The notes under the pieces were generated by a model that was not told the origin of the DNA, made no database searches, and was given only the letters and a program-made list of their open reading frames with translations. Source: Paenibacillus polysaccharolyticus (lineage in GTDB: Bacteria > Bacillota > Bacilli > Paenibacillales > Paenibacillaceae). From it: DNA of 64,000 nt. Below are positions 1 through 64,000 of this stretch, piece after piece. Position 1 is the first letter of the stretch, and every line of letters starts with the position of its first letter. Location: the NCBI RefSeq assembly GCF_900102085.1, contig NZ_FMVM01000002.1, positions 62,001 through 126,000 on the forward strand. Reading direction: 5' to 3'. The translations under genes and the position numbers were made by a program.

Positions 1-1
1 A

Positions 2-91
2 TATGCGATTGATGCAGAACAGGCGGAACGCTTATGGGCGTTATCTGCTGAATTGACAAAGACGGATATTCCGGATAACGATCGTGGATGA
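2..91 (+). CDS. C-terminal end of a short-chain dehydrogenase/reductase (partial)
   Basis: The window opens inside a gene. One frame is open from base 2 to the TGA at 89-91 and gives the last 29 residues of a protein. The residues around AERLWALSAEL resemble the end of classical SDR oxidoreductases, which often finish with a D-x-x-x-A-x-x-L-W-x-x-S-x-x-L pattern. This is family resemblance of a short tail only; the catalytic Tyr-Lys and the Rossmann fold lie outside the window. A strong terminator follows 58 bases downstream, so this gene ends its transcription unit. Confidence 0.5.
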   Translation, partial: YAIDAEQAERLWALSAELTKTDIPDNDRG

Positions 92-148
92 AGCGGACTT
101 CTATTCAGAAGATAGAGAAGTTTAAGAATATGTGGTAAAATGTTCAGG

Positions 149-189
149 GCGCTGCGGTTGTTACATCCGCAGCGCTATTGCTTTTTTTT
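149..189 (+). terminator. Rho-independent terminator
   Basis: Perfect 9-bp stem GCGCTGCGG/CCGCAGCGC with a 9-nt loop, followed after 5 nt by a run of T. It ends the gene cut by the left edge. Confidence 0.85.
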
Positions 190-325
190 GATGCCGTACA
201 ATCTGAAAATGGTTGTTCATTTATAATTTAACTTGCATTCAAGTATCTATTCAGTAAACAGGCGAATATCATTATAGTAATACGTTTGAATTTCATCAGT
301 CTGTAAAGGGAAATATGAGGATAGA

Positions 326-355
326 TTGTCATTGGAGTGTGTTTCGATTTACAAT
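326..355 (+). promoter_or_regulatory. Candidate sigma-A promoter of murB
   Basis: TTGTCA, 18-bp spacer, TACAAT, ending 43 bases before the murB ATG. Both boxes are one to two bases off consensus; no experimental support. Confidence 0.4.
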
Positions 356-398
356 GTAGGAATCATGTTCTTTTTGAAGAACGCAGGGAGAGAAAATC

Positions 399-1292
399 AT
401 GAATATTTTTGAAAATCACATACCTAACGAAAAAGTAAAATTTAATGAACCGCTAAAAAATCATACGTTTATCCAAATTGGAGGCAAGGCCGATATTCTC
501 GTGCATCCAACGACGGTGGAGGAGATTACCAAAGTGGTTGAAATTGCGAACAGCCATCAGCTGCCGCTGACCGTTATTGGTAAAGGCTCCAACGTTATTA
601 TTAAGGACGGAGGCATCCGGGGAGTCACGATTTCGCTTAGCCGCTTCGATCAGATCGAAGTCAGTGGAACACGTATCATGGCACAGAGCGGCTCCGATAT
701 TATTGACGTATCCAGAGCCGCTTTGGCACATAGCCTGAAGGGTATGGAATTCGCCTGTGGCATTCCTGGCAGTACAGGAGGCGCTCTTTACATGAACGCT
801 GGCGCTTACGGCGGTCAGATCGCGGATGTCATTGAAAAGGCGACGGTCATTACCCGTGAAGGCAACGTTGTTGTTATCCCTCGTGAAGAGATGAAGCTGA
901 GTTACCGCAACAGTCTTTTCAAGATGGATCATTATATTATTTTAGATGCCGAGTTTACGCTTAACGAAGGGGATCAGGAGGAGATCTCTAGCAAGATGAA
1001 GGAATTAACGTTCCTGAGAGAATCGAAACAGCCATTGGAATACCCTTCTTGCGGAAGTGTGTTCAAACGTCCAGAAGGACATTTTGCCGGTAAACTAATT
1101 CAGGATTGTCAATTGCAAGGCACTCGCATCGGTGGGGCTGAAATCTCGACTAAACATGCTGGATTTATCGTGAATGTGGATCACGCCACTGCCAAGGATT
1201 ATGAGGATCTGATTCAGTTTATTCAGAAAAAGGTGTGGGACACGTTCCAGGTGGAATTAGAAACTGAAGTGATTTTCCTTGGAGAATATTAA
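399..1292 (+). CDS. murB: UDP-N-acetylenolpyruvoylglucosamine reductase MurB
   Basis: Cytoplasmic flavoenzyme that reduces UDP-GlcNAc-enolpyruvate to UDP-MurNAc with NADPH, the second committed step of peptidoglycan precursor synthesis. 297 aa. The FAD-binding part carries GKGSN near residue 62 and GIPGSTGGALYMNAGAYGG near 121-139. The C-terminal substrate domain has SYRNS (about 168), the SCGSVFKRP segment (about 223-231) that holds the proton-donor position, and a final LETE supplying the conserved glutamate. Absence of the extra loop of E. coli MurB fits type II MurB of Gram-positives. The ATG is preceded by AGGGAGAG. It stands alone, between terminators, rather than in a division cluster. 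Some Bacillota have two MurB paralogues, so this may be one of a pair. Confidence 0.95.
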   Translation: MNIFENHIPNEKVKFNEPLKNHTFIQIGGKADILVHPTTVEEITKVVEIANSHQLPLTVIGKGSNVIIKDGGIRGVTISLSRFDQIEVSGTRIMAQSGSDIIDVSRAALAHSLKGMEFACGIPGSTGGALYMNAGAYGGQIADVIEKATVITREGNVVVIPREEMKLSYRNSLFKMDHYIILDAEFTLNEGDQEEISSKMKELTFLRESKQPLEYPSCGSVFKRPEGHFAGKLIQDCQLQGTRIGGAEISTKHAGFIVNVDHATAKDYEDLIQFIQKKVWDTFQVELETEVIFLGEY

Positions 1293-1371
1293 TTCAGTAC
1301 ACGATTTATGAAGGCTGGAGCACTAAAGCACGTGTAAGCCATGACTAGAATATGAGTCGTTAATAAGATGG

Positions 1372-1394
1372 AGCCGCCATATGGCGGCTTTTTT
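1372..1394 (+). terminator. Rho-independent terminator of murB
   Basis: AGCCGCCAT/ATGGCGGCT palindrome with a following T run. Short, strong hairpin of the GCCGCC...GGCGGC kind seen repeatedly in this window. Confidence 0.8.
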
Positions 1395-1502
1395 GCTATA
1401 TCTTATAAGAAGTGAAAAAACGATTATGATAATTTTGGTAATATTAGATGGGTTTATATGTTATATTGTTAATTTATCTGTTTTCAAGAAGGAGGCTCGA
1501 AC

Positions 1503-2222
1503 ATGAGTAAAGGAAAAGGAAACTTTCTCAAGATTATCGTCGTAACGATAGCGTTATTAGCACTCTCTTTGATATCCGTATACACATATATGTATATAAA
1601 AGAAAAACCGGGTGGTCTGGCGGATCAGACTTTGTCCAAAGCTATGGGGCTGGATGAAACCATGTCGATTCCGATCGGCAGTACGCCAGAGGATGCAGTT
1701 CAACAATTCAGAGCGTCGACTCCTAATGTCCGTGTAGTTCATCAGGAACCTGTGGACGACGGCATGATCGTGTTTACGCAGAGAACGAACAGTGAGGCAG
1801 CAAGTAATATGCAGCTGGAGTACGTGCGAAAAAATAGTTTTGGTTGGAAGTGGGTGTGGGGCGGAGGTTATGGAATAGGAGATGTGGATCCGTCTGAGTA
1901 TGCATTGTATTATATGAACTTACCGAAGCTTGACGGGATAGATGCTCCTTTTCCAATGGTGTTTGGTACTATCGAGCATCCGGGGATCCAGCGTCTAACT
2001 GCTGAAACAGAACAGAACGGCTCCATGTCCATAACGGAAGCCAAGTTGATAAAAACAGATATGGAAGAGTATATCTGGTTTGTGATGCTGCCTTCATCGG
2101 AGGGTACACCCTATACCATTAAAATATATGATGAAGAGGGAAAACAAGTGGGCAGCAAACAAAATGAAATGGTAAATGATAGCGGATCATTAACGCTGGG
2201 GAAAAGGTCAGCGTCAATGTGA
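1503..2222 (+). CDS. Hypothetical membrane-anchored protein
   Basis: 239 aa, family not recognised. Residues about 8-33 form one hydrophobic segment after a short basic N-terminus (KGKGNFLK), so it is an N-terminally anchored extracytoplasmic protein or has an uncleaved signal. The rest is soluble and carries an aromatic GWKWVWGGGYG stretch near residue 113. The start is well supported by AAGGAGG about 9 bases upstream of the ATG. It is a single-gene unit: murB's terminator lies upstream and a convergent gene begins 23 bases after its stop. Function unknown; no catalytic motif is visible. Confidence 0.75.
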   Translation: MSKGKGNFLKIIVVTIALLALSLISVYTYMYIKEKPGGLADQTLSKAMGLDETMSIPIGSTPEDAVQQFRASTPNVRVVHQEPVDDGMIVFTQRTNSEAASNMQLEYVRKNSFGWKWVWGGGYGIGDVDPSEYALYYMNLPKLDGIDAPFPMVFGTIEHPGIQRLTAETEQNGSMSITEAKLIKTDMEEYIWFVMLPSSEGTPYTIKIYDEEGKQVGSKQNEMVNDSGSLTLGKRSASM

Positions 2223-2244
2223 TCCGCACGTGGTCTTCTTTAAA

Positions 2245-3015
2245 TTATTTTGCGATGCGATTGGCTTTCACATATTTAAGTTGTGCGACGATGATTACAC
2301 TGATAATAACCAGTAGAAACCATGAACTGATCTTACTGAAGCTCACCAGTTGCCAGCTATCATGTTGATCCGGATATTTCCATCCATTGAAGAAGGTAGC
2401 GATATTTTCTGCCAGCCAGATAAAGAATCCTACGATAATGAAAGCAAGAGACAATGGCATACGATAGGTTGTATGGCGTACCCGGTAGATAATCCACGTT
2501 TTCCAGAAGACAACAAAGACAAGCGCTGTCAGCCACCAGCGAAAATCGGGTATGAAGTGATGGGTGAAAAAATTAAGGTAGATGGCTCCGCCAAGCAGCA
2601 TGGAGGGGACCACACCCGGCCAGCTGGTCATATCCATACGTAACCTTCGCCAGATCTGACACATGAAGCTGGCTACACTTGCGTACATAAATCCGCTGTA
2701 CAGCGGAACGCCAAATATTTTGCTATATGCGGGCTCCGGGTAAGACCATGATCCCATATGTACTTTGTAAATTTCGAGTAGGAGACCGATTACGTGGAAT
2801 ACACAAATAACCTTGATTTCGTCCAACGTCTCTAGTCCAGTGCGAAACATCAAATATTGAACAGCAAGCAGAATAAGTAGAATTGCATCATAGCGCTGGA
2901 TATAAGGAAATGGAATGACCGTTGAAAGAGCCAGTGTACAAAAAATGGCTACGGGAAAAATACAACTCATGGCTTGATGATATCCAAAATGTAATAACTG
3001 AATGAATGATTTCAT
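2245..3015 (-). CDS. DUF817-family integral membrane protein (YoaT-like)
   Basis: 256 aa, about seven to eight hydrophobic helices over the whole length, with conserved-looking loops LETLDEIKV, HMGSWSYPEP and FFTHHFIPDFRWW. These match my knowledge of the DUF817 family, which includes B. subtilis YoaT; no biochemical role is established for the family. The gene converges with the anchored protein at 1503-2222 and diverges from yojF. An AGGAGC-type ribosome site lies just upstream of the ATG (reverse strand). Calling it a transporter or enzyme would be guesswork. Confidence 0.7.
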   Translation of the reverse strand: MKSFIQLLHFGYHQAMSCIFPVAIFCTLALSTVIPFPYIQRYDAILLILLAVQYLMFRTGLETLDEIKVICVFHVIGLLLEIYKVHMGSWSYPEPAYSKIFGVPLYSGFMYASVASFMCQIWRRLRMDMTSWPGVVPSMLLGGAIYLNFFTHHFIPDFRWWLTALVFVVFWKTWIIYRVRHTTYRMPLSLAFIIVGFFIWLAENIATFFNGWKYPDQHDSWQLVSFSKISSWFLLVIISVIIVAQLKYVKANRIAK

Positions 3016-3240
3016 AGGAAGTAGCTCCTTTTGACACTTCTGAACTGGAGTGAATTTGAGTGTGCATGATCACTTATATTAATCTAATCGATTTTGTGCC
3101 ATTTGAAAAATAGAAAAAAATGAAGAAGAAAGTTCATATTTTTGTCTGTCATTTTATGCAACTGAGCAGCTTTAAATGTATATTCTTTGATGCATATGAT
3201 AAAATGGAGTTCATACTTTACAAGAAACAAGGAGGCCGTC

Positions 3241-3585
3241 ATGCAACTGATACAACCACAAGATATCCAGCTTCGGCTCGATCGCCTTGTTGATCAGGAT
3301 GTATATATGCATCTTGAGATGACAACGGGCGCTTACGCTCAACATTACGATAGTTCACGGCATCCGGCTTCAGCTTTTATCACCAATGCCGCCATTCGAT
3401 ATACACAGGGCTCCATTTCAGGTGAGGGACCTTACCGTGTCGGTCTCAAGACGACAGATGGCTGGGTGTATGCTGAAGGGCTAACCCATATTGATGAGCA
3501 GGAACAAGATAGATTGATTATGGCCGGCCATGACACCCAGGGCAAACTGGTTGTGGCTCTGCAGCTAAGCCGGGAGAAGTTCTAA
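3241..3585 (+). CDS. yojF: YojF family protein (DUF1806), partner gene of BshB2
   Basis: 114 aa small soluble protein matching the YojF/DUF1806 family, which in Bacilli sits directly upstream of the bacillithiol deacetylase gene yojG (bshB2); its own function is not known. I start it at 3241 rather than the in-frame ATG at 3187 because AAGGAGG sits 5 bases before 3241 and the upstream 18 codons have no ribosome site. Its stop codon overlaps an ATG at 3585, and the probable start of bshB2 is 21 bases further, so the two are one operon. Visible features are the GSISGEGPYRVGLKT and GWVYAEGLTH segments. Confidence 0.8.
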   Translation: MQLIQPQDIQLRLDRLVDQDVYMHLEMTTGAYAQHYDSSRHPASAFITNAAIRYTQGSISGEGPYRVGLKTTDGWVYAEGLTHIDEQEQDRLIMAGHDTQGKLVVALQLSREKF

Positions 3586-3605
3586 TGGAAGTGGAGGAAC
3601 AACAT

Positions 3606-4283
3606 ATGACAAAGAATGCACACGATGAGCATCAACGCATCCTGGTGGTTTATCCTCATCCAGACGACGAAGCATTCTCCGTATCGGGCACGTTAGCCAA
3701 ATACATTGATTCTGGAGCACACGTTACATATGCTTGTCTGACGCTGGGTGAGATGGGACGTAACATGGGTATTCCGCCGTTTGCGAACCGCGTGACCCTG
3801 CCATCTATCCGCAAAGATGAGCTTATTGAAGCAGCTAGTGCGATTGGTATTCAAGATTTAAGGATGCTCGGATTTCATGATAAAATGGTAGAGTTTGAAG
3901 ATCCTCAATTGCTCGATGGCAGCATTATGGCTCTTCTTGAGGAGATTAAGCCATCACTGATCTTTACATTTTATCCTGGATACAGTGTTCACCCCGATCA
4001 TGATGCGACAGGAGCTGCGGTGATCAGGGTTGTTAGCCGTCTACCGCTGGAAGAGCGTCCTGTCGTTCACTGTGTAGCTTTCTCTAATAATCACGAGCAG
4101 CATATTGGTAAACCAGATGTAACCGTTGATGTCTCTCAATTTCTGGCGCAAAAGCTAGCTTCAATTCGTGCACACCGCTCGCAATTTCAAGCCGCAGAGT
4201 TGCTGGGTAACCGTAAGCTGAACGACGAAGAACTTCAAGCACGCTTTGGTCGCGAACGATTCTGGACCTATTCATTTGCATAA
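3606..4283 (+). CDS. bshB2: Bacillithiol biosynthesis deacetylase BshB2
   Basis: 225 aa LmbE/PIG-L family metal-dependent deacetylase. It is expected to remove the acetyl group from GlcNAc-malate in bacillithiol synthesis, possibly also acting on bacillithiol conjugates. Zinc ligands are visible in YPHPDDE (residues 16-22) and HPDHD (129-133); both are diagnostic. The start at 3606 is favoured because GGAGG lies 8 bases upstream, whereas the ATG at 3585 overlaps the yojF stop without its own site. The YojF neighbour identifies this as BshB2 rather than BshB1, which normally clusters with bshA and cca. Cytoplasmic. Ends at a terminator. Confidence 0.88.
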   Translation: MTKNAHDEHQRILVVYPHPDDEAFSVSGTLAKYIDSGAHVTYACLTLGEMGRNMGIPPFANRVTLPSIRKDELIEAASAIGIQDLRMLGFHDKMVEFEDPQLLDGSIMALLEEIKPSLIFTFYPGYSVHPDHDATGAAVIRVVSRLPLEERPVVHCVAFSNNHEQHIGKPDVTVDVSQFLAQKLASIRAHRSQFQAAELLGNRKLNDEELQARFGRERFWTYSFA

Positions 4284-4298
4284 ACTCAACATGTTTAA

Positions 4299-4323
4299 AG
4301 TCGCCAATTTGGCGGCTTTTTTT
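4299..4323 (+). terminator. Rho-independent terminator of yojF-bshB2
   Basis: GTCGCCAA/TTGGCGGC hairpin followed by a T7 run. Confidence 0.8.
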
Positions 4324-4474
4324 CATTCAATCACAATTTGGACACAAAAGTAAGCAAGCTATAGCCTAATGGGGCTATATGGGAAATTTATCATTTTCGA
4401 TACACTGTGTGAAGGACTGGGATAACGCATTAATGTAATACCAAAAAGAAGGAACGGAGGGAAGGGGGGATGAT

Positions 4475-5899
4475 ATGGATGAGAAATGCAGGAACAAAAA
4501 TATGAACAGTAATAAACGATTCAATATCCGTAGACATGCATTGATTACTCTGATCGGGATTGGACTGGGGTTGCTTTCCGTGTTCCAAACTGTTGTTAAT
4601 GCTACTGGAGTCACTGGAGATCGTGAACCCGTCCTACTTCAGCCCATTATAGACCAAGCGGATGCCGGAGCGGTTATTCATCTTGAACCTGGTCGATATG
4701 AAGGCCCCGTTCTCATCTCTAAAGCACTCACTCTAATTGGGGATGATTCGGTTACCATCCATAATGAACAGGAACAAAGTGCGATATCCATTCAGGCGGA
4801 AGGTGTGAAATTGGAAGGGTTTACAATCGAACATAACGGTCGTCAACCAGCAGCAGCTGTGCAGATTACGGGCAGCAATAACGAAATATCTGACCTTAAG
4901 CTTCGTACCAAGGGAGCTGGTTTGCTTCTACGTGATGCGACTACTTCTGTAATACGAAATAATTCAATTCAATGGGCAGGTGCAAGCACAGTATCCAGCA
5001 GTCAAAAAGGCAACGGGATCGATCTCTACAATTCGCATAACAGTAGGATTGAAGGGAATCAGATTGAGGGTGTGCTCGATAGCATCTATGTGGAGAACAG
5101 CCGAAACGTAGCGGTGAACAATAATCGTTTCATGCAAACCAGGTACGGTATTCATTGCATGTATATTGATGGATCATCTGTTACGAATAACACAGGAGAA
5201 GGTAACATGACAGGTGCCATGATCATGGGTGTGAAAAATACGGTTGTATCAGGCAATACCTTTCGCAAACAAAGTTCAAATGTTCATTCGCAAGGTATCT
5301 TGCTCTATGACGTGCATCAGTCCAAGATCCACAGCAATACAGTAGAGGGCAATCGTGTGGGCATGAATATCGCTGAATCCTCGGGCAATGAAATTGATGA
5401 CAACGGCTTAATTCGTAATTTCGTTGGAATTCAGATGGTGCTTGCTGAGGGAAATGAATTTAAGCAAAATCGATTTGTTTCCAACGTTATTGATGCCTCG
5501 ACAATGGACAGCAAGGATAATATTTTGAAAGAAAACTATTGGGATTCCTTTCAGGGATTGGATCTGAATCAGGATGGAATCAGCGAGCTTTCCTATGCGC
5601 TCAACCCGTTCTACGAACAAGTAATAAGCAGAAATGCAGCATATCAACTGTTTTTTCAATCCCCGGGCATGGTCTTTCTCAGTGAACTGCACTCGGAAGG
5701 GAAAAGCAATTGGACAACAGACGAGTCACCGCAGATGAGCATTGTGAAAAAGCATACTGAAGTTGCAGCAACATCGGGAACATCCGGGACAGCTAGAACA
5801 AATGTGGGAACCTGGTCTAGTCCCGTTATGATAATCAGTTTACTTTTACTTGGTTTGTCTGCTAGTACGATGATCTATATGGGGGTATGGAGAAAATGA
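4475..5899 (+). CDS. nosD: NosD-like parallel beta-helix protein (copper-site maturation)
   Basis: 474 aa. NosD works with the NosFY ABC transporter in building the copper sites of nitrous oxide reductase. N-terminal signal or anchor at about residues 18-42 after a KRFNIRRH basic stretch, then about 330 residues of repeated right-handed beta-helix (CASH/NosD) units rich in N-N-x-I and G-N-x-I turns, then a C-terminal hydrophobic helix (about 450-470) ending in WRK. The protein is therefore likely anchored and extracytoplasmic. The start at 4475 follows GGAGGGAAGGGGG; an ATG nine codons later (4502) is possible. First gene of a tight five-gene operon with nosL, nosY, nosF and a thioredoxin-like gene; nosZ is absent upstream and downstream. 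Target cuproenzyme not known. Confidence 0.82.
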   Translation: MDEKCRNKNMNSNKRFNIRRHALITLIGIGLGLLSVFQTVVNATGVTGDREPVLLQPIIDQADAGAVIHLEPGRYEGPVLISKALTLIGDDSVTIHNEQEQSAISIQAEGVKLEGFTIEHNGRQPAAAVQITGSNNEISDLKLRTKGAGLLLRDATTSVIRNNSIQWAGASTVSSSQKGNGIDLYNSHNSRIEGNQIEGVLDSIYVENSRNVAVNNNRFMQTRYGIHCMYIDGSSVTNNTGEGNMTGAMIMGVKNTVVSGNTFRKQSSNVHSQGILLYDVHQSKIHSNTVEGNRVGMNIAESSGNEIDDNGLIRNFVGIQMVLAEGNEFKQNRFVSNVIDASTMDSKDNILKENYWDSFQGLDLNQDGISELSYALNPFYEQVISRNAAYQLFFQSPGMVFLSELHSEGKSNWTTDESPQMSIVKKHTEVAATSGTSGTARTNVGTWSSPVMIISLLLLGLSASTMIYMGVWRK

Positions 5900-6498
5900 A
5901 TAAACGATGGATTTTGGCAATGGTGTTGCTGTTAGGGACTTTGATGTTAACGGCTTGTGGGCAGAAGTATGCGGCTGTGCCCATTAATGAGGACGTGGAT
6001 ATCTGTGCGATCTGTAACATGCAGGTGAAGGATGATGCGTTTGCCACACAGCTTACAACGAAGGACGGTAAAAACTTCAAGTTCGATGACCTTGGCTGCA
6101 TGAATGAATGGAAAAAAGAAAATGGCACAGACAACATTGGCATGGACTATGTGCGTGATTATAACGATAAGGAATGGATCGAATTCAATAAAGCGACTTA
6201 TGTATATGACCCTTCACTCAGAACACCCATGGCGTATGGCATTGTTAACTTCAAGGATAAAGCTTCTGCCGAGGCTTTCGTAGCCGAGCAGGGGGTAGGC
6301 AAGGTTATGACTGCGGATGAACTTGCTTCTCACGATTGGACTCAGAATATGGATAACATGAATATGGACGGAGACGGGCACGGACATGGTCACGATGAGG
6401 GCGGGACGGATCAAGGCTCGAAGCATGATATGGGTGAAGATATGAGCAAAGATATGCATCAAGAAGGTGAGTCGAAAGAAGGATCAGGCAACCACTGA
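5896..6498 (+). CDS. nosL: NosL-like copper-binding lipoprotein
   Basis: 200 aa. NosL is an outer-face lipoprotein that binds Cu(I) and passes it to NosD/NosZ. Signal peptide with lipobox LTAC (Cys at about 21), then CAICNMQVKDDAFATQL (about 37-53) and FDDLGCMNEW, which carry the Met and Cys residues typical of NosL metal sites. The last 50 residues form an unusual His/Met/Asp-rich tail (NMDGDGHGHGHDEGG and repeated H-D-M and D-M groups) that could be extra metal ligands. I choose the ATG at 5896 because it overlaps the nosD stop as ATGA and has GGGGGT 9 bases upstream; the ATG at 5887 sits directly on that sequence. Translational coupling to nosD is likely. Confidence 0.85.
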   Translation: MNKRWILAMVLLLGTLMLTACGQKYAAVPINEDVDICAICNMQVKDDAFATQLTTKDGKNFKFDDLGCMNEWKKENGTDNIGMDYVRDYNDKEWIEFNKATYVYDPSLRTPMAYGIVNFKDKASAEAFVAEQGVGKVMTADELASHDWTQNMDNMNMDGDGHGHGHDEGGTDQGSKHDMGEDMSKDMHQEGESKEGSGNH

Positions 6499-6522
6499 TG
6501 CTGATAGGGGGTGCTGAAGCCG

Positions 6523-7344
6523 ATGTCTGATATGTTACAAATAACAAAACGAGAGTTGAAAACGGGGTTTCGTAACCCCTGGTCATATTCGTTTCTCGTT
6601 CTTTTTTGCACATTTAGCTTAAGTTTATTACTACTAAATGCACAGAATCCAGTAGAAGGATACTCGGGCACGACAGGTTCTATGCTGAACCTTATCCTCT
6701 ATCTTTTGCCGCTAATGACGCTTTTTCTGGGTTCATTCTCATTGACTGCTGAAAAGGAAGACGGAAGCTGGCAGCTTCTATCGACGTATCCCATCGGTAC
6801 GTTATCGTTCATTACAGGCAAATATCTCGGACTAGCCGCGGTGCTGCTACTCATCGTGACATTTGGCTACGGCCTGATGGGGCTAGTTAGCGGGTTGCTT
6901 GGCAATTCGATCGATCTACTGACCTATCTACTGTTTTTAGCGTTTTCTTGTGGACTTGTGCTGTTATTCCTAAGTGTTGCATTGCTGATCGGCTCACTGT
7001 CTCGCAATCGCTGGCAAGCTTTAACGATTTCCGTATCGATCTGGTTTTTCGCCGTTATTGGCTGGCCTACATTATTACTTGCGATATTAGGGCTAATGCC
7101 GTACCTCTGGATAAAACCGTTGCTGGTGGTGTTAACCTTTTTGAACCCGGCTGAATTGGTACGGCTGTTTATTGTGATCAAGCTCGGTGGCGGTTCTATA
7201 CTGGGGCCTGAGTATTATCAATGGGTTACCTGGGTGCAACAGCCAAGCGGCAGTGCCATATTTGTTGGAATGTGCTTGTTATGGGTGAGTTGCTCGATCC
7301 TTGTTGTTTACGTTATATGGGAAAGGGGGCGTTCCCGTGCTTGA
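6523..7344 (+). CDS. nosY: ABC-2 type permease, NosY-like
   Basis: 273 aa membrane protein with about six helices, a cytoplasmic N-terminus (ITKRELKTGFRNPW) and an AEKEDGSWQLL loop typical of ABC-2/NosY permeases. It pairs with NosF to form the exporter that supplies the factor, probably a sulfur species, needed for NosZ copper-site assembly in denitrifiers. The start at 6523 has AGGGGGTG 10 bases upstream; the GTG at 6511 lies inside that site. Its end overlaps the nosF start by 8 bases, so the two subunits are translationally coupled. In this nosZ-free context the exported substrate is unknown. Confidence 0.82.
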   Translation: MSDMLQITKRELKTGFRNPWSYSFLVLFCTFSLSLLLLNAQNPVEGYSGTTGSMLNLILYLLPLMTLFLGSFSLTAEKEDGSWQLLSTYPIGTLSFITGKYLGLAAVLLLIVTFGYGLMGLVSGLLGNSIDLLTYLLFLAFSCGLVLLFLSVALLIGSLSRNRWQALTISVSIWFFAVIGWPTLLLAILGLMPYLWIKPLLVVLTFLNPAELVRLFIVIKLGGGSILGPEYYQWVTWVQQPSGSAIFVGMCLLWVSCSILVVYVIWERGRSRA

Positions 7345-8050
7345 AACGGAAGTTATTGTGAAGGGACTAGGCAAACAAATCAAAAAACAAACCATCGTCG
7401 AAGAAATCTCCTTTCATCTTGGTTCTGGTCAGGTACTTGCCGTATGCGGCGGGAACGGTGCAGGCAAAAGCACCTTGCTACGTATGCTGGCAGGCATTCT
7501 GCGTCCAACGTCAGGGGAAATTATGGTGAATAACGTACGCTGGTCACAGGATCGCAAACGGTATGCGAATCAGATTGGGTATATGCCGGATAATTATCAG
7601 TTCAGCCAAGGTCTTACGGCCGAGGAATCTTTATTATTCTGGGCATCTCTGCGTAAACTTCCCCGAGATAGGGTGCAGGAAGTATTAGTGATGGTTGGAC
7701 TTGACGAGCAAAAACATAAACGGGTAACGACCTTTTCCAAAGGGATGCGGCAGCGTGTATTGTTTGCTCAGGCGATGCTTGCAAAGCCTGCTCTTCTGAT
7801 CATGGACGAGCCTACCAATGGACTGGACCCCTTCTGGATGCAGGAATTCGTACATTTGCTGAGAGGTATCAAACAGGAAGGGCATATGGTTGTGTTCTCC
7901 ACACATCAGCTTGAAGTGGCGAATGATATCGCAGATCAGGTGATGTTTATGAATCAGGGGTGTAATGTTGGGGAAGGTACTGTAGAAGATATTCGGAATC
8001 AGTATGGTTCACTTCATGCTGCTTTTCATCTGAGTCTGGGAATAAAGTGA
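7337..8050 (+). CDS. nosF: ABC transporter ATP-binding protein, NosF-like
   Basis: 237 aa ATPase. Walker A GGNGAGKST at about residues 38-46, signature TFSKGMRQR at about 132-140 (a non-canonical form of LSGGQ), Walker B LLIMDEP at about 153-160, and H-loop STHQ near 191. It energises the NosY permease. The start is a GTG at 7337, overlapping the nosY stop and preceded by AAAGGGGG at good distance; no ATG fits. A possible GTG-coupled overlap and the conserved gene order nosD-L-Y-F argue for one protein complex. Confidence 0.85.
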   Translation: MLETEVIVKGLGKQIKKQTIVEEISFHLGSGQVLAVCGGNGAGKSTLLRMLAGILRPTSGEIMVNNVRWSQDRKRYANQIGYMPDNYQFSQGLTAEESLLFWASLRKLPRDRVQEVLVMVGLDEQKHKRVTTFSKGMRQRVLFAQAMLAKPALLIMDEPTNGLDPFWMQEFVHLLRGIKQEGHMVVFSTHQLEVANDIADQVMFMNQGCNVGEGTVEDIRNQYGSLHAAFHLSLGIK

Positions 8051-8063
8051 AGGTGATGTGAAC

Positions 8064-8657
8064 ATGCATAACAAGCCGCAAAGTATGGATACGAACAGTG
8101 CACAACAGGACGGACAAAAAAAGACAGGGTCGAAAATAAGTCGGGTTGTTACGATGTTGATTGCACTGGCAGCATTAGCTACAGGTATATGGGCTGTGCT
8201 GGCAAATTTATCGGACTCTGATTCGAAAAGTAGGAATCCAATTCGTACAGGAGTCGAGGCTCCTGATTTTACAGCAGTTAATTCCAAAGGGGAGCAAGTC
8301 AAGTTGTCTGATTACCGGGGCAAAGCCGTGATGATTAACTTCTGGGCATCATGGTGCACGCCATGTGTAAGAGAGATGCCCTTAGTTCACGAGCTAGCGC
8401 AGCAAAATCAAAACAAGGTGGAGACACTGTTTGTTAACGTGGGGGAGAGCAAGGGCACAATTAACGAGTTTATGAAAAGCCATCAGTTCGATTTTCCAGT
8501 GATCATTGACGCAACGGGCAAAGTATCCAAGCTGTACCGTATCACTGGCCTGCCAGCCACAATGGTTATTGACCAAGCGGGACAGTTTAGCCATATTTTG
8601 CTCGGTGAACTGACAGAGGATATTCCTTTGCAGCAATGGCTGGAGGAAAGTATGTGA
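8064..8657 (+). CDS. Membrane-anchored TlpA/ResA-like thiol-disulfide oxidoreductase
   Basis: 197 aa. One N-terminal membrane helix (about residues 29-50) then a thioredoxin fold of the AhpC/TSA-TlpA type: GVEAPDFTA, FWASWCTPC with active-site Cys98 and Cys101, and the cis-Pro segment ITGLPATMVID. It faces the outside and would keep thiols reduced, for example NosL or CuA-site cysteines or cytochrome c haem-binding motifs. It starts 13 bases after nosF with AAGGTGA as ribosome site; the GTG at 8058 is too close to it. Its place as last gene of the nosDLYF operon suggests it reduces the copper-binding cysteines, but that is inference. It is not ResA itself, as no resBC genes follow. Confidence 0.8.
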   Translation: MHNKPQSMDTNSAQQDGQKKTGSKISRVVTMLIALAALATGIWAVLANLSDSDSKSRNPIRTGVEAPDFTAVNSKGEQVKLSDYRGKAVMINFWASWCTPCVREMPLVHELAQQNQNKVETLFVNVGESKGTINEFMKSHQFDFPVIIDATGKVSKLYRITGLPATMVIDQAGQFSHILLGELTEDIPLQQWLEESM

Positions 8658-8680
8658 ATGTTGATGATTAGCCAAATGAA

Positions 8681-8733
8681 GCAAATACAACTCACTCTAA
8701 AATCAGCCATTGATTTGAAAGTGAGTTGTTTGC
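8681..8733. terminator. Bidirectional terminator between the nos-type operon and tetR
   Basis: GCAAATACAACTCACT pairs with AGTGAGTTGTTTGC around an inner ATCA...TGAT stem. It overlaps the stop codon of the convergent TetR gene. Confidence 0.7.
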
Positions 8734-9296
8734 TATTCCAACATGATTTTCTCATTAACCATTTGATAATAATACTCATCCATCTGTTCTGCCGTAATAT
8801 CTTCTTCAAGATGATATATCCACCACGTCACAAGTAAACTAATGACTCCTGAATGATATTCGGCTAAAAGTTCAATTGGAGCTGAAAGCTGTTTACCTCT
8901 TCGTTTTAGTTCGAGAAAATCTCTTCTGGAAATATCTCCGATATAAGTTTTGAAAAAATCAGTAAATCCTTTATCATTCTTCTGATTTTGAACAATCGGT
9001 TCTAATAAATTCTCCAACATGAATCTGGATAGGCTTTGTAAGGGCTGCCGTAGCCGATCTTCTATATTCATGTGTAAATAATCCTGAAGCACCCAGGTTA
9101 GTGTCGAGTGTAACAGTGCAAATTTATCCTCGAAATGTTTGTAAAATGTGGTACGGTGAACCATCGCTCTGTCGCATATTTCATTAATCGTGATATTACT
9201 GAATGATTGTCCTTGCTCGGATAACAGATCTTTAAAGGCAGTGGTTAACAACTTTTTAGTTCGGGCAACTCTTAAATCAACCTTTTTCTCTATAAT
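8733..9296 (-). CDS. TetR family transcriptional regulator, start region disrupted
   Basis: TetR regulator with the usual N-terminal helix-turn-helix (ITINEICDRAMVHRTTFYKHFEDK) and an effector domain of about 120 residues. It is divergent from the FAD oxidoreductase at 9457, which it probably controls. The frame is open back to 9296 and beyond, and residues typical of this family (KKVDLRVARTKKLL) are encoded between 9296 and 9251, but that stretch has no in-frame ATG, GTG or TTG except the TTG at 9251. A perfect AGGAGGTG (9305-9312) is followed by an ATG at 9299-9301 that runs into TAG after two codons. Either a one-base deletion after ATG has broken the gene, or it uses ATT at 9294-9296, or starts late at TTG. 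Confidence 0.75.
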   Translation of the reverse strand: MIEKKVDLRVARTKKLLTTAFKDLLSEQGQSFSNITINEICDRAMVHRTTFYKHFEDKFALLHSTLTWVLQDYLHMNIEDRLRQPLQSLSRFMLENLLEPIVQNQKNDKGFTDFFKTYIGDISRRDFLELKRRGKQLSAPIELLAEYHSGVISLLVTWWIYHLEEDITAEQMDEYYYQMVNEKIMLE

Positions 9297-9456
9297 TTCA
9301 TCTACACCTCCTGGTTATCGTAGTTTAACTATACAGCGTCTTTATATTGATTCTTACATAAGAGAGATTTTGATTATATATTGGTATTATAAGTAATATT
9401 TTTAGTGATCTACAACTGTACATTCAATATAATTCTGAAGAAAGGATGAAGTTGAA

Positions 9457-10971
9457 ATGTCTGACATGAAAAAAGCGATAGTCATTGGGGCAGGGATTGC
9501 AGGGTTGATTACTGCCAGAATGTTAGCTGACTATTATGACGAGGTATGTGTGATTGAAAGGGATGAGTTCCCTTTGGATCCAGATAACAGGCAGGGTGTA
9601 CCTCAGTCATTTCATCCACACCGTGTACAACCACGTGGCGCACTTATTATGGAGCATTACTTCCCGGGATACAATGATGAGTTAATCCAGATGGGAGCGA
9701 TATCTTCGCATGATGAGCAGTTCCAGATTGCTAACCGATACGGCACATTAGTCAACAAGGAGGACTCTTCTTCGTTTAAAATTGCATCGTGTAGCAGAGC
9801 TTTACTGGAATGTGTGCTGCGCAAGCGAATCCAGAACATGCCTCAGATAGGCTTCTTAACAAGCAAGGAAGTGACTGGACTTATCGTATCTGACGATGAG
9901 CGTGCCGTCACCGGCGTGTATACCAAAGAAAGAAGCGGAGAAAAGAAGGAAGAGCAAATTCCAGCCAATATGGTTATTGATGCTTCAGGACGTTCTTCCA
10001 AGATCATCAGATGGCTTAATAAGATCGGATTAACAGTGCCAGAGCCTGAAGTGCTTAAGGTATCTCTTGGTTACAGTACCCGGTATTACAAAATAAAAGG
10101 CTTCATTCCGAACGAATGGGTGATGTCTGACTCCGATCCTGAGCGAGGTATTCGTGCAGGTATATTTACGCGTATTGAGGATGATATTGTTGGACTCATT
10201 CTTTTTAATGCAGGAGGAGATGAATACCCGTCTACTCAGCCTGAGGAGTTTCAAGAACAAATCAAACATCTGTTTGCTGGAGATAAAATCGTCGGACTTA
10301 TGGAGCGATTAGAACCCTTGCAAGGGCCTAGAGGATACCGTATTTCCGAGTCTGTTCGTCAGCATTTTGAACTGATGGAGAATTGGCCTTCGGGCTTACT
10401 CGTTCTGGGTGACGCACTGTGTGGTTTTGATCCTATTCACGGACAAGGCATAACTGTTGCGGCGATTGAAGCCGAGACGATAGGCAAATGTCTGGAAGAA
10501 CAGCGCATACAACATGAACCACAGTTTGAGCGTAAGGCGTTACAGCGTATGCAGCAGGCCATCGAACCGGCTTGGTGGCTTAGTTCTGTGGCTGACATGC
10601 GTTGGAAAGGGGTGGAGCATGGTGGACCTTACGAACTGAAAGGAGTTACTTTTGGTCAGAAATATATTAATTTGTTTACCAAACAGGCGATGAAAAAAGC
10701 GGACCAGGAAAAAGATAATCAGCTCTTCTTTATGCAATTCATGATGAACGCGTTGATCCTTCCGCCAAGTGAATACTTTAAAAAGGAAGTTCTGGACATG
10801 ATTCTGGACGATAATGGTTCAGAAGAGGAGATGGAATTAAGGGCAGAGCTTGGTGTACATGATCCTGATTTGTTCCAGCAAAAATTAGATGAGACTCTTC
10901 CAATATTTGAACTGGAGTATGATGAGCAGATTAAACAATTGCTCGAATCACTTCAGCCTGCGATGAGCTAA
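9457..10971 (+). CDS. FAD-dependent oxidoreductase / monooxygenase-like protein
   Basis: 504 aa flavoprotein of the PHBH/geranylgeranyl-reductase type fold. The N-terminal Rossmann motif AIVIGAGIAGLITARMLAD (about residues 7-25) with VIERD binds FAD. A second FAD motif, LVLGDALCGFDPIHGQG, is near 317-333. The segment VPQSFHPHRVQPRG (about 50-63) resembles the flavin-contacting loop of hydroxylases and halogenases of this group. It has no membrane segment and the C-terminal third is a helical extension of unknown role. Divergent from the TetR gene, suggesting substrate-induced expression, perhaps detoxification of an aromatic or antibiotic. Substrate unknown; halogenase is possible but no typical W-x-W-x-I-P motif is seen. 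Confidence 0.75.
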   Translation: MSDMKKAIVIGAGIAGLITARMLADYYDEVCVIERDEFPLDPDNRQGVPQSFHPHRVQPRGALIMEHYFPGYNDELIQMGAISSHDEQFQIANRYGTLVNKEDSSSFKIASCSRALLECVLRKRIQNMPQIGFLTSKEVTGLIVSDDERAVTGVYTKERSGEKKEEQIPANMVIDASGRSSKIIRWLNKIGLTVPEPEVLKVSLGYSTRYYKIKGFIPNEWVMSDSDPERGIRAGIFTRIEDDIVGLILFNAGGDEYPSTQPEEFQEQIKHLFAGDKIVGLMERLEPLQGPRGYRISESVRQHFELMENWPSGLLVLGDALCGFDPIHGQGITVAAIEAETIGKCLEEQRIQHEPQFERKALQRMQQAIEPAWWLSSVADMRWKGVEHGGPYELKGVTFGQKYINLFTKQAMKKADQEKDNQLFFMQFMMNALILPPSEYFKKEVLDMILDDNGSEEEMELRAELGVHDPDLFQQKLDETLPIFELEYDEQIKQLLESLQPAMS

Positions 10972-11080
10972 CCCTTTCATTGTAAAGTATTACTAGCTTC
11001 CTTAACCATTGAATATGCTCTCAAGAGGAATCTGACTTATCATTAATAGTGAAAGATGAACTTAGCTCCAACCCAGAAAC

Positions 11081-11121
11081 ACAAAAAGAGTCGCTATAGT
11101 AGCTACTTTTTTTGTGTTTTT
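11081..11121. terminator. Bidirectional terminator
   Basis: ACACAAAAAG ... CTTTTTTTGTGT flank an inner GCTA/TAGC stem. It lies between the convergent FAD oxidoreductase and flavin-reductase genes. Confidence 0.65.
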
Positions 11122-11230
11122 TGTATATTCCCAAAAAAGATTCCCTGTTCGTACTGAGAAAATTTATATTATCTCTTTGATCATTTCATGAAACTAAAAT
11201 GGAAGTTGAGAGTTTTCTTCACCAAATTAT

Positions 11231-11803
11231 TTAGTCTTTACCTGGTCCGTGATTAAATTTAGTACCTTTTCCAATCGCATAGAATTGACCGCCAGCCACA
11301 TAGTGTACTGTACGTAATTCATCAGGAGCATCATCAAAAATCCAATGTCCGTTGTTGAATACTCGATCATCACTCCAAGCACCGACAATTTCACCCATGA
11401 ACAGATCAAGTTCTTGTTCATTTTGAGCATTGGGAATAACCTTGCATACTAGCCAGCCAGCGGAACCTTCAACTAGTGGTAAATCAAACTCTTCTTGGTA
11501 AAAGAGTGGGATATGTTCAAGTTTGTTGTCCATTTCTTTAGCGCTGTGCTCACCAACATACAAGACCGTTTCCATTTGTTGAACAGTTGGAACATGTACT
11601 ACATAGTAACCACTCTTTTCAACGAGTTCACGTGTGAAAGCTTGTTTGCCGATATATGCCATCACTTTATTATTTCCCACCAGACCGACCCAAGCGGCTG
11701 CCATTACATTTTCTATCCCATCGTGTTTAGCAGAAATCATGGTTGTTGGACCTACTTGCAATAAACGGTATGCTTTCTTTAAATCAACAGGCTTAATTGC
11801 CAT
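11231..11803 (-). CDS. Flavin reductase-like domain protein (FMN-binding split barrel)
   Basis: 190 aa, DIM6/NTAB flavin reductase fold. Visible family signatures are GPTTMISAKHDGIENVMAAAWVGLVG near the N-terminus, where the flavin phosphate site lies, the ...AFTRELVEKSGYYVVHVP segment, and LFMGEIVGAW in the last strand. Such proteins bind FMN and reduce it with NAD(P)H or act as quinone/nitro reductases. The gene is divergent from an hxlR-type regulator 125 bases away, a common arrangement for quinone- or electrophile-responsive reductases in Bacilli. Natural substrate unknown. Confidence 0.82.
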   Translation of the reverse strand: MAIKPVDLKKAYRLLQVGPTTMISAKHDGIENVMAAAWVGLVGNNKVMAYIGKQAFTRELVEKSGYYVVHVPTVQQMETVLYVGEHSAKEMDNKLEHIPLFYQEEFDLPLVEGSAGWLVCKVIPNAQNEQELDLFMGEIVGAWSDDRVFNNGHWIFDDAPDELRTVHYVAGGQFYAIGKGTKFNHGPGKD

Positions 11804-11881
11804 TATTTATTCACCTTTTCATTATTAGCTTATTTTCTTGTTGAACACTGAGGTATAGTATAATGGAATCATGAAAAAAGA

Positions 11882-11910
11882 ATAGTATGCACTTTTTAGT
11901 GAGATACTAT
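11882..11910. promoter_or_regulatory. Inverted repeat, probable HxlR operator
   Basis: ATAGTAT (11882-11888) and ATACTAT (11904-11910) flank CACT...AGTG, giving a 29-bp dyad just before the hxlR ribosome site. Position and symmetry suggest autoregulation and control of the divergent flavin reductase. Confidence 0.55.
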
Positions 11911-11928
11911 CAAAAAGGAGAGCGCTAA

Positions 11929-12273
11929 ATGATTCCAATTAAAACAAAAAATGAAAAAGAAAATAGTCATCAATCATTTGTGTATACCTTATCGCTAATT
12001 AGTGGTAAATGGAAATTACATATCTTATTTTTACTACTGAAGGAAGACATTATGCGTTATGGTGAGTTGAAAAGAGCGCTTCAAGGAATTACACACAAAA
12101 TGCTCAGTAATCAATTAAAAGAGCTGGAGGCTGATTCGCTCATTACACGCCATGAATACTCACAAGTGCCGCCTAAAGTTGAGTATTACCTTTCAGAGCG
12201 TGGCAAGTCCCTCATCCCTGCTCTGCAAGAGCTATGCAAGTGGGGAGTAGATCATATGGATGATGAACTATAA
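11929..12273 (+). CDS. HxlR family transcriptional regulator
   Basis: 114 aa winged-helix protein. Diagnostic HxlR/MarR-like residues are ISGKWKLHILFLL (recognition of the family's GKW-x-x-x-I-L motif), RYGELKRALQGITHKMLSNQLKELE and the wing YSQVPPKVEYYLSERG. No cysteine is present in the N-terminal third, so it is unlikely to be a thiol-sensing YodB/HypR type. AAAGGAG precedes the ATG. It probably represses the divergent flavin reductase through the dyad at 11882-11910. Confidence 0.88.
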   Translation: MIPIKTKNEKENSHQSFVYTLSLISGKWKLHILFLLLKEDIMRYGELKRALQGITHKMLSNQLKELEADSLITRHEYSQVPPKVEYYLSERGKSLIPALQELCKWGVDHMDDEL

Positions 12274-12309
12274 GTTGCGAGTCATTCTGAATACCCCACT
12301 AAATAGTGA

Positions 12310-12345
12310 GAAACCCGGGTGAATTATAACTTTGGGTTTCTTTCA
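12310..12345 (+). terminator. Probable terminator of hxlR
   Basis: GAAACCC/GGGTTTC stem with a 17-nt loop and an interrupted T run (TTTCATTTTC). Moderately weak. Confidence 0.5.
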
Positions 12346-12448
12346 TTTTCAAATGAAAACGTACAAAATAGAAGAAGAGAAGGCATCTTTTTTAGCTATG
12401 TTTGTAGCATTAAGTACCAAACCAATAAGAGAGTGAGCTGAAAAAGTG

Positions 12449-12479
12449 TTGACTTCTGACTTACTTTAAGTAATATAAT
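12449..12479 (+). promoter_or_regulatory. Promoter with 19-bp spacer and dyad, before the MBL-fold gene
   Basis: TTGACT and TATAAT separated by 19 bp; the spacer contains the palindrome TTACTTTAAGTAA (12461-12473). A long spacer with internal dyad is the layout of MerR-activated promoters, but no merR gene adjoins it. Confidence 0.5.
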
Positions 12480-12506
12480 ATCTTTACGAATTGAAGGAGA
12501 TTGTCT

Positions 12507-13181
12507 ATGTCTCAACCGAATACCGGAATCAAAACGATAAAACTTGAAATGGAATATTATGGAGAACCATTTATAGTATATCCAACATTGTTATGGGATG
12601 AACAGAATGTAGTGCTCGTTGATACGGGCATTCCTGGGCAATTGGCACAAATTCGTACGTTACTCGAAAAGGAGAATTTCAGTTTCAATAAGCTGACGCA
12701 TATCATCATCACGCATCAAGATGGGGATCACATTGGCAGTCTGCCGGAATTAGTTGAGGCAAGAGGGAGCGAGGTGAAGGTACTTGCACATGAGGAGGCG
12801 GTACCCTATTTGACCGGAACCATTCCGCTTATCAAAAGTAAAGATTTCGCACCGTCTGTGCACGTTCATACCGCTTTAAAGGATGGAGACATTCTGCCCT
12901 TGGCAGGTGGTATTCAAGTCGTCTTTACACCAGGACACACACCAGATCATATGTCGCTATATCATATTCCAAGCCAAACGTTGATTGCTGGTGACGCTTT
13001 AAATGCGGAAGATGGTCGTCTCTTGTCCTTTAATGACGAGCAAACTTTGGATCATACGACTGCGTTCGAGTCGATTGCAAAACTGTTAGAGCTTGATATT
13101 AAAAAAGTGATTACGTATCATGGTCACGAAGTTACGAATCAGATTAAGGAAAGTCTCCAGAACTTTGTAGATATGAAATAA
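12507..13181 (+). CDS. MBL-fold metallo-hydrolase
   Basis: 224 aa. The metallo-beta-lactamase core motif appears as ITHQDGDHIGS (H-x-D-x-D-H instead of H-x-H-x-D-H), followed by GHTPDHMSLY and AGDALN, with a final His in TYHGHE. Cytosolic, no signal peptide. The ATG at 12507 is preceded by GAAGGAGA; a TTG two codons upstream overlaps that site. Members with this variant motif include lactonases and many unassigned hydrolases, so substrate is left open. Single-gene unit with its own promoter and terminator. Confidence 0.82.
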   Translation: MSQPNTGIKTIKLEMEYYGEPFIVYPTLLWDEQNVVLVDTGIPGQLAQIRTLLEKENFSFNKLTHIIITHQDGDHIGSLPELVEARGSEVKVLAHEEAVPYLTGTIPLIKSKDFAPSVHVHTALKDGDILPLAGGIQVVFTPGHTPDHMSLYHIPSQTLIAGDALNAEDGRLLSFNDEQTLDHTTAFESIAKLLELDIKKVITYHGHEVTNQIKESLQNFVDMK

Positions 13182-13196
13182 CTTATCATGGATGAA

Positions 13197-13220
13197 GTCG
13201 TCATTTTGGCGGCTTTTTTT
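13197..13220 (+). terminator. Rho-independent terminator of the MBL-fold gene
   Basis: GTCGTCA/TGGCGGC stem with two G-U pairs, then T7. Confidence 0.7.
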
Positions 13221-14907
<1,687 letters not shown>

Positions 14908-14910
14908 AAG

Positions 14911-16086
14911 ATGAGAAAAAAAAGTATATTTTTAATTATTGCATTATTTGTTGCTACATTGAATTTGCGCCCAGCTATTAATTCCATATCTCCACTGCTA
15001 GATACGATTCGGGAAGATTTGGGGATGAGCGCTGCACTAGCCAGTTTGCTAACGTCAATACCTGTATTATGTATGGGCGTATTTTCACCTTTTGCCGTCA
15101 AAGCAAGTGGGAGATGGGGAATAGAGCGAATCATTGGATATTCCCTGATTGTGGTGGGAATCGGAATAGCCACTCGGCTATTTACACAGTCTACGTCCGT
15201 TTTACTTTTATCTGCATTGATCGTAGGTATCGGGATCGCTTCGATTGGCCCGTTAACTTCAGGCTTTATAAAAAAGTATTTTCCCGATCATGTTCCATCT
15301 ATGATTGCACTCTATAGTATTGCAATCACTGTAGGGGCTGCGGGCAGTTCAATGGTATCCATTCCCTTAGAGGCATATTTCAATTCTTGGCAGATCGCAG
15401 TAGGAGGGTGGGCAGTCATTGCCTTTGTAGCAGCGATCATGTGGTGGATCATGGTGAAACCGCGATCTGAATCTGCTCATGTGAGTGGAATAAAAGAACG
15501 TCCGCAAATTAAACTTCCCTGGGGAAATAGAAGAGCATGGACGATTACGCTCTCATTTGGATTAATGGCGATGTTGTTTTATTCTTTTACAGCGTGGCTC
15601 CCGTTGATGATTCAGGAAATGGGGTATAGCAAATCCTATGCAACGCTTTGTCTGACCATATTTGTTGTCATCCAAATTCCGATTAGCTTTGTACTTCCTG
15701 TATTATTGAAGAACTTTCCTTCAAGAAGAGTATGGTTGGTTGGTGAATCTCTGTTCATGATTGTTGGGTTGGTTTTATTGATGATGAATTTCATGCCGAT
15801 GGTTTCCGTTATACTCTTTGGAGTTGAGGCAGGGGGCTTGTTCACTTTAAACCTGATGTTACCGATTGATTCTACAACCAATGTGAACGATGCTACTTCT
15901 TGGTCAGCGATGCAGCAATCTGCTGGATATGTGATTGGAGCGATGGGTCCAATATTGCTAGGCTGGATTCATGATGCTTCACATAGCTTCACACCTGCTA
16001 TGATTGGAATGATGGTGATCATCATTCTAATGATCATGACACAAATTGCAGCAACACGGAAGAAAAAAGGAATGGAAAGAGCTTAA
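14911..16086 (+). CDS. MFS transporter, CynX/NimT family
   Basis: 391 aa, 12 predicted helices in two bundles joined by a polar loop near residue 190-205. The N-terminal NLRPAINSISPLLDTIREDLGMS matches the CynX/NimT subgroup (cyanate or 2-nitroimidazole transporters; B. subtilis YycB), whose real substrates are mostly unknown. Co-transcribed with the upstream 6-phospho-beta-glucosidase (3-base gap, ribosome site within the end of that gene). The pairing with a phospho-glucosidase is unusual: it might export the aglycone released by hydrolysis, but that is only inference. Confidence 0.8.
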   Translation: MRKKSIFLIIALFVATLNLRPAINSISPLLDTIREDLGMSAALASLLTSIPVLCMGVFSPFAVKASGRWGIERIIGYSLIVVGIGIATRLFTQSTSVLLLSALIVGIGIASIGPLTSGFIKKYFPDHVPSMIALYSIAITVGAAGSSMVSIPLEAYFNSWQIAVGGWAVIAFVAAIMWWIMVKPRSESAHVSGIKERPQIKLPWGNRRAWTITLSFGLMAMLFYSFTAWLPLMIQEMGYSKSYATLCLTIFVVIQIPISFVLPVLLKNFPSRRVWLVGESLFMIVGLVLLMMNFMPMVSVILFGVEAGGLFTLNLMLPIDSTTNVNDATSWSAMQQSAGYVIGAMGPILLGWIHDASHSFTPAMIGMMVIIILMIMTQIAATRKKKGMERA

Positions 16087-16118
16087 AGTAAGCATTCATT
16101 TGAGAACTATAGCAGCGT

Positions 16119-16146
16119 AAAAGAGAGTCGAAATGACTCTCTTTTT
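16119..16146. terminator. Bidirectional terminator
   Basis: AAAAGAGAGTC/GACTCTCTTTTT perfect stem around GAAAT; serves the MFS gene and the convergent rpiR gene. Confidence 0.85.
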
Positions 16147-16188
16147 GTTTGCGTAAATTTAGAAAGAATGGATGCTCCACTATAACTC

Positions 16189-16932
16189 TTATTCTAGTTT
16201 TGCAATAAGATTGTAAACCTCTTTGCCTAGCCATTCTAATAAGAAAATAACAGGTGTGTGTGTAGTGAGGTCAATACTTCCGAGATACTCTTCTTTTACA
16301 TAATATGGAATACATACATCTGAAATTTTAGCCATGGTAGATTGGCGATTATTTGTAATTGCAATAATTTTATGCTTATCCTGCTTGATCCGCTCGAGAT
16401 AAGGTTGAACATATGGGTTTTCACCTCGCGTAGACAAAGCAATCGTAATACTGTCTTTTTGAATTCTCGTATGAATAGGATAATGAGGATCTTTTATGTA
16501 CATAGAGAATATCCCTAAATTTGAAAATAACCTAGCTCCATATTCACCCATTACTCCAGAGCTTCCGATACCAATAAAAATGACATTACTAGCTGTAACA
16601 ATTAATTTCGCTGCTGCCGAAATTTTTTCCACCAATTCAGGAGATTGAGAATGTTCAAAAAACGCATACACGGCATGATGAGGACTTTTCAACTCTTGCT
16701 TCGTTAATTTATCTTTTTGGGAAACGAGCATCTTAAGTTTTACTTTAAATTCGGAAAATCCCTCACATTGATTCTTTCTGCAAAATCGCAGAATGGTGGC
16801 TGTAGATACATGAGTTTCATTGGCCAGTTCTCTAATACGCATGTAAGCCACTTTTTCCATGTTCTGAGAAATATAGTTGTATAAAGATAGTTCTAAATCG
16901 TTATAGGATGAGATTTGCTCACTGGTGAATAT
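16189..16932 (-). CDS. RpiR family regulator (HTH + SIS) with non-standard start
   Basis: Sugar-phosphate-sensing regulator: N-terminal HTH_6 domain, with MRIRELANETHVSTATILRFCRKN as the DNA-binding helices, then a SIS domain (IFIGIGSSGVMGEYGARLFSN, ...IALSTRGENPYV). It lies between the beta-glucosidase operon and the PTS gene and probably controls both. The first normal start in frame is the ATG at 16860, but the HTH domain extends upstream (YNDLELSLYNYISQNMEKVAYM), and no ATG, GTG or TTG exists between 16860 and the in-frame TGA at 16957-16959. AAGGAG (16942-16947) points to ATA at 16930-16932. Either a start-codon mutation (ATG to ATA) or rare initiation; the gene may be impaired. Confidence 0.75.
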   Translation of the reverse strand: MFTSEQISSYNDLELSLYNYISQNMEKVAYMRIRELANETHVSTATILRFCRKNQCEGFSEFKVKLKMLVSQKDKLTKQELKSPHHAVYAFFEHSQSPELVEKISAAAKLIVTASNVIFIGIGSSGVMGEYGARLFSNLGIFSMYIKDPHYPIHTRIQKDSITIALSTRGENPYVQPYLERIKQDKHKIIAITNNRQSTMAKISDVCIPYYVKEEYLGSIDLTTHTPVIFLLEWLGKEVYNLIAKLE

Positions 16933-17005
16933 AAATATGCACTCCTTAGACCATAGTCAAAATAATAAGTAGCCTGCTTAGACAGTATATATTACCTACG
17001 ATTTG

Positions 17006-17103
17006 GAAACAACGTGTTACACTTTTGTAACAAAAATCATTTCGTGTCAAAGCAAACTAAACACTTAAATCATATATATTTTCTTCCCTGTTCTGAGTAA
17101 CAT
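17006..17103 (+). promoter_or_regulatory. Control region of the PTS gene with probable RpiR operator
   Basis: GAAACAACGTGTTAC (17006-17020) matches the element before the beta-glucosidase at 13 of 15 positions. It runs into TGTTACACTTTTGTAACA (17015-17032), a 6-bp inverted repeat with 6-bp spacer. A second shared block ends in GTAACAT at 17097-17103. Start-codon distance is identical to that of the beta-glucosidase element (193 bases). Confidence 0.6.
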
Positions 17104-17198
17104 GACGTTATAACATATGTTTCGTACTTCCATTATATCTGGTCAGACGCGTCCATGGTCAGAGAATACCTTATTATACGTCGAAGGAGCCTTACAAC

Positions 17199-19082
17199 AT
17201 GGATAAACAACAATTGTCCAAAGATATTCTCAAACTGGTTGGTGGGGAAGAGAATATCGATCAAGTTACACACTGTATGACTCGACTCAGATTCAATCTG
17301 AACGATAACAATCAAGCTGACAAAATTACGTTGAAAAACATACCTGGCGTTATGGGTGTAACGGAAAACGGTGGACAGTTTCAGGTGATTATTGGCAATG
17401 AAGTTTCCGAAGTGTACAAAGCACTAGTGGACAATATGAGCAATAAGCCTAGCACAGAGAGTGCTCCAAAAAGCGAAAAGAAACAAAGGAATCCGATTAG
17501 CGCATTGTTTGACTTCATCTCGGGTATGTTCACGCCAATCCTGCCAGCCATTGCTGGCGCAGGTATGATCAAAGGGATTATATCCATTCTGGTGGCTGTT
17601 GGTTGGATGAGTCAAACTAGTTCAACCTATACCATTTTGGCAGCCTTTGGCGATGGTGCATTCTACTTCCTGCCTATACTTCTAGCCGTTAGTGCTTCGA
17701 AGAAAATGGGTAGCAATGTTTATGTAGGAGCTGCCTTAGCTGCTGGTCTTATGCACCCTACCATTGGAGCCTTATTTCAAGGGGGGAATACATCGTTTGC
17801 AGGGATTACAGTTATTGCTACATCCTATGCCTCATCAGTTATTCCTATCATCATTGCAATCTGGATTGCTGCTTAAGTGGAGAGAGCGATTGAACGTATC
17901 ACTCATTCTTCACTGAAACTGATTGTTGTACCAACCGTAACTTTACTTATTATGGTACCGCTTACTTTGATAGCGATCGGGCCACTGGGCGGCATTATTG
18001 GGAACGGTTTATCTGGAGGTATCAGTTGGTTATTTGATAACGCATCCATTTTAGCAAGTATTTTGATTGGGGGCACGATGTCTGTACTAATCATTACAGG
18101 CATACATTATGCGCTGTTGCCACTTGTAGTGGGTTCGATCGCAACACTTGGTTACGATTTTATCATTCCGTTGATGTTCGCAGCTAATATGGCCCAGGGT
18201 GGTGCTGCATTTGGGGTTGGCTTCAAGTCTAAAAACACCGATACCAAATCACTCTCATATTCTACAGGACTTACTGCTCTTATGGGAATTACCGAGCCAG
18301 CCATGTACGGAATTAACATGAAATTCAAAAAACCATTTATTGCAGCGCTCATTGGGGGGGCAGTCGCTGGAGCGTTTCTGGGAGCCTTTTCGGTTAAAGC
18401 CTATTTCATTAGCACAGTAGGTCTTCCGGGAGCTGCCTCATATGTGGGTCCAGACATTAGCAACCTGCTCTATGCACTGATTGCTGCTTTAATTGCATTT
18501 GTTGTAGCTAGCGTCATTACTTATATTCTGGGCTTCCAGGAAGACGCACCTGCACCATCAGCAACGTCTGCAACTACTCCTGTAGTAACTGAAGACACTA
18601 ATGTAATAGCTGAAGACATTAAATTACAGGATGAGCAAATATTCAGTCCTATGAATGGGGAAGTTAAGCCACTTAGCGTGGTTCCAGATCCTGCTTTTGC
18701 AGAAGAAATGATGGGTAAAGGATTTGCCATTCAACCTTCAGAAGGACGTGCAGTTTCCCCGGTTAACGGCACAGTATTCTCTGTTTCCAAGAGTGGTCAC
18801 GCTATTGGTCTCGTAAGTGATCATGGCGCAGAGATGCTGATTCACATCGGGATTGACACGGTAAAGCTGAAAGGCCAATTTTTCTCGCCAAAGGTACAGG
18901 CTGGAGCAAAAGTATCCGTAGGCGACCTATTGATGGAATTTGATCGTGAAGAGATCGAAAAAGCGGGTTACAGCATGATTACGCCTGTCATTATTACGAA
19001 CATGCATCAATATACCGATGTGGAATCAGCTGGTCGTACCCATATTCTTGAAAAAGAATTGATGTATACAGTCAAAGTTTAA
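17199..19082 (+). pseudogene. Beta-glucoside PTS transporter EIIBCA, interrupted by an in-frame stop
   Basis: One continuous frame of 627 codons broken only by TAA at 17874-17876. Before it: EIIB with phospho-cysteine HCMTRLRF (Cys about 27) and the first half of EIIC. After it (17877-19082): the rest of EIIC and the EIIA domain (FSPMNGEV, AEEMMGKGFAI, MLIHIGIDT with the phospho-histidine). Family members read W-I-x-S-Y-V-E at the break, where this one reads WIAA-stop-VER, so a Tyr codon (TAT/TAC) has become TAA by one substitution. All three domains are otherwise intact, meaning the mutation is recent, is a sequence error, or is read through. AAGGAG precedes the ATG. It would import and phosphorylate aryl- or cello-glucosides for the GH1 enzyme at 13483. 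Confidence 0.88.
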
Positions 19083-19112
19083 TCTGGTTCCTCTGAACAG
19101 GGAGAATACTAT

Positions 19113-19152
19113 AAAAAGCCGCAATCCTGCATGATCAGGATTGCGGCTTTTT
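19113..19152. terminator. Strong bidirectional terminator
   Basis: AAAAAGCCGCAATCCTG/CAGGATTGCGGCTTTTT, a 17-bp perfect stem with a 6-nt loop, between the PTS gene and convergent metE. Confidence 0.92.
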
Positions 19153-19245
19153 CAGTGTTGCTATTAGAACAAAAACAGAGACTATGCAGATTAAGTTTAT
19201 CTGTTATTAAAACTTCCATACGAATCATCAGTTGTTCAGCTTAAA

Positions 19246-21543
19246 TTAGTTCAGAACAGGAGTAGCATTATACTTCGCTCGGGCAATCCGGGTAGCATCT
19301 ACCATGTTTCTTAGTGAAGCCACGGTTTCTTCCTGTCCGCGAGTTTTCAGGCCGCAGTCTGGATTAATCCAGAACAGCTTCGGATCGAGCACACGCAAAG
19401 CACGGTCAATCATGTTACTCATTTCTTCCACGCTTGGTACACGCGGGCTATGGATGTCGTATACGCCAAGTCCAATACCGAGCTCATACGTATTCTCTTC
19501 AAAGCTGTGAATTAACTCTCCATGGCTACGCGATGTTTCAATGGAGATGACGTCGGCATCCATTGCTTCGATAGAATCAATCATATCGTGGAATTCGCAA
19601 TAGCACATATGAGTATGAATTTGGGTGGTTTCCTGTACGGTGCATGTTGTAATACGGAACGCTTTGACCGCCCAATCCAGATAATGAGCTTGTTTATGTT
19701 CTTTGAGTGGCAAGCCTTCACGAACGGCAGGTTCATCGACCTGAATCATACCGATGCCAGCTTTTTCGAGCGCTTCAACCTCTTGTCTGAGCGCATAGGC
19801 CAATTGATACGCGATGGTTTCCCGTTCAATATCATCCCGTACAAAGGACCAGTTCATAATGGTGATCGGGCCTGTCAGCATGCCTTTAACAGGACGGTCT
19901 GTCTTCGACTGTGCGTACTTCGTTTCCTCGACCGTCATTTCACCTACAAATTCTACATCTCCGAAAATAACAGGTGGTTTCACGCAACGTGAGCCATAGG
20001 ACTGAACCCATCCATATTGCGTAAAGGCAAATCCAGCCAGCTTCTCGCCGAAAAATTCAACCATATCGGTACGTTCAAACTCACCGTGAACCAGCACGTC
20101 AATACCGATCTCTTCTTGAATGTTAATCCAGCTGTCAATCTGATCGCGGATAAAGGAATCGTATTGTTCATTGCTCAGCTCGTTTTTGCGCCATTGTTGG
20201 CGAGCTTTTCGAACCTCCGTGGATTGCGGGAAACTGCCAATCGTTGTTGTCGGGAACAAAGGCAATTGCCACTTGTCTTGCTGGGCAACATGACGTTCGG
20301 CAAATGGACGTGAGCGGTCAGGCTCTTGTACACGGATGGAAGCAACAGCTTCCTGCACGGCTTTGCGGTTACGATCTCCGGAGCTTTGCAATGCCTGTAG
20401 TTTTTGCTCGGCGTCTTTAATTTTAGCGGTGATGTCCGCATCAGTGCTGCGGATTGCTTGGGTCAAAATAACGATCTCATCCAGCTTTTCATCCGCAAAT
20501 GCGAGTGCCTCTTTAAGTTCAACAGCAAGTTTCGTTTCACGAGCTGTTGTCACTGGCACATGTAGCAAGCTACAGGAGGACTGTACAATTAACCTTTCAG
20601 GGGTAACGAGTGAAGTAAGTGTCTGGAGTAAAGTCAGCTTGTCCTGAAGGGACGCTTTCCAGATGCCGCGTCCATCAATGATACCCGCACCCAGCAATTT
20701 GTCTGCCGGAAAACCGCTCGTTTGAATCGATTGAAGGTTACCTTCAAGACCATGAACGAAGTCAAAACCGATGCCTTGAACTGGCAATTGAATGATTTCA
20801 TTATAGTTTTCAACGGATTCAAAGTACGTCTGGAGCAAGATATTTAAACCTGGAGCAGCGGATGCAAAGGCTGCATAAATCTTATTCAGGCGCTGAACAT
20901 CTGCATCATTCAATTTAGTTACGAGAACCGGCTCATCGATCTGTACCCACTGTACACCAGCGTCCGCAAGTTCTTGCAGCACCTGAGTGTAGAGTGGAAG
21001 CAACTGATCCAGCCAAGCGTCCGTTTCGGAGGCATCATAGCCTTTGGAGAGCTTCAGGAAGGTCAGCGGTCCAACGATGACTGGTTTACCTTCAATGCCG
21101 AGTTTCTCTTTGGCTTCAAGGTATGCAATTAGCGGTTTATTCTCGGTTAAAATCGGCGAAGCATCATTCAGTTCAGGTACAATATAGTGATAGTTCGTAT
21201 TGAACCATTTGGTCATTTCACTGGCTGCGGCATCTTTCGTCCCACGGGCGATGCCGTAATAGGTGGAGAGAGGCACAGCGCCTCCGGTATAAGCGAAGCG
21301 TTTTGGCACAATACCAAACATCACGGCTGTATCCAGAATATGATCATAATAACTGAAGTCATTCACTGGAATCAGATCGATACCTTTGGCTTGTTGCTTG
21401 CGCAAATGATCTAAACGAATCTCTTGTAATCTCGCGTGGAGTTCGTTTTCTTGTAATTTTCCTGACCAGAAGGCCTCAAGTGCTTTTTTCCATTCCCGAT
21501 CGGCTCCGATTCGCGGGTATCCCAATACGCTACTTTTTGTCAT
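19246..21543 (-). CDS. metE: Cobalamin-independent methionine synthase MetE
   Basis: 765 aa, full length for MetE. It transfers the methyl group of 5-methyltetrahydropteroyl-triglutamate to homocysteine, the last step of methionine synthesis, in the cytoplasm. N-terminal half: LGYPRIGADREWKKALEAFW and the NDFSYYDH substrate loop. C-terminal half: TTTIGSFPQS (about 435), zinc ligands in HTHMCYCEF (about 648-656) and the last Cys in NPDCGLKTR (about 733), plus VDEPAVREGLPLK. Single-gene unit. No SAM (S-box) or T-box leader is visible upstream; two GCTATAGC palindromes overlap the presumed promoter instead. Confidence 0.96.
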   Translation of the reverse strand: MTKSSVLGYPRIGADREWKKALEAFWSGKLQENELHARLQEIRLDHLRKQQAKGIDLIPVNDFSYYDHILDTAVMFGIVPKRFAYTGGAVPLSTYYGIARGTKDAAASEMTKWFNTNYHYIVPELNDASPILTENKPLIAYLEAKEKLGIEGKPVIVGPLTFLKLSKGYDASETDAWLDQLLPLYTQVLQELADAGVQWVQIDEPVLVTKLNDADVQRLNKIYAAFASAAPGLNILLQTYFESVENYNEIIQLPVQGIGFDFVHGLEGNLQSIQTSGFPADKLLGAGIIDGRGIWKASLQDKLTLLQTLTSLVTPERLIVQSSCSLLHVPVTTARETKLAVELKEALAFADEKLDEIVILTQAIRSTDADITAKIKDAEQKLQALQSSGDRNRKAVQEAVASIRVQEPDRSRPFAERHVAQQDKWQLPLFPTTTIGSFPQSTEVRKARQQWRKNELSNEQYDSFIRDQIDSWINIQEEIGIDVLVHGEFERTDMVEFFGEKLAGFAFTQYGWVQSYGSRCVKPPVIFGDVEFVGEMTVEETKYAQSKTDRPVKGMLTGPITIMNWSFVRDDIERETIAYQLAYALRQEVEALEKAGIGMIQVDEPAVREGLPLKEHKQAHYLDWAVKAFRITTCTVQETTQIHTHMCYCEFHDMIDSIEAMDADVISIETSRSHGELIHSFEENTYELGIGLGVYDIHSPRVPSVEEMSNMIDRALRVLDPKLFWINPDCGLKTRGQEETVASLRNMVDATRIARAKYNATPVLN

Positions 21544-21615
21544 TTGCCATAACCCCTCTGCAATGTGTTAACAACAAGGTATCACAGAAGTATGGTTATT
21601 AAGTAATTCCATTAA

Positions 21616-21646
21616 ATTATATCCAGCTATAGCTATGGGCTATAGC
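21616..21646 (-). promoter_or_regulatory. metE promoter -10 with twin palindromes
   Basis: Reverse-strand TATAAT at 21616-21621. Two copies of the self-complementary octamer GCTATAGC at 21626-21633 and 21639-21646, 13 bp apart, cover the spacer and -35 area. Probable binding site of a methionine regulator (LysR-type or other); not an RNA switch. Confidence 0.5.
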
Positions 21647-21833
21647 AGACGGGACTAACAAGATAGAGGAGTGAGGATAAGGGAGTTAATTGGGAAAGGT
21701 TTGATAGGGAAGGTGAGATAGCGAAGGTGATTTGAAGCAGTGACTGCCATAGATAATCTGCTATGGAAGTAGACATAGGAGCTTTCCAATGGTTAACTAA
21801 GCTTATGGCAAGAAGGAAGGGAAGGCGGCATCC

Positions 21834-22523
21834 GTGAATCTGTTTTATGTGCAGTCGATTGTAGGTGGAGTCAGTAAAGTGAAAAGTTTTCTGGAGGATA
21901 ACTATATCGGCATCCCGTGGTCAGCGCTTGGCGATCTGGAGCAGGCGTCATCGGAGGAATTATGTGAACTGTTGGAGCAACGCTATGGAATTATTGCTGA
22001 TAATTCAGGCGACGTTTTGGAGACGATCCAGCTGTTTGCAGACAGGATGAGTGACGGGGATTATGTTGTGATTAAGGATGAGGATTGGATGTATGTCGGA
22101 GACCTTGGTGATTATTATTATGACGACTCCATTGGCACAAGCGAAGACTTAATATGCCACCGCAGGGGTGTAACCTGGCTTGGACGGGTACCGCTGGAGG
22201 ATATTAATGAACACATGCAAACTTTGCTGCAAGAACCCAACGTTGTTGCCCAATTTAAGTTGCCTGTAAAGCAGGCGAGGCTGGATCAAGCTCTTAGGGG
22301 GAATAGCGATGCAGCGGCGAGTATTGGGACAGCATTGAACCAAGAAACTCAGCGGGTAGCACCAGAATCAATCAAAACGTTAACACATGATCACACACTT
22401 CCACGAGTTGAGCAATCCACGATTGATACCGCGCTGCAAGTACTTCAAGAGGCATTGCTGAGCAAAGATGAAGGACTGCGAGTACAAGCGGCAATCGCCA
22501 TTTTGCAATATGCCAAACCGTAA
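21834..22523 (+). CDS. Stand-alone Mrr-N-like (PUA/EVE-type) domain protein
   Basis: 229 aa, GTG start after GGAAGGCGG. Residues about 1-150 resemble the N-terminal module that often precedes Mrr-type restriction nucleases: FYVQSIVGGVSKVKSFLEDNYIGIPWS, DGDYVVIKDEDWMYVGDLGDYYYDDS and RGVTWLGRVPLEDI (the usual domain has G-x-L-V-V-x-P, Y-I-G-x-I-x-G-D-Y and W-x-x-x-I-x-R). The nuclease part (D-x-n-E-x-K) is missing. The C-terminal 75 residues are a polar linker plus a helical segment (LQVLQEALLSKDEGLRVQAAIAIL), possibly an oligomerisation helix. It may recognise modified DNA or nucleotides without cutting. Likeness judged by eye only; function unknown. Confidence 0.55.
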   Translation: MNLFYVQSIVGGVSKVKSFLEDNYIGIPWSALGDLEQASSEELCELLEQRYGIIADNSGDVLETIQLFADRMSDGDYVVIKDEDWMYVGDLGDYYYDDSIGTSEDLICHRRGVTWLGRVPLEDINEHMQTLLQEPNVVAQFKLPVKQARLDQALRGNSDAAASIGTALNQETQRVAPESIKTLTHDHTLPRVEQSTIDTALQVLQEALLSKDEGLRVQAAIAILQYAKP

Positions 22524-22560
22524 GCTCAGCATCAAAGTGGAGCGTTTGGGATTATAGAAT

Positions 22561-22590
22561 AAAAGGGACAACCGCCATGGTTGTCCCTTT
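22561..22590. terminator. Bidirectional terminator
   Basis: AAAGGGACAACC/GGTTGTCCCTTT perfect stem around GCCAT, between the Mrr-N-like gene and convergent uppP. Confidence 0.85.
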
Positions 22591-22610
22591 GCTGTGTATA
22601 GAGATCCTTT

Positions 22611-23423
22611 TTATAAAAAGATAAGTAACAATGTTCCTGCCGCAAAGCAGTAATATGAAAAATACTTCAGATTGCCTCGGGCCATAATGCCCATAAACCA
22701 TCTCATCGAGAAATAGGTAACAACCAGCGTCGTGATAAACGCGATCAGGTAAGGAATAGCAAGCTGAGCACGGTTAGGATCATGCGCTATATCTGAAGCA
22801 CCCAGAATCACACCGCCGATACTGATCGGAATGTAGAGCATAAAAGAGAACTTTAACGCTGTTTCCTGTTTCATGCCTACTGCAATGGACGAAATAACGG
22901 TAGCACCCGAACGGCTGATGCCCGGAATAAGTGCAACGGCCTGAGCGAGCCCAACCAGCACAGCATCTTTCATCTTCAGATCGCCGTCCTGTTTGCGGCC
23001 GCGAAGATTACGAATAAGCCAGAGAGCTACACCTGTAATTAGCAGGGCTACTGCAACCGTATAAACGGATGAGAAGATGCTCTCAATCTGATCTTTGAAC
23101 AGCACAGCAGCAACGGCAGCTGGAATCGTACCGATGACAATATATAAGCAAAACATAAAGTCTGCCCGATATTCCGGTTTACGAGTTGTTAAGTAACCCC
23201 ATCCACCGGTAATCAGCTTCATGATGTCTTCCCGAAAAATAAAAACAATGGCAATTAATGAAGCAGTGTTAGTCAAAATTTCAAACGAAAGGCCATTTTG
23301 CTTCAGTCCCATTAGTCGCTGGGCAATAATTAAATGACCGCTGGAGGAGACCGGAATCGGCTCCGTTGCCCCTTGAACGATACCCAAAAAAAAGTACTTT
23401 AACCACAGTATAATCTGATCCAT
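22611..23423 (-). CDS. uppP: Undecaprenyl-diphosphatase UppP (BacA)
   Basis: 270 aa, about eight membrane helices. It dephosphorylates undecaprenyl pyrophosphate to recycle the lipid carrier of cell-wall synthesis; raised dosage gives bacitracin tolerance. Motifs: GATEPIPVSSSGHLI (about residues 15-29), with the catalytic Glu and Ser-rich loop, and GISRSGATV (about 167-175) with the second active-site Arg. The usual first motif is G-L-T-E-F-L-P-V-S-S-T-G-H, so this is a slightly divergent paralogue. I start at 23423, where AAGGAGG precedes the ATG; an ATG 14 codons upstream lacks a ribosome site. Confidence 0.93.
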   Translation of the reverse strand: MDQIILWLKYFFLGIVQGATEPIPVSSSGHLIIAQRLMGLKQNGLSFEILTNTASLIAIVFIFREDIMKLITGGWGYLTTRKPEYRADFMFCLYIVIGTIPAAVAAVLFKDQIESIFSSVYTVAVALLITGVALWLIRNLRGRKQDGDLKMKDAVLVGLAQAVALIPGISRSGATVISSIAVGMKQETALKFSFMLYIPISIGGVILGASDIAHDPNRAQLAIPYLIAFITTLVVTYFSMRWFMGIMARGNLKYFSYYCFAAGTLLLIFL

Positions 23424-23647
23424 CTTGTCCTCCTTGAAACAATTCTCTACAATCTCTAAAATCATTCTCGTTGTTACATCTCTCTATCCACTCTAATGAT
23501 GATAGCCTTTTAACTTACTAGATGGCAAGTTTGGAATGAAATTGTCAGTGGAAATGGGATGTATATTCTCTTTTCTCCCTTAATAGACGAAGTTTGGAAT
23601 GAATATATTAAACTTGTATTGTAAAAAGGATAAAGTCGTGATATCGT

Positions 23648-23662
23648 TGATAACGATTATCA
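23648..23662 (+). promoter_or_regulatory. Fur-type operator
   Basis: TGATAACGATTATCA (7-1-7 inverted repeat with one mismatch), with a further ATATCATT downstream, 48 bases before the start of the iron-siderophore lipoprotein. Matches the known Bacillus Fur box layout. Confidence 0.78.
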
Positions 23663-23709
23663 ATATCATTTATTTGATTGAATCCAATACATTAAAGGTG
23701 GGGTTATTT

Positions 23710-24756
23710 TTGCGTAGTACAAAACGAAGTTCAATATGGATCATGATGGCGCTGGTGTTTATGCTGATCTTGAGTGCATGTGGTCAGTCTGCTTCAAATA
23801 CAGCTAAAGATGGGGCGGAGAAGACTACTGCATCTTCAGATGCGGGAAGCAAAACCAGTAACAATTCAGATGGTTCGACCGACACAGGAGCAGGTGCAGG
23901 TGCAGAAGATGAGATGGTTTCATTCCAGTCTGATGCTGGTGAAGTGAAAGTCCCGAAAAATCCTAAACGGATTGTTGATCTGACGGCCTTCTCTACGGGA
24001 TACTTTGTCGCACTGAATGCTCCAGTGGTGGGGGCAACTACAGGTGCAATGAACAACAAATACATTAAAGAGCAGCTTGCTGCACAAGGAACAGCAGATT
24101 TAGGTGATCAGCCGCCAACACCAGAGCAACTGCTTGCTTTGAAACCTGATCTGTTTATTGTGTACACAGGTACAGAAGGCATCGACAAGCTGTCACAGAT
24201 TGCACCTGTGGTTCAGATTGAGTACGGTAAACGTAACTACAAAGACTTGATGCTGGAGATGGGCAAACTTACAAACAGGGAAGAAGCAGCTAAGGCCTGG
24301 ATAAGCAAGTGGGAAGCTCAGATTAACGAGTTGAAACCGAAGGTAGAAGCAGCTGTAGGTAATCGTACCGTATCGATCCTGAATCCGTATGATAAAGGGT
24401 TGTATGTCTTCGGTCATAACTATGGCCGCGGGGGAGAGATTATTTATGGCGAGTTTGGACTGAGAGCACCGACTAAGGCTCAAGCGGAAGCTATTGATAG
24501 CGGAACAGGTTGGGCTTCCATCTCGATAGAAGTGCTGCCGGATTATGCAGGGGATATTATTTTCACCAGCCCGTGGTCCGGGGACACGAGTGATTCTAAA
24601 AAGATTTACGAAAATAAGCTATGGAAGAACCTCCCGGCTGTCAAAGCCAATCATGTATTTCAGCTAGATCCATCGTCTGATACTTATAACGATCCGGTAT
24701 CGTTGGAAGGACAGCTTAAATTTATTACGGATAGCTTACTTTCGGCATCCAAGTAG
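23710..24756 (+). CDS. Iron-siderophore ABC transporter substrate-binding lipoprotein
   Basis: 348 aa. Signal peptide with lipobox LSAC, a Ser/Thr/Gly-rich linker (about residues 30-70), then a FecB/FhuD-type periplasmic-binding fold with VPKNPKRIVDLTAFSTGYFVALNAPVVGA and TPEQLLALKPDLFIVY. It captures ferric siderophore at the outer membrane face for a FecCD-type permease. No permease or ATPase gene follows, so it must work with a transporter encoded elsewhere. I start at TTG 23710, with AAAGGTGGGG just upstream. The open frame continues 37 codons further but runs through the Fur box and would bury the signal peptide. Iron repression through the operator at 23648-23662 is very likely. Confidence 0.87.
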   Translation: MRSTKRSSIWIMMALVFMLILSACGQSASNTAKDGAEKTTASSDAGSKTSNNSDGSTDTGAGAGAEDEMVSFQSDAGEVKVPKNPKRIVDLTAFSTGYFVALNAPVVGATTGAMNNKYIKEQLAAQGTADLGDQPPTPEQLLALKPDLFIVYTGTEGIDKLSQIAPVVQIEYGKRNYKDLMLEMGKLTNREEAAKAWISKWEAQINELKPKVEAAVGNRTVSILNPYDKGLYVFGHNYGRGGEIIYGEFGLRAPTKAQAEAIDSGTGWASISIEVLPDYAGDIIFTSPWSGDTSDSKKIYENKLWKNLPAVKANHVFQLDPSSDTYNDPVSLEGQLKFITDSLLSASK

Positions 24757-24803
24757 TTTCGGGCAGGCAGACTGTATTTTAGAGCAAATGGAACGAAGAA
24801 AAA

Positions 24804-24840
24804 AAAGAGGCTCTCACCGTTTAGGTGTGAGTCTCTTTGC
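24804..24840. terminator. Bidirectional terminator
   Basis: AAAGAGGCTCTCACC pairs with GGTGTGAGTCTCTTT (one mismatch, one G-U) between the iron lipoprotein gene and the convergent araC-type gene. Confidence 0.75.
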
Positions 24841-24851
24841 GTGGAACAGGA

Positions 24852-25784
24852 TTATTTTCTGGAGATGAAATCAGTAAGTCTGCCTCTCAAACGTTTCATA
24901 TCCTCCATTGGGGGACAACCAAACATGCGTGAATACTCACGGCTGAATTGTGACGGACTCTCGTATCCAACCTGGTAAGCAGCCTCTGATGCGTCTACAG
25001 CTTGAGACATTAAGAGACGACGTGCTTCTTGTAGCCGCAGTTGTTTGATGAACTGAAGCGGGCTCATCGCAGTGACTGCTTTAAAATGTCGATGGAAGGA
25101 AGCCTGGCTCATATTCGCCAGCTCTGCCAGTTCTTCAATCCGGACGGGCCGACTAACATGTGTCACCATGTGTTCAATCACGTTACGAATACGGTACGCG
25201 TGAGATCCTTCTTGTGCCATCTGCTTCAGCGCACTGCCCTGAGGTCCTTTGAGTACTCTGTACAAAATCTCCTTTTTAAACAATGGGAAGAGTATGAAGA
25301 TATCCTCCGCATCCCCTTCAAGCAACTGAGCTAATCGGATCACGGCATTCAGCAGCTCTGATGAAGTTTTGCTCACATACATGGCTCGTCTGGTAGCATC
25401 GTTTGTATCGTTCGAATTAGGGGAGAGACGGGTATGCTGAATTACCTCCAAAATTTCACTGCCTGTGAATTCAAGCTTTAATGCGAGATAAGGAGTGACA
25501 GGCGAAGCCTCTATGACTTGGCCGCTTACAGGCAAATCCATCGTAGCTACAATATAGCTGCCAGGTCCGTACTGGAAACGTTCTTGTCCCAGCAACATTT
25601 CCTTTTGACCCTGGACGACGATACAAAAAGAAGCTTCGTTCAACCTGAAAATCGGTTCAGTGATGTCAGATTCACGAATCAGAGAAAGGGAGGGAAGTTC
25701 GGTTGAATGGACCCCTTCATTGACCGTGTGCTGATGAATAAGTCTGGCAAGTTCATCTAACTGCTGCTGAAATGGCTTAGACAT
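24852..25784 (-). CDS. AraC family transcriptional regulator (AraC_N + HTH)
   Basis: 310 aa. N-terminal cupin-like AraC_N domain (SLIRESDITEPIFRLNEASFCIVVQGQKEMLLG) typical of regulators of alcohol dehydrogenase and aldo/keto reductase genes, then two C-terminal helix-turn-helix units (IEELAELANMSQASFHRHFKAVTAMSPLQFIKQLRL and ASEAAYQVGYESPSQFSREYSRMFG). Same strand as the MerR gene 25 bases upstream, so possibly co-transcribed. Context suggests control of the neighbouring adh and aldo/keto reductase genes, in response to an aldehyde or quinone. Confidence 0.88.
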   Translation of the reverse strand: MSKPFQQQLDELARLIHQHTVNEGVHSTELPSLSLIRESDITEPIFRLNEASFCIVVQGQKEMLLGQERFQYGPGSYIVATMDLPVSGQVIEASPVTPYLALKLEFTGSEILEVIQHTRLSPNSNDTNDATRRAMYVSKTSSELLNAVIRLAQLLEGDAEDIFILFPLFKKEILYRVLKGPQGSALKQMAQEGSHAYRIRNVIEHMVTHVSRPVRIEELAELANMSQASFHRHFKAVTAMSPLQFIKQLRLQEARRLLMSQAVDASEAAYQVGYESPSQFSREYSRMFGCPPMEDMKRLRGRLTDFISRK

Positions 25785-25808
25785 AGGATGAAATCCTTTC
25801 GTTTAACT

Positions 25809-26231
25809 CTAGGAGCTTGCTGCGTGCTCAGGCTTAGGAGCCAGTGTAGTTTTATGAATGTTCTCCGTTCCAGCTTCGATGGCCTGCTGATAATAACTGC
25901 GCTTATGCTCAATAACTTCCATTGTTCTCCGAAGTTCTTCCATTTGAGCCTCGACGCTGGCTTTGCGCTCGGTAAACATGTCATACCTCTGATGCAAAGT
26001 TGCGTCACCTTCCGAGCACCAGGCTATGAATTCCCGGATATCCTTGATCGGCATTCCGGTAGCTTTCAGACATTGGATTATTTTCAGAAAATCAATATCG
26101 GAGTCCTTGAATTGTCTCGTTCCGGTCGAATTACGTTCGACGAAGGGCATGAGTCCCTCTTTGTCATAATAGCGCAATGTATACACAGTCAGATCCAATT
26201 TTTTAGCGACTTCACTAATGGAATAGGTCAT
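25809..26231 (-). CDS. MerR family regulator (AdhR-like)
   Basis: 140 aa. N-terminal winged HTH SISEVAKKLDLTVYTLRYYDKEGLMPFVERNSTGTRQF, then a dimerisation coiled coil (about 75-120). No Cys cluster for metal binding; one Cys at about 54 (IIQCLKATGMP) and one in FIAWCSEG at about 70 could sense electrophiles, as in AdhR-type regulators of aldehyde stress. Divergent from the zinc alcohol dehydrogenase, whose promoter has the 19-bp spacer and dyad MerR proteins act on. Confidence 0.9.
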   Translation of the reverse strand: MTYSISEVAKKLDLTVYTLRYYDKEGLMPFVERNSTGTRQFKDSDIDFLKIIQCLKATGMPIKDIREFIAWCSEGDATLHQRYDMFTERKASVEAQMEELRRTMEVIEHKRSYYQQAIEAGTENIHKTTLAPKPEHAASS

Positions 26232-26375
26232 ATCGAGTTTGTTCCTTTCAGTTCTAGATCAGATCGAGATTAAAGCCGATAGGCTGCATGGCATTCGCTG
26301 ACGCGAGTGAATTCTATCATGCGGTCAGGAGTGATGTCAAAACGAACACTTTTTAGAAAAAGTAGAGCAAAACAT

Positions 26376-26406
26376 TTGACCTAGAGTTAACTATAGGGCG
26401 TAAGAT
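26376..26406 (+). promoter_or_regulatory. MerR-type promoter of the alcohol dehydrogenase gene
   Basis: TTGACC and TAAGAT separated by 19 bp. The dyad CCTAGAGTTAACTATAGG (26380-26397, one mismatched pair) fills the spacer. This is the textbook MerR-activated geometry, adjoining a divergent merR gene. Confidence 0.8.
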
Positions 26407-26441
26407 AAAGAGGATTCCAAAATCATAAGGAGGTTATCATA

Positions 26442-27482
26442 TTGATTACAGCTAAAGCCAGAGCCGTGGATGGACCCGATCAAGCCTTCCGTTCCGCAGA
26501 AATTAACCGCCGTGATCTGGATACCACGGATGTATTAATTGAGATTAAGTTTGCCGGTATCTGCCACTCGGACATTCATACCGCTCATGGGGAGTGGGGA
26601 CCCGTTAATTATCCACTCGTACCGGGCCACGAAATTGCCGGGATTGTGACTGAAGTAGGCAGTGGTGTAACGAAATATAAAGTAGGCGACCGCGTAGGTG
26701 TTGGATGTATGGTCGACTCTTGCGGCGAATGTGAGAATTGCCGTAAAGGAGAAGAGCAATACTGCCTGAAAGGTAACATTCCAACGTATGCAGGAGTAGA
26801 CAAATACGGTGAGCCGACCCAAGGCGGTTATTCCACACATATCGTGGTAACCGAGGATTTTGTAGTGCGCATTCCTGACAATATTGAGCTGGATGCTGCT
26901 GCACCGCTGCTATGTGCCGGAATCACAACCTATTCTCCACTGCATCACTGGGGCGCTGGCCCGGGTAAGAAAGTCGCAGTCGTAGGGATGGGTGGCCTTG
27001 GTCATATGGCAGTTAAAATCGCACATGCGATGGGAGCTGAGGTCACGGTTCTTTCTCAGTCCCTGAGCAAAAAGCAAGACGGATTGCAGTTTGGCGCAGA
27101 TCATTACTACGCAACGAGCGACCCGGAAACATTTGAAAAGCTCGCAGGCTCATTAGACCTGATCATTAATACGGTTAGTGCCAGCATTGATATCAATGCT
27201 TATTTCTCCCTGCTCAAGTTGGACGGCACACTCGTTAATGTAGGGGCTCCGCCAGAGCCACTGCCCGTCAATGCATTCTCGCTGATCGGACATCGTCGTT
27301 CATTCGCAGGTTCCATGATTGGCGGCATACGTGAGACACAAGAAATGCTTGATTTCTGTGCTGAGCATGATATTGCCCCTAGCATTGAGGTCATTTCGGC
27401 AGATCAGATTGATGAAGCTTATAAACGTGTGCTCGCTTCAGATGTAAAATATCGCTTTGTTATTGATACAAGCACTATTTAA
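26442..27482 (+). CDS. Zinc-dependent NAD(P) alcohol dehydrogenase (YahK/CAD-like)
   Basis: 346 aa medium-chain dehydrogenase that interconverts aldehydes and alcohols, most likely detoxifying aldehydes with NADPH. Catalytic zinc ligands Cys41 (GICHSD) and His63-Glu64 (PGHE) with Cys157 region [12 protein letters not shown]; structural zinc cysteines at 94, 97, 100 and 108. Rossmann motif [13 protein letters not shown] near 176-188. The TTG at 26442 is favoured by AAGGAGG 8 bases upstream; no ATG is available. Driven by the MerR-type promoter at 26376-26406. Confidence 0.9.
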
Positions 27483-27679
27483 CATAGCAGAGGAGAAGGG
27501 AGTTCAGTTAACGCCTTCGCCTTTGAATAAATAAAACTGATACATCAGCGAATAGCCCCTATTTCCGCAAAAGGAAAGGAGGGGCTATTGTTGTTACGAT
27601 AACATTTTGAAGACCGTAAACCTTACGACCATATCGTTGACAGATCATAAGTATGTTTCTTGTGCTCCATCAATGTTGT

Positions 27680-28660
27680 TTACTGTGCGCCCACGACAGG
27701 ATGCGGTATATAAGGCTCTTCCAGAAAAGCGACATCCTCTGAATTAAGCTTCACAGACAGTGCGCCCAAGGCAACATCGAGATGTGAATGTTTCGTTGCG
27801 CCGATAATCGGAGCAGTCACGGTCTCTTTCTGTAACAGCCATGCCAGCGCTATGTGTGTACGAGGCACATCATACTTCTCGGCAATATCCGCCACCCGTT
27901 CGACAACAATGCGATCCGCGTCACTTGTGGCATTGTACTTTGATTTCTGTATCATATCCGTCTCAGAGCGATGCGTCGTCACCGACCAATCTCTTGTTAA
28001 CCTGCCGGAAGCGAGTGGGCTGTATGGTGTAACGCCGATCTTTTCCTCTTTGCAAAGTGGCAGCATCTCCCGTTCCTCTTCACGGTAGATCAGGTTCAAA
28101 TGGTTCTGCATGGAAACAAATTTGGTCCAGCCATTTTTCTCCGCTGTATATAACGCTTTCTGGAACTGCCACGCAAACATGGCGGAAGCTCCAATATATC
28201 TGGCTTTACCTGACTTCACTACATCATGGAGTGCTTCCATCGTTTCTTCAATAGGAGTGTTATAGTCCCAGCGGTGAATGATATATAGATCCACATAATC
28301 GGTTTCGAGTCGTTTCAGACTTTTGTCGATTTCACTTAAAATGGCTTTTCTGGACAACCCGGAGCCGTTGGGGCCTTCATGCATTCGTCCATGAACCTTG
28401 GTCGCAATCACGACCTGATCACGGTCTGCGTAGTCTTTCAAAGCCCGTCCCAGATATTCCTCGCTCGTACCAAGAGAGTATATATTGGCTGTATCGAAGA
28501 AATTAATACCAAGATCCAGTGCCTTGCGAATCACGGATCGGGAGTCTTCTTCGTTCAGCACCCACTCGTGAACCCATTTACTGGCGTCCCCGAATCCCAT
28601 ACAGCCGAGACAGAAGCGCGAGACATCGAGTCCTGTATTACCAAGTTTAACGTATTCCAT
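27680..28660 (-). CDS. Aldo/keto reductase
   Basis: 326 aa (alpha/beta)8-barrel NADPH oxidoreductase, Tas/YajO-like. Catalytic tetrad residues are visible in FFDTANIYS (Asp, Tyr), ATKVHG (Lys) and YIIHRWD (His); the cofactor end shows TPYSPLASGRL and the C-terminal PIIGATKHSHLD. I start at 28660, where AAAGGAAA lies 10 bases upstream; a TTG nine codons earlier is less likely. Not in an operon with adh (opposite strand), but the neighbouring AraC_N and MerR regulators suggest a shared carbonyl-stress response. Confidence 0.88.
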   Translation of the reverse strand: MEYVKLGNTGLDVSRFCLGCMGFGDASKWVHEWVLNEEDSRSVIRKALDLGINFFDTANIYSLGTSEEYLGRALKDYADRDQVVIATKVHGRMHEGPNGSGLSRKAILSEIDKSLKRLETDYVDLYIIHRWDYNTPIEETMEALHDVVKSGKARYIGASAMFAWQFQKALYTAEKNGWTKFVSMQNHLNLIYREEEREMLPLCKEEKIGVTPYSPLASGRLTRDWSVTTHRSETDMIQKSKYNATSDADRIVVERVADIAEKYDVPRTHIALAWLLQKETVTAPIIGATKHSHLDVALGALSVKLNSEDVAFLEEPYIPHPVVGAQ

Positions 28661-28851
28661 CGTAATCACATTTCCTTTCTTCTCCAAGTTGCCACGTATT
28701 CCACATATCTAATAGGATGGCTGTTTTCTGTTCTATTATGTCATGATTCTCTAATGAAACTGTAGTTCATTTCAATCAAAAGTTTGCCTGATCCGATCAA
28801 AATGGGAGTAGCAGTCTTTTACGTATAGAAACGTAGAGCATAAACTGAAAT

Positions 28852-28880
28852 AAAGCCCCTTGGAACAACCAAAGGGCTTT
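28852..28880 (-). terminator. Isolated terminator-like hairpin
   Basis: AAAGCCCTTTGG/CCAAGGGGCTTT read on the reverse strand, followed by TATTTCAGTTT. It lies about 190 bases upstream of the aldo/keto reductase start and does not follow any gene I can see, so it could end a short RNA or act as an attenuator. Confidence 0.45.
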
Positions 28881-28959
28881 AAAGAGAGTGGAGCTATCGT
28901 TTAAATGTTGAAACTTTGATATGCAGAGGTCTCATGACCGTAAATATAATAAAAAAAGA

Positions 28960-28988
28960 TTGAACGCAAAAATACGCTGTGATATAAT
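28960..28988 (+). promoter_or_regulatory. Sigma-A promoter of helD
   Basis: TTGAAC, 17-bp spacer, TATAAT; about 138 bases before the start codon, leaving a leader of roughly 130 nt. Confidence 0.7.
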
Positions 28989-29126
28989 CATGAGCGCAGT
29001 TGATTTCGTTGAATATGTAATTGATGTATCATTATTTCTCCTAAATTAATCATACATCGGATTCTTCGGTTTGTCAACGCGCTTTTTTTCTCCAAAAAAA
29101 ATGGGCTGAGGAGTGTGGTTAAAGAT

Positions 29127-31547
29127 ATGACAGAAACGAACGAATGGCAATTGGAAAAAGAAAGATTGGCTTACGTGCGAAATGAACTGCAGGCGAGACT
29201 TGCTGAACTTGAACCCCAAGTTGAAGGTCTTGCGGATCAGGCTACGGAAATTCGTAAACGTTTCTGGGAAGAAGTCACGATTAATACGGGTTCATACACG
29301 GATTTTGAAGAAGCCTTTTATACCATTAATCAGCAAGCGAGAGTGTTGGCTGAACGAGAACGTGGGCATAAGTTATTAGTACAGCAGTGGAAAAATGTAA
29401 ATCGTTTGTTGCCTTTACCTTACTTCGGACGTATTGATTTTAAGGAAAAGGGTCTTGGTTTTACGGAGCCAATTTACATTGGGGTGTCTTCTTTTACAGA
29501 CAAGGAAGGCTTGAATTTTCTCATCTATGATTGGCGTACGCCTATCGCGAGTCTCTATTATGACTATGGCTCCGGTACGGCAGATTATGAGACACCTATG
29601 GGGAAAATCGAGGGGACGGTTGAACTGAAACGTCAGTTTCAAATTCAGGATGGTCAGTTGCTGGGCATGTTTGATGCTAGTGAAACCATTGGGGATGCCA
29701 TGCTCCAGGAAGTGCTCTCCAAAGGTGCGAATTCTCAGATGAGAAGCATTGTAGCAACGATACAAAAGGAACAGAATGCCATTATTCGTGATGATCGCAG
29801 CCGAATGCTGATTGTTCAGGGCGCCGCAGGTAGCGGCAAGACATCCGCTGCGCTCCAGCGAGTGGCCTATCTATTATATAAACATCGCCAGACGATCAAG
29901 GCAGATCAGATGGTTCTTTTTTCACCAAATCCGATGTTTGCGAGTTATATCTCGACCGTTTTGCCAGAGCTAGGTGAAGAGAACATTCAACAGACGACGT
30001 TTCAGGAATACTTGAATTATTGGCTCGGATCGAGCTTGAGTCCGGAAGATCCACTTGATCAGATCGAGTATGTACTTACTGCTGGTGCGGAACCAGATTA
30101 CACTGCTCGTATGGAAGGCATTCGCTATAAAGCATCCGCGGAATTTATGAAAGCTTTGAAGAACTATGGGGAATGGCTAGGGCATGAGGGGTTAAACTTT
30201 ATCGGCATCCGGTTCCGTGAACGGGAGTTCATTACTTCAGCTCAGATGAAGGCACAATTTTCAACGTATGACGTCCATCTTCCGTTGCCAAGCCGCATAT
30301 TGTTATTGCAGGAATGGTTGCTGAAACAGCTGTCTGTTCTAGAGCAACAGGAACGACAAGCGGACTGGGTGGAGGAAGAGTTGAATTATCTCGATACGGA
30401 CGACTACGCAGACGCGTACGGTAAGCTGCACAAGGAAAAGGCTGTGTTCGAAGTGGCGGAGCAGTATGCAGCACGGGAGAATGCTGGCAAACACCCTGAC
30501 CTGGATGAAGGCTCATTTGATTTTCTGGAGCGAGAAGAAGAGTTGCTACGGCGAAAAATAGTGAAGCAAACGTTCAAGCCTCTAAGGCAGCGTGTCCGAA
30601 AGTTCAAGTTCGTCAATGTACAATCAGCCTATGAACAACTATTTGTAGATTCCGCAGCCTATCAAGAACGTACGAATGGAGCGACAGTTCCACCTCACTG
30701 GGATGAAATCTGTACCCAAACCAAAGATATGTTGCGTCAGAACAAGCTGTTCCATGAAGACGCTACCCCATATTTATATGTAAAAGAAATCATCGAAGGG
30801 GTACGAATCAACACGGATATCCGTCATGTGTTCGTCGACGAAGGTCAGGATTACTCGGCATTTCAATATGAATATCTCAAAAAGCTGTTCCCTCGTGCCC
30901 GCATGACGGTACTAGGTGATTTCGGGCAAGCGATCTATATGCAGGCGACAGAACTAGCCGCTACTGATTCGCCAATAATTTCGTTATATGGGGACAAAGA
31001 AACGACGCTTATTCGGCTAGTACAGAGCTATCGCTCAACTCGTGAAATTGTTGAATTCACGAAGGCGATGCTACCTGGCGGTGATGAGATTGTTGCTTTT
31101 GACAGAAGGGACCAGAAGCCGGCTTTAATCCGGGTGGAGGCAGGAGAGAACGAGCGTGATGAGTTCATTCGATCTGACGTTGAGGCGCTTCAAAAAGAGG
31201 GTTTTCGTTCGATTGCGATCATAACCAAAACGGCAGCCGAGAGTCACCTTGCATATGAATGTTTGCGAGAGGTCGGTGTAGAGGGACTAAGGCTGATTAC
31301 GAAAGACACGGAGCAGTTTGAAAAAGGCGTGATGGTCATTCCCGTCTACCTCGCCAAGGGTGTAGAATTCGATGCGGTGCTTGTATATGATGCCTCCACA
31401 GTTCGATATGGGGAAGAATATGACCGCAAGCTTCTTTACACGGTTTGTACTCGCGCGATGCATCGGTTGAATCTATATACGTCGAAGGACTGGTCGCCTT
31501 TTTTGCAGGCATTGCCTGAGAACTTGTATGATGTGAAAAATGTATAA
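29127..31547 (+). CDS. helD: HelD-type RNA polymerase-associated helicase
   Basis: 806 aa superfamily-1 ATPase. HelD (B. subtilis YvgS) enters RNA polymerase channels, releases stalled polymerase from DNA and recycles it; in some species it confers rifampicin resistance. Order of parts: N-terminal antiparallel coiled coil (EKERLAYVRNELQARLAELEPQVEGL), the 1A domain with Walker A GAAGSGKTS (about 232-240), a long insertion with charged helices, Walker B-like VFVDEGQDYS (about 570-580), then LGDFGQAIY, LVQSYRSTREI and GVEFDAVLVYD. I start at ATG 29127; the GTG at 29115 lies directly on the GAGGAG site. Single-gene unit with its own promoter. Confidence 0.88.
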   Translation: MTETNEWQLEKERLAYVRNELQARLAELEPQVEGLADQATEIRKRFWEEVTINTGSYTDFEEAFYTINQQARVLAERERGHKLLVQQWKNVNRLLPLPYFGRIDFKEKGLGFTEPIYIGVSSFTDKEGLNFLIYDWRTPIASLYYDYGSGTADYETPMGKIEGTVELKRQFQIQDGQLLGMFDASETIGDAMLQEVLSKGANSQMRSIVATIQKEQNAIIRDDRSRMLIVQGAAGSGKTSAALQRVAYLLYKHRQTIKADQMVLFSPNPMFASYISTVLPELGEENIQQTTFQEYLNYWLGSSLSPEDPLDQIEYVLTAGAEPDYTARMEGIRYKASAEFMKALKNYGEWLGHEGLNFIGIRFREREFITSAQMKAQFSTYDVHLPLPSRILLLQEWLLKQLSVLEQQERQADWVEEELNYLDTDDYADAYGKLHKEKAVFEVAEQYAARENAGKHPDLDEGSFDFLEREEELLRRKIVKQTFKPLRQRVRKFKFVNVQSAYEQLFVDSAAYQERTNGATVPPHWDEICTQTKDMLRQNKLFHEDATPYLYVKEIIEGVRINTDIRHVFVDEGQDYSAFQYEYLKKLFPRARMTVLGDFGQAIYMQATELAATDSPIISLYGDKETTLIRLVQSYRSTREIVEFTKAMLPGGDEIVAFDRRDQKPALIRVEAGENERDEFIRSDVEALQKEGFRSIAIITKTAAESHLAYECLREVGVEGLRLITKDTEQFEKGVMVIPVYLAKGVEFDAVLVYDASTVRYGEEYDRKLLYTVCTRAMHRLNLYTSKDWSPFLQALPENLYDVKNV

Positions 31548-31877
31548 GAGCCCCTTTTTCCATAGTATAAATCCCTGATCAACGACGCATTTATTTAAAG
31601 CGGCTTACATGCGGATGTCTATATGCAACAGTTGATTCAATGAGTTTCGTATTTAATAATGTCATAAGAGAGTCGCTGCATCTAGCGGCTTTTTTTACGT
31701 TGAAATCTATTTTTTCTCAAGCTAACAGAGGATGTAACAGGTAAGGAAATGCAAGGTTTTGTGCATGTTGTTCAACGAAAACTCTGATAAAATAAAACAA
31801 ACTTGAATGTAAATCCCGGTACGACATAAACAACGGATGAAGCGCTGAATCCAATATAAAACAGGAGGTGGCTTGAG
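31548..31877. other. Intergenic region after helD
   Basis: Holds the helD terminator at 31672-31697. The rest is the upstream region of the C26 peptidase gene; I see no further gene or clear promoter. Confidence 0.55.
31672..31697 (+). terminator. Rho-independent terminator of helD
   Basis: GTCGCT/AGCGGC stem (one G-U) with 6-nt loop and T7; 124 bases after the helD stop. Confidence 0.7.
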
Positions 31878-32627
31878 ATGAACAAACCGATGATAGGGGT
31901 ACTTCCTTTATACGATACGGACAAAAAAAGTTACTGGATGCTTCCTGACTATATGAAGGCCATTGAAGATTCAGGTGGTATCCCGGTCATGCTGCCATTA
32001 ACGACAGACGAGGACATGATCACAACGCTGGCGCACACCTTTGACGGATTTCTGTTTACTGGTGGCCATGATGTTAATCCGGAACTTTATGATGAGCGGA
32101 TGCAGAGCGTCTGTGGCGAGTTGTGTATGGAGCGGGATCAGATGGAGGTTATTCTGTTTCATAAAGTAATAGCGCTTGGTAAACCAGCTTTTGGCATATG
32201 CCGCGGATTACAGCTGTTTAACGCCATATTAGGGGGAACGTTATATCAGGATATTCCTACAGATATGGAAGCAGAGCAGAAGATTGTTCATCAGCAAAAG
32301 CCCCCGTATACGAATCTCGTACATTCCGTACATATTGAAAAAGATAATCTGCTTCATGATATCTTGCAGACGGATCAGATTCAGGTTAACAGCTATCACC
32401 ATCAGGGCATCAAAACGTTATCCGATCAATTAGTGGCTGTTGCCATTGCGGAGGATGGATTAGTTGAATCTGTCGTCATGCCAGGTTATTCGTTTGTACT
32501 CGCTGTTCAGTGGCATCCGGAGTATAGTTATGCCGTGGACGGGTACAGTCAGCAGTTATTTGCAGCTTTCGTCAGAGCATGCAGTTCAGCTCAATATAAG
32601 AGTCCTGTGCAAGACATTACGGCTTGA
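31878..32627 (+). CDS. Gamma-glutamyl-gamma-aminobutyrate hydrolase-like protein (peptidase C26)
   Basis: 249 aa class I glutamine-amidotransferase fold. Nucleophile in GICRGLQLFNAILGG (Cys about 108), catalytic His/Glu in VQWHPEYS (about 214-221), and SYHHQGIK in between. Such enzymes (PuuD-like) hydrolyse gamma-glutamyl amides, for example in putrescine breakdown. No puu-type genes adjoin it, so the true substrate is open. AGGAGGTGG precedes the ATG. It could be loosely tied to the polyamine genes 7 kb downstream, but nothing in the sequence links them. Confidence 0.87.
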   Translation: MNKPMIGVLPLYDTDKKSYWMLPDYMKAIEDSGGIPVMLPLTTDEDMITTLAHTFDGFLFTGGHDVNPELYDERMQSVCGELCMERDQMEVILFHKVIALGKPAFGICRGLQLFNAILGGTLYQDIPTDMEAEQKIVHQQKPPYTNLVHSVHIEKDNLLHDILQTDQIQVNSYHHQGIKTLSDQLVAVAIAEDGLVESVVMPGYSFVLAVQWHPEYSYAVDGYSQQLFAAFVRACSSAQYKSPVQDITA

Positions 32628-32660
32628 TTTTTTTCGATGATATGAAAGGTTGGATACAAA

Positions 32661-32714
32661 AATCACTTTCGAGTATAGATTAGAGCATACGCTTGAAAGT
32701 GATTCTTATTTTTT
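32661..32714 (+). terminator. Terminator of the C26 peptidase gene
   Basis: AATCACTTTC/GAAAGTGATT perfect 10-bp stem with a 24-nt loop, then CTTATTTTTTATT. Confidence 0.7.
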
Positions 32715-32793
32715 ATTCGAGATAACGTATGAATGGTTACATTTTAATAAAGTTATACTCCAGGGTTGACATTAGATTAAATTTAAAACAAAA

Positions 32794-32811
32794 TATATGC
32801 TATAGCATATA
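32794..32811. promoter_or_regulatory. Palindromic operator candidate 1
   Basis: TATATGCTATAGCATATA, perfect 18-bp palindrome, 155 bases before the DoxX-like start. Same core as the sites at 32902 and 34621; likely bound by the nearby MarR protein. Confidence 0.6.
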
Positions 32812-32901
32812 GAATGCGAATGGGATTGATGGTTGTAGTTAAACGTGAGAGCTGTCAGTGCAACTAAATAATCTTTTTCATAAGCAGAGTCACAGACCAG
32901 A

Positions 32902-32919
32902 TACATGGTATAGCATGTA
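32902..32919. promoter_or_regulatory. Palindromic operator candidate 2
   Basis: TACATGGTATAGCATGTA, one mismatched pair in 18 bp, 46 bases before the DoxX-like ATG. Confidence 0.6.
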
Positions 32920-32965
32920 ATTGAATTGCGATCTATATGTAATAACGAATGAAAGAAGGATAGCG

Positions 32966-33310
32966 ATGTTCATTTTTATTACGGTTTTACAGGTTCTGTT
33001 AGGCCTCTTTTTCCTGGTTACAGGAAGCAAGATTATTTCGGGGAAGATGGCCGATGAATTCAAACGTTTTGGATTGCCTTCATTCTTTAATATTTTGACC
33101 GGATCGTTTGAGATTGTTGGAGCTATGGGTATGCTTGCTGGCATATGGATACCTGGTGTTGCATTTTGGGCAGGATTGTTACTGGGGGGTACAATGATTG
33201 CTGGAGCCTTTACTTTGATTGTTTTAGCTAAAGATCCCATACAAAAAGCCATTCCTGCCATTGTTTTGTTCGTACTTAGCTTGATTGTATCACTGTATTA
33301 TTTCTTCTAA
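32966..33310 (+). CDS. DoxX-like membrane protein
   Basis: 114 aa, four predicted membrane helices. The N-terminal helix FIFITVLQVLLGLFFLVTGSKIISG and later GSFEIVGAMGMLAGIWIPGVAFWAGLLLGG fit the DoxX/DoxD-like family, whose members are often induced by oxidative or electrophile stress. I start at 32966 (AGAAGGA upstream) rather than at an upstream ATT/TTG frame. The response regulator begins 25 bases after the stop, so the two form an operon, and two palindromes stand upstream. Confidence 0.75.
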   Translation: MFIFITVLQVLLGLFFLVTGSKIISGKMADEFKRFGLPSFFNILTGSFEIVGAMGMLAGIWIPGVAFWAGLLLGGTMIAGAFTLIVLAKDPIQKAIPAIVLFVLSLIVSLYYFF

Positions 33311-33335
33311 GCGCTGAATAAGGAGGAGACGTAAG

Positions 33336-34040
33336 ATGGGATTACAATCCCAACAAATTCTAATTGTTGAAGATGAGCTGAGAATTCGAAATCTTCTACG
33401 GTTGTATTTAGAGAGAGAAGGTTTCGAAGTAGATGAAGCTACCACAGGAGAGATTGGTCTGGAAAAAGCACTTCGTTATGACTACGATCTGTTGATCCTT
33501 GATGTCATGTTACCCAGCATGGATGGCTTTTTCGTAACTTCAAGAATACGTCAATATAAGACAACTCCCATCTTAATTTTAACTGCAAAAGATAGTGAAG
33601 AGGATGTTATTCAAGGTTTTGAGTCAGGAGCGGATGATTATGTCACCAAACCGTTTAGTCCACGTGAAGTCGTTCATCGTATTAGAAGTGTCGTTCGGAG
33701 AAGACAAGCGGGGAATCACGACAACCTTACTTTTTATCGAAGATTGAAATTGCGTGATTTCATTTTGGAAGACGATCACAAATTGTCTTCTAGGGGGAAA
33801 GAGATTCATTTAACTCCTAAAGAATACGAATTGTTATTTTATTTAGCGACGTCACCAGATAAGTTGTTTTCGAGAGAGAATATACTTCAAAATGTATGGA
33901 ACTATGATTATAGTGTGGACTATCGTACCGTAGACACACACATCAAACGAGTTCGGGAAAAGCTGGATGACATTTCGGCGGGTTCCTCCTCTATGATCAA
34001 AACGATATGGGGGTTAGGATATAAATTTGAAATCGGATAA
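33336..34040 (+). CDS. OmpR/PhoB family response regulator (no adjacent kinase)
   Basis: 234 aa. Receiver domain with acidic pocket VEDE (12-15), phospho-acceptor Asp56 in LLILDVMLPSMDG, LTAKD and the conserved Lys in DYVTKPF (about 106). Winged-helix output domain with LTPKEYELLFYL, LFSRENILQNVW and VDTHIKRVREKLD ending IWGLGYKFE. AAGGAGGAG precedes the ATG. No histidine-kinase gene follows; a MarR gene stands in its place. It must be phosphorylated by a kinase encoded elsewhere, or act unphosphorylated. Confidence 0.93.
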   Translation: MGLQSQQILIVEDELRIRNLLRLYLEREGFEVDEATTGEIGLEKALRYDYDLLILDVMLPSMDGFFVTSRIRQYKTTPILILTAKDSEEDVIQGFESGADDYVTKPFSPREVVHRIRSVVRRRQAGNHDNLTFYRRLKLRDFILEDDHKLSSRGKEIHLTPKEYELLFYLATSPDKLFSRENILQNVWNYDYSVDYRTVDTHIKRVREKLDDISAGSSSMIKTIWGLGYKFEIG

Positions 34041-34098
34041 TTAAGCAAGCATCTGAATGAAAATCAGTTTAGCCGCCTCATTCCTTGATGAGTGTCGT

Positions 34099-34127
34099 TT
34101 GTAACATTCGTTCAGATCACCTATAAT
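34099..34127 (+). promoter_or_regulatory. Sigma-A promoter of the marR gene
   Basis: TTGTAA, 17-bp spacer, TATAAT, 34 bases before the marR start. No GCTATAGC palindrome overlaps it. Confidence 0.65.
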
Positions 34128-34161
34128 TGGGTGTAAGAAAATGATGAATGAGGGTACAACA

Positions 34162-34587
34162 ATGGACTTATACAGTGTGACTGGTTTTTTAATTCACCGA
34201 ACGGATCTCAAGCTTACGAATTATTTTATCAAACAATTGAAACCTTACGAGGTCACACCTGAACAATGGAGTATTATATCTTACATGGATCTCGATAAAG
34301 CTACGACTCAAAAAGAGTTGGCAGAGGCTATCGATCGGGATCAAACGACTGTCGTTCGAATGATTCATTCACTAGAGCGTAAAGGAATGGTTCGACGTAT
34401 CGTTAATGATCAAGATAAACGTTCACACCATTTATATTTGTCTCCCAAAGGAGAAGAAGTGAAAGAAAAGTTGTTGTTAACGGTCCAAGACGCTCATAAC
34501 TATGTTACACGAGGGATAGAGCCTGAGGAACTGGAACAATTAAAGGCAATATTAGAAAAGCTGTACATGAATGTGCAAGAGGATTAA
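34162..34587 (+). CDS. MarR family transcriptional regulator
   Basis: 141 aa winged-helix dimer. Visible are VTPEQWSIISYMDLDKATTQKELAEAIDRDQTTVVRMIHSLERKGMVRRIVNDQDKRSHHLYLSPKG, covering the recognition helix and the D-x-R-S wing typical of MarR. No cysteine, so a thiol switch of the OhrR type is unlikely; a small ligand is more likely. The start at 34162 has GAGGGT upstream; ATGs at 34141 and 34144 lie too near the promoter. It is the most likely binder of the three GCTATAGC-centred palindromes around it. Confidence 0.9.
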   Translation: MDLYSVTGFLIHRTDLKLTNYFIKQLKPYEVTPEQWSIISYMDLDKATTQKELAEAIDRDQTTVVRMIHSLERKGMVRRIVNDQDKRSHHLYLSPKGEEVKEKLLLTVQDAHNYVTRGIEPEELEQLKAILEKLYMNVQED

Positions 34588-34620
34588 GTGAATTTAAGAT
34601 AGAGAGTTAAAGAACATTAA

Positions 34621-34640
34621 ATACATGCTATAGCATGTAT
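34621..34640. promoter_or_regulatory. Palindromic operator candidate 3
   Basis: ATACATGCTATAGCATGTAT, perfect 20-bp palindrome, 33 bases after the marR stop. It is not in front of any gene I can see. Confidence 0.55.
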
Positions 34641-34699
34641 ATTGGTGTGCGACAGTTGTTTGGGTTAGATAGTTTTGTGTTAGATAATAGGCTTAATGT

Positions 34700-34731
34700 A
34701 AAGACCTCCTCATGAACTGAGGAGGCCTTTT
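34700..34731. terminator. Bidirectional terminator
   Basis: AAGACCTCCTCA/TGAGGAGGCCTTTT around TGAAC, between marR and the convergent MMPL gene. Confidence 0.85.
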
Positions 34732-34757
34732 GTTGAAGATATATTATTGAAAATCCG

Positions 34758-37079
34758 TTATGATTTGGAACCCGACTGTGACTTAACTTCGTTTTGGGCA
34801 TTGAGGGAAGCAATCAGCTTTTCACCTTCTACATCGAGATTAGGCAGGATGCGATCCAGCCATTTCGGAAGAGACCAAGCTTTATCGCCAAACATCGCCA
34901 TAATAGCCGGAACCAGAGCCATGCGAATGATAAAAGCATCAACTAAAATACCTACCGCGAGTGTGAAGCCGATCTGTTTAATCATGACATCATCAGTAAA
35001 GATAAAACCAGCGAATACGGAAACCATGATAACCGCAGCGGCAACAACGACACGACTAACCTGATTATAACCATGTATAACGGATTCCGTTCCACGGTGA
35101 CCATGAACATAGGATTCGCGCATCGAGCTAACCAAGAATACCTGATAATCCATGGCTAGACCGTAGAGAATCCCGGTTACGATGATAGGCATGAAGCTGA
35201 GCAACGGGCCGCCTGTATCGAAACCAAAGAGGGAGTGCAACCAGCCCCATTGGAACACTGCGGTTGTCATACCGAATGTGGCTAGAATGCTAAGCAGGAA
35301 ACCAATCGTTGCTTTGATCGGAACGATGATCGAACGGAACACAAGCAACAAGATGATCAATGAAAGTAGAATGATGATACCTACATAGATCGGGAAAACC
35401 TGAGCCAGCTTGGCGGACATATCAATATTTACGGCGGTAAGTCCGGTTACACCAAGTTTGACGTCATAGGTCTTAGCCATATTAGAGTCTGCTGACCGCA
35501 GGTCGTTAACCAACGTCTTAGTTAATTGATCGTTAGGGCCTGTCTTGGGAATGAGACTGAAAATAGCCAAATCCTCCGTCATCCCTAAAGGAGAGACTTG
35601 AGCCACGTTATTCTGACCCTGCAACTCCATGGCGAGTCCTCCCAGAAGCTCTGGTGTCATTTTGGCAGAGGCATTACGTGGTTCGGCCACCAGGATTAGC
35701 GGCCCGTTAAAGCCTTCACCAAAACCTTTCGAAATGGCATCATAGCTCTGTCTTGCATCCGTATCCAGGTTTGCTGAGGAAGCTCCCGGAATGCCCATTT
35801 CCATTTTAGTAATCGGAGTTGCGGCAAAACCAAGGACAAGGATAATCGCAATAACGGTTGCCCAGCGATGTTTAATAACGAATTTGACCCATCTGTTAGC
35901 TACGCCATGACTTGACGCTTCTGATGAGTTGGTAGCTTTCGCACGAGCTTTCTTCGAGCAGATTCGTTCACCAACAAGGCCGAGCAAGGCTGGCAGTAAG
36001 GTTAATGCAACGAATACGTTGATTAGTACCGTTGCCGCTGCGACGAGTGCCATCGTGGACAAGAAAGTGAGTCCGATGACGAGCATACCGCAGAGGGCAA
36101 TAATGACGGTTAAGCCGGCAAAAAATACAGCACTGCCTGATGTGCCAATTGCCCGCGCTGTAGCTTCCTGTGCGCTTAGGCGCCCGTCAATAATCATCCG
36201 GCGCTGACGATTGACGATGAAAAGTGCATAGTCGATGCCGACAGCCAAACCTACCATTAGAGCCAAAACGGATGTTACACTTGGCATATCAACAAATTTG
36301 GAGATCGAGAATGCTCCCCCAACCCCAATAGCGACACCAAGAAGGGCTGTGATCAGCGGCAGGCCTGCTGCAACAACGGAACCAAGGGTAATGAGCAGTA
36401 CGATGACCGCGATAACCAGCCCTACAATTTCGGCGGAACCAACCCCGATGGATACGGATTTAAGCGTTTCACCAGGCAATACCTTAATTTGTGTGCCTTC
36501 TTCAACCTTCATGACCGATTGAATAACAGAATCAAACACATCTTGCGTAATAGCAGACTGTTCAATCGTGAATTGGAACTGAAACAGTGCTGTGCTACCA
36601 TCCGATGAGATTAACAAACCTGGTACGGGGACGTTGTTAACCATGAATGGTCCGTATGGAGGCGGCGAGGCTGTAGCCGACTGGGCCAAGTTCATCGCAT
36701 GAGCCGCGTCCGCAGATGCCCCTGAGCTGTTCCCTTGCGCAGCTGCATAGTCGGCTGGATTAATCACTTTGTCCAGCCCGTATACTTCGCTGACACCTTT
36801 CATAATGGCAGCTGTACGTTCAGGTGTATCCAGCCGCTCGTTGTCCGGCGCTTTGAACACAACGCTTCCTTGACCGCCGGAGGCGGCAGGCAGTTCTTTT
36901 GCAAGCTGATCCAAAACTTTCTGTGATTCTGTTCCTTCAATTTTCATTTCCGAGCTGATGTGCACGCCGTTGATACTGATCATGGAGATGACGATCCCCA
37001 GAATGATCACCCAGCCAATGATGAAATATCCGGGCTTGCGAAAAGCGGTTTTTCCTATTTTATATAATAAGGTAGACAT
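34758..37079 (-). CDS. MMPL family RND-type transporter
   Basis: 773 aa with 12 predicted helices in two repeats, each preceded by a large extracellular loop. Family signatures: GLAVGIDYALFIVNRQRR at about 280-297 and, in the second half, YGLAMDYQVFLVSSMRE at about 645-661; the G-x-D-Y/M-D-Y aspartates carry the proton relay. It exports lipids, siderophores or toxic compounds with proton motive force. Related to B. subtilis YdfJ/YdgH. Its gene follows a tetR gene on the same strand after 80 bases, so local repression by TetR is likely. Substrate unknown. Confidence 0.9.
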   Translation of the reverse strand: MSTLLYKIGKTAFRKPGYFIIGWVIILGIVISMISINGVHISSEMKIEGTESQKVLDQLAKELPAASGGQGSVVFKAPDNERLDTPERTAAIMKGVSEVYGLDKVINPADYAAAQGNSSGASADAAHAMNLAQSATASPPPYGPFMVNNVPVPGLLISSDGSTALFQFQFTIEQSAITQDVFDSVIQSVMKVEEGTQIKVLPGETLKSVSIGVGSAEIVGLVIAVIVLLITLGSVVAAGLPLITALLGVAIGVGGAFSISKFVDMPSVTSVLALMVGLAVGIDYALFIVNRQRRMIIDGRLSAQEATARAIGTSGSAVFFAGLTVIIALCGMLVIGLTFLSTMALVAAATVLINVFVALTLLPALLGLVGERICSKKARAKATNSSEASSHGVANRWVKFVIKHRWATVIAIILVLGFAATPITKMEMGIPGASSANLDTDARQSYDAISKGFGEGFNGPLILVAEPRNASAKMTPELLGGLAMELQGQNNVAQVSPLGMTEDLAIFSLIPKTGPNDQLTKTLVNDLRSADSNMAKTYDVKLGVTGLTAVNIDMSAKLAQVFPIYVGIIILLSLIILLLVFRSIIVPIKATIGFLLSILATFGMTTAVFQWGWLHSLFGFDTGGPLLSFMPIIVTGILYGLAMDYQVFLVSSMRESYVHGHRGTESVIHGYNQVSRVVVAAAVIMVSVFAGFIFTDDVMIKQIGFTLAVGILVDAFIIRMALVPAIMAMFGDKAWSLPKWLDRILPNLDVEGEKLIASLNAQNEVKSQSGSKS

Positions 37080-37159
37080 TTCTCTTTTTTACACTCCTTC
37101 TATTATAAGTATGACAATTCTAATGGTGGATTATGATTAAAAAACATAAAAGAAGGGGC

Positions 37160-37777
37160 TTAAAATCCTTTTCGCAAATGATCAAACACCGTTTCCATAA
37201 ACTGCTCAAACGGGACTGCATCTGAACCTGAGCCTGCGGGGATTTGCTTACCGGGCAACAGTACGTTCAGTCTTCCTTCAATTAAGGGCAACACGGTGCC
37301 ATAAATAGCGCTGATCAACAAGTAAGTATAGATTTCGTCGTTTTGGCCGTTCGACAGGTCGAGCAGGGTTTCCTGCGCCTGAGTTTGCAGTCTGTGCATC
37401 GCTGCCAAATAGTGAGGTTCAAGCACGGGATAGGTTCGGGACAAGATGACAAGTTGATGCAGTCTGCCAATCAATTCGGACGTGAGTTGCATTTTAACCA
37501 GTTCATACATAATTTCCAGCAGTGAGGCATGATCCGGAATCTCTGTGATCAGATGTTCAAGCTCGGCTGTATTTGGCACAGATAGAGCTCCAAGCGCAAC
37601 AGCTTCTTCCTTGCACGTAAAGTAGTTGGCAAATGTTCTACGAGAGCATCCGACCTGTTGCACGATATCTTCTACCGTAAATCCGTCTAGTCCATGCTCC
37701 AGCGTCAGATTAAAAGCAACTCCGGCAAGGGCTTTCTCCGTGGCTTCTTTTTTTAAGTGTCGCAACGTTCGTTTCAT
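37160..37777 (-). CDS. TetR family regulator of the MMPL exporter
   Basis: 205 aa. HTH: FTVEDIVQQVGCSRRTFANYFTCKEEAV (about residues 34-61), followed by a helical ligand-binding domain. Located directly upstream of the MMPL gene on the same strand; the pair probably forms an operon repressed through the tandem operators at 37866-37901. Ligand probably a substrate of the pump. Confidence 0.9.
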   Translation of the reverse strand: MKRTLRHLKKEATEKALAGVAFNLTLEHGLDGFTVEDIVQQVGCSRRTFANYFTCKEEAVALGALSVPNTAELEHLITEIPDHASLLEIMYELVKMQLTSELIGRLHQLVILSRTYPVLEPHYLAAMHRLQTQAQETLLDLSNGQNDEIYTYLLISAIYGTVLPLIEGRLNVLLPGKQIPAGSGSDAVPFEQFMETVFDHLRKGF

Positions 37778-37865
37778 AATTTATACCGCCTACGCGTTCA
37801 CCTCCTTAAGATGGATTAAAGGAAAATATCCACAGTAACTCTTTTGTGAAAATAAGCATAACAAC

Positions 37866-37901
37866 AATTTGCCCAATGTGCAAATTTACTCATTGTGCAA
37901 A
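37866..37901. promoter_or_regulatory. Tandem TetR operators
   Basis: TTTGCCCAATGTGCAAA (37868-37884) and TTTACTCATTGTGCAAA (37885-37901), two 17-bp sites back to back; the first is an inverted repeat TTTGC-N7-GCAAA, the second has one changed base. They start 91 bases upstream of the tetR start. Confidence 0.65.
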
Positions 37902-38223
37902 TTTTTAACGTGAATGAATATCCAATAATAGTTTATTAATATGCACCTTATTTTGATTTGAAATTTGTACTTTATAGACACAGTGCATGCTTTGATGCTC
38001 TTTGGATTTCATCCCTGTAAATTGTTTGAATTATTCGTAAACCACCATCAGAGAACTATATAGACAAATGGAGAAACGTTTTTTCGAAAAAGTATGGCTT
38101 CATTAGGAAAGTATATCGATTAAATCAATACAGAAGGATAGAGGCTGAAGTTAAAATATAACAGTCATGACTTTATCTATAATTACGTGAGAAGTGGACT
38201 TGAATAAAAGAGGGGGCATATTT

Positions 38224-38326
38224 ATGCAGAAAAGTTTGATCTCAAGTGAAGAACGCTGAAGTTGACTTTAAAGGTTATGATGAACAGTTCATTCCTGATC
38301 TAATAAAAATAAAAAATAAATTTTAA
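38224..38326 (+). pseudogene. Short gene remnant with frameshift
   Basis: AGGGGG is followed at good distance by ATG 38224, but the frame stops after 11 codons. Shifting one base continues into a clean frame (VKNAEVDFKGYDEQFIPDL) that stops at 38326. Joined, it would be a peptide of about 33 residues. The LISVKNAEVDFKGYD pattern faintly resembles the first strand of ABC ATPases, but this is too short to assign. Confidence 0.25.
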
Positions 38327-38390
38327 AATATCCCTTGATTTTTCGGGAAACGTCTGATAGTGTAATACCTGTGATTTTGGAAAGTTGATT

Positions 38391-38638
38391 TATCAATATG
38401 AATTAGAGCTTTCCAGCAGATAATTTTTGACCACTTCTACCAAGGAGTTAAGGCCATACGGACAGCCGGGTCAAATGCCGATTGGCAACTTCTGTTGCCT
38501 TATTGATTGAGTTCAAAGCTCAAATTTTATAAGTTGGTTACTTTACAACCAGTGCATCTGCACATCAACTTGTGAAACGGTCAATAAGAGTGGTAAAGGC
38601 GAATTATTTGCTATATAGACTCTGATCCAATATTGATA
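38391..38638 (+). ncRNA. Large structured RNA, class not established
   Basis: A nested set of helices that I can pair by eye: TATCAATAT (38391-38399) with ATATTGATA (38630-38638); ATTAGAG (38402-38408) with CTCTGAT (38620-38626); AGCAGATAATT (38415-38425) with AATTATTTGCT (38602-38612); ACCACT (38430-38435) with AGTGGT (38589-38594). Inside are hairpins GGCAAC-TTCT-GTTGCC (38484-38499) and TTGAG/CTCAA (38507-38523). A three-way junction is closed by AAGTTG (38531-38536) and CAACTT (38566-38571), holding GTT/AAC and GTGC-ATCT-GCAC stem-loops. It is not coding in any frame. Followed downstream by a terminator. Its size and complexity bring to mind the raiA-motif RNAs of Bacillota, but I cannot confirm this. 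It could be an independent ncRNA or the leader of the spermidine operon. Confidence 0.7.
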
Positions 38639-38724
38639 TACATGAAGAAGCTTTCCGCTGAAGGGGTTCTTATGGACTTTTTTGGTCAAGGAGTCTTCAC
38701 GTCTTTTTTATGATGTATATCGAC

Positions 38725-38779
38725 AAGCAAGTGTGATGGTGTGCGCAAAAGTGCGACATTTTTCACCTTGCTTTTTTTA
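38725..38779 (+). terminator. Terminator or attenuator in the spermidine-operon leader
   Basis: AAGCAAG-T-GTGA pairs with TCAC-CTTGCTT, enclosing a smaller CGC/GCG hairpin, and is followed directly by T7. Lies 118 bases before the carboxynorspermidine synthase ATG, with no protein gene upstream on this strand. Confidence 0.7.
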
Positions 38780-38896
38780 TTGTATCAGGAGCGGGTGGAC
38801 GTTGCATAATGAAACAATACAACTGCGAACGTCTTGGAATTTTACGAAAAAAACAAAAACTAAAAAACCTGATTATGGGGATAGGAGAATGAGAAA

Positions 38897-40141
38897 ATGG
38901 GAAAAGCACTAATCATCGGCGCCGGCGGCGTGGCTTCTGTAGCAGTACACAAATGCGTTCAAAACAGCGAGGTTTTTGAAGAAATCTGTATCGCAAGCCG
39001 TACCAAATCCAAATGTGATGATCTGAAAGCAAAATTGGATGGCGGCAAAACAAAAATTACAACAGCTCAAGTGGACGCGGACAATGTAGAAGAGCTGATT
39101 GCATTGATCAACGAGTTCCAACCGGATATCGTAATGAACTTGGCGTTACCATACCAGGATCTGACGATCATGGATGCTTGCTTGGCTACGAAAACAAACT
39201 ACATGGATACAGCAAACTATGAGCCGGAAGATACGGCAAAATTCGAATATAGCTGGCAATGGGATTACAAAGAGCGTTTCGAAAAAGCAGGCATCACTGC
39301 ATTGCTGGGTAGCGGATTTGACCCTGGCGTAACGGGCGTATTCTCCGCATACGCATTGAAACACTATTTTGACGAGATCGAATATATCGATATCCTCGAT
39401 TGCAATGGCGGCGACCATGGTTACCCATTTGCTACCAACTTCAACCCTGAGATCAACATTCGTGAAGTTTCTGCAAACGGCAGATACTGGGAGAATGGTG
39501 AATGGATCGAAACTAAACCGATGGAAATCAAACGTGTGTACGACTTCAAAGAAGTTGGCGAAAAAGATATGTACCTGTTGTACCATGAAGAGCTGGAGTC
39601 TCTGGCGAAAAATATCCCTGGCTTGAAACGTATCCGTTTCTTCATGACATTTGGTCAAAGCTATCTGACTCACCTGAAAGCTCTGGAAAACGTAGGCATG
39701 ACTTCCATCGAGCCGATCGAGTTCGAAGGAAAACAAATCATTCCTTTGCAATTCCTGAAAGCTGTTCTGCCTGATCCGGCGTCCCTCGGACCTCGTACAG
39801 TAGGTAAAACGAACATCGGTTGTATCTTCAAAGGTAAAAAAGACGGTCAAGACAAAACATATTATGTGTACAACATCTGTGATCACCAAGAGTGCTATAA
39901 GGAAGTTGGTTCCCAAGCGATCTCTTACACAACTGGTGTACCGGCAATGATCGGTGCGGCTATGGTGATGACAGGAAAATGGAACAAACCAGGCGTATAC
40001 AACGTGGAAGAGTTCAACCCGGATCCATTCATGGAAGAACTGAACAAATGGGGACTTCCTTGGGTAGAAGACTTCAATCCGGTTCTCGTGGATGAGCTGC
40101 CAGAAGAGTCCAAAGCAAAAGAATCGGAGCTTGTTCGCTAA
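38897..40141 (+). CDS. Carboxynorspermidine/carboxyspermidine dehydrogenase (saccharopine dehydrogenase family)
   Basis: 414 aa. Condenses aspartate beta-semialdehyde with putrescine (or diaminopropane) and reduces the product with NAD(P)H to carboxyspermidine (or carboxynorspermidine), the first step of the decarboxylase-independent-of-SAM spermidine route. N-terminal Rossmann motif ALIIGAGGVASVAVHKC, SRTKSKCDDL, then MNLALPYQDLTIMDACL and GSGFDPGVTGVFSAYA, characteristic of this family. AGGAGA lies 8 bases upstream of the ATG. The decarboxylase gene follows after one base. A hairpin terminator and a structured RNA lie upstream and may control it. Highly biased codon use (GGC/AAA, CTG) suggests good expression. 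Confidence 0.93.
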   Translation: MGKALIIGAGGVASVAVHKCVQNSEVFEEICIASRTKSKCDDLKAKLDGGKTKITTAQVDADNVEELIALINEFQPDIVMNLALPYQDLTIMDACLATKTNYMDTANYEPEDTAKFEYSWQWDYKERFEKAGITALLGSGFDPGVTGVFSAYALKHYFDEIEYIDILDCNGGDHGYPFATNFNPEINIREVSANGRYWENGEWIETKPMEIKRVYDFKEVGEKDMYLLYHEELESLAKNIPGLKRIRFFMTFGQSYLTHLKALENVGMTSIEPIEFEGKQIIPLQFLKAVLPDPASLGPRTVGKTNIGCIFKGKKDGQDKTYYVYNICDHQECYKEVGSQAISYTTGVPAMIGAAMVMTGKWNKPGVYNVEEFNPDPFMEELNKWGLPWVEDFNPVLVDELPEESKAKESELVR

Positions 40142-40142
40142 C

Positions 40143-41270
40143 ATGCGGTTCGAGCAATTACCGACACCCTGTTTTGTTGTTGACGAAGGTCTGATTGAGA
40201 AAAACTTGAAAATCCTGAACGGTGTAATGCAGCGTACAGGAGCGAAAATCGTGCTTGCGCAGAAGGCGTTCTCCATGACGGCGATGTATCCGCTTATTGG
40301 AGAATACTTGAGCGGTGCGACTGCGAGCGGTTTGTATGAAGCGCGTCTTGGTCACGAAGAGATGGGCAAAGAGAATCATGTCTTTGCTCCGGCTTTTCGT
40401 GAGGAAGAGATGGATGAGATTGTTGCGATCTGTGATCACATCATTTTTAATTCCTTTTCCCAACTGGCAAAATTCAAGGATAAAGCACTGCAAGCGGGCT
40501 GTAAGGTTGGTTTGCGTGTAAACCCGGAATGCTCCACTCAGGAAGGACATGAGATCTATGATCCGTGTGCTCCAGGTTCACGTTTCGGCGCGAAGCAGGA
40601 GGATTTCCGTGCAGAGTTGCTTGAAGGGGTATCTGGACTGCACTTCCACACGCTGTGCCAGCAAAACTCGGACGACTTGGAAACAACGTTGAATGCATTT
40701 GTTGAGAAGTTCGGACAATGGTTGCCGCAGATGGAATGGATTAACTTCGGCGGAGGACACCATATTACCCGTGAAGATTACGACATCCCAAGACTCGAAG
40801 CTTGCATTAAACGGATGCAAAATGATTATGGTCTGGAAGTGTACCTGGAGCCGGGAGAAGCGGTTGCACTTAATGCAGGTTATCTGGTGACTTCCGTACT
40901 GGACTTCCACAAGAATGGCATGGATATTGCGATTTTGGATACTTCTGCAACTTGTCATATGCCAGATGTTCTGGAGATGCCGTATCGTCCGCCATTGATT
41001 GGATCGGGTGAAGTGGGCGAGAAAGCTCACCTGTATCGTCTAGGTGGTCAAACATGTCTGTCTGGTGACGTGATTGGCGACTATTCATTCGATGAGCCTT
41101 TGAAAGAAGGCGACCGTCTCGTATTTGAAGACATGGCGATCTACTCCATGGTTAAAACCAATACGTTTAACGGCATGCCGCTTCCTGCCATTGCGGTTAA
41201 ACGCAAGGATGGAGATTGCGAAGTTGTACGTGAATTCGGATATCAGGATTTCAAAATGCGATTGGCATAA
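40143..41270 (+). CDS. nspC: Carboxynorspermidine decarboxylase NspC
   Basis: 375 aa PLP enzyme of the alanine-racemase/ornithine-decarboxylase fold (group IV). Decarboxylates carboxyspermidine/carboxynorspermidine to spermidine/norspermidine. The PLP lysine is in VLAQKAFSM (about residue 41), phosphate loop INFGGGHH (about 200-207), EPGEA (about 239-243), and the C-terminal catalytic segment ATCHMPDVLEMPYRP with the conserved Cys/Asp. Starts one base after the dehydrogenase stop; the ribosome site GGAG lies inside that gene. Ends at a strong terminator. With the preceding gene it forms a complete two-step operon from putrescine to spermidine. Confidence 0.94.
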   Translation: MRFEQLPTPCFVVDEGLIEKNLKILNGVMQRTGAKIVLAQKAFSMTAMYPLIGEYLSGATASGLYEARLGHEEMGKENHVFAPAFREEEMDEIVAICDHIIFNSFSQLAKFKDKALQAGCKVGLRVNPECSTQEGHEIYDPCAPGSRFGAKQEDFRAELLEGVSGLHFHTLCQQNSDDLETTLNAFVEKFGQWLPQMEWINFGGGHHITREDYDIPRLEACIKRMQNDYGLEVYLEPGEAVALNAGYLVTSVLDFHKNGMDIAILDTSATCHMPDVLEMPYRPPLIGSGEVGEKAHLYRLGGQTCLSGDVIGDYSFDEPLKEGDRLVFEDMAIYSMVKTNTFNGMPLPAIAVKRKDGDCEVVREFGYQDFKMRLA

Positions 41271-41339
41271 TACTTTATTATATATCCGAGCAATATAGAG
41301 ATATTACAATAGAGAGTAATAATATTGCAGTACAAGTAA

Positions 41340-41389
41340 AAGGCTGTCCAAGGTCACAACTTAGTGTGACCAGAGGACAGCCTTTTTTG
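41340..41389 (+). terminator. Strong terminator of the spermidine operon
   Basis: AAGGCTGTCC/GGACAGCCTT outer stem, GTCACA/TGTGAC inner stem, then T6. Also suited to the convergent SDR gene. Confidence 0.9.
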
Positions 41390-41399
41390 GCTACTTCTA

Positions 41400-42182
41400 T
41401 TATTCGTTAGAATCGACAGGTTTGCTTGCAGCTCTTGCGGCATAGGGGAAGATTGGGTCTTTCAGTTCGAATTCATACGTTAGACCATTCACAATACCTA
41501 CAACATGTTTGCTGTCATAGAGATCGAGTAAAAATCCAGCCATTTGCTCGGCTGTATGGAACTTGGGCACACGGCCTTCGTACTGGAACTGATCCAGATC
41601 AAAGGCACGTTCAGCAAACTCAGTTTCTGTGGCCGCAGGTGCCAGCACTTTGGCTTGCATTGGAGCGCCTTTGCTTTGGAGTTCTTGTGCTAGCCCTTCG
41701 GTAAAGGCACTGACATAAAACTTCGTGGCACAATAGGTCACCGCATCTGGAACGATAGTGTAGCCGCCCCCTGAAGAGATGTTGATGATCTGCGTGCCCG
41801 GAGTATTGGCATAATCCCGAACATACAGAGTGGAGAGAATCGTCAGTGCTTCAATATTCAGATGAAGCATTTGCTCAATTTTAGGCAAATTTTGCTCACC
41901 GATCGAAGCAAAGTTGCCAAAGCCTGCGTTGTTGATCCATGTTTCAATGGAGTAACCTTTCAAGCTATCATAGAAAGCATGTACATCTGCGGCAATGGAC
42001 AAATCCACTGGACGAACAACAACATCGAGTTCCGAGTTGAGTTCGGCGATTTTATTTTTTAACATATCCAATGCTTCAGTTCTGCGGGCTGCTAAAATGA
42101 GATGTTTGCCTCTGGCTGCAAAAGCCAAAGCGGCTTCATACCCAATGCCTGAGCTGGCACCGGTAATAACGGTATATTTCAT
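41400..42182 (-). CDS. Short-chain dehydrogenase/reductase (SDR)
   Basis: 260 aa classical SDR. Cofactor motif TGASSGIG (residues 7-14), NNAG (about 83-86), ISSGGGY with the catalytic Ser, and YCATKFYVSAFTEGL with catalytic Tyr and Lys. R residues after the second strand (AARRTEAL) indicate NADP(H). The start at 42182 has AGGAGG 7 bases upstream (reverse strand); an ATG seven codons earlier does not. Divergent from a MerR gene and driven by a MerR-type promoter, which points to aldehyde or ketone stress. Confidence 0.9.
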   Translation of the reverse strand: MKYTVITGASSGIGYEAALAFAARGKHLILAARRTEALDMLKNKIAELNSELDVVVRPVDLSIAADVHAFYDSLKGYSIETWINNAGFGNFASIGEQNLPKIEQMLHLNIEALTILSTLYVRDYANTPGTQIINISSGGGYTIVPDAVTYCATKFYVSAFTEGLAQELQSKGAPMQAKVLAPAATETEFAERAFDLDQFQYEGRVPKFHTAEQMAGFLLDLYDSKHVVGIVNGLTYEFELKDPIFPYAARAASKPVDSNE

Positions 42183-42235
42183 ATGAATTCCTCCTGGGAT
42201 CAATTCCTTATATATTGTGGGATGACCACGAATTG

Positions 42236-42266
42236 ATTATACTGATTAGAGTTTACTCTAAGTCAA
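42236..42266 (-). promoter_or_regulatory. MerR-type promoter of the SDR gene
   Basis: On the reverse strand TTGACT (42261-42266), 19-bp spacer, TATAAT (42236-42241). The perfect-edge dyad TTAGAGTTTACTCTAA (42246-42261) fills the spacer; same geometry and half-site (TAGAGT) as the adh promoter at 26376-26406. Confidence 0.82.
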
Positions 42267-42294
42267 GCCATCCGAAGGAGGAGGTGAAACAACC

Positions 42295-42651
42295 ATGCAT
42301 ACGATCGGAGAAGTCGCCGAGATGCTGGGCATCAGTGCACATACACTACGTTATTATGAGAAGGAACAAATTATAATTCCTTTGCGTGACTCCAGTGGGG
42401 ACAGGCGCTATAATGAGTCGCATCTTAAATGGCTGCAGTTTGTCATCAAGCTAAAAGAAACACAAATGCCGATTGCGATAATCAAACAGTATGCTTCTTT
42501 ATTTCAAGAAGGTGAGCATACGGCTCCAGAACGTTTAAAGTTGCTCGAGAACCATAAAAAAGCCGTTGAAGATCAGATGAATACCCTTCATGCGGCGAAT
42601 GAAATGCTTGAACTTAAAATCACAGCATATCGATCCTTTATCGGGAAATAA
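42295..42651 (+). CDS. MerR family regulator
   Basis: 118 aa. HTH and wing TIGEVAEMLGISAHTLRYYEKEQIIIPLRDSSGDRRY, then a short dimerisation helix. No cysteine in the C-terminal part, so metal or thiol sensing is unlikely; aldehyde-type ligands are plausible. Closely resembles the MerR at 25809-26231 in layout. GGAGGAGGTGA precedes the ATG. Predicted to switch on the divergent SDR gene through the dyad at 42246-42261. Confidence 0.9.
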   Translation: MHTIGEVAEMLGISAHTLRYYEKEQIIIPLRDSSGDRRYNESHLKWLQFVIKLKETQMPIAIIKQYASLFQEGEHTAPERLKLLENHKKAVEDQMNTLHAANEMLELKITAYRSFIGK

Positions 42652-42794
42652 TGTAACGTAGAAAGAATGCGATCGGAAGACTGAACTAACTTTTGGATTG
42701 CCCTTCTATTGCCAAATGTGTGATTTTTGTTATAGACTATTTTTTATGTTTGTTAAAATTTATCGTGTTTATCGTTTATCAAGGGGGAAATGGA

Positions 42795-43667
42795 ATGCAT
42801 CAACACAAACCACACAAGTCGAACCAGCTCAAAATCCTTTCCAAAGCGCTGCTCATCATTATCGGGGGATTCATCACGGCCTATGGTCTGGAGGCCATAT
42901 TGATTCCAAACCAGGTATCCGATGGTGGCGTAACCGGTCTCAGTATCGTCGGCTCGAATTTGTTCGGATTGCCACTCGGATTACTCATCGGATTGCTGAA
43001 CATTCCGTTTGTGTGGCTCGGTTACAAGCAAATTGGTAAAAGCTTTGCACTTTACTCCGTCATTGGTATTGCGTCACTGGCGATTAGTGCCAGTCTGATG
43101 CATCATGTGCCCACGATTATTAAAGGGGACACGTTGCTGGTAACGGTTGTGGGTGGTATCATTATCGGTTTTGGTATGGGTCTTGCACTACGTAACGGCG
43201 GAGCACTTGATGGGATTGATATGCTTGCCGTATTGTTATCTCGTAAGCTTCCGTTCGGAACGAGTGACCTGATTCTATTCCTGAACATGTTTGTATTTAT
43301 CGTTGTTTCGACCGTATTTGGTCTGCAAGGTGCGATTTTGTCAGGACTCGCTTATTTCATTGCCTCGAAAGTGATACATATTGTTGAAGAAGGTTTGAGC
43401 GGTTCGAAGACATTCAAAATAATTACGACACAACCGGAAGTCATGGTGGAGACTATTCGTGATCGACTCGGACGCGGAGCAACGTACACCGAGGCATATG
43501 GTGGATACTCCAACGAGCAGTTCAAGGAAATCACTTGTGTCATCAACCGGATGGAAGAGAGTAAAATCAAAGAAATCATTAACGAGATTGACCCTACAGC
43601 CTTTGTTGTTGTCTACGATGTAGCCGAAGTGAAGGGCGGCAATTTCAAGAAGAAAGACATTCACTAA
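42795..43667 (+). CDS. YitT family membrane protein
   Basis: 290 aa. Five to six membrane helices in the first 200 residues (YitT/DUF161: GGFITAYGLEAILIPNQVSDGGVTGLSIV, GIIIGFGMGLALRNGGALDGIDMLA), then a cytosolic DUF2179 domain at the end (IITTQPEVMVETIRDRLGRGATYTEAYGGYSNEQFKEITCVINR). Function not established. AAGGGGGAAA gives the ribosome site for 42795; frames further upstream have none. Followed by a terminator. Confidence 0.88.
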   Translation: MHQHKPHKSNQLKILSKALLIIIGGFITAYGLEAILIPNQVSDGGVTGLSIVGSNLFGLPLGLLIGLLNIPFVWLGYKQIGKSFALYSVIGIASLAISASLMHHVPTIIKGDTLLVTVVGGIIIGFGMGLALRNGGALDGIDMLAVLLSRKLPFGTSDLILFLNMFVFIVVSTVFGLQGAILSGLAYFIASKVIHIVEEGLSGSKTFKIITTQPEVMVETIRDRLGRGATYTEAYGGYSNEQFKEITCVINRMEESKIKEIINEIDPTAFVVVYDVAEVKGGNFKKKDIH

Positions 43668-43672
43668 GAACA

Positions 43673-43709
43673 AGCGTTGATAAGAGCAGCCCTCTTGTCG
43701 GCGCTTTTT
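43673..43709 (+). terminator. Terminator of the yitT-family gene
   Basis: AGCGTTGATAAGAG/CTCTTGTCGGCGCT, 14 bp with three G-U pairs, then T5. Confidence 0.8.
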
Positions 43710-43753
43710 CTTATCTTTTTTTCACAAAACCATAATCATTCCGCTAGCCAGCG

Positions 43754-44425
43754 TTAATCTTCCGTAAAAACAGTAGCAAAGCTGCTGTCGACGCCTTCGA
43801 TGTACAGAGGGATCGCGTAGACCCTAGAGATGTGGGAAAGATCCTGATTCAGATTCAGATCTTCAATGACGAGAATGTACTTACCATCGACACGACCTTT
43901 ACCCAGAATAATCTGGTGAAAAGCAACGGCTTCATCTGGATGATTCGCTGCACCAGCGGATATCATATCAATACCAATAGCACGCAAGGAGTTGAAAATC
44001 ATCAGGTACTGTGCTGCCGAGGCGGATAAACCCGGGTTATGATTGGCGTATCTGTCAGGATCAGATGAGCGAATTCTGCCAAATCCCGTACGAATCAGCA
44101 GCAGGTCAGCTCCAGCGATCTGATGCTCATAAGGCTGCAGATCAGCTTTGGTGATCAACTCATCATCACTTTTGGGAATATCTATCACCACGGGGTGTGT
44201 AAAAATAAAATCATCTATAGGAATCTCACTGATCTTTTTGCCTTGAGGATTAAAATGCCACGGCGCATCAATATGTGTACCATTATGATTAAGGCTTGAG
44301 ACAATAAACTGGTTGTAGGCATCACCTTGAGCGATACTGGATTGTTGCTGTATCACGACGGGAGGATTACCTTTGTACACCGGGGTGTTCACACCCAGCG
44401 GATAAGATAAGAGAAGGCGCGTCAT
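43754..44425 (-). CDS. Cyclase family protein (kynurenine formamidase-like)
   Basis: 223 aa Mn/Zn-dependent hydrolase of PF04199. The metal motif reads NHNGTHIDAPWHF (about residues 46-58), the standard H-x-G-T-H-x-D-x-P-x-H. Also LLIRTGFGR and the C-terminal NLNQDLSHI region. Members hydrolyse N-formylkynurenine or other amides/lactones; the substrate here cannot be stated. Single-gene unit on the reverse strand; the YitT gene converges on it. Confidence 0.88.
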   Translation of the reverse strand: MTRLLLSYPLGVNTPVYKGNPPVVIQQQSSIAQGDAYNQFIVSSLNHNGTHIDAPWHFNPQGKKISEIPIDDFIFTHPVVIDIPKSDDELITKADLQPYEHQIAGADLLLIRTGFGRIRSSDPDRYANHNPGLSASAAQYLMIFNSLRAIGIDMISAGAANHPDEAVAFHQIILGKGRVDGKYILVIEDLNLNQDLSHISRVYAIPLYIEGVDSSFATVFTED

Positions 44426-44747
44426 ATTGGGAATGATCTCCTTTCCTTTGCGTTAACCTGGATTACTTGCATTTACTTGCATAAGTGGGGCTTCTGTATG
44501 GAAAGCTTTTGTATATAAGTCGAACTGGATTGGTGTGCACAAAAACGGAGAGGACAGAAAAAACCTGAAAAAGCGAAGCGCTCGCCTTTATCACTGGATT
44601 TTCCCCTCGAGAAAAGAGAATTAAAAAAATCTGGGGATAACAGCGATTGGAAGGTTATTCTGTCATCGAAGTGCTTTGCAAACCCTCTTTAGTTCGATTT
44701 ATGTAGTGAGAAGACGTACAAGACATTTCAATATGGAGGTTAGTGCG
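44426..44747. other. Intergenic region with repeat copy A
   Basis: Mostly taken up by the dispersed repeat at 44545-44710; the promoter region of the cyclase gene is to its left. Confidence 0.6.
44545..44710. repeat. Dispersed non-coding repeat, copy A
   Basis: Shares several blocks in the same order with copy B at 55345-55525, including TCGCCTTTATCAC, GGATTTTCCCCT, AAAAAATCTGGGGATAAC, GGTTATTCTGTCAT and TTTAGTTC. The blocks are 85-90% identical over about 130 bases. No open frame crosses both copies. No terminal inverted repeats or target duplications are obvious. Confidence 0.75.
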
Positions 44748-44945
44748 ATGACAAAGCAAGACCCGCAGGAACTTTTGAAACAGAAGCACGAACAGGATGA
44801 GCACAAAAGACAATTTACCAATTTCTCCCGCAACGTATCCGGTCATGGTGAGATGGAGGCAGGGCAGGAATTTAGTCAGGACCACGTAACGGATGACCAG
44901 AATCGTATGAAATCGGTTGAGAATAGACGATCTTATCCAAATTAG
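44748..44945 (+). CDS. Small hydrophilic protein, unknown
   Basis: 65 aa, very charged and without hydrophobic segments (KQDPQELLKQKHEQDEHKRQ ... ENRRSYPN), probably partly disordered. The ATG has TGGAGGT about 7 bases upstream, which supports it as a real gene. It starts right after repeat copy A and is followed by a weak terminator. No function assigned. Confidence 0.65.
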   Translation: MTKQDPQELLKQKHEQDEHKRQFTNFSRNVSGHGEMEAGQEFSQDHVTDDQNRMKSVENRRSYPN

Positions 44946-44971
44946 CGTGCGAATATGATTTTAAGGTTATT

Positions 44972-44999
44972 AGCTGGTCCAGTTATGGATCGGCTTTTT
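44972..44999 (+). terminator. Terminator of the small gene
   Basis: AGCTGGTCC/GGATCGGCT with G-U pairs, 6-nt loop, T5. Confidence 0.6.
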
Positions 45000-45166
45000 G
45001 CCATTTGAATTGCAATATCTGGCCTGACGAAATTAACATTTAATCAAACTAGTCAACAGGTTCAAAAGGTCGTATAGTAGTATATGTCGTAGGGAAGAGA
45101 AGTATATTTCGCTAAGTGCTCTTCGTAGCACAAACAACACAATTTTACATATAAGGATGGGGAAAT

Positions 45167-46300
45167 ATGGACTTTAAACCGGTTGCTTCATTAATTGATC
45201 GTTTAACCTCATGGAGAGTTCCATGGGCAGAAGTGCTTATTATGCATCAAAACGAAACCGTTTTCCAGTATCGCAATGGATTTGAGAATCTGGAGGAGAA
45301 GACTCCAATTCGGGATAACGCCATCTTTAATTTGTACTCCATGACCAAGATTATGACCTGTGTTGCTGCACTGCAACTGGTTGAGAAAGGGGATATCCTT
45401 TTACTTGACCCGCTTTCTCAGTACTTACCTGAATTTGAGGAAATGCAGGTGAAAAAGGCACTTCCGAATGGCGAGGTGTACTATGAGAAAGCGACAAGAC
45501 CAATAACGGTACGTGATCTATTTACGATGACTGCTGGTTTTTCATATGATATCCATTCGCCAAGTATCAAGGAAGCCGTAGAACGCACGAATGGAACACT
45601 GCCAACGCGAGAGTTTGCAAGAGCTTTGGCCAAAGAACCACTCATGTTTGAGCCGGGTACCCACTGGAATTACAGCATGTGTCATGATGTACTTGGTGCA
45701 CTGGTCGAAGTCGTAAGTGGGAAACGATTCGGCACGTATTTGCAAGATGAGATCATTAAACCACTTGGTATGCATGATACCACCTTTGACCTGAATGAAG
45801 CTCAACAATCTCGCTTAATCCCGCAATATCTTTTTGATGAAGAGCAAGATAAAGCGGTACGAATGGACGGCAACGGTTTCCGTGTAGGTACAGAATTGGA
45901 TAGTGGCGGTGCCGGATTGTTATCTACTGTGAACGATTACGCCAAGTTCCTGAATGCCCTGACCGGATTTGGCACAAGTCCTGAAGGCGTGCGGATTTTG
46001 TCCCGAGCTTCCGTGGAGCTCATGAGAGCCGATCATCTGAATGACATGACACGACCAGACTTTTCATGGGATCATATGTATGGTTACGGCTATGGTCTCG
46101 GGGTTCGTACACATATCTCACCAGCAGGCAGTGGATCACTGAGTCCGGTTGGTGAATTTGGATGGGCCGGTGCGGCAGGCTGTATGGCGATTATCGATCC
46201 GGATTCTGGACTGACGGTGATGTATGCACAACATCTCTTGAACAGCCAGGAGCATTATGTGCAGCGCCGTTTACGCAACGTAGTGTATTCTTGCCTATAA
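45167..46300 (+). CDS. Serine hydrolase of the beta-lactamase class C / EstB superfamily
   Basis: 377 aa, no signal peptide, so cytosolic. Active-site S-x-x-K is SMTK (about residues 59-62) and the second motif position is YSMC (Tyr-Ser, about 171) where class C beta-lactamases have Y-S/A-N. Such COG1680 proteins are usually esterases or peptidases (EstB-like) rather than resistance enzymes. The start follows ATAAGGATGGGG. Single-gene unit with a terminator. Substrate unknown. Confidence 0.85.
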   Translation: MDFKPVASLIDRLTSWRVPWAEVLIMHQNETVFQYRNGFENLEEKTPIRDNAIFNLYSMTKIMTCVAALQLVEKGDILLLDPLSQYLPEFEEMQVKKALPNGEVYYEKATRPITVRDLFTMTAGFSYDIHSPSIKEAVERTNGTLPTREFARALAKEPLMFEPGTHWNYSMCHDVLGALVEVVSGKRFGTYLQDEIIKPLGMHDTTFDLNEAQQSRLIPQYLFDEEQDKAVRMDGNGFRVGTELDSGGAGLLSTVNDYAKFLNALTGFGTSPEGVRILSRASVELMRADHLNDMTRPDFSWDHMYGYGYGLGVRTHISPAGSGSLSPVGEFGWAGAAGCMAIIDPDSGLTVMYAQHLLNSQEHYVQRRLRNVVYSCL

Positions 46301-46652
46301 AAAGCTGTATGCTCGAATGCTATTCTGATTAATATTAACTTATTTTGGACCCTGCTAAGGAAAAACAGCAGGGTTTTTGTTTATTTTAATGGTATAAGGA
46401 GTGGGCCAAGTATTCCTTATTATTTACATTTTTTCGTGGGAGAAAGTATGTTATTATGGTTTAGATAATTGGAACTAGAGGGAGATGTTTCCTCCAGATC
46501 AAATTATAAGAGAATACGTAAGGAGAGATGAAACACGCGAGAGTTTAGATTAAGTTGGATCCAATTAAAAGCATTAATCTAAAGCAGTCTAAGTTCATAA
46601 GAAGTACTCGGGTTTGGAAGAAATAAATTAAATACATAAGGGAGTTCACATC
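46301..46652. other. Intergenic region before the DUF4309 protein
   Basis: Contains the terminator at 46349-46379. The remainder has no credible gene; it is AT-rich leader sequence of the DUF4309 gene. Confidence 0.55.
46349..46379 (+). terminator. Rho-independent terminator of the serine hydrolase
   Basis: ACCCTGCT/AGCAGGGT 8-bp stem with T5. Confidence 0.85.
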
Positions 46653-47795
46653 ATGACTTATATGAAACATCATACCAAATGGGCATTTCTGATGATTTTA
46701 ACTTTGGTTACCTCTGTTCTAAGTTCTTTGTTTTTCGTTTCAAGCACAGTCGGAGCAAGTGGAGAGCAAATTACTGCCGACCAGCTCAAGCAACAAAGTA
46801 GACTTTCGTTTACATTAAGAGATGCACAGGAGACTGCATATACGGTTTATATTTTTGCTGAAGATGAGGAAGTTAGCACCTTAACTGAACTTGATAGCTG
46901 GGGAGATAATAATGCAGGAGATGTAATTTACACAGGATCATATCATGCAGCAATTCTCAAATCGGGAGAAGCATTCGGCACGGTGCAGCATGTTAATTTG
47001 GAACTGGATACAATTATTTTACGTCAAAATTCGAATTTTGTTGTGGACAGCAGGGAGTCTGGTATCCCGGATCTGTTGATGATCACGGAGTGGGGTTCAT
47101 CGAATGTGAATATGATTAAAACGTTTGTGATTCAATCCGGTGAGTTGAAGCGCGTGGGTTATGTGCTTAATGATGGCAAAACCGGTGGAGACTCTACTGT
47201 TGCTACGAGGGATCAGGGAATTCGGACATTGTCAGATGGTCGGGTACAATTCAGGTATTATAATAATGTGCAGGGTATTTACGAATTCAATACCTTTAAA
47301 ATGAATGTAAACCAATTACAAATGCGTCTCGATGATACTCGAAATCAAAAGATTGCAGCTTGGCCTAATTCGGGCGTTGGGAATCGGGCTTACTTGAAGA
47401 GTCTCAAGGATGCTGCCTCCAAAGGACAGTTACCGGGACGGACAGATATTAAAACAGGCCTGACGTTGAAAACAGTGCAAAAGAAACTGGGCAAACCTAA
47501 ATCCAAATCGAATGGAGAGTGGGGTGCTGTTTACAAATATGCCAACTTTGGTATCGGATTTGATGCCTACCTGCATGAATTGAAGAGCAAATCTCGCGTT
47601 TCCGTCATTGAGCTTTACAATGAGAAGCAGTATCTTTCCCCTGATGATATAAAGTTGTGGCTTGGAAAACCGTCTTCGGAATATTACAATGAAGCCGTTG
47701 GCGGATACGAGATGATATATAAATGGGGTAAACATGGTATTATGTTCAATTATGAAGAGGAAGATGATCTGATTGATTACACTGTAATTTACTAA
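46653..47795 (+). CDS. Secreted protein with C-terminal DUF4309 domain
   Basis: 380 aa. Typical signal peptide (KHHTKWAFLMILTLVTSVLSSLFFVSSTVGASG, cut about residue 36). The middle part (about 45-230) looks like a beta-rich domain with SWGDNNAGDVIYTG and SNFVVDSRESGIPDLLMITEWG (FG-GAP/VCBS-like field). The last 130 residues (QLPGRTDIKTGLTLKTVQKKLGKP ... YKYANFGIGFD) match DUF4309, found in B. subtilis YjgB, duplicated here by a second LWLGKPSSEYYNEAVGGYEMIYKWG stretch. Function unknown; expected outside the cell or in the wall. GGGAG precedes the ATG. Confidence 0.8.
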   Translation: MTYMKHHTKWAFLMILTLVTSVLSSLFFVSSTVGASGEQITADQLKQQSRLSFTLRDAQETAYTVYIFAEDEEVSTLTELDSWGDNNAGDVIYTGSYHAAILKSGEAFGTVQHVNLELDTIILRQNSNFVVDSRESGIPDLLMITEWGSSNVNMIKTFVIQSGELKRVGYVLNDGKTGGDSTVATRDQGIRTLSDGRVQFRYYNNVQGIYEFNTFKMNVNQLQMRLDDTRNQKIAAWPNSGVGNRAYLKSLKDAASKGQLPGRTDIKTGLTLKTVQKKLGKPKSKSNGEWGAVYKYANFGIGFDAYLHELKSKSRVSVIELYNEKQYLSPDDIKLWLGKPSSEYYNEAVGGYEMIYKWGKHGIMFNYEEEDDLIDYTVIY

Positions 47796-47883
47796 TCTAG
47801 TCCACAGTACAAGGTAAAATCAACATAGTATCTTATTTTCAAATTCGAGCTGACTGATCATATTATCGTATTATAAACAACAA

Positions 47884-47908
47884 AAGCCGCTGATTAGCGG
47901 CTTTTTGT
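47884..47908. terminator. Bidirectional terminator overlapping the eamA stop
   Basis: AAAAGCCGCT/AGCGGCTTTTT around GATT; the hairpin includes the last three codons of the convergent EamA gene. Confidence 0.85.
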
Positions 47909-48928
47909 CATTCGAAGTGCGTGTACACGGTTGACCAGATAAATGCCAACAGATACCAATATTAACGCAACAAGATTTTTTAGTTCCCAGATCGTTTCTC
48001 CAAGAAACAATGCGGATAACAGGGCACCAAAGATGGGAATTAAGAAATTATAAACCGATACTTTGCCAACTTTGTTGTACTTCAGAAGCAGATTCCACAG
48101 GCAAAAGGCCACGGATGAGAGCAAAGCCAAATACACCAGATTCAGTGTGGATTCCCATGTAAAATGAGTAACTTGACCTCCGAGTGATAGACCGAGCAAA
48201 GTCAGCACTAATCCGCCAACTAGAAGACTAACGCCGGTGATCATCATAACATCAATTGTTCCAGTTAAACGCTTCGCGTAAATGGCTGTTACCGAGAAAA
48301 CGAGAGCGGCCATAATGATAAATCCTTCTCCTGTGAAAGAGAATGAAAAGGTAAGCAAGTCTGCATGAAAGTTGACGATAATGACACCGATAAACCCGAT
48401 CACACAGCCGATGATTTTGTTACGGCTCAGCTTATCATTTTTATAGATAAAATGGGCCAATACAACACTGAAAAACGTCGTTGTTGCATTCATGATAGAT
48501 CCTTTGACACCGGTGGTGTTGGCTACGCCTACATAAAAAAACATATATTGCAGTCCTGTCTGCAGTACGCCGAGCATGCTCAAACCTGCCCATTCACGTC
48601 CGCTAAGCTTTGGCTTCCGTCTGAAACCAACGCGATATAGAAGTAACAGCAATATACCTGCCAAACTGAATCGATACCCGGCAAAAACGTATTTTGAAGC
48701 AATGTCTTCGGGCAAAATGTGAAAAGCAACATAACCGAGTTTGATGGAAGGATAGGCACTCCCCCATAATAAGCAGCATAATCCTGCAATGAGCATCACA
48801 ATGAATGGATCGCTTAGTTTGCTCCGATGTTCCTGTTCGCCTTGATTTTTGTTTTCTCGTGCTGTACTTTCACTTTGCATATGTTCTGTTGCCTTTGGAC
48901 TAATGGATGTTGAATCTCTCTCGATCAC
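47894..48928 (-). CDS. EamA-family (DMT) transporter
   Basis: 344 aa, ten predicted membrane helices in two EamA repeats, after a charged N-terminal extension of about 40 residues. Signatures: CCLLWGSAYPSIKLGYVAF, TGLQYMFFYVGVANTTGVKGSIMNATTTFFSVVLAHF and, in the second repeat, FLIPIFGALLSALFLGE. DMT members export amino acids, metabolites or drugs. The start is GTG 48928 (GAGGAGAAG upstream); frames further upstream lack a site. Confidence 0.88.
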   Translation of the reverse strand: MIERDSTSISPKATEHMQSESTARENKNQGEQEHRSKLSDPFIVMLIAGLCCLLWGSAYPSIKLGYVAFHILPEDIASKYVFAGYRFSLAGILLLLLYRVGFRRKPKLSGREWAGLSMLGVLQTGLQYMFFYVGVANTTGVKGSIMNATTTFFSVVLAHFIYKNDKLSRNKIIGCVIGFIGVIIVNFHADLLTFSFSFTGEGFIIMAALVFSVTAIYAKRLTGTIDVMMITGVSLLVGGLVLTLLGLSLGGQVTHFTWESTLNLVYLALLSSVAFCLWNLLLKYNKVGKVSVYNFLIPIFGALLSALFLGETIWELKNLVALILVSVGIYLVNRVHALRMTKSR

Positions 48929-49130
48929 GCTTAATCTTCTCCTCGCTTGTTGTGCACATCTGTATGTAAGAATAAACAATCATGCCTTATAGACCATATC
49001 ATAAAAACCTGCTTTTGTGTTGGAAGAAAAATGGCTTGGAGCAGGCAACCTTGTTATGAGGTGATGAGAGAAATTACAGAGATGATCGCGAGAAAAGCGT
49101 GTGTGGATTTTATTCCCAACAAGAGAGCGC

Positions 49131-49159
49131 TTGCCAAATGAAAAATAATGTGATAATTT
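49131..49159 (+). promoter_or_regulatory. Promoter of the ribose operon
   Basis: TTGCCA, 17-bp spacer, TAATTT, with the LacI/cre-type operator immediately downstream. Confidence 0.55.
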
Positions 49160-49164
49160 ATGTC

Positions 49165-49178
49165 TGTAACCGGTTACA
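49165..49178. promoter_or_regulatory. Operator (RbsR/CcpA cre) before rbsR
   Basis: TGTAACCGGTTACA, a perfect 14-bp palindrome that fits the cre consensus TGWAANCGNTNWCA at every position. RbsR or CcpA binding here would block transcription just after the promoter. Confidence 0.85.
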
Positions 49179-49195
49179 CATAAGGAGAACATTCC

Positions 49196-50185
49196 ATGAC
49201 AACAATTAAAGACGTAGCAAATCTGGCCGGTGTATCCGTAGCCACGGTATCCAGAGTGATTAATGACAGGGGCTATGTGCACGCAGACACTCGTAAGAAA
49301 GTTGAAGAAGCAGTCAAGGCACTTCACTTTTCACCGAATGAAGTGGCACGTTCACTATACACACGCAAGTCGAAACTGATTGGCCTACTGCTTCCAGACA
49401 TTGCGAATCCTTATTTCCCTCAGCTTGCGCGGGGTGTGGAGGATCGGATGCAAGAGCAGGATTACCGCTTAATATTTGGAAACAGTGATGAGGATGAAGG
49501 GAAGGAGCAGGATTACATCCAGACGTTTATCCAGAATAACGTAGTAGGTGTGATCTCATCCACCAATTACCCTCACTCTTCGATATATGAAAAGCTGAAG
49601 ATTCCCGTTGTCTTTCTGGACAGAACTTCACTGGATCGACCTTCGGTCTATGCCGATGGCAGAGAAGGCGGAAGGCTTGCTGCCAAAGAAATCATCAAAC
49701 GGGGCAGTAAAAGAATTACCGTTATGCAAGGACCATCCCATATTCGGCCGGCTCAAGATCGGTTTGAAGGAGCGATTGAAGTCATCCGACAAGCAGGACT
49801 GAATCATGAGGTCATTCAAACCACCTCGTTTTCATTTAATGAGGCAGGTGTATGGGCGGAGGAACTGTTCAGAAAATTTCCGGACACGGACGGCGTTATT
49901 GCCAGTAATGACATCGCCGCAATGGCGGTTTTGCATGAAGCTTATCGGATTGGGAGGAACGTCCCGATTGATGTACAGGTTATCGGGTTTGACGACATTC
50001 CGATGAGTGGTTTATTGTCACCTGCATTGTCTACAATTCGTCAGCCAGCATATGAAATGGGCAGAGAAGCGGCAGGATTACTTATTCAGTTAGTAGAGCA
50101 AAATAACATGGAGAATAAAAACATACAGTTGCCCGTGTCTTTCATTGAACGGGGAACAACGAGAAAGGTGAGAAACGATGGCTAA
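49196..50185 (+). CDS. rbsR: Ribose operon repressor RbsR (LacI family)
   Basis: 329 aa. N-terminal LacI helix-turn-helix TTIKDVANLAGVSVATVSRVIND and hinge helix PNEVARSLYTRKS, then a periplasmic-binding-protein-like effector domain (IGLLLPDIANPYFPQLARGVED, GFDDIPMSGLLSPALST). It represses rbs genes until ribose (or ribose-5-phosphate) is present. It is the first gene of the operon, overlaps rbsK by 8 bases, and its own operator lies 18 bases upstream of the start codon. Confidence 0.94.
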   Translation: MTTIKDVANLAGVSVATVSRVINDRGYVHADTRKKVEEAVKALHFSPNEVARSLYTRKSKLIGLLLPDIANPYFPQLARGVEDRMQEQDYRLIFGNSDEDEGKEQDYIQTFIQNNVVGVISSTNYPHSSIYEKLKIPVVFLDRTSLDRPSVYADGREGGRLAAKEIIKRGSKRITVMQGPSHIRPAQDRFEGAIEVIRQAGLNHEVIQTTSFSFNEAGVWAEELFRKFPDTDGVIASNDIAAMAVLHEAYRIGRNVPIDVQVIGFDDIPMSGLLSPALSTIRQPAYEMGREAAGLLIQLVEQNNMENKNIQLPVSFIERGTTRKVRNDG

Positions 50186-51056
50186 CATTTGTGTGATTGG
50201 AAGCAGTTCAATGGACTTGGTTGTGACATCCTCCAGAAGACCGGGCGCGGGAGAAACCGTGCTTGGTGAAAGCTTTAAGACAGTACCCGGCGGGAAAGGC
50301 GCCAACCAAGCTGTGGCGGCAGCTCGTTTGGGAGCCGAGGTTGTCATGATCGGCCGTGTTGGAGATGATACATTCGGTACAGACATTTTAGAAAACTTTA
50401 AAGCAAATCGTGTAAATACAAGCAATGTGAAACCGGTTACACATTCGGAGAGTGGTACAGCTCATATCATCTTGGCAGAGGGAGATAATAGCATTGTGGT
50501 GGTCGAAGCGGCCAATCGCGAAGTGACTCCTGCTTATGTGGATGAAGCTGCTGAAGCAATTCGTAACGCGGATATTGTGCTGATCCAGCAAGAGATTCCA
50601 GAAGAAACGGTGATTCATGTCAGCCAATTATGTGCCAAATACAAGACACCCTTACTGCTCAATCCGGCTCCTGCCCGTGCGGTTCCACAAGAGGTGATCG
50701 ACAATGCATCTTATATTACACCTAATGAGCATGAGGCCGAAATTTTGTTCAAAGGTATGAAGCCTGCGGAAGCGCTACGTCAACATCCAAACAAATTATT
50801 CATTACGGAAGGCAGTAAGGGTGTTCGATATTATGACGGTAATGAAGAGGTACTTGTGCCAACCTATAAAGTTGAAGCTGTAGATACAACCGGAGCTGGC
50901 GATACATTTAATGCAGCATTTGCAGTCGCTCTGGCTGAGGGTAAATTGATTCAGGACAGTGTGCGTTTTGCCAATCGGGCGGCATCGTTATCCGTAACCA
51001 AGTTTGGTGCACAGGGCGGTATGCCAACCAGGGACGAAGTAGAGGAGAGCTTGTAA
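50178..51056 (+). CDS. rbsK: Ribokinase
   Basis: 292 aa PfkB-family kinase, phosphorylates ribose to ribose-5-phosphate. Motifs: [15 protein letters not shown] (about residues 40-54), NPAPAR and [12 protein letters not shown], and the catalytic [13 protein letters not shown] (about 237-249, Asp base). Ribosome site AAAGGTGAG within the end of rbsR. The gene body contains a second operator-like site (50428-50441). Confidence 0.95.
50428..50441. promoter_or_regulatory. Intragenic cre/RbsR-type operator inside rbsK
   Basis: TGAAACCGGTTACA within TGTGAAACCGGTTACACA (50426-50443, one mismatched pair). It fits the cre consensus TGWAANCGNTNWCA exactly and shares the core of the upstream rbsR operator. 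Confidence 0.65.
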
Positions 51057-51457
51057 TGAAAAGAAACGGCATCTTGAACAGTCACATCTCTAAAATCTTG
51101 TCTGATCTGGGTCACACGGATCAAATTGCCATTGCGGATGCGGGCTTGCCCGTTCCGGATGGTGTGCCGAAGATTGATCTGGCACTCAAACTTGGTACAC
51201 CAAGCTTTCGTGAAGTGCTGAACGTCATTGCGGAAGACATGGTCATTGAGAAAGTGATCATCGCTAGTGAAATCCATGAAGGGAATCCGCAGACACTTGC
51301 GTACCTGAATGAGAAATTTGATACGCAGATCATCGATGATAGCCAGAACCATGAGCAGTTTAAAGCGTTAACCCAGCAAGTGAAGGCCGTTATTCGTACA
51401 GGCGAGGCTACACCGTATGCCAATTGCATTTTACAATCGGGAGTTCATTTCGGTTAA
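51056..51457 (+). CDS. rbsD: D-ribose pyranase RbsD
   Basis: 133 aa. Converts beta-pyranose to the beta-furanose form used by ribokinase. Recognisable from [34 protein letters not shown] (with the catalytic His of the NSH segment) and [16 protein letters not shown] at the end. Starts on the last base of the rbsK stop (TAATG overlap), so it is translationally coupled. Confidence 0.95.
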
Positions 51458-51471
51458 AAGGAGGCAGCACC

Positions 51472-52953
51472 ATGCACATTCAGATGCATAATATCCATAA
51501 AGCGTTTGGCACAAATCAAGTGTTAAGCGGTGTGGATTTTGAATTAAAAGAAGGCGAGGTTCATGCCCTGATGGGGGAGAATGGCGCCGGGAAATCAACG
51601 CTGATGAACATTTTGATCGGTCTGCACCAACGGGATCAAGGAACCATAGAGATTGATGGCAAAGAGACGTACTTCGGTAGTCCAAAAGAAGCAGAGCAGC
51701 TTGGGCTTACGTTTATTCACCAAGAATTGAATGTCTGGCCTGAGATGACGGTACTGGATAACCTGTTTATCGGTAAAGAGATATCGTCCTCCATGGGGTT
51801 GCTGAACACAAAACAAATGAAAGCGCTTGCTAGTGAACAATTCGCCAAACTTTCGGTGGACATTCCGCTAGAACGCCCTGCAGGAGAGTGCTCTGTCGGA
51901 CAGCAGCAGATGATTGAGATAGCTAAAGCGCTTATGACCGAGGCCAAAGTCATTATCATGGACGAGCCTACAGCGGCTTTGACTGAACGTGAAATTCAGA
52001 AATTGTTTGAGGTCATTCGTTCTGTGCAAAAAAATGGCGTATCCGTTGTTTACATCTCTCACCGAATGGAGGAAATTTTCACGATCTGTGATCGCATCAC
52101 CATTATGCGTGACGGGCGAACCGTGGATACCAAAGCCATTCCCGAGACAAACTTTGATGAAGTTGTACGCAAGATGGTAGGTCGTGAGCTGACTGAGCGT
52201 TATCCGTCCCGTCATCCGAAATCTGGTGAAGTCGTGCTTGAGGTGAGGGAAGCAAATCGGAAGGGATTATTCGAAAATGTCAGCTTTGACGTGAAGGCCG
52301 GTGAAGTACTCGGTTTCTCTGGTCTGATGGGATCGGGGCGTACGGAGATCATGAGAGCGATCTTTGGTCTGGATCGATTGGATAGCGGAGAGATTAAGAT
52401 ACGTGGCAAAAAAGTAAATATTCGCAAACCGGCGGATGCGGTGAAGCACGGTATCGGTTTTATAACAGAAGACCGGAAGGATGAAGGGCTGGTGCTCGAC
52501 TTTTCCATCCGTGAAAATATGGCACTGATGAACCTATTCAGTTTTTCCAGCAAAGGCTTCATCTCGAATGGGAAAGAGCAGGAGTTTGTAGACACACTCA
52601 TCAAACGGTTGCAGATCAAAACCCAATCCTCGGAAACCGCAGCCCGGAATTTGTCCGGTGGGAACCAGCAGAAGGTTGTCATTGCCAAATGGGTAGGTAT
52701 CGGTCCAAGCGTGCTCATTCTGGACGAGCCTACACGCGGGGTAGACGTTGGAGCGAAGCGTGAGATCTATCAGCTCATGAACGAACTGACGGATCGCGGG
52801 GTAGCTATTATCATGGTTTCATCCGAACTGCCTGAAGTGCTGGGTATGAGCGACCGCATTGCCGTTGTGCATGAAGGTCACATTACCGGCGTTCTACCGA
52901 AGGAACAAGCGACACAAGAACACATTATGACTCTAGCTACAGGGGGACAGTAA
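51472..52953 (+). CDS. rbsA: Ribose ABC transporter ATP-binding protein RbsA
   Basis: 493 aa with two nucleotide-binding domains, as in sugar ABC ATPases. First domain: Walker [10 protein letters not shown] (about 35-43), [15 protein letters not shown] signature, [11 protein letters not shown]. Second domain: degenerate Walker [15 protein letters not shown] and signature [29 protein letters not shown] precedes the ATG at 51472; longer frames upstream cross the rbsD end. Confidence 0.95.
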
Positions 52954-52954
52954 C

Positions 52955-53926
52955 ATGACAACGATGCAGGATACTAAAACAGCCAAAAGCGGGTTCCGCT
53001 TGTCTAGCGTAACACAAAAACTCGGCCCACTTCTCGGATTAATCATTCTAATTGTGATTGTTTCCGTGCTCAATCCAAGCTTTTTGGAACCACTTAATAT
53101 TCTAAATTTGCTACGCCAGGTTTCCATTAATGCTTTAATTGCATTTGGCATGACGTTTGTTATTCTTACTGGCGGGATTGACTTGTCGGTTGGTTCTATA
53201 CTTGCGCTATCAAGTGCCTTCGTAGCCAATATGATGTTATCCGGTCTTGATCCAATCCTGTCCATCATCATTGGGGTAGCCCTTGGTGGAGTCATGGGTA
53301 TGGTGAATGGACTGATGATTACCAAGGGTAACATGGCTCCATTTATCGCAACCCTTGCAACGATGACCATTTTTAGAGGTCTGACACTGGTATATACCAA
53401 TGGTAATCCGATTACAGGTCTGGGCGATAGCCTGCTGTTCCAATTGTTTGGACGCGGATACTTGCTCGGTATTCCAGTACCAGCAATTACGATGCTGATT
53501 ACGTTTGTAATTCTGTGGACTATTTTGCATAAAACGGCCTTCGGCCGCAAAACGTACGCCATCGGCGGTAATGAAAAAGCTTCCATCATCTCGGGTATCA
53601 AAGTATCCCGCGTCAAAATTATGATCTACTCCCTTGCAGGTATGCTTGCTGCGCTGGCCGGCGCGATTCTGACATCGCGTCTGAACTCCGCTCAACCTAC
53701 GGCAGGTACATCCTATGAGCTGGATGCCATCGCAGCGGTTGTGCTGGGCGGAACAAGCCTTTCCGGCGGCCGCGGACGCATTGTAGGTACATTGATTGGT
53801 GTGCTGATCATTGGTGTGCTGAATAACGGTCTGAACCTGCTCGGTGTGAACTCCTTCTACCAAATGGTTGTGAAGGGTGTCGTTATTGCTATCGCAGTCC
53901 TGCTGGACCGCAAGAAAACCGCTTAA
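52955..53926 (+). CDS. rbsC: Ribose ABC transporter permease RbsC
   Basis: 323 aa, about nine to ten helices. FVILTGGIDLSVGSILALSS is the EAA-like/permease signature of this family. Starts one base after the rbsA stop; pairs with RbsA and RbsB to import ribose. Confidence 0.95.
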   Translation: MTTMQDTKTAKSGFRLSSVTQKLGPLLGLIILIVIVSVLNPSFLEPLNILNLLRQVSINALIAFGMTFVILTGGIDLSVGSILALSSAFVANMMLSGLDPILSIIIGVALGGVMGMVNGLMITKGNMAPFIATLATMTIFRGLTLVYTNGNPITGLGDSLLFQLFGRGYLLGIPVPAITMLITFVILWTILHKTAFGRKTYAIGGNEKASIISGIKVSRVKIMIYSLAGMLAALAGAILTSRLNSAQPTAGTSYELDAIAAVVLGGTSLSGGRGRIVGTLIGVLIIGVLNNGLNLLGVNSFYQMVVKGVVIAIAVLLDRKKTA

Positions 53927-53941
53927 GGGAGAGAAAACAAC

Positions 53942-54874
53942 ATGAAAAAATGGACACTAACGCTTGTTAGCATGATACTGATCGTTGTTCTAGCCGGATG
54001 TTCGCTGGAGCCACCAGGCTGGGCGAAACCAAAGTCAGCCGGAGGTAAGGAACAGAAGAAAATCGGTTTGTCGATCTCGACACTGAACAACCCGTTCTTC
54101 GTTTCACTGAAAGATGGTGTCGTAGCCGAAGCACAGAAACAAGGTATTCAGGTTGTTGTCGTAGATGCACAGAACGATTCTGCGAAGCAAACGAATGATG
54201 TGGACGATTTGATTCAGCAAGGCGTTGATGCTTTGCTGATTAACCCGGCAGATTCCGCTGCAATCTCTACAGCGGTTCAATCCGCTAATAGTGTGGGCAT
54301 TCCAGTAATTACGCTTGACCGCTCTGCGGATAAAGGTGAAGTTGCAGCACTTGTTGCTTCCGATAATGCAAAGGGTGGACGCATGGCTGCTGAATATATC
54401 GTGAAACAGCTTGGTGAAGGTGCTAAAGTGATTGAACTTGAAGGTGTACCGGGTGCATCAGCTACCCGTGAGCGTGGCAAAGGTTTCCACGAGATTGCAG
54501 ACCAAAAGCTGGACGTGGTTGCGAAACAATCCGCTGACTTTGACCGCTCCAAAGGGTTGAATGTCATGGAGAACTTATTGCAAGGTAACCCAGGAGTGCA
54601 AGCCGTGTTTGCCCATAATGACGAAATGGCTCTTGGTGCCATTGAAGCAATCCAAAGTTCGGGGAAAGATATCCCGGTGATCGGATTTGATGGTAATGAT
54701 GATGCCATTAAATCGATTCAGGATGGTAAACTAACAGCAACTGTAGCTCAACAACCTGAGTTGATCGGACAGCTCGCATTGCAAGCCGCACTCGATGTGC
54801 TGAGCGGTAAACAAGTGGAGAAATCCATCCCGGCTGAGTTGAAGCTGGTAACCAAGGAAAACGTGAATCAATAA
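53942..54874 (+). CDS. rbsB: Ribose-binding lipoprotein RbsB
   Basis: 310 aa. Lipobox LAGC (Cys about 20), then a type I periplasmic-binding fold: IGLSISTLNNPFFVSLKDGVVAEA, DLIQQGVDALLINPADS, PVITLDRSA, and FAHNDEMALGA and IGFDGNDDA for sugar binding. AAGGGAGAG ribosome site. Last gene of the ribose operon before the terminator. Confidence 0.95.
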   Translation: MKKWTLTLVSMILIVVLAGCSLEPPGWAKPKSAGGKEQKKIGLSISTLNNPFFVSLKDGVVAEAQKQGIQVVVVDAQNDSAKQTNDVDDLIQQGVDALLINPADSAAISTAVQSANSVGIPVITLDRSADKGEVAALVASDNAKGGRMAAEYIVKQLGEGAKVIELEGVPGASATRERGKGFHEIADQKLDVVAKQSADFDRSKGLNVMENLLQGNPGVQAVFAHNDEMALGAIEAIQSSGKDIPVIGFDGNDDAIKSIQDGKLTATVAQQPELIGQLALQAALDVLSGKQVEKSIPAELKLVTKENVNQ

Positions 54875-54890
54875 AATTAGTGAGTAAGAG

Positions 54891-54929
54891 AATCCCGTTC
54901 TGGACAAAAAAGCCGGAATGGGATTTTTT
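54891..54929 (+). terminator. Terminator of the ribose operon
   Basis: AATCCCGTTCTGG pairs with CCGGAATGGGATT (two G-U pairs) and T6. Confidence 0.82.
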
Positions 54930-55050
54930 ATAACAATGAGAAGAAAATCACTTTGAAAACTTATACGTTGTTTTATTTTGTAATTATATTTGTAGGTCCA
55001 CGAACAGTGGTCATTTTCGATTGATATCTTAGGCCTTGGGGTGATAAAAA

Positions 55051-55302
55051 TTGAACATCGTTGAACTAGCAATTGTATTAAGTGACGATCCACGAGCCGA
55101 ACATGCTGATTTGGTAGCCTTACCTTTTGTTCCAAGAAAAGATGAGTTAATTCTCTGGAATAACAAGCTCTATATTGTAACCAATGTATTGTATGCTTTT
55201 GATACTGATCCAGCCAACTACAATAATGACGCTCATCCAGAAAAACAAAGTTTAGTCGCTCTTGATATTTGTTATAAAGTTTTATTAAAGCCTGCAAGAT
55301 AA
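55051..55302 (+). CDS. Small protein, unknown
   Basis: 83 aa, TTG start with TTGGGGTGAT upstream. The sequence looks like a compact beta-rich domain (PFVPRKDELILWNNKLYIVTNVLYAF) without signal peptide or membrane segment. It lies directly before repeat copy B. I do not recognise a family. Confidence 0.6.
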   Translation: MNIVELAIVLSDDPRAEHADLVALPFVPRKDELILWNNKLYIVTNVLYAFDTDPANYNNDAHPEKQSLVALDICYKVLLKPAR

Positions 55303-55344
55303 TGCAGTTCTTTAGGAACTCACCTTGTTTCTATAACTGGAAAA

Positions 55345-55525
55345 GCGGAGCTGAAAGCTTTCTGAAAGAAAGCTACATCGGAAGCATAGGCTTCGCCTTT
55401 ATCACCGGATTTTCCCCTTTGGAAAAGGGAATCCAAAAAATCTGGGGATAACCGCTACTCTCCAGGTTATTCTGTCATTGGAGTGGCCAGTGTAAAATCT
55501 TTAGTTCAACTTATATAGTTGGTGA
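55345..55525. repeat. Dispersed non-coding repeat, copy B
   Basis: Same family as copy A. In this copy GGATTTTCCCCTTT and AAAAGGGAATCC can form a long hairpin around GG, which is only partly kept in copy A. The downstream GGGGATAAC and GGTTATTCTGTCATTGGAG blocks are shared. Confidence 0.75.
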
Positions 55526-55575
55526 TTAAAATCAACCCTTTATACACTGGGTTGAACAATCGTTTTTAATACCAT

Positions 55576-55601
55576 GAGTCGCCACTGTGCGGCTCTTTTT
55601 T
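55576..55601 (+). terminator. Rho-independent terminator
   Basis: GAGTCGC/GCGGCTC with a 6-nt loop and T6; it could end a transcript through repeat B. Confidence 0.8.
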
Positions 55602-55742
55602 ATTGGGAATATAAAATACTCAAAGCAAAGATTGTTGTATTTGGATTTTGGATTGCTCAAAAATCATATCTTTGGATATACGTATTCAATCCATAGATTG
55701 TTATACTGTCATTTAAATGGTGAGTAGAAAGGGGCATCTGGC

Positions 55743-56486
55743 TTGGATTATCCGGTTGAAGAAAATTTAAAAATGGTTAGAAAACAAATGGCACTGGCTT
55801 GCAAGGCTTCTGGACGAAATGTTAACGATGTGCAGCTGCTTTTAGCCACGAAAACGGTACCGCTGGAGAAGTTACAGATTGCCGTGCAGGCAGGTGAACA
55901 TCTGTTTGGAGAAAACAAGGTGCAGGAACTGCGAGATAAATATCCTCTTATGGAGCAGTCCAAAGCGTTGGAATGGCATTTTATCGGCCATCTGCAGACG
56001 AATAAAGTTAAGGAGGTAGTTAAGTATGTGACAATGATCCATTCGGTGGATCGTCTGAAGCTCGGGCAGGTCTTGCATGACCAGCTTGTCAAAGAACAGC
56101 GGACAATGGACATTCTTGTACAAATTAATACGTCCTATGAAGAAAGTAAATTCGGTGCTTCTCCAGAGGATGCAGTGGAACTCGTTGAACAATTGTCTCA
56201 ATTTGAAACGCTTCATGTAAAAGGATTAATGACGATAGGGAAGCTGCATGCATCAGCTGATGAGACACGCCAATGTTTTCGCTTGTTGAAACAGCTCAGC
56301 ATGCAGATCAGAGAGAGAAACATCCCACGCGTCGAGATGGAAATGTTATCGATGGGCATGTCCGGTGATTTCAGTATGGCGATTGAAGAGGGAGCGACCA
56401 TCGTTCGAGTGGGAACCAATGTGTTTGGCCCACGTTATCTGCCCGATGAATATTACTGGAACGAACATAAAAAGATAGAAGATTAG
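55743..56486 (+). CDS. YggS/PLPBP family pyridoxal-phosphate homeostasis protein
   Basis: 247 aa single-domain TIM barrel binding PLP without a known catalytic reaction; it balances PLP and amino-acid pools. PLP lysine in LLATKTVP (about residue 37), HFIGHLQTNKVK, KGLMTIG, and LSMGMSGDFSMAIEEGATIVRVGTNVFG with the phosphate-binding loop. The TTG start at 55743 follows GAAAGGGG. Most Bacilli have this gene (ylmE) in the division cluster, so this copy beside a transporter and glyA is probably an extra paralogue. It forms an operon with the next two genes (20- and 14-26-base gaps). Confidence 0.88.
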   Translation: MDYPVEENLKMVRKQMALACKASGRNVNDVQLLLATKTVPLEKLQIAVQAGEHLFGENKVQELRDKYPLMEQSKALEWHFIGHLQTNKVKEVVKYVTMIHSVDRLKLGQVLHDQLVKEQRTMDILVQINTSYEESKFGASPEDAVELVEQLSQFETLHVKGLMTIGKLHASADETRQCFRLLKQLSMQIRERNIPRVEMEMLSMGMSGDFSMAIEEGATIVRVGTNVFGPRYLPDEYYWNEHKKIED

Positions 56487-56506
56487 TTGAGGGGCAGGGG
56501 TTTACA

Positions 56507-57712
56507 TTGAAAACAGCATCTAATAAGATTCGCGGGCGCGATCTAATATCACCAGTGACCGCTGCATTAATTTCTGTAATTGTTAATTACGGAGGGACGT
56601 TCATTCTTGTGTTTCAAGCGGCCAAAGCAGCTGGATTGAGCCCGGAAATGACCGCATCCTGGATATGGTCCATTTCGATTGGCGTCGGGATCACGGGGAT
56701 ATGGCTTAGTTACCGCTACAAAGAACCTATCATTACTGCGTGGTCTACACCGGCTGCAGCCTTCCTTGTCTCCATGCTGGCTGTAACTCCTTATTCAGAA
56801 GCCGTAGGTGCTTATATGATATCAGCCGTTGGTTTTATCATTTTGGGCATGTCGGGTTTGTTCGAACGGTTCGTGCGATTGATCCCGCCAGGGATCGCTT
56901 CGGGTTTACTTGCAGGCATTTTACTCCAGTTTGGTATCTCCGCGTTTGAAGGGGCTAAGGTCGAACCTGTACTGGTTATTCTGTTGTTCACCGCCTATAT
57001 CGTATTAAAACGGTTTACATCTCGCTATGCCATCGTTGGTATATTGGTTCTCGGTCTGATCTACCTGATGATTATGGGAAAAACGGATTTCAGTTCCATT
57101 CAGCTCGCAGTCGCTTTACCTGTATTCACTGCGCCTGAATTCTCAATTCAAGCGTTGCTCGGTGTGGCCCTGCCGTTATTTATTATTACACTGACGGGGC
57201 AGTACATGCCAGGTATGCTGGTTCTCCGCAATGACGGTTTTCGAACGAGTGCTAACCCTATATTAACGGTAACCGGACTGGGTTCACTAATCGCTGCACC
57301 ATTCGGCTCACATGCATTTAACGTGGCAGCCATTACCGCAGCCATATGCACAGGGAAAGATGCGCATGAAGATAAGTCCAAGCGTTATATTGCGGGCATT
57401 GCCTGCGGAGTCTTCTACATAACTGTCGGAATTTTTGGCGTAACCTTAGCCGCATTATTTTTAATTCTTCCCGCAGCTTTTATCGCCACATTAGCAGGGC
57501 TAGCTTTACTTGGAACGATCGGCGGCAGCCTGGCTAACGCTCTGGCGGACCCGAACGGACGGGAGACGGCATTAATTACATTTTTAGCGACAGCGGCTAA
57601 TGTAACTTTGTTTGGCATCGGCGGTGCATTTTGGGGACTTGTGGCTGGAGTCATGGCGCATCTACTAATCCATTATAAATTTGCCAAAAAACCACTTGGA
57701 ACAAATGGTTAA
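56507..57712 (+). CDS. BenE-like transporter (benzoate/H+ symporter family)
   Basis: 401 aa, about twelve helices. N-terminal [28 protein letters not shown] and [40 protein letters not shown], and [24 protein letters not shown] match the BenE family (NCS2-like fold). It starts at TTG 56507 after AGGGGCAGGGG. Benzoate is the named substrate of the family, but no aromatic catabolic genes are near; between YggS and GlyA a role in uptake of a B6 vitamer or amino-acid-like compound is possible. The substrate is unproven. Confidence 0.82.
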
Positions 57713-57738
57713 GAAACCTGGAAGGGATGATGATCAGA

Positions 57739-58998
57739 ATGTTAAAACATATAGAGAGCCAAGATGAAATTTTGGCAGCAGCAACCCGTCACGAGCTTGC
57801 AAGGCAGAGGGATACGATAGAACTGATTGCTTCAGAGAATTTTGTGAGCCAAGCCGTAATGGAGGCCACGGCCAGCGTATTAACCAATAAATATGCAGAG
57901 GGTTATTCGGGCAGAAGATATTATGGTGGATGCGAGCATGTTGATACCGTAGAGGATATTGCTAATCAGCGCCTGAAACAATTATTTGGTGCTGAACATG
58001 CGAATGTGCAGCCTCATTCCGGTTCACAGGCGAATATGGCTGTATATTTTGCCTCAGTCCAGATGGGAGATACGATTCTTGGAATGAATCTTGCTCATGG
58101 CGGTCATCTGACACATGGGAATCTTGTTAATTTTTCAGGAAGATTTTATCACTTTGTTCCCTATGGTGTTGATCCACAAACAGGTCTTATTGACTTCGAT
58201 GAAGTTCGAAAACTGGCTCACAAACATCGTCCACGAATGATCGTTGCAGGCGGGAGTGCATACCCGAGGCGTATTGATTTTGAGATTTTTGCTCAAATTG
58301 CTTCCGAAGTGGGAGCATTACTGTTTGTAGATATGGCACACATTGCGGGCATTGTTGCAGCAGGATTACACCCTAACCCCGTACCGCATGCACATATTGT
58401 ATCAACCACGACACATAAGACGCTGCGAGGTCCGCGTGGAGGTGCTATTTTGTGTAAAGAATCCTGGGCACAGGCCATCGATAAAGCTGTATTTCCGGGA
58501 ACGCAGGGTGGGCCATTTATGCATATTATTGCTGGAAAAGCAGTCGCTTTTGGGGAAGCAATGCAATCTGATTTCACTGTTTATATGAGCAACGTTCTGA
58601 ATAATGCTAAAGTAATGGCGGAAACACTAATCAATGAAGGGCTTACTCTAGTTTCTGGAGGGACAGATAATCATCTCATTCTCGTTGATCTGCGCAGCGT
58701 TGGCCTTACGGGTAAAGACGCTCAAATTATGCTGGATGAAGCAGGCATCACGGCAAACAAAAATTCGATTCCTCATGATACAGCGAGTCCGTTAGTTACA
58801 AGCGGTATTCGGTTTGGAACGCCTGCCATGACAACGAGAGGACTTGGTGCCGGGGAGATGAAAGAAATTGCCGAGCTTATCGCGCTTGCTTTTAAAAATC
58901 CAGCGAACACTAAAGTAAAACAGCACATATCAGGTTGTGTGCGCGAGATCACATCACGGTTTCCCCTGTACGAAGCAGGGACATCGTTCACCTCATAA
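57739..58998 (+). CDS. glyA: Serine hydroxymethyltransferase GlyA
   Basis: 419 aa PLP enzyme: serine plus tetrahydrofolate to glycine plus 5,10-methylene-THF. Conserved [44 protein letters not shown] and the PLP-lysine motif [15 protein letters not shown] (about residue 229). It also accepts beta-hydroxy amino acids. I start at 57739, consistent with the length of other GlyA; ATGs at 57727 and 57730 lie on the GGAAGGG site. Probably a second copy, since glyA usually stands alone near upp/atp genes in Bacilli. Operon with YggS- and BenE-like genes. Confidence 0.93.
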
Positions 58999-59002
58999 AT
59001 AG

Positions 59003-59061
59003 ATAGAGCCCGCCTGCAATCTTCTCTAATTGTCCATTAGCATTGCCGGAGGGCTCTATTC
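59003..59061. terminator. Bidirectional terminator
   Basis: ATAGAGCCC/GGGCTCTAT outer stem with an inner GCAAT/ATTGC stem, between glyA and the convergent mocR-type gene. Confidence 0.82.
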
Positions 59062-59069
59062 AATCGTTA

Positions 59070-60500
59070 TTATAAGGTACGGGCAAATCGGGAGATGCCT
59101 TCTTCAATTCGTTCCTCATCCACTTTTGCAAAACCTAATACCCACCCCTTACGATCACTCTCCAGACAGTATCTGCTCAACGGATAAACACAGACACCCT
59201 GCTTGCGGGCGGCAGAGGTTATTGCTGCTTCATCACATGACGCATCTGCTTCAAGAAGGATATGTAATCCCGTTTCTACTCCGCTTAATCTAAAACGCGA
59301 ACTAAGACCGGAAGAATGGATCGCTTTGGTCATGACCTCGTGTCTGCGGCGATAAATGTTACGAACTCTTCTCATGTGGCGCATAAATTGCCCACGTTCA
59401 ATAAAATGATTCAGCGTCAGCTGCTCCATTATGGGTAAATGGCGATAAGTCAGTTCATGAATCTGGGTAAGCCGCTCAATCGCTGCCTGAGGTCCTATAA
59501 TTGCGGATAAACGTATACCGGGCGCAATCATTTTGGAGAAACTCATCATATAAAGCGTATTCTGAGGCAGCTGGCTGAACAGGGTAGGAATCGGGTCTCC
59601 ACGATATCTGAATTCGCTATCGTAATCGTCCTCGATAATCCACATTCCACGTTTTCCGGCCAACTGCATGAATTGCTGTCTTCGTGGCTCAGACATGATG
59701 ATTCCGGTCGCGCATTGGTGCGAAGGGGTGACAAATACGAGCCTCGATTCTGGGTGGATGCGATCTACACATAGTCCCTGCTCATCTACCGGTACGGCAT
59801 CAATCTGCATACCGCGGTATTTCATGGTGGTCCAGGCAGCAGGAAAACCGGGGTCCTCCACGGACACTCTGTCTCCTTCAGTCAGAAGTGCCTGAGCAAT
59901 CAAATCAATGCTGTGCTGAGCACCTGAAGTTAACAAAATCTGATCAGCTTCAATATGAATTCCTCGTTCTAATGACAAGTATCGCTGGATCTGTTCCCGT
60001 AGCGGCAGGAAACCTCTGGCATCGCCATACGACCAGATATCGAGGTTGGGTTCAGCAGATACCTGCAAAAATGATTTTCTCCAGGATTGGGTGAACGTCT
60101 CATCGATGTAAGGCTCGTGAGGGTTAAAATCAATATCCACCTGCATGGTATCATGATCTCCAAACCAACTCTGCAGTTTGGTGATGGATTCGTGTACTAA
60201 AGGCAATACGGGAGGCACAGGCCCGGACTGCGGCTCCTCATCTAAAGAACGGAGCACTTGGATCGAGCTACTGACTCTTGTTCCACCGCGACGTGAAGTT
60301 ACTGTATAACCCCGGCTGAATAATTCTTCGTAAACGATCTGAATTGTAGATCGTGAAACACCGATTCGCCCAGCTAACTCACGTGACGGAAGTAGCAGCT
60401 CACCTGGAGGCCAGTTCCCGGTTGTAATGTTGTGAATAGCCTGGTCAAGCAGCTGCTGCCAGATGGGACGGTCATCATTTCGGTTCACTTTTAACATCAT
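59070..60500 (-). CDS. MocR-type regulator (GntR HTH fused to aminotransferase domain)
   Basis: 476 aa. GntR wing-helix at residues about 12-80 (RPIWQQLLDQAIHNITTGNWPPGELLLPSRELAGRIGVSRSTIQIVYEELFSRGYTV). A fold-type I aminotransferase domain from about 115 contains VEDPGFPAAWTTMKYRG, WIIEDDYDSEFRY and the PLP lysine in MMSFSKMIAPGIRLSAI. MocR/PdxR proteins usually control PLP synthesis (pdxST) or amino-acid/polyamine genes; this one adjoins a YggS-BenE-GlyA operon and a divergent serine hydrolase, so either may be its target. Confidence 0.9.
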   Translation of the reverse strand: MMLKVNRNDDRPIWQQLLDQAIHNITTGNWPPGELLLPSRELAGRIGVSRSTIQIVYEELFSRGYTVTSRRGGTRVSSSIQVLRSLDEEPQSGPVPPVLPLVHESITKLQSWFGDHDTMQVDIDFNPHEPYIDETFTQSWRKSFLQVSAEPNLDIWSYGDARGFLPLREQIQRYLSLERGIHIEADQILLTSGAQHSIDLIAQALLTEGDRVSVEDPGFPAAWTTMKYRGMQIDAVPVDEQGLCVDRIHPESRLVFVTPSHQCATGIIMSEPRRQQFMQLAGKRGMWIIEDDYDSEFRYRGDPIPTLFSQLPQNTLYMMSFSKMIAPGIRLSAIIGPQAAIERLTQIHELTYRHLPIMEQLTLNHFIERGQFMRHMRRVRNIYRRRHEVMTKAIHSSGLSSRFRLSGVETGLHILLEADASCDEAAITSAARKQGVCVYPLSRYCLESDRKGWVLGFAKVDEERIEEGISRFARTL

Positions 60501-60743
60501 AACAACTCCGTTGTTGTTGAATTTATGGATTGTATATTAATAGCACATAATGAAAATTTGGGCCTTCCATTGTAGGAAATATTATCATGACAATGGTTCA
60601 AGCTGCAATGATGAATAACGATGAATATATTTTTTCCTGTTCATCTCCAGTTCATATTCAGGACGTGGGTAGTTCATTTTCTTTGTTTATACTGCGTTAG
60701 GTAACAGCTCATACACGACGACCACAGAGCAGAATAGGAGAAG

Positions 60744-62825
60744 ATGAATTTGATACGAAAAAAAAGAATGTCCATCGTTGCCATGACCTTGGCATTTGCG
60801 ATGTTAACGCCCACAGCTGCATATGCTACCGAGCTTCCAGGTAGACTAGACTACGGATTGACTCAAAAATCAGTTGTAGCGAAAACGAAAACACTGACCG
60901 AAACCTACGGTGTCGCGAGTGTACAGTACGCACTTATCGATGGAGGGGAGATCGTTCTCTCTGGACAGACAGGAATGAATGACCCGGAGAATCGTGTGCC
61001 ACTCACGTCAAACACCATGTATGGCATAGGATCGACAAGTAAAATGTTTCTCACAACCGCTGTCATGAAGTTGGTGGATGAGGGCAAAGTGAAATTGGAC
61101 GATCCTGTAGTGGGTTATATTCCTGAATTTAAAATGAAGGACAAGCGTTATGCTCAGATTACAGTACGTATGCTGTTAAATCATTCATCGGGATTACTTG
61201 GCACATCCAGTAATAGCGCGATTCTGTTCGAAGATCCAGATACACACGCACATGATACATTACTGGAACAGTTAGCCTCACAACATTTGAAGGCAGATCC
61301 TGGAGCTTACTCGGTTTATAGTAATGACGGGTTTTCATTAGCTGAGATTCTGGTAGAACGAGTTAGCAGGTTGAGTTTTACGGAATTCATGCATCGTCAT
61401 ATCACCACACCTCTAGGCATGAATCATACCAAGACGCCACAAGATCCGCTCGATGTGAAACACATGGCAACGACATACTCCCCCAAGAAGGAACGGCAGC
61501 CTTTGGAGACAACCAATATGATTGCTTCAGGTGGCATCTATTCCACAGCCGAAGATTTAGTGAAGCTGTCACAAGTATTCACGAACGAGAAGAATGGTGT
61601 TCTTTCCGAAGAATCAGCGAAAGCTACCGGACAGGAAGAGTACAAGAGGGGAATGTGGCCAGAGGACGGTGATTCATCCATTGCGTATGGACTTGGGTGG
61701 GATAGTGTAAACTTGTTTCCGTTCAATCAGTATGGGATCAAGGCATGGACTAAAGGCGGAAATACAATTGCTTATCATTCCTCTCTGATTGTATTGCCTG
61801 AGTATAATATGGCTGCAGCCGTTACATCTTCGGGAGGTTCAAGTTCAACGAATCAATTGATTGCAACAGAGCTGTTGCTAAGTAGCCTGGAAGAAAAGAA
61901 GCTGATTCCGGAGCGTAAACCGGAGAAGTCACATGGAGTACCTGTGAAAGCAGAGATGCCGAAGGAAGAGATGAAACATTCAGGAATCTATGGTGGCGGA
62001 GCCAACATGTTGATGAAGCTGGATGTTCAGGAGAATGGGCAACTCACGATGTCGATGTTAGCGACACCAAATAGCCCGAAACAGACGTACACCTATATTG
62101 CTGACGGTTCTTTTGTGAATGAGGCAGGTACGGAGAAAGTGAAATTTGTTAAGGAAGATAACGGAAATACGTATCTTTGGACACGTTCGTATCAATCGGC
62201 TCCTGGGCTCGGTCAGCTTGCTTCTTCGGAGTATAAGGCTGAAAAGCTTCAAGCCAATCTATTGTCAGACGAAGCCAAAGCTGCGTGGCAAGCGCGTGTG
62301 GGTAAAGCGTATGTACTCGTGAATGAGAAACATACCTCGACTCTATATAATACAGCAATGCCGCTGATACCTATTCAGTTGTTAAGTGAGTTACCAGGTT
62401 ATATTTATACGAATGCTATTACGGATGGGGATCAGGCTGTGAATCAATTGCAGATTCCGGGTGTAGCAGGTCGTGATACGATGGAATTTACCTTTTACAA
62501 ACAAGACGGTGTGGAGTATGTGTCACAAGGAGGCAATATATATGCCAACCAGGATATCGTGAAACCGATCTATGCAGGTCAGCAATCCAAAACGACGATC
62601 CAGTCGAATGGTTATGCCAAATGGTTCTCGATTCCAGCTGCGGCTCGCGGGAAAGAAATGAAAGTGAATTTGCCCTCCGATGGTTCATTTGTTGTGTATG
62701 ATGCGTCTGGTGCCAGTCTGAATCACAGCGTAGTCAGTGGTCAATCGACAATGGTACTGCCCGAGAGAGGCTACCTTGTCTTTGCTGGTGAAGCTGGATC
62801 AGTCTTTGAGATTACGTTAAAATAA
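60744..62825 (+). CDS. Secreted serine hydrolase of the beta-lactamase superfamily
   Basis: 693 aa, longer than the usual 350-450. Signal peptide ([28 protein letters not shown], cleavage about 28). Hydrolase domain with STSK (about 97-100), YSNDGFS (about 195-201) and a later HSSL segment in place of K-T-G. The last 300 residues form two beta-sandwich-like modules (from about 420) with [13 protein letters not shown] and the final [59 protein letters not shown], a jelly-roll type. Probably an extracellular esterase or peptidase. AGGAGAAG precedes the ATG. Confidence 0.85.
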
Positions 62826-63128
62826 AGCATGAACCCATCTTAAGAATTATAGTTTATCGATTGAGAATTAATGCATATCTATAAGATAGCCAAAAAGTCG
62901 CATTTTGCGGCTTTTTGGCATTTTAATGTTTCAAATTTAAAATTTAAGTTTCGACAACCTGACCACCAGGGTAAGTATAAGAGGACTTTTACAAGTGGAT
63001 TGAAGAAATGCCATGGAAACAAAAATGAAGGTGGGTAGAAAGAGCATTGATTGGTCAAGAGCTGAGAATAATAACCTTAGCATGATTCGGGACATACGTA
63101 TGGCATGACGTCAAGACGAGGAGGACAT
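62826..63128. other. Intergenic region before the amino-acid transporter gene
   Basis: Holds the terminator at 62889-62919. From 62940 to 63110 I see no gene or clear promoter. Confidence 0.5.
62889..62919 (+). terminator. Strong terminator of the serine hydrolase
   Basis: GCCAAAAAGTCGC/GCGGCTTTTTGGC, 13-bp stem (one G-U) around ATTTT, with AT-rich flank. Confidence 0.85.
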
Positions 63129-64000
63129 ATGAAGAATAACAGGATTACATTAATTATACTTACCATGGTGCTGCTTCTGGTGTCCGGCTTTACAGGTTGG
63201 ACGGGAAGTGTGCAGGCACAATCGGATTCGGGCCAAACTTATGTGATCGGTACCGACATTACCTTCGCACCGTTTGAATTTGAGGATATAAACGGAGAAC
63301 TTGTCGGCATTGACATGGATATCCTTGCAGCGATTGCGAAGGACCAGAATTTCAAATATGAGATCAAAGCCTTAGGTTTTAACGCAGCGGTGCAGGCACT
63401 GGAATCCAATCAAGTAGATGGTGTTATTGCAGGTATGAGTATTACGGATGAACGTAAAACCCAATTTGATTTTTCCGATATGTATTTTGAATCAGGCGTT
63501 GTTATGGGCATTAAAGCGAACAATGATACAATAAAAAGCTATGAGGATCTGCGTGGTAAAAAGGTTGCAGTAAAAACGGGGACGGAAGGGTATCGTTTTG
63601 CTGAAGCGAACGCATCTAAGTATGGGTTTACCATTGTACCTTTTGATGATTCGGCGCTAATGTATGAAGATGTGAAAACGGGAAATTCTGCAGCCTGTTT
63701 TGATGATTACCCTGTATTGAAATATGGGGAGAATCAAAAAAACGGACTGAAAGTTGTTACAGAACCAGAAAAAGGTGCCCCTTACGGCTTTGCTGTAAGT
63801 AAAGGTAAAAACCAGGAGTTGCTGCAGAAGTTTAATGCAGGCCTTGCAAACATCAAGGAAAGCGGTGAATACAAGCGTATTGTAGATAAGTATATAGGTG
63901 ACAATGCGGAGACTGTTGCAAGCCTGGGACGGATGGAACTTGTAATCAAGTCTCTTCCATCCTTGCTGAAAGGTTTGGGAAACACACTTTTATATACGAT
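63129..64000 (+). CDS. Amino-acid ABC transporter binding protein-permease fusion (partial)
   Basis: Open to the right edge of the window: 290 complete codons seen. Signal peptide (residues 1-31, ending VQAQS), then a type II solute-binding domain typical of polar amino acids (glutamine/arginine): IGTDITFAPFEFEDINGELVGIDMDILAAIAK, VDGVIAGMSITDERKTQFDFSDMYFESGVVMGIKA, LRGKKVAVKTGTEGYRFA. After about residue 263 the sequence changes to LVIKSLPSLLKGLGNTLLYT, the first part of a GlnP-like HisMQ permease, so binding and permease parts are fused as in GlnPQ of lactic acid bacteria. GAGGAGG precedes the ATG. The ATPase gene should follow outside the window. Confidence 0.9.
   Translation, partial: MKNNRITLIILTMVLLLVSGFTGWTGSVQAQSDSGQTYVIGTDITFAPFEFEDINGELVGIDMDILAAIAKDQNFKYEIKALGFNAAVQALESNQVDGVIAGMSITDERKTQFDFSDMYFESGVVMGIKANNDTIKSYEDLRGKKVAVKTGTEGYRFAEANASKYGFTIVPFDDSALMYEDVKTGNSAACFDDYPVLKYGENQKNGLKVVTEPEKGAPYGFAVSKGKNQELLQKFNAGLANIKESGEYKRIVDKYIGDNAETVASLGRMELVIKSLPSLLKGLGNTLLYT

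What the first reader, a model, noticed from the sequence alone, without database searches (positions are those of the whole stretch)
38391..38638. Large structured RNA before the spermidine operon
Four nested long-range helices (9, 7, 11 and 6 bp) close, in correct order, over two hairpins and a three-way junction with perfect complementary stems (listed in the feature). Such a layered set is hard to explain by chance in a 248-base non-coding segment. It matches no riboswitch class I can identify (not lysine, SAM, T-box, TPP, cobalamin or guanidine types). It may be a raiA-motif-like RNA, or a new regulatory leader for polyamine synthesis.
Basis: seen in the sequence. Interest (0 to 1): 0.85.

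Follow-up and report, generated by a model that had tools for sequence, protein, structure and literature searches.

The report
Widespread polyamine-gene riboswitch candidate
A large RNA element with a conserved predicted fold is encoded just ahead of genes that make or import polyamines in many Bacillota bacteria, and it likely senses a polyamine such as spermidine and is predicted to shut those genes off by ending transcription early.

Summary
The four nested helices are in the sequence, the segment folds better than 200 of 200 shuffles (z -5.4), and the structure covaries in relatives. It is not raiA. Its middle 54 nt match Rfam RF02440, "SpF59 sRNA (ldcC RNA)", but that is an optional side domain: no Rfam family matched the core of about 125 nt, and 27 of 150 testable loci lack the side domain. 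Of 160 loci with downstream DNA, 158 have SpeD, Orn/Lys/Arg decarboxylase, carboxy(nor)spermidine synthase or PotA within 1.1 kb on the same strand (Pfam/NCBIfam 111 of 126 first ORFs). A terminator follows in 76 of 97 loci tested. Its 5' arm complements the P5/P7 3' strand and covaries with it (-13.7 against -10.3 kcal/mol permuted, 0 of 5000). I read it as a transcription-terminating riboswitch for a polyamine, most likely spermidine. Position, structure and antiterminator are shown by sequence; ligand and off-direction are inferred. It differs from the SAM-I-variant spermidine riboswitch. No paper describing it was found; most subscription journals and preprints were not searchable.

The parts
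38376..38638 (+). whole aptamer-like RNA element (5' hairpin/closing helices to end of the closing 3' strand); the 5' end is not mapped
38379..38414 (+). 5' hairpin GGAAAG (38379-38384) / CTTTCC (38409-38414); its loop pairs with the 3' tail
   Evidence: sequence; loop-tail pairing supported
38391..38408 (+). 5' strands of the outer closing helices (9 bp: 38391-38399; 7 bp: 38402-38408)
38620..38638 (+). 3' strands of the outer closing helices (7 bp: 38620-38626; 9 bp: 38630-38638)
38415..38425 (+). P1 5' strand, 11 bp with 38602-38612
38602..38612 (+). P1 3' strand
38428..38481 (+). optional side domain = Rfam RF02440 SpF59/ldcC RNA; stems 38428-32/38469-73, 38433-38/38443-48, 38452-54/38465-67; possible CGG/CCG pseudoknot 38459-61/38478-80 (hardly varies, so untested)
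38484..38499 (+). P2 hairpin GGCAAC/GTTGCC
   Evidence: 6 of 6 pairs with two-sided changes
38500..38506 (+). P3 5' strand TTATTGA, 7 bp with 38581-38587
   Evidence: nearly invariant; one compensated pair each in L213 and L214
38581..38587 (+). P3 3' strand TCAATAA
38507..38523 (+). P4 hairpin TTGAG/CTCAA
38531..38571 (+). P5 (38531-35/38567-71) enclosing P6 (38536-39/38547-50) and P7 (38552-55/38560-63)
   Evidence: P7 weakly paired as aligned
38560..38572 (+). P7/P5 3' strand GCACATCAACTTG: switching strand, complementary also to the terminator 5' arm
38588..38622 (+). conserved 3' core GAGTGGTAAA..GCTATATAGACTC; GAGT 38588-91 / ACTC 38619-22 pairing crosses P1 and competes with the 7-bp closing helix
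   Evidence: invariant; compensated to GAGC/GCTC in L213
38725..38778 (+). intrinsic terminator hairpin (38725-38773) and U run
38728..38744 (+). terminator 5' arm CAAGTGTGATGGTGTGC, antiterminator partner of 38560-38572
   Evidence: -17.5 kcal/mol for this locus, L004
38897..40141 (+). gene predicted to be regulated: carboxy(nor)spermidine synthase (saccharopine-dehydrogenase family)
   Evidence: NF043000, 9.3e-125, 417 bits, below its 800-bit cut-off
40143..41270 (+). nspC, carboxynorspermidine decarboxylase (start chosen by eye within ORF 40092-41270)
   Evidence: TIGR01047, 484.6 bits, cut-off 409, for 40158-41267

Best explanation
This is a conserved RNA element encoded ahead of the carboxyspermidine synthase-nspC operon, one of a family found ahead of polyamine genes, and it is predicted to be the operon's leader and to work as a transcription-terminating riboswitch that likely binds a polyamine, most likely spermidine. 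Shown by sequence: a pseudoknot-capable RNA of about 250 nt (a core of P3-P7 plus a 3' block, with an optional SpF59 side domain), same-strand position ahead of SpeD, Orn/Lys/Arg decarboxylase, carboxy(nor)spermidine synthase or PotA genes, an intrinsic terminator between RNA and gene, and covarying complementarity between the P5/P7 3' strand and the terminator 5' arm. Inferred: when polyamine is plentiful the folded core holds the strand GCACAUCAACUUG in P5/P7, the terminator forms, and the operon is off; when polyamine is scarce that strand pairs with the terminator 5' arm (antiterminator) and transcription reads through. Untested: ligand identity, direct binding, and direction of the switch.
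For: Gene association: the first downstream ORF of 126 loci (of 163) gave 46 AdoMet decarboxylase, 29 Orn/Lys/Arg decarboxylase, 23 carboxy(nor)spermidine synthase and 13 PotA (111 of 126). By my own motif scan of the 1.1 kb after the RNA 157 of 163 (the synthase motif is loose); with L014 (read) and without three loci that end within 100 bases of the RNA, 158 of 160. Of seven Bacillota hits found only by the core model, all seven precede SpeD or Orn/Lys/Arg decarboxylase; one of them, L201, repeats a locus in the model. Next ORF same-strand in 140 of 158 loci, against 92 of 140 for the ORF upstream. Structure. Terminator in 76 of 97 loci. Antiterminator: -13.73 against -10.27 +- 0.31 kcal/mol permuted, 0 of 5000, n=66; CARGY in 48 of 76 linked arms against 6 of 87 other terminators from 52 of the same loci, and duplex energy -13.83 (n=68) against -5.96 (n=76). 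Where the P5 strand reads GCTTG, 5 of 7 arms carry YARGC and none YARGT; where it reads ACTTG, 42 of 59 carry YARGT. Ligand logic (established pathway knowledge): SpeD, the decarboxylases, the SAM-independent carboxyspermidine route and the Pot importer share polyamine as product or cargo, so SAM or an amino acid is a poorer common ligand. Pneumococcal F59/srn235 lies between SP0915 and SP0916 (PMC3395615 and PMC12323649, passages), and SP0916 is arginine decarboxylase (PMC7990898, passages), the place expected of a terminated leader.
Against: No binding, transcription or expression data were available here. RNAfold of the whole window leader favours the terminated form without ligand, so the on state is not explained by energy alone. 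21 of 97 loci showed no terminator at my threshold; the search stopped 20 nt past the called ORF start, so early ORF calls may hide some, which I did not check. In at least one counted locus (L039) the hairpin picked is probably not the real terminator. Eleven of 59 ACTTG arms carry neither motif and 6 carry only YARGC; three of the five GCTTG matches (L088, L151, L158) look alike. L104 and L138 precede genes with no sign of polyamine function. 119 of 163 loci were found with a pattern that fixes the 3' block, so its invariance there is partly selection. Related sequences are not independent, so permutation counts are not probabilities. Twelve genomes of the genus have nspC without this RNA.
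Confidence: 0.72

Rival explanations
1. A protein-binding attenuator: the same leader and terminator, but an RNA-binding protein (perhaps polyamine-dependent), not the RNA, senses the metabolite.
For: A large, strongly conserved RNA with a terminator and antiterminator would suit a protein site too.
Against: One architecture serves four gene types and is found in 18 of 266 sampled genera. I did not search for a protein gene shared by the carriers. Size and pseudoknots are usual for metabolite riboswitches (own knowledge).
Confidence: 0.13
2. A trans-acting small RNA (as Rfam files SpF59) that happens to sit near polyamine genes.
For: Rfam type is 'Gene; sRNA'; F59 is listed as a pneumococcal sRNA.
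Against: 158 of 160 loci have a polyamine gene within 1.1 kb on the same strand, with a terminator whose arm covaries with the RNA. A short transcript is also what a terminated leader yields.
Confidence: 0.06
3. A riboswitch for a non-polyamine ligand: decarboxylated SAM, SAM, or an amino-acid precursor.
For: SpeD uses SAM (46 of 126 first ORFs), and the known spermidine riboswitch is a SAM-I variant (PMC10853860, passages).
Against: The window's operon makes spermidine without SAM (pathway knowledge), and PotA imports polyamines; no SAM family matched.
Confidence: 0.08
4. A raiA-motif-like RNA.
For: Large structured non-coding RNA element in Bacillota.
Against: No raiA match.
Confidence: 0.01

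Closest known systems
Rfam RF02440 SpF59_sRNA (ldcC RNA)
   Same: Its 54-nt model matches 38428-38481 over all 54 positions. All 18 of 398 Bacillota genomes with it also have my core model.
   Different: It covers only a side domain, is filed as an sRNA gene, and misses members without the domain (7 of 25 core-positive genomes; no RF02440 hit in the 8 loci).
Spermidine riboswitch (SAM-I variant; PMC10853860, passages seen)
   Same: Controls polyamine genes (speE, speB, speD, ldcC); a transcriptional off switch with terminator and antiterminator.
odc1 and potE motifs (PMC8632094, passages seen)
   Same: RNA motifs near polyamine-related genes; odc1 has a pseudoknot.
   Different: odc1 incorporates a uORF; by eye I saw no conserved uORF here and did not test for one. 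[quoted passage not shown]
Pneumococcal F59/srn235/Spd_sr49
   Same: Lies between SP0915 and SP0916 arginine decarboxylase; by its name the source of RF02440.
   Different: Listed as an sRNA; I did not align the pneumococcal sequence itself.

Membership tests
Rfam RF02440 SpF59/ldcC RNA | score above the gathering cut-off | tested here: met
   74.4 bits against 37.2
raiA motif (RF03072) | match to its covariance model | tested here: not met
   no raiA row in the whole-window gathering scan or the E<=10 scan of 37800-39200
SAM-I-variant spermidine riboswitch | SAM-I-type aptamer | tested here: not met
   no SAM family
SAM-I-variant spermidine riboswitch | position ahead of polyamine genes | tested here: met
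riboswitch (general) | conserved structured aptamer domain with covariation | tested here: met
   P7 weak and P3 nearly invariant as aligned
riboswitch (general) | cis position ahead of functionally related genes | tested here: met
   158 of 160 loci; transcription start not mapped
riboswitch (general) | expression platform with mutually exclusive structures | tested here: met
   (sequence evidence only)
riboswitch (general) | direct, selective ligand binding that changes gene expression | not testable with these tools
   needs in-line probing or single-round transcription

The most novel reading that the evidence does not exclude
A previously undescribed and widespread riboswitch class for spermidine or a close polyamine, a general polyamine feedback switch of Bacillota, controlling four unrelated routes (SAM-dependent synthesis, the carboxyspermidine route, basic amino-acid decarboxylation, and import) through one P5-strand antiterminator; so far known only as a 54-nt 'sRNA' fragment.
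Probability: 0.6. Interest if true: 0.9.

Novelty: new variant of a known kind. Interest (0 to 1): 0.8.

Why it matters
The 2023 paper on the SAM-I-variant class says that earlier evidence for polyamine riboswitches was unconvincing and reports a class of rare variants (PMC10853860, abstract and passages). A common class with a near-exclusive gene association and a visible switch mechanism would make polyamine sensing by RNA directly testable in many gut and soil bacteria. It would also turn an sRNA entry in Rfam into a regulatory leader with named target genes, and its ligand could help to assign the decarboxylases under it.

Tried and rejected
raiA and SAM families: no match. Stand-alone sRNA: my first impression from some reverse-strand loci was wrong; those RNAs also precede polyamine genes. 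P1 in members without the RF02440 domain: the crude region test was not significant. GAGT/ACTC never varies, and P3 hardly, in A2 and A3, so neither support nor oppose them; only L213 (GAGC/GCTC and one P3 pair) and L214 (one P3 pair) do, while L211 and L212 lack the usual P3 5' strand. The RNAalifold consensus leaves P1 out, since P1 crosses GAGT/ACTC, and offers a local AGUA/UGCU pairing instead. L213 antiterminator: its CAAGTAC matches the P5 strand but overlaps the terminator stem by about two bases only, so I do not count it. A scan of viral contigs with the 3' pattern found 0. Four of the twelve genomes with nspC but no RNA were searched near nspC for a diverged copy with filters off: none. 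In one search the script took the first motif match only; one search replaces those counts. The Fisher value printed used hand counts; one search gives 3e-4 on 36/6/0/5, leaving out 6 arms that carry both motifs. Dropped rows: L033 (no 3' anchor in my regex); 37 of 163 loci not given to Pfam (27 of L001-L030, and loci without a usable ORF within 900 bases); L144 and L151 from A2 (64 representatives to 62); 8 of 69 representatives from A3, after L068, L069, L096, L162 and over-long ones had been set aside; 17 of 163 loci that my segment parser could not split.

Full report
Observation. RNAfold of 38376-38640 gives -78.8 kcal/mol; 0 of 200 dinucleotide shuffles fold as well, z -5.41. The minimum-energy structure holds the outer helices and P1 but not P3; the centroid holds P3.

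What Rfam knows. A scan of the whole window at gathering scores found one match: RF02440 SpF59_sRNA, described as 'Streptococcus sRNA SpF59 (ldcC RNA)', at 38428-38481, 74.4 bits against 37.2. A permissive scan of 37800-39200 found besides it only three chance-level rows, none of raiA or SAM. RF02440 is 54 nt; the conserved part runs on for about 140 nt.

Relatives. RF02440 was found in 48 of 99 related genomes and in 18 of 398 Bacillota genomes, 12 of 266 genera. Of 164 loci, 163 carried the 3' anchor. By a fuzzy test 123 have the RF02440 domain, 27 lack it, and 13 have too little upstream DNA. In eight of those lacking it Rfam at gathering found only a tRNA. So RF02440 describes an optional side domain.

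Structure. A2 (62 sequences) with my named structure: 88.2% of cells pair against 82.7 +- 0.3% after shuffling; cells with two-sided changes 245 against 83; 33 of 63 pairs with such a change against 20.1; covariation 0.171 against 0.090; each 0 of 500 shuffles. Sliding the partners by 1-3 columns drops pairing to 32-46% and such cells to 65-117, but leaves 20-32 pairs with a two-sided change, so that last count says little. The inner side-domain stem, P2, P4, P6, part of P7 and part of P1 carry two-sided changes; P3 and GAGT/ACTC hardly vary. As aligned, P1 pairs in 67-73% and three of the four P7 pairs in 46% of cells. A3 (61 sequences, core only, with members lacking the side domain): 90.7 against 89.2%, 36 two-sided cells against 12.0, 11 of 29 pairs against 5.3 (also 11 at one of six slides), P7 62%. 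Duplex tests of cognate against permuted partners: P1 -8.71 against -6.29 +- 0.30 (0 of 5000, n=40), not significant in 19 members without the side domain (1760 of 5000); outer loop-tail helices -11.59 against -8.53 +- 0.27 (0 of 5000, n=94; also 0 of 5000 in the 73 that remain without L001-L030, the set from the window's genus; a few of its relatives stay in). L213 and L214, found by the model and not in it, each keep P3 with one compensated pair, and L213 turns GAGT/ACTC into GAGC/GCTC; L211 and L212 lack the usual P3 5' strand.

Genes. The next ORF downstream is on the same strand in 140 of 158 loci, the one upstream in 92 of 140. I gave the first downstream ORF of 126 of 163 loci to Pfam and NCBIfam (L001-L030 thinned to three): 46 AdoMet decarboxylase, 29 Orn/Lys/Arg decarboxylase, 23 carboxy(nor)spermidine synthase, 13 PotA, 111 of 126. 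Most of the other 15 seem to be wrong ORF choices: a motif scan of the 1.1 kb after the RNA finds one of the four genes on the RNA's strand in 157 of 163 (52 synthase, by a loose motif, 51 SpeD, 37 decarboxylase, 17 PotA). Three of the six misses have under 100 bases left, L014 is a synthase on reading, and L104 and L138 are true exceptions ahead of other genes. The core covariance model R1 found 25 of 398 Bacillota genomes, 18 of 266 genera, including all 18 with RF02440. The seven extra loci all precede SpeD (L210-L213) or Orn/Lys/Arg decarboxylase (L201, L202, L214) and have no RF02440 hit; L201 repeats L143, which is in the model. In the window the operon is carboxy(nor)spermidine synthase (NF043000, below its strict cut-off) and nspC (above its cut-off).

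Switch. Between RNA and gene, 76 of 97 loci have an intrinsic terminator of -8 kcal/mol or better; in the window it is 38725-38773 with a U run. The 5' arms of these terminators repeat CARGT, complementary to the conserved P5 3' strand ACTTG. CARGY occurs in 48 of 76 linked arms and in 6 of 87 other terminators of the same loci; the duplex with the locus' own P7/P5 3' strand averages -13.83 (n=68) against -5.96 kcal/mol (n=76). Cognate partners beat permuted ones, -13.73 against -10.27 +- 0.31, 0 of 5000, n=66. Where the P5 strand reads GCTTG (7 loci), 5 arms carry YARGC, none YARGT and 2 neither; three of the five look alike. Where it reads ACTTG (59 loci), 36 arms carry YARGT only, 6 both, 6 YARGC only and 11 neither; 2 more loci have another P5 strand and 8 of the 76 could not be parsed. 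L098, L085, L118 and L142 show the pairing running on into the variable P7 strand. This is an antiterminator that shares a strand with the aptamer. In the window 38560-38572 pairs with 38728-38744 (-17.5 kcal/mol, L004).

Mechanism. Shown by sequence: structure, cis position, terminator, alternative pairing. Inferred: polyamine binding stabilises P5/P7, frees the terminator arm, and turns the operon off; low polyamine lets the antiterminator form. The four gene types share polyamine as product or cargo; the window's route does not use SAM (established pathway knowledge), so SAM is unlikely. RNAfold of the whole leader gives the terminated form, so folding order or ligand must account for read-through. 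A sigma-70-like promoter lies 5' of the RNA in 97 of 110 loci (L031 and later) against 51 of 110 after mononucleotide shuffling; this is weak, and I did not fix a start site in the window.

Within the genus, 47 of 60 genomes have the core (stricter filters) and 59 of 60 have an nspC match, 58 over its cut-off. Twelve have nspC at 517 bits or more and no RNA; four of these, searched near nspC with filters off, hold no diverged copy. In these genomes the RNA has been lost or never came with the operon.

Literature. Searches listed no paper on this RNA as a regulator of polyamine genes; the held library lacks most subscription journals and bioRxiv, and Rfam's '(ldcC RNA)' shows that someone has seen a link to a decarboxylase gene. 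Seen: passages of PMC10853860 (SAM-I-variant spermidine riboswitch), PMC3395615 and PMC12323649 (pneumococcal F59/srn235), PMC7990898 (SP0916 is arginine decarboxylase), PMC8632094, PMC11109978 and PMC11477304 (other RNA motifs); no paper was read whole.

Verdict. A conserved and widespread RNA element, most likely a regulatory leader; a new candidate riboswitch class for polyamines, not a member of the known spermidine class. Ligand and direction remain untested.

Noticed in passing
L185-L188 (upstream of nspC in RNA-less same-genus genomes): Twelve genomes of the genus keep nspC without this RNA; in L185 a promoter-like stretch, judged by eye, lies close to the synthase gene.
   Followed up: partly
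L211 1501-1642, L212 1501-1592: Two loci of one genus carry a reduced form without the usual P3 5' strand, keeping GCAAATATT, ACTTGTGAA and the 3' block, still ahead of SpeD.
   Followed up: partly
L104, L138: The RNA precedes genes with no sign of polyamine function; L104 is a MAG contig, the record of L138 was not shown.
   Followed up: partly
window 38379-38384, 38409-38414, 38651-38656: GGAAAG at the 5' end has two possible partners, the near CTTTCC and an identical far CTTTCC just past the RNA.
   Followed up: no
window 38640-38720: RNAfold puts another long hairpin between the RNA and the terminator.
   Followed up: no
L060: One copy sits in a contig labelled Salinivirgaceae bacterium (a MAG); transfer or misbinning not checked.
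   Followed up: no
L210, L211, L212: The SpeD motif is followed about 900 bases on by an Orn/Lys/Arg decarboxylase motif, so one leader may serve both steps.
   Followed up: no
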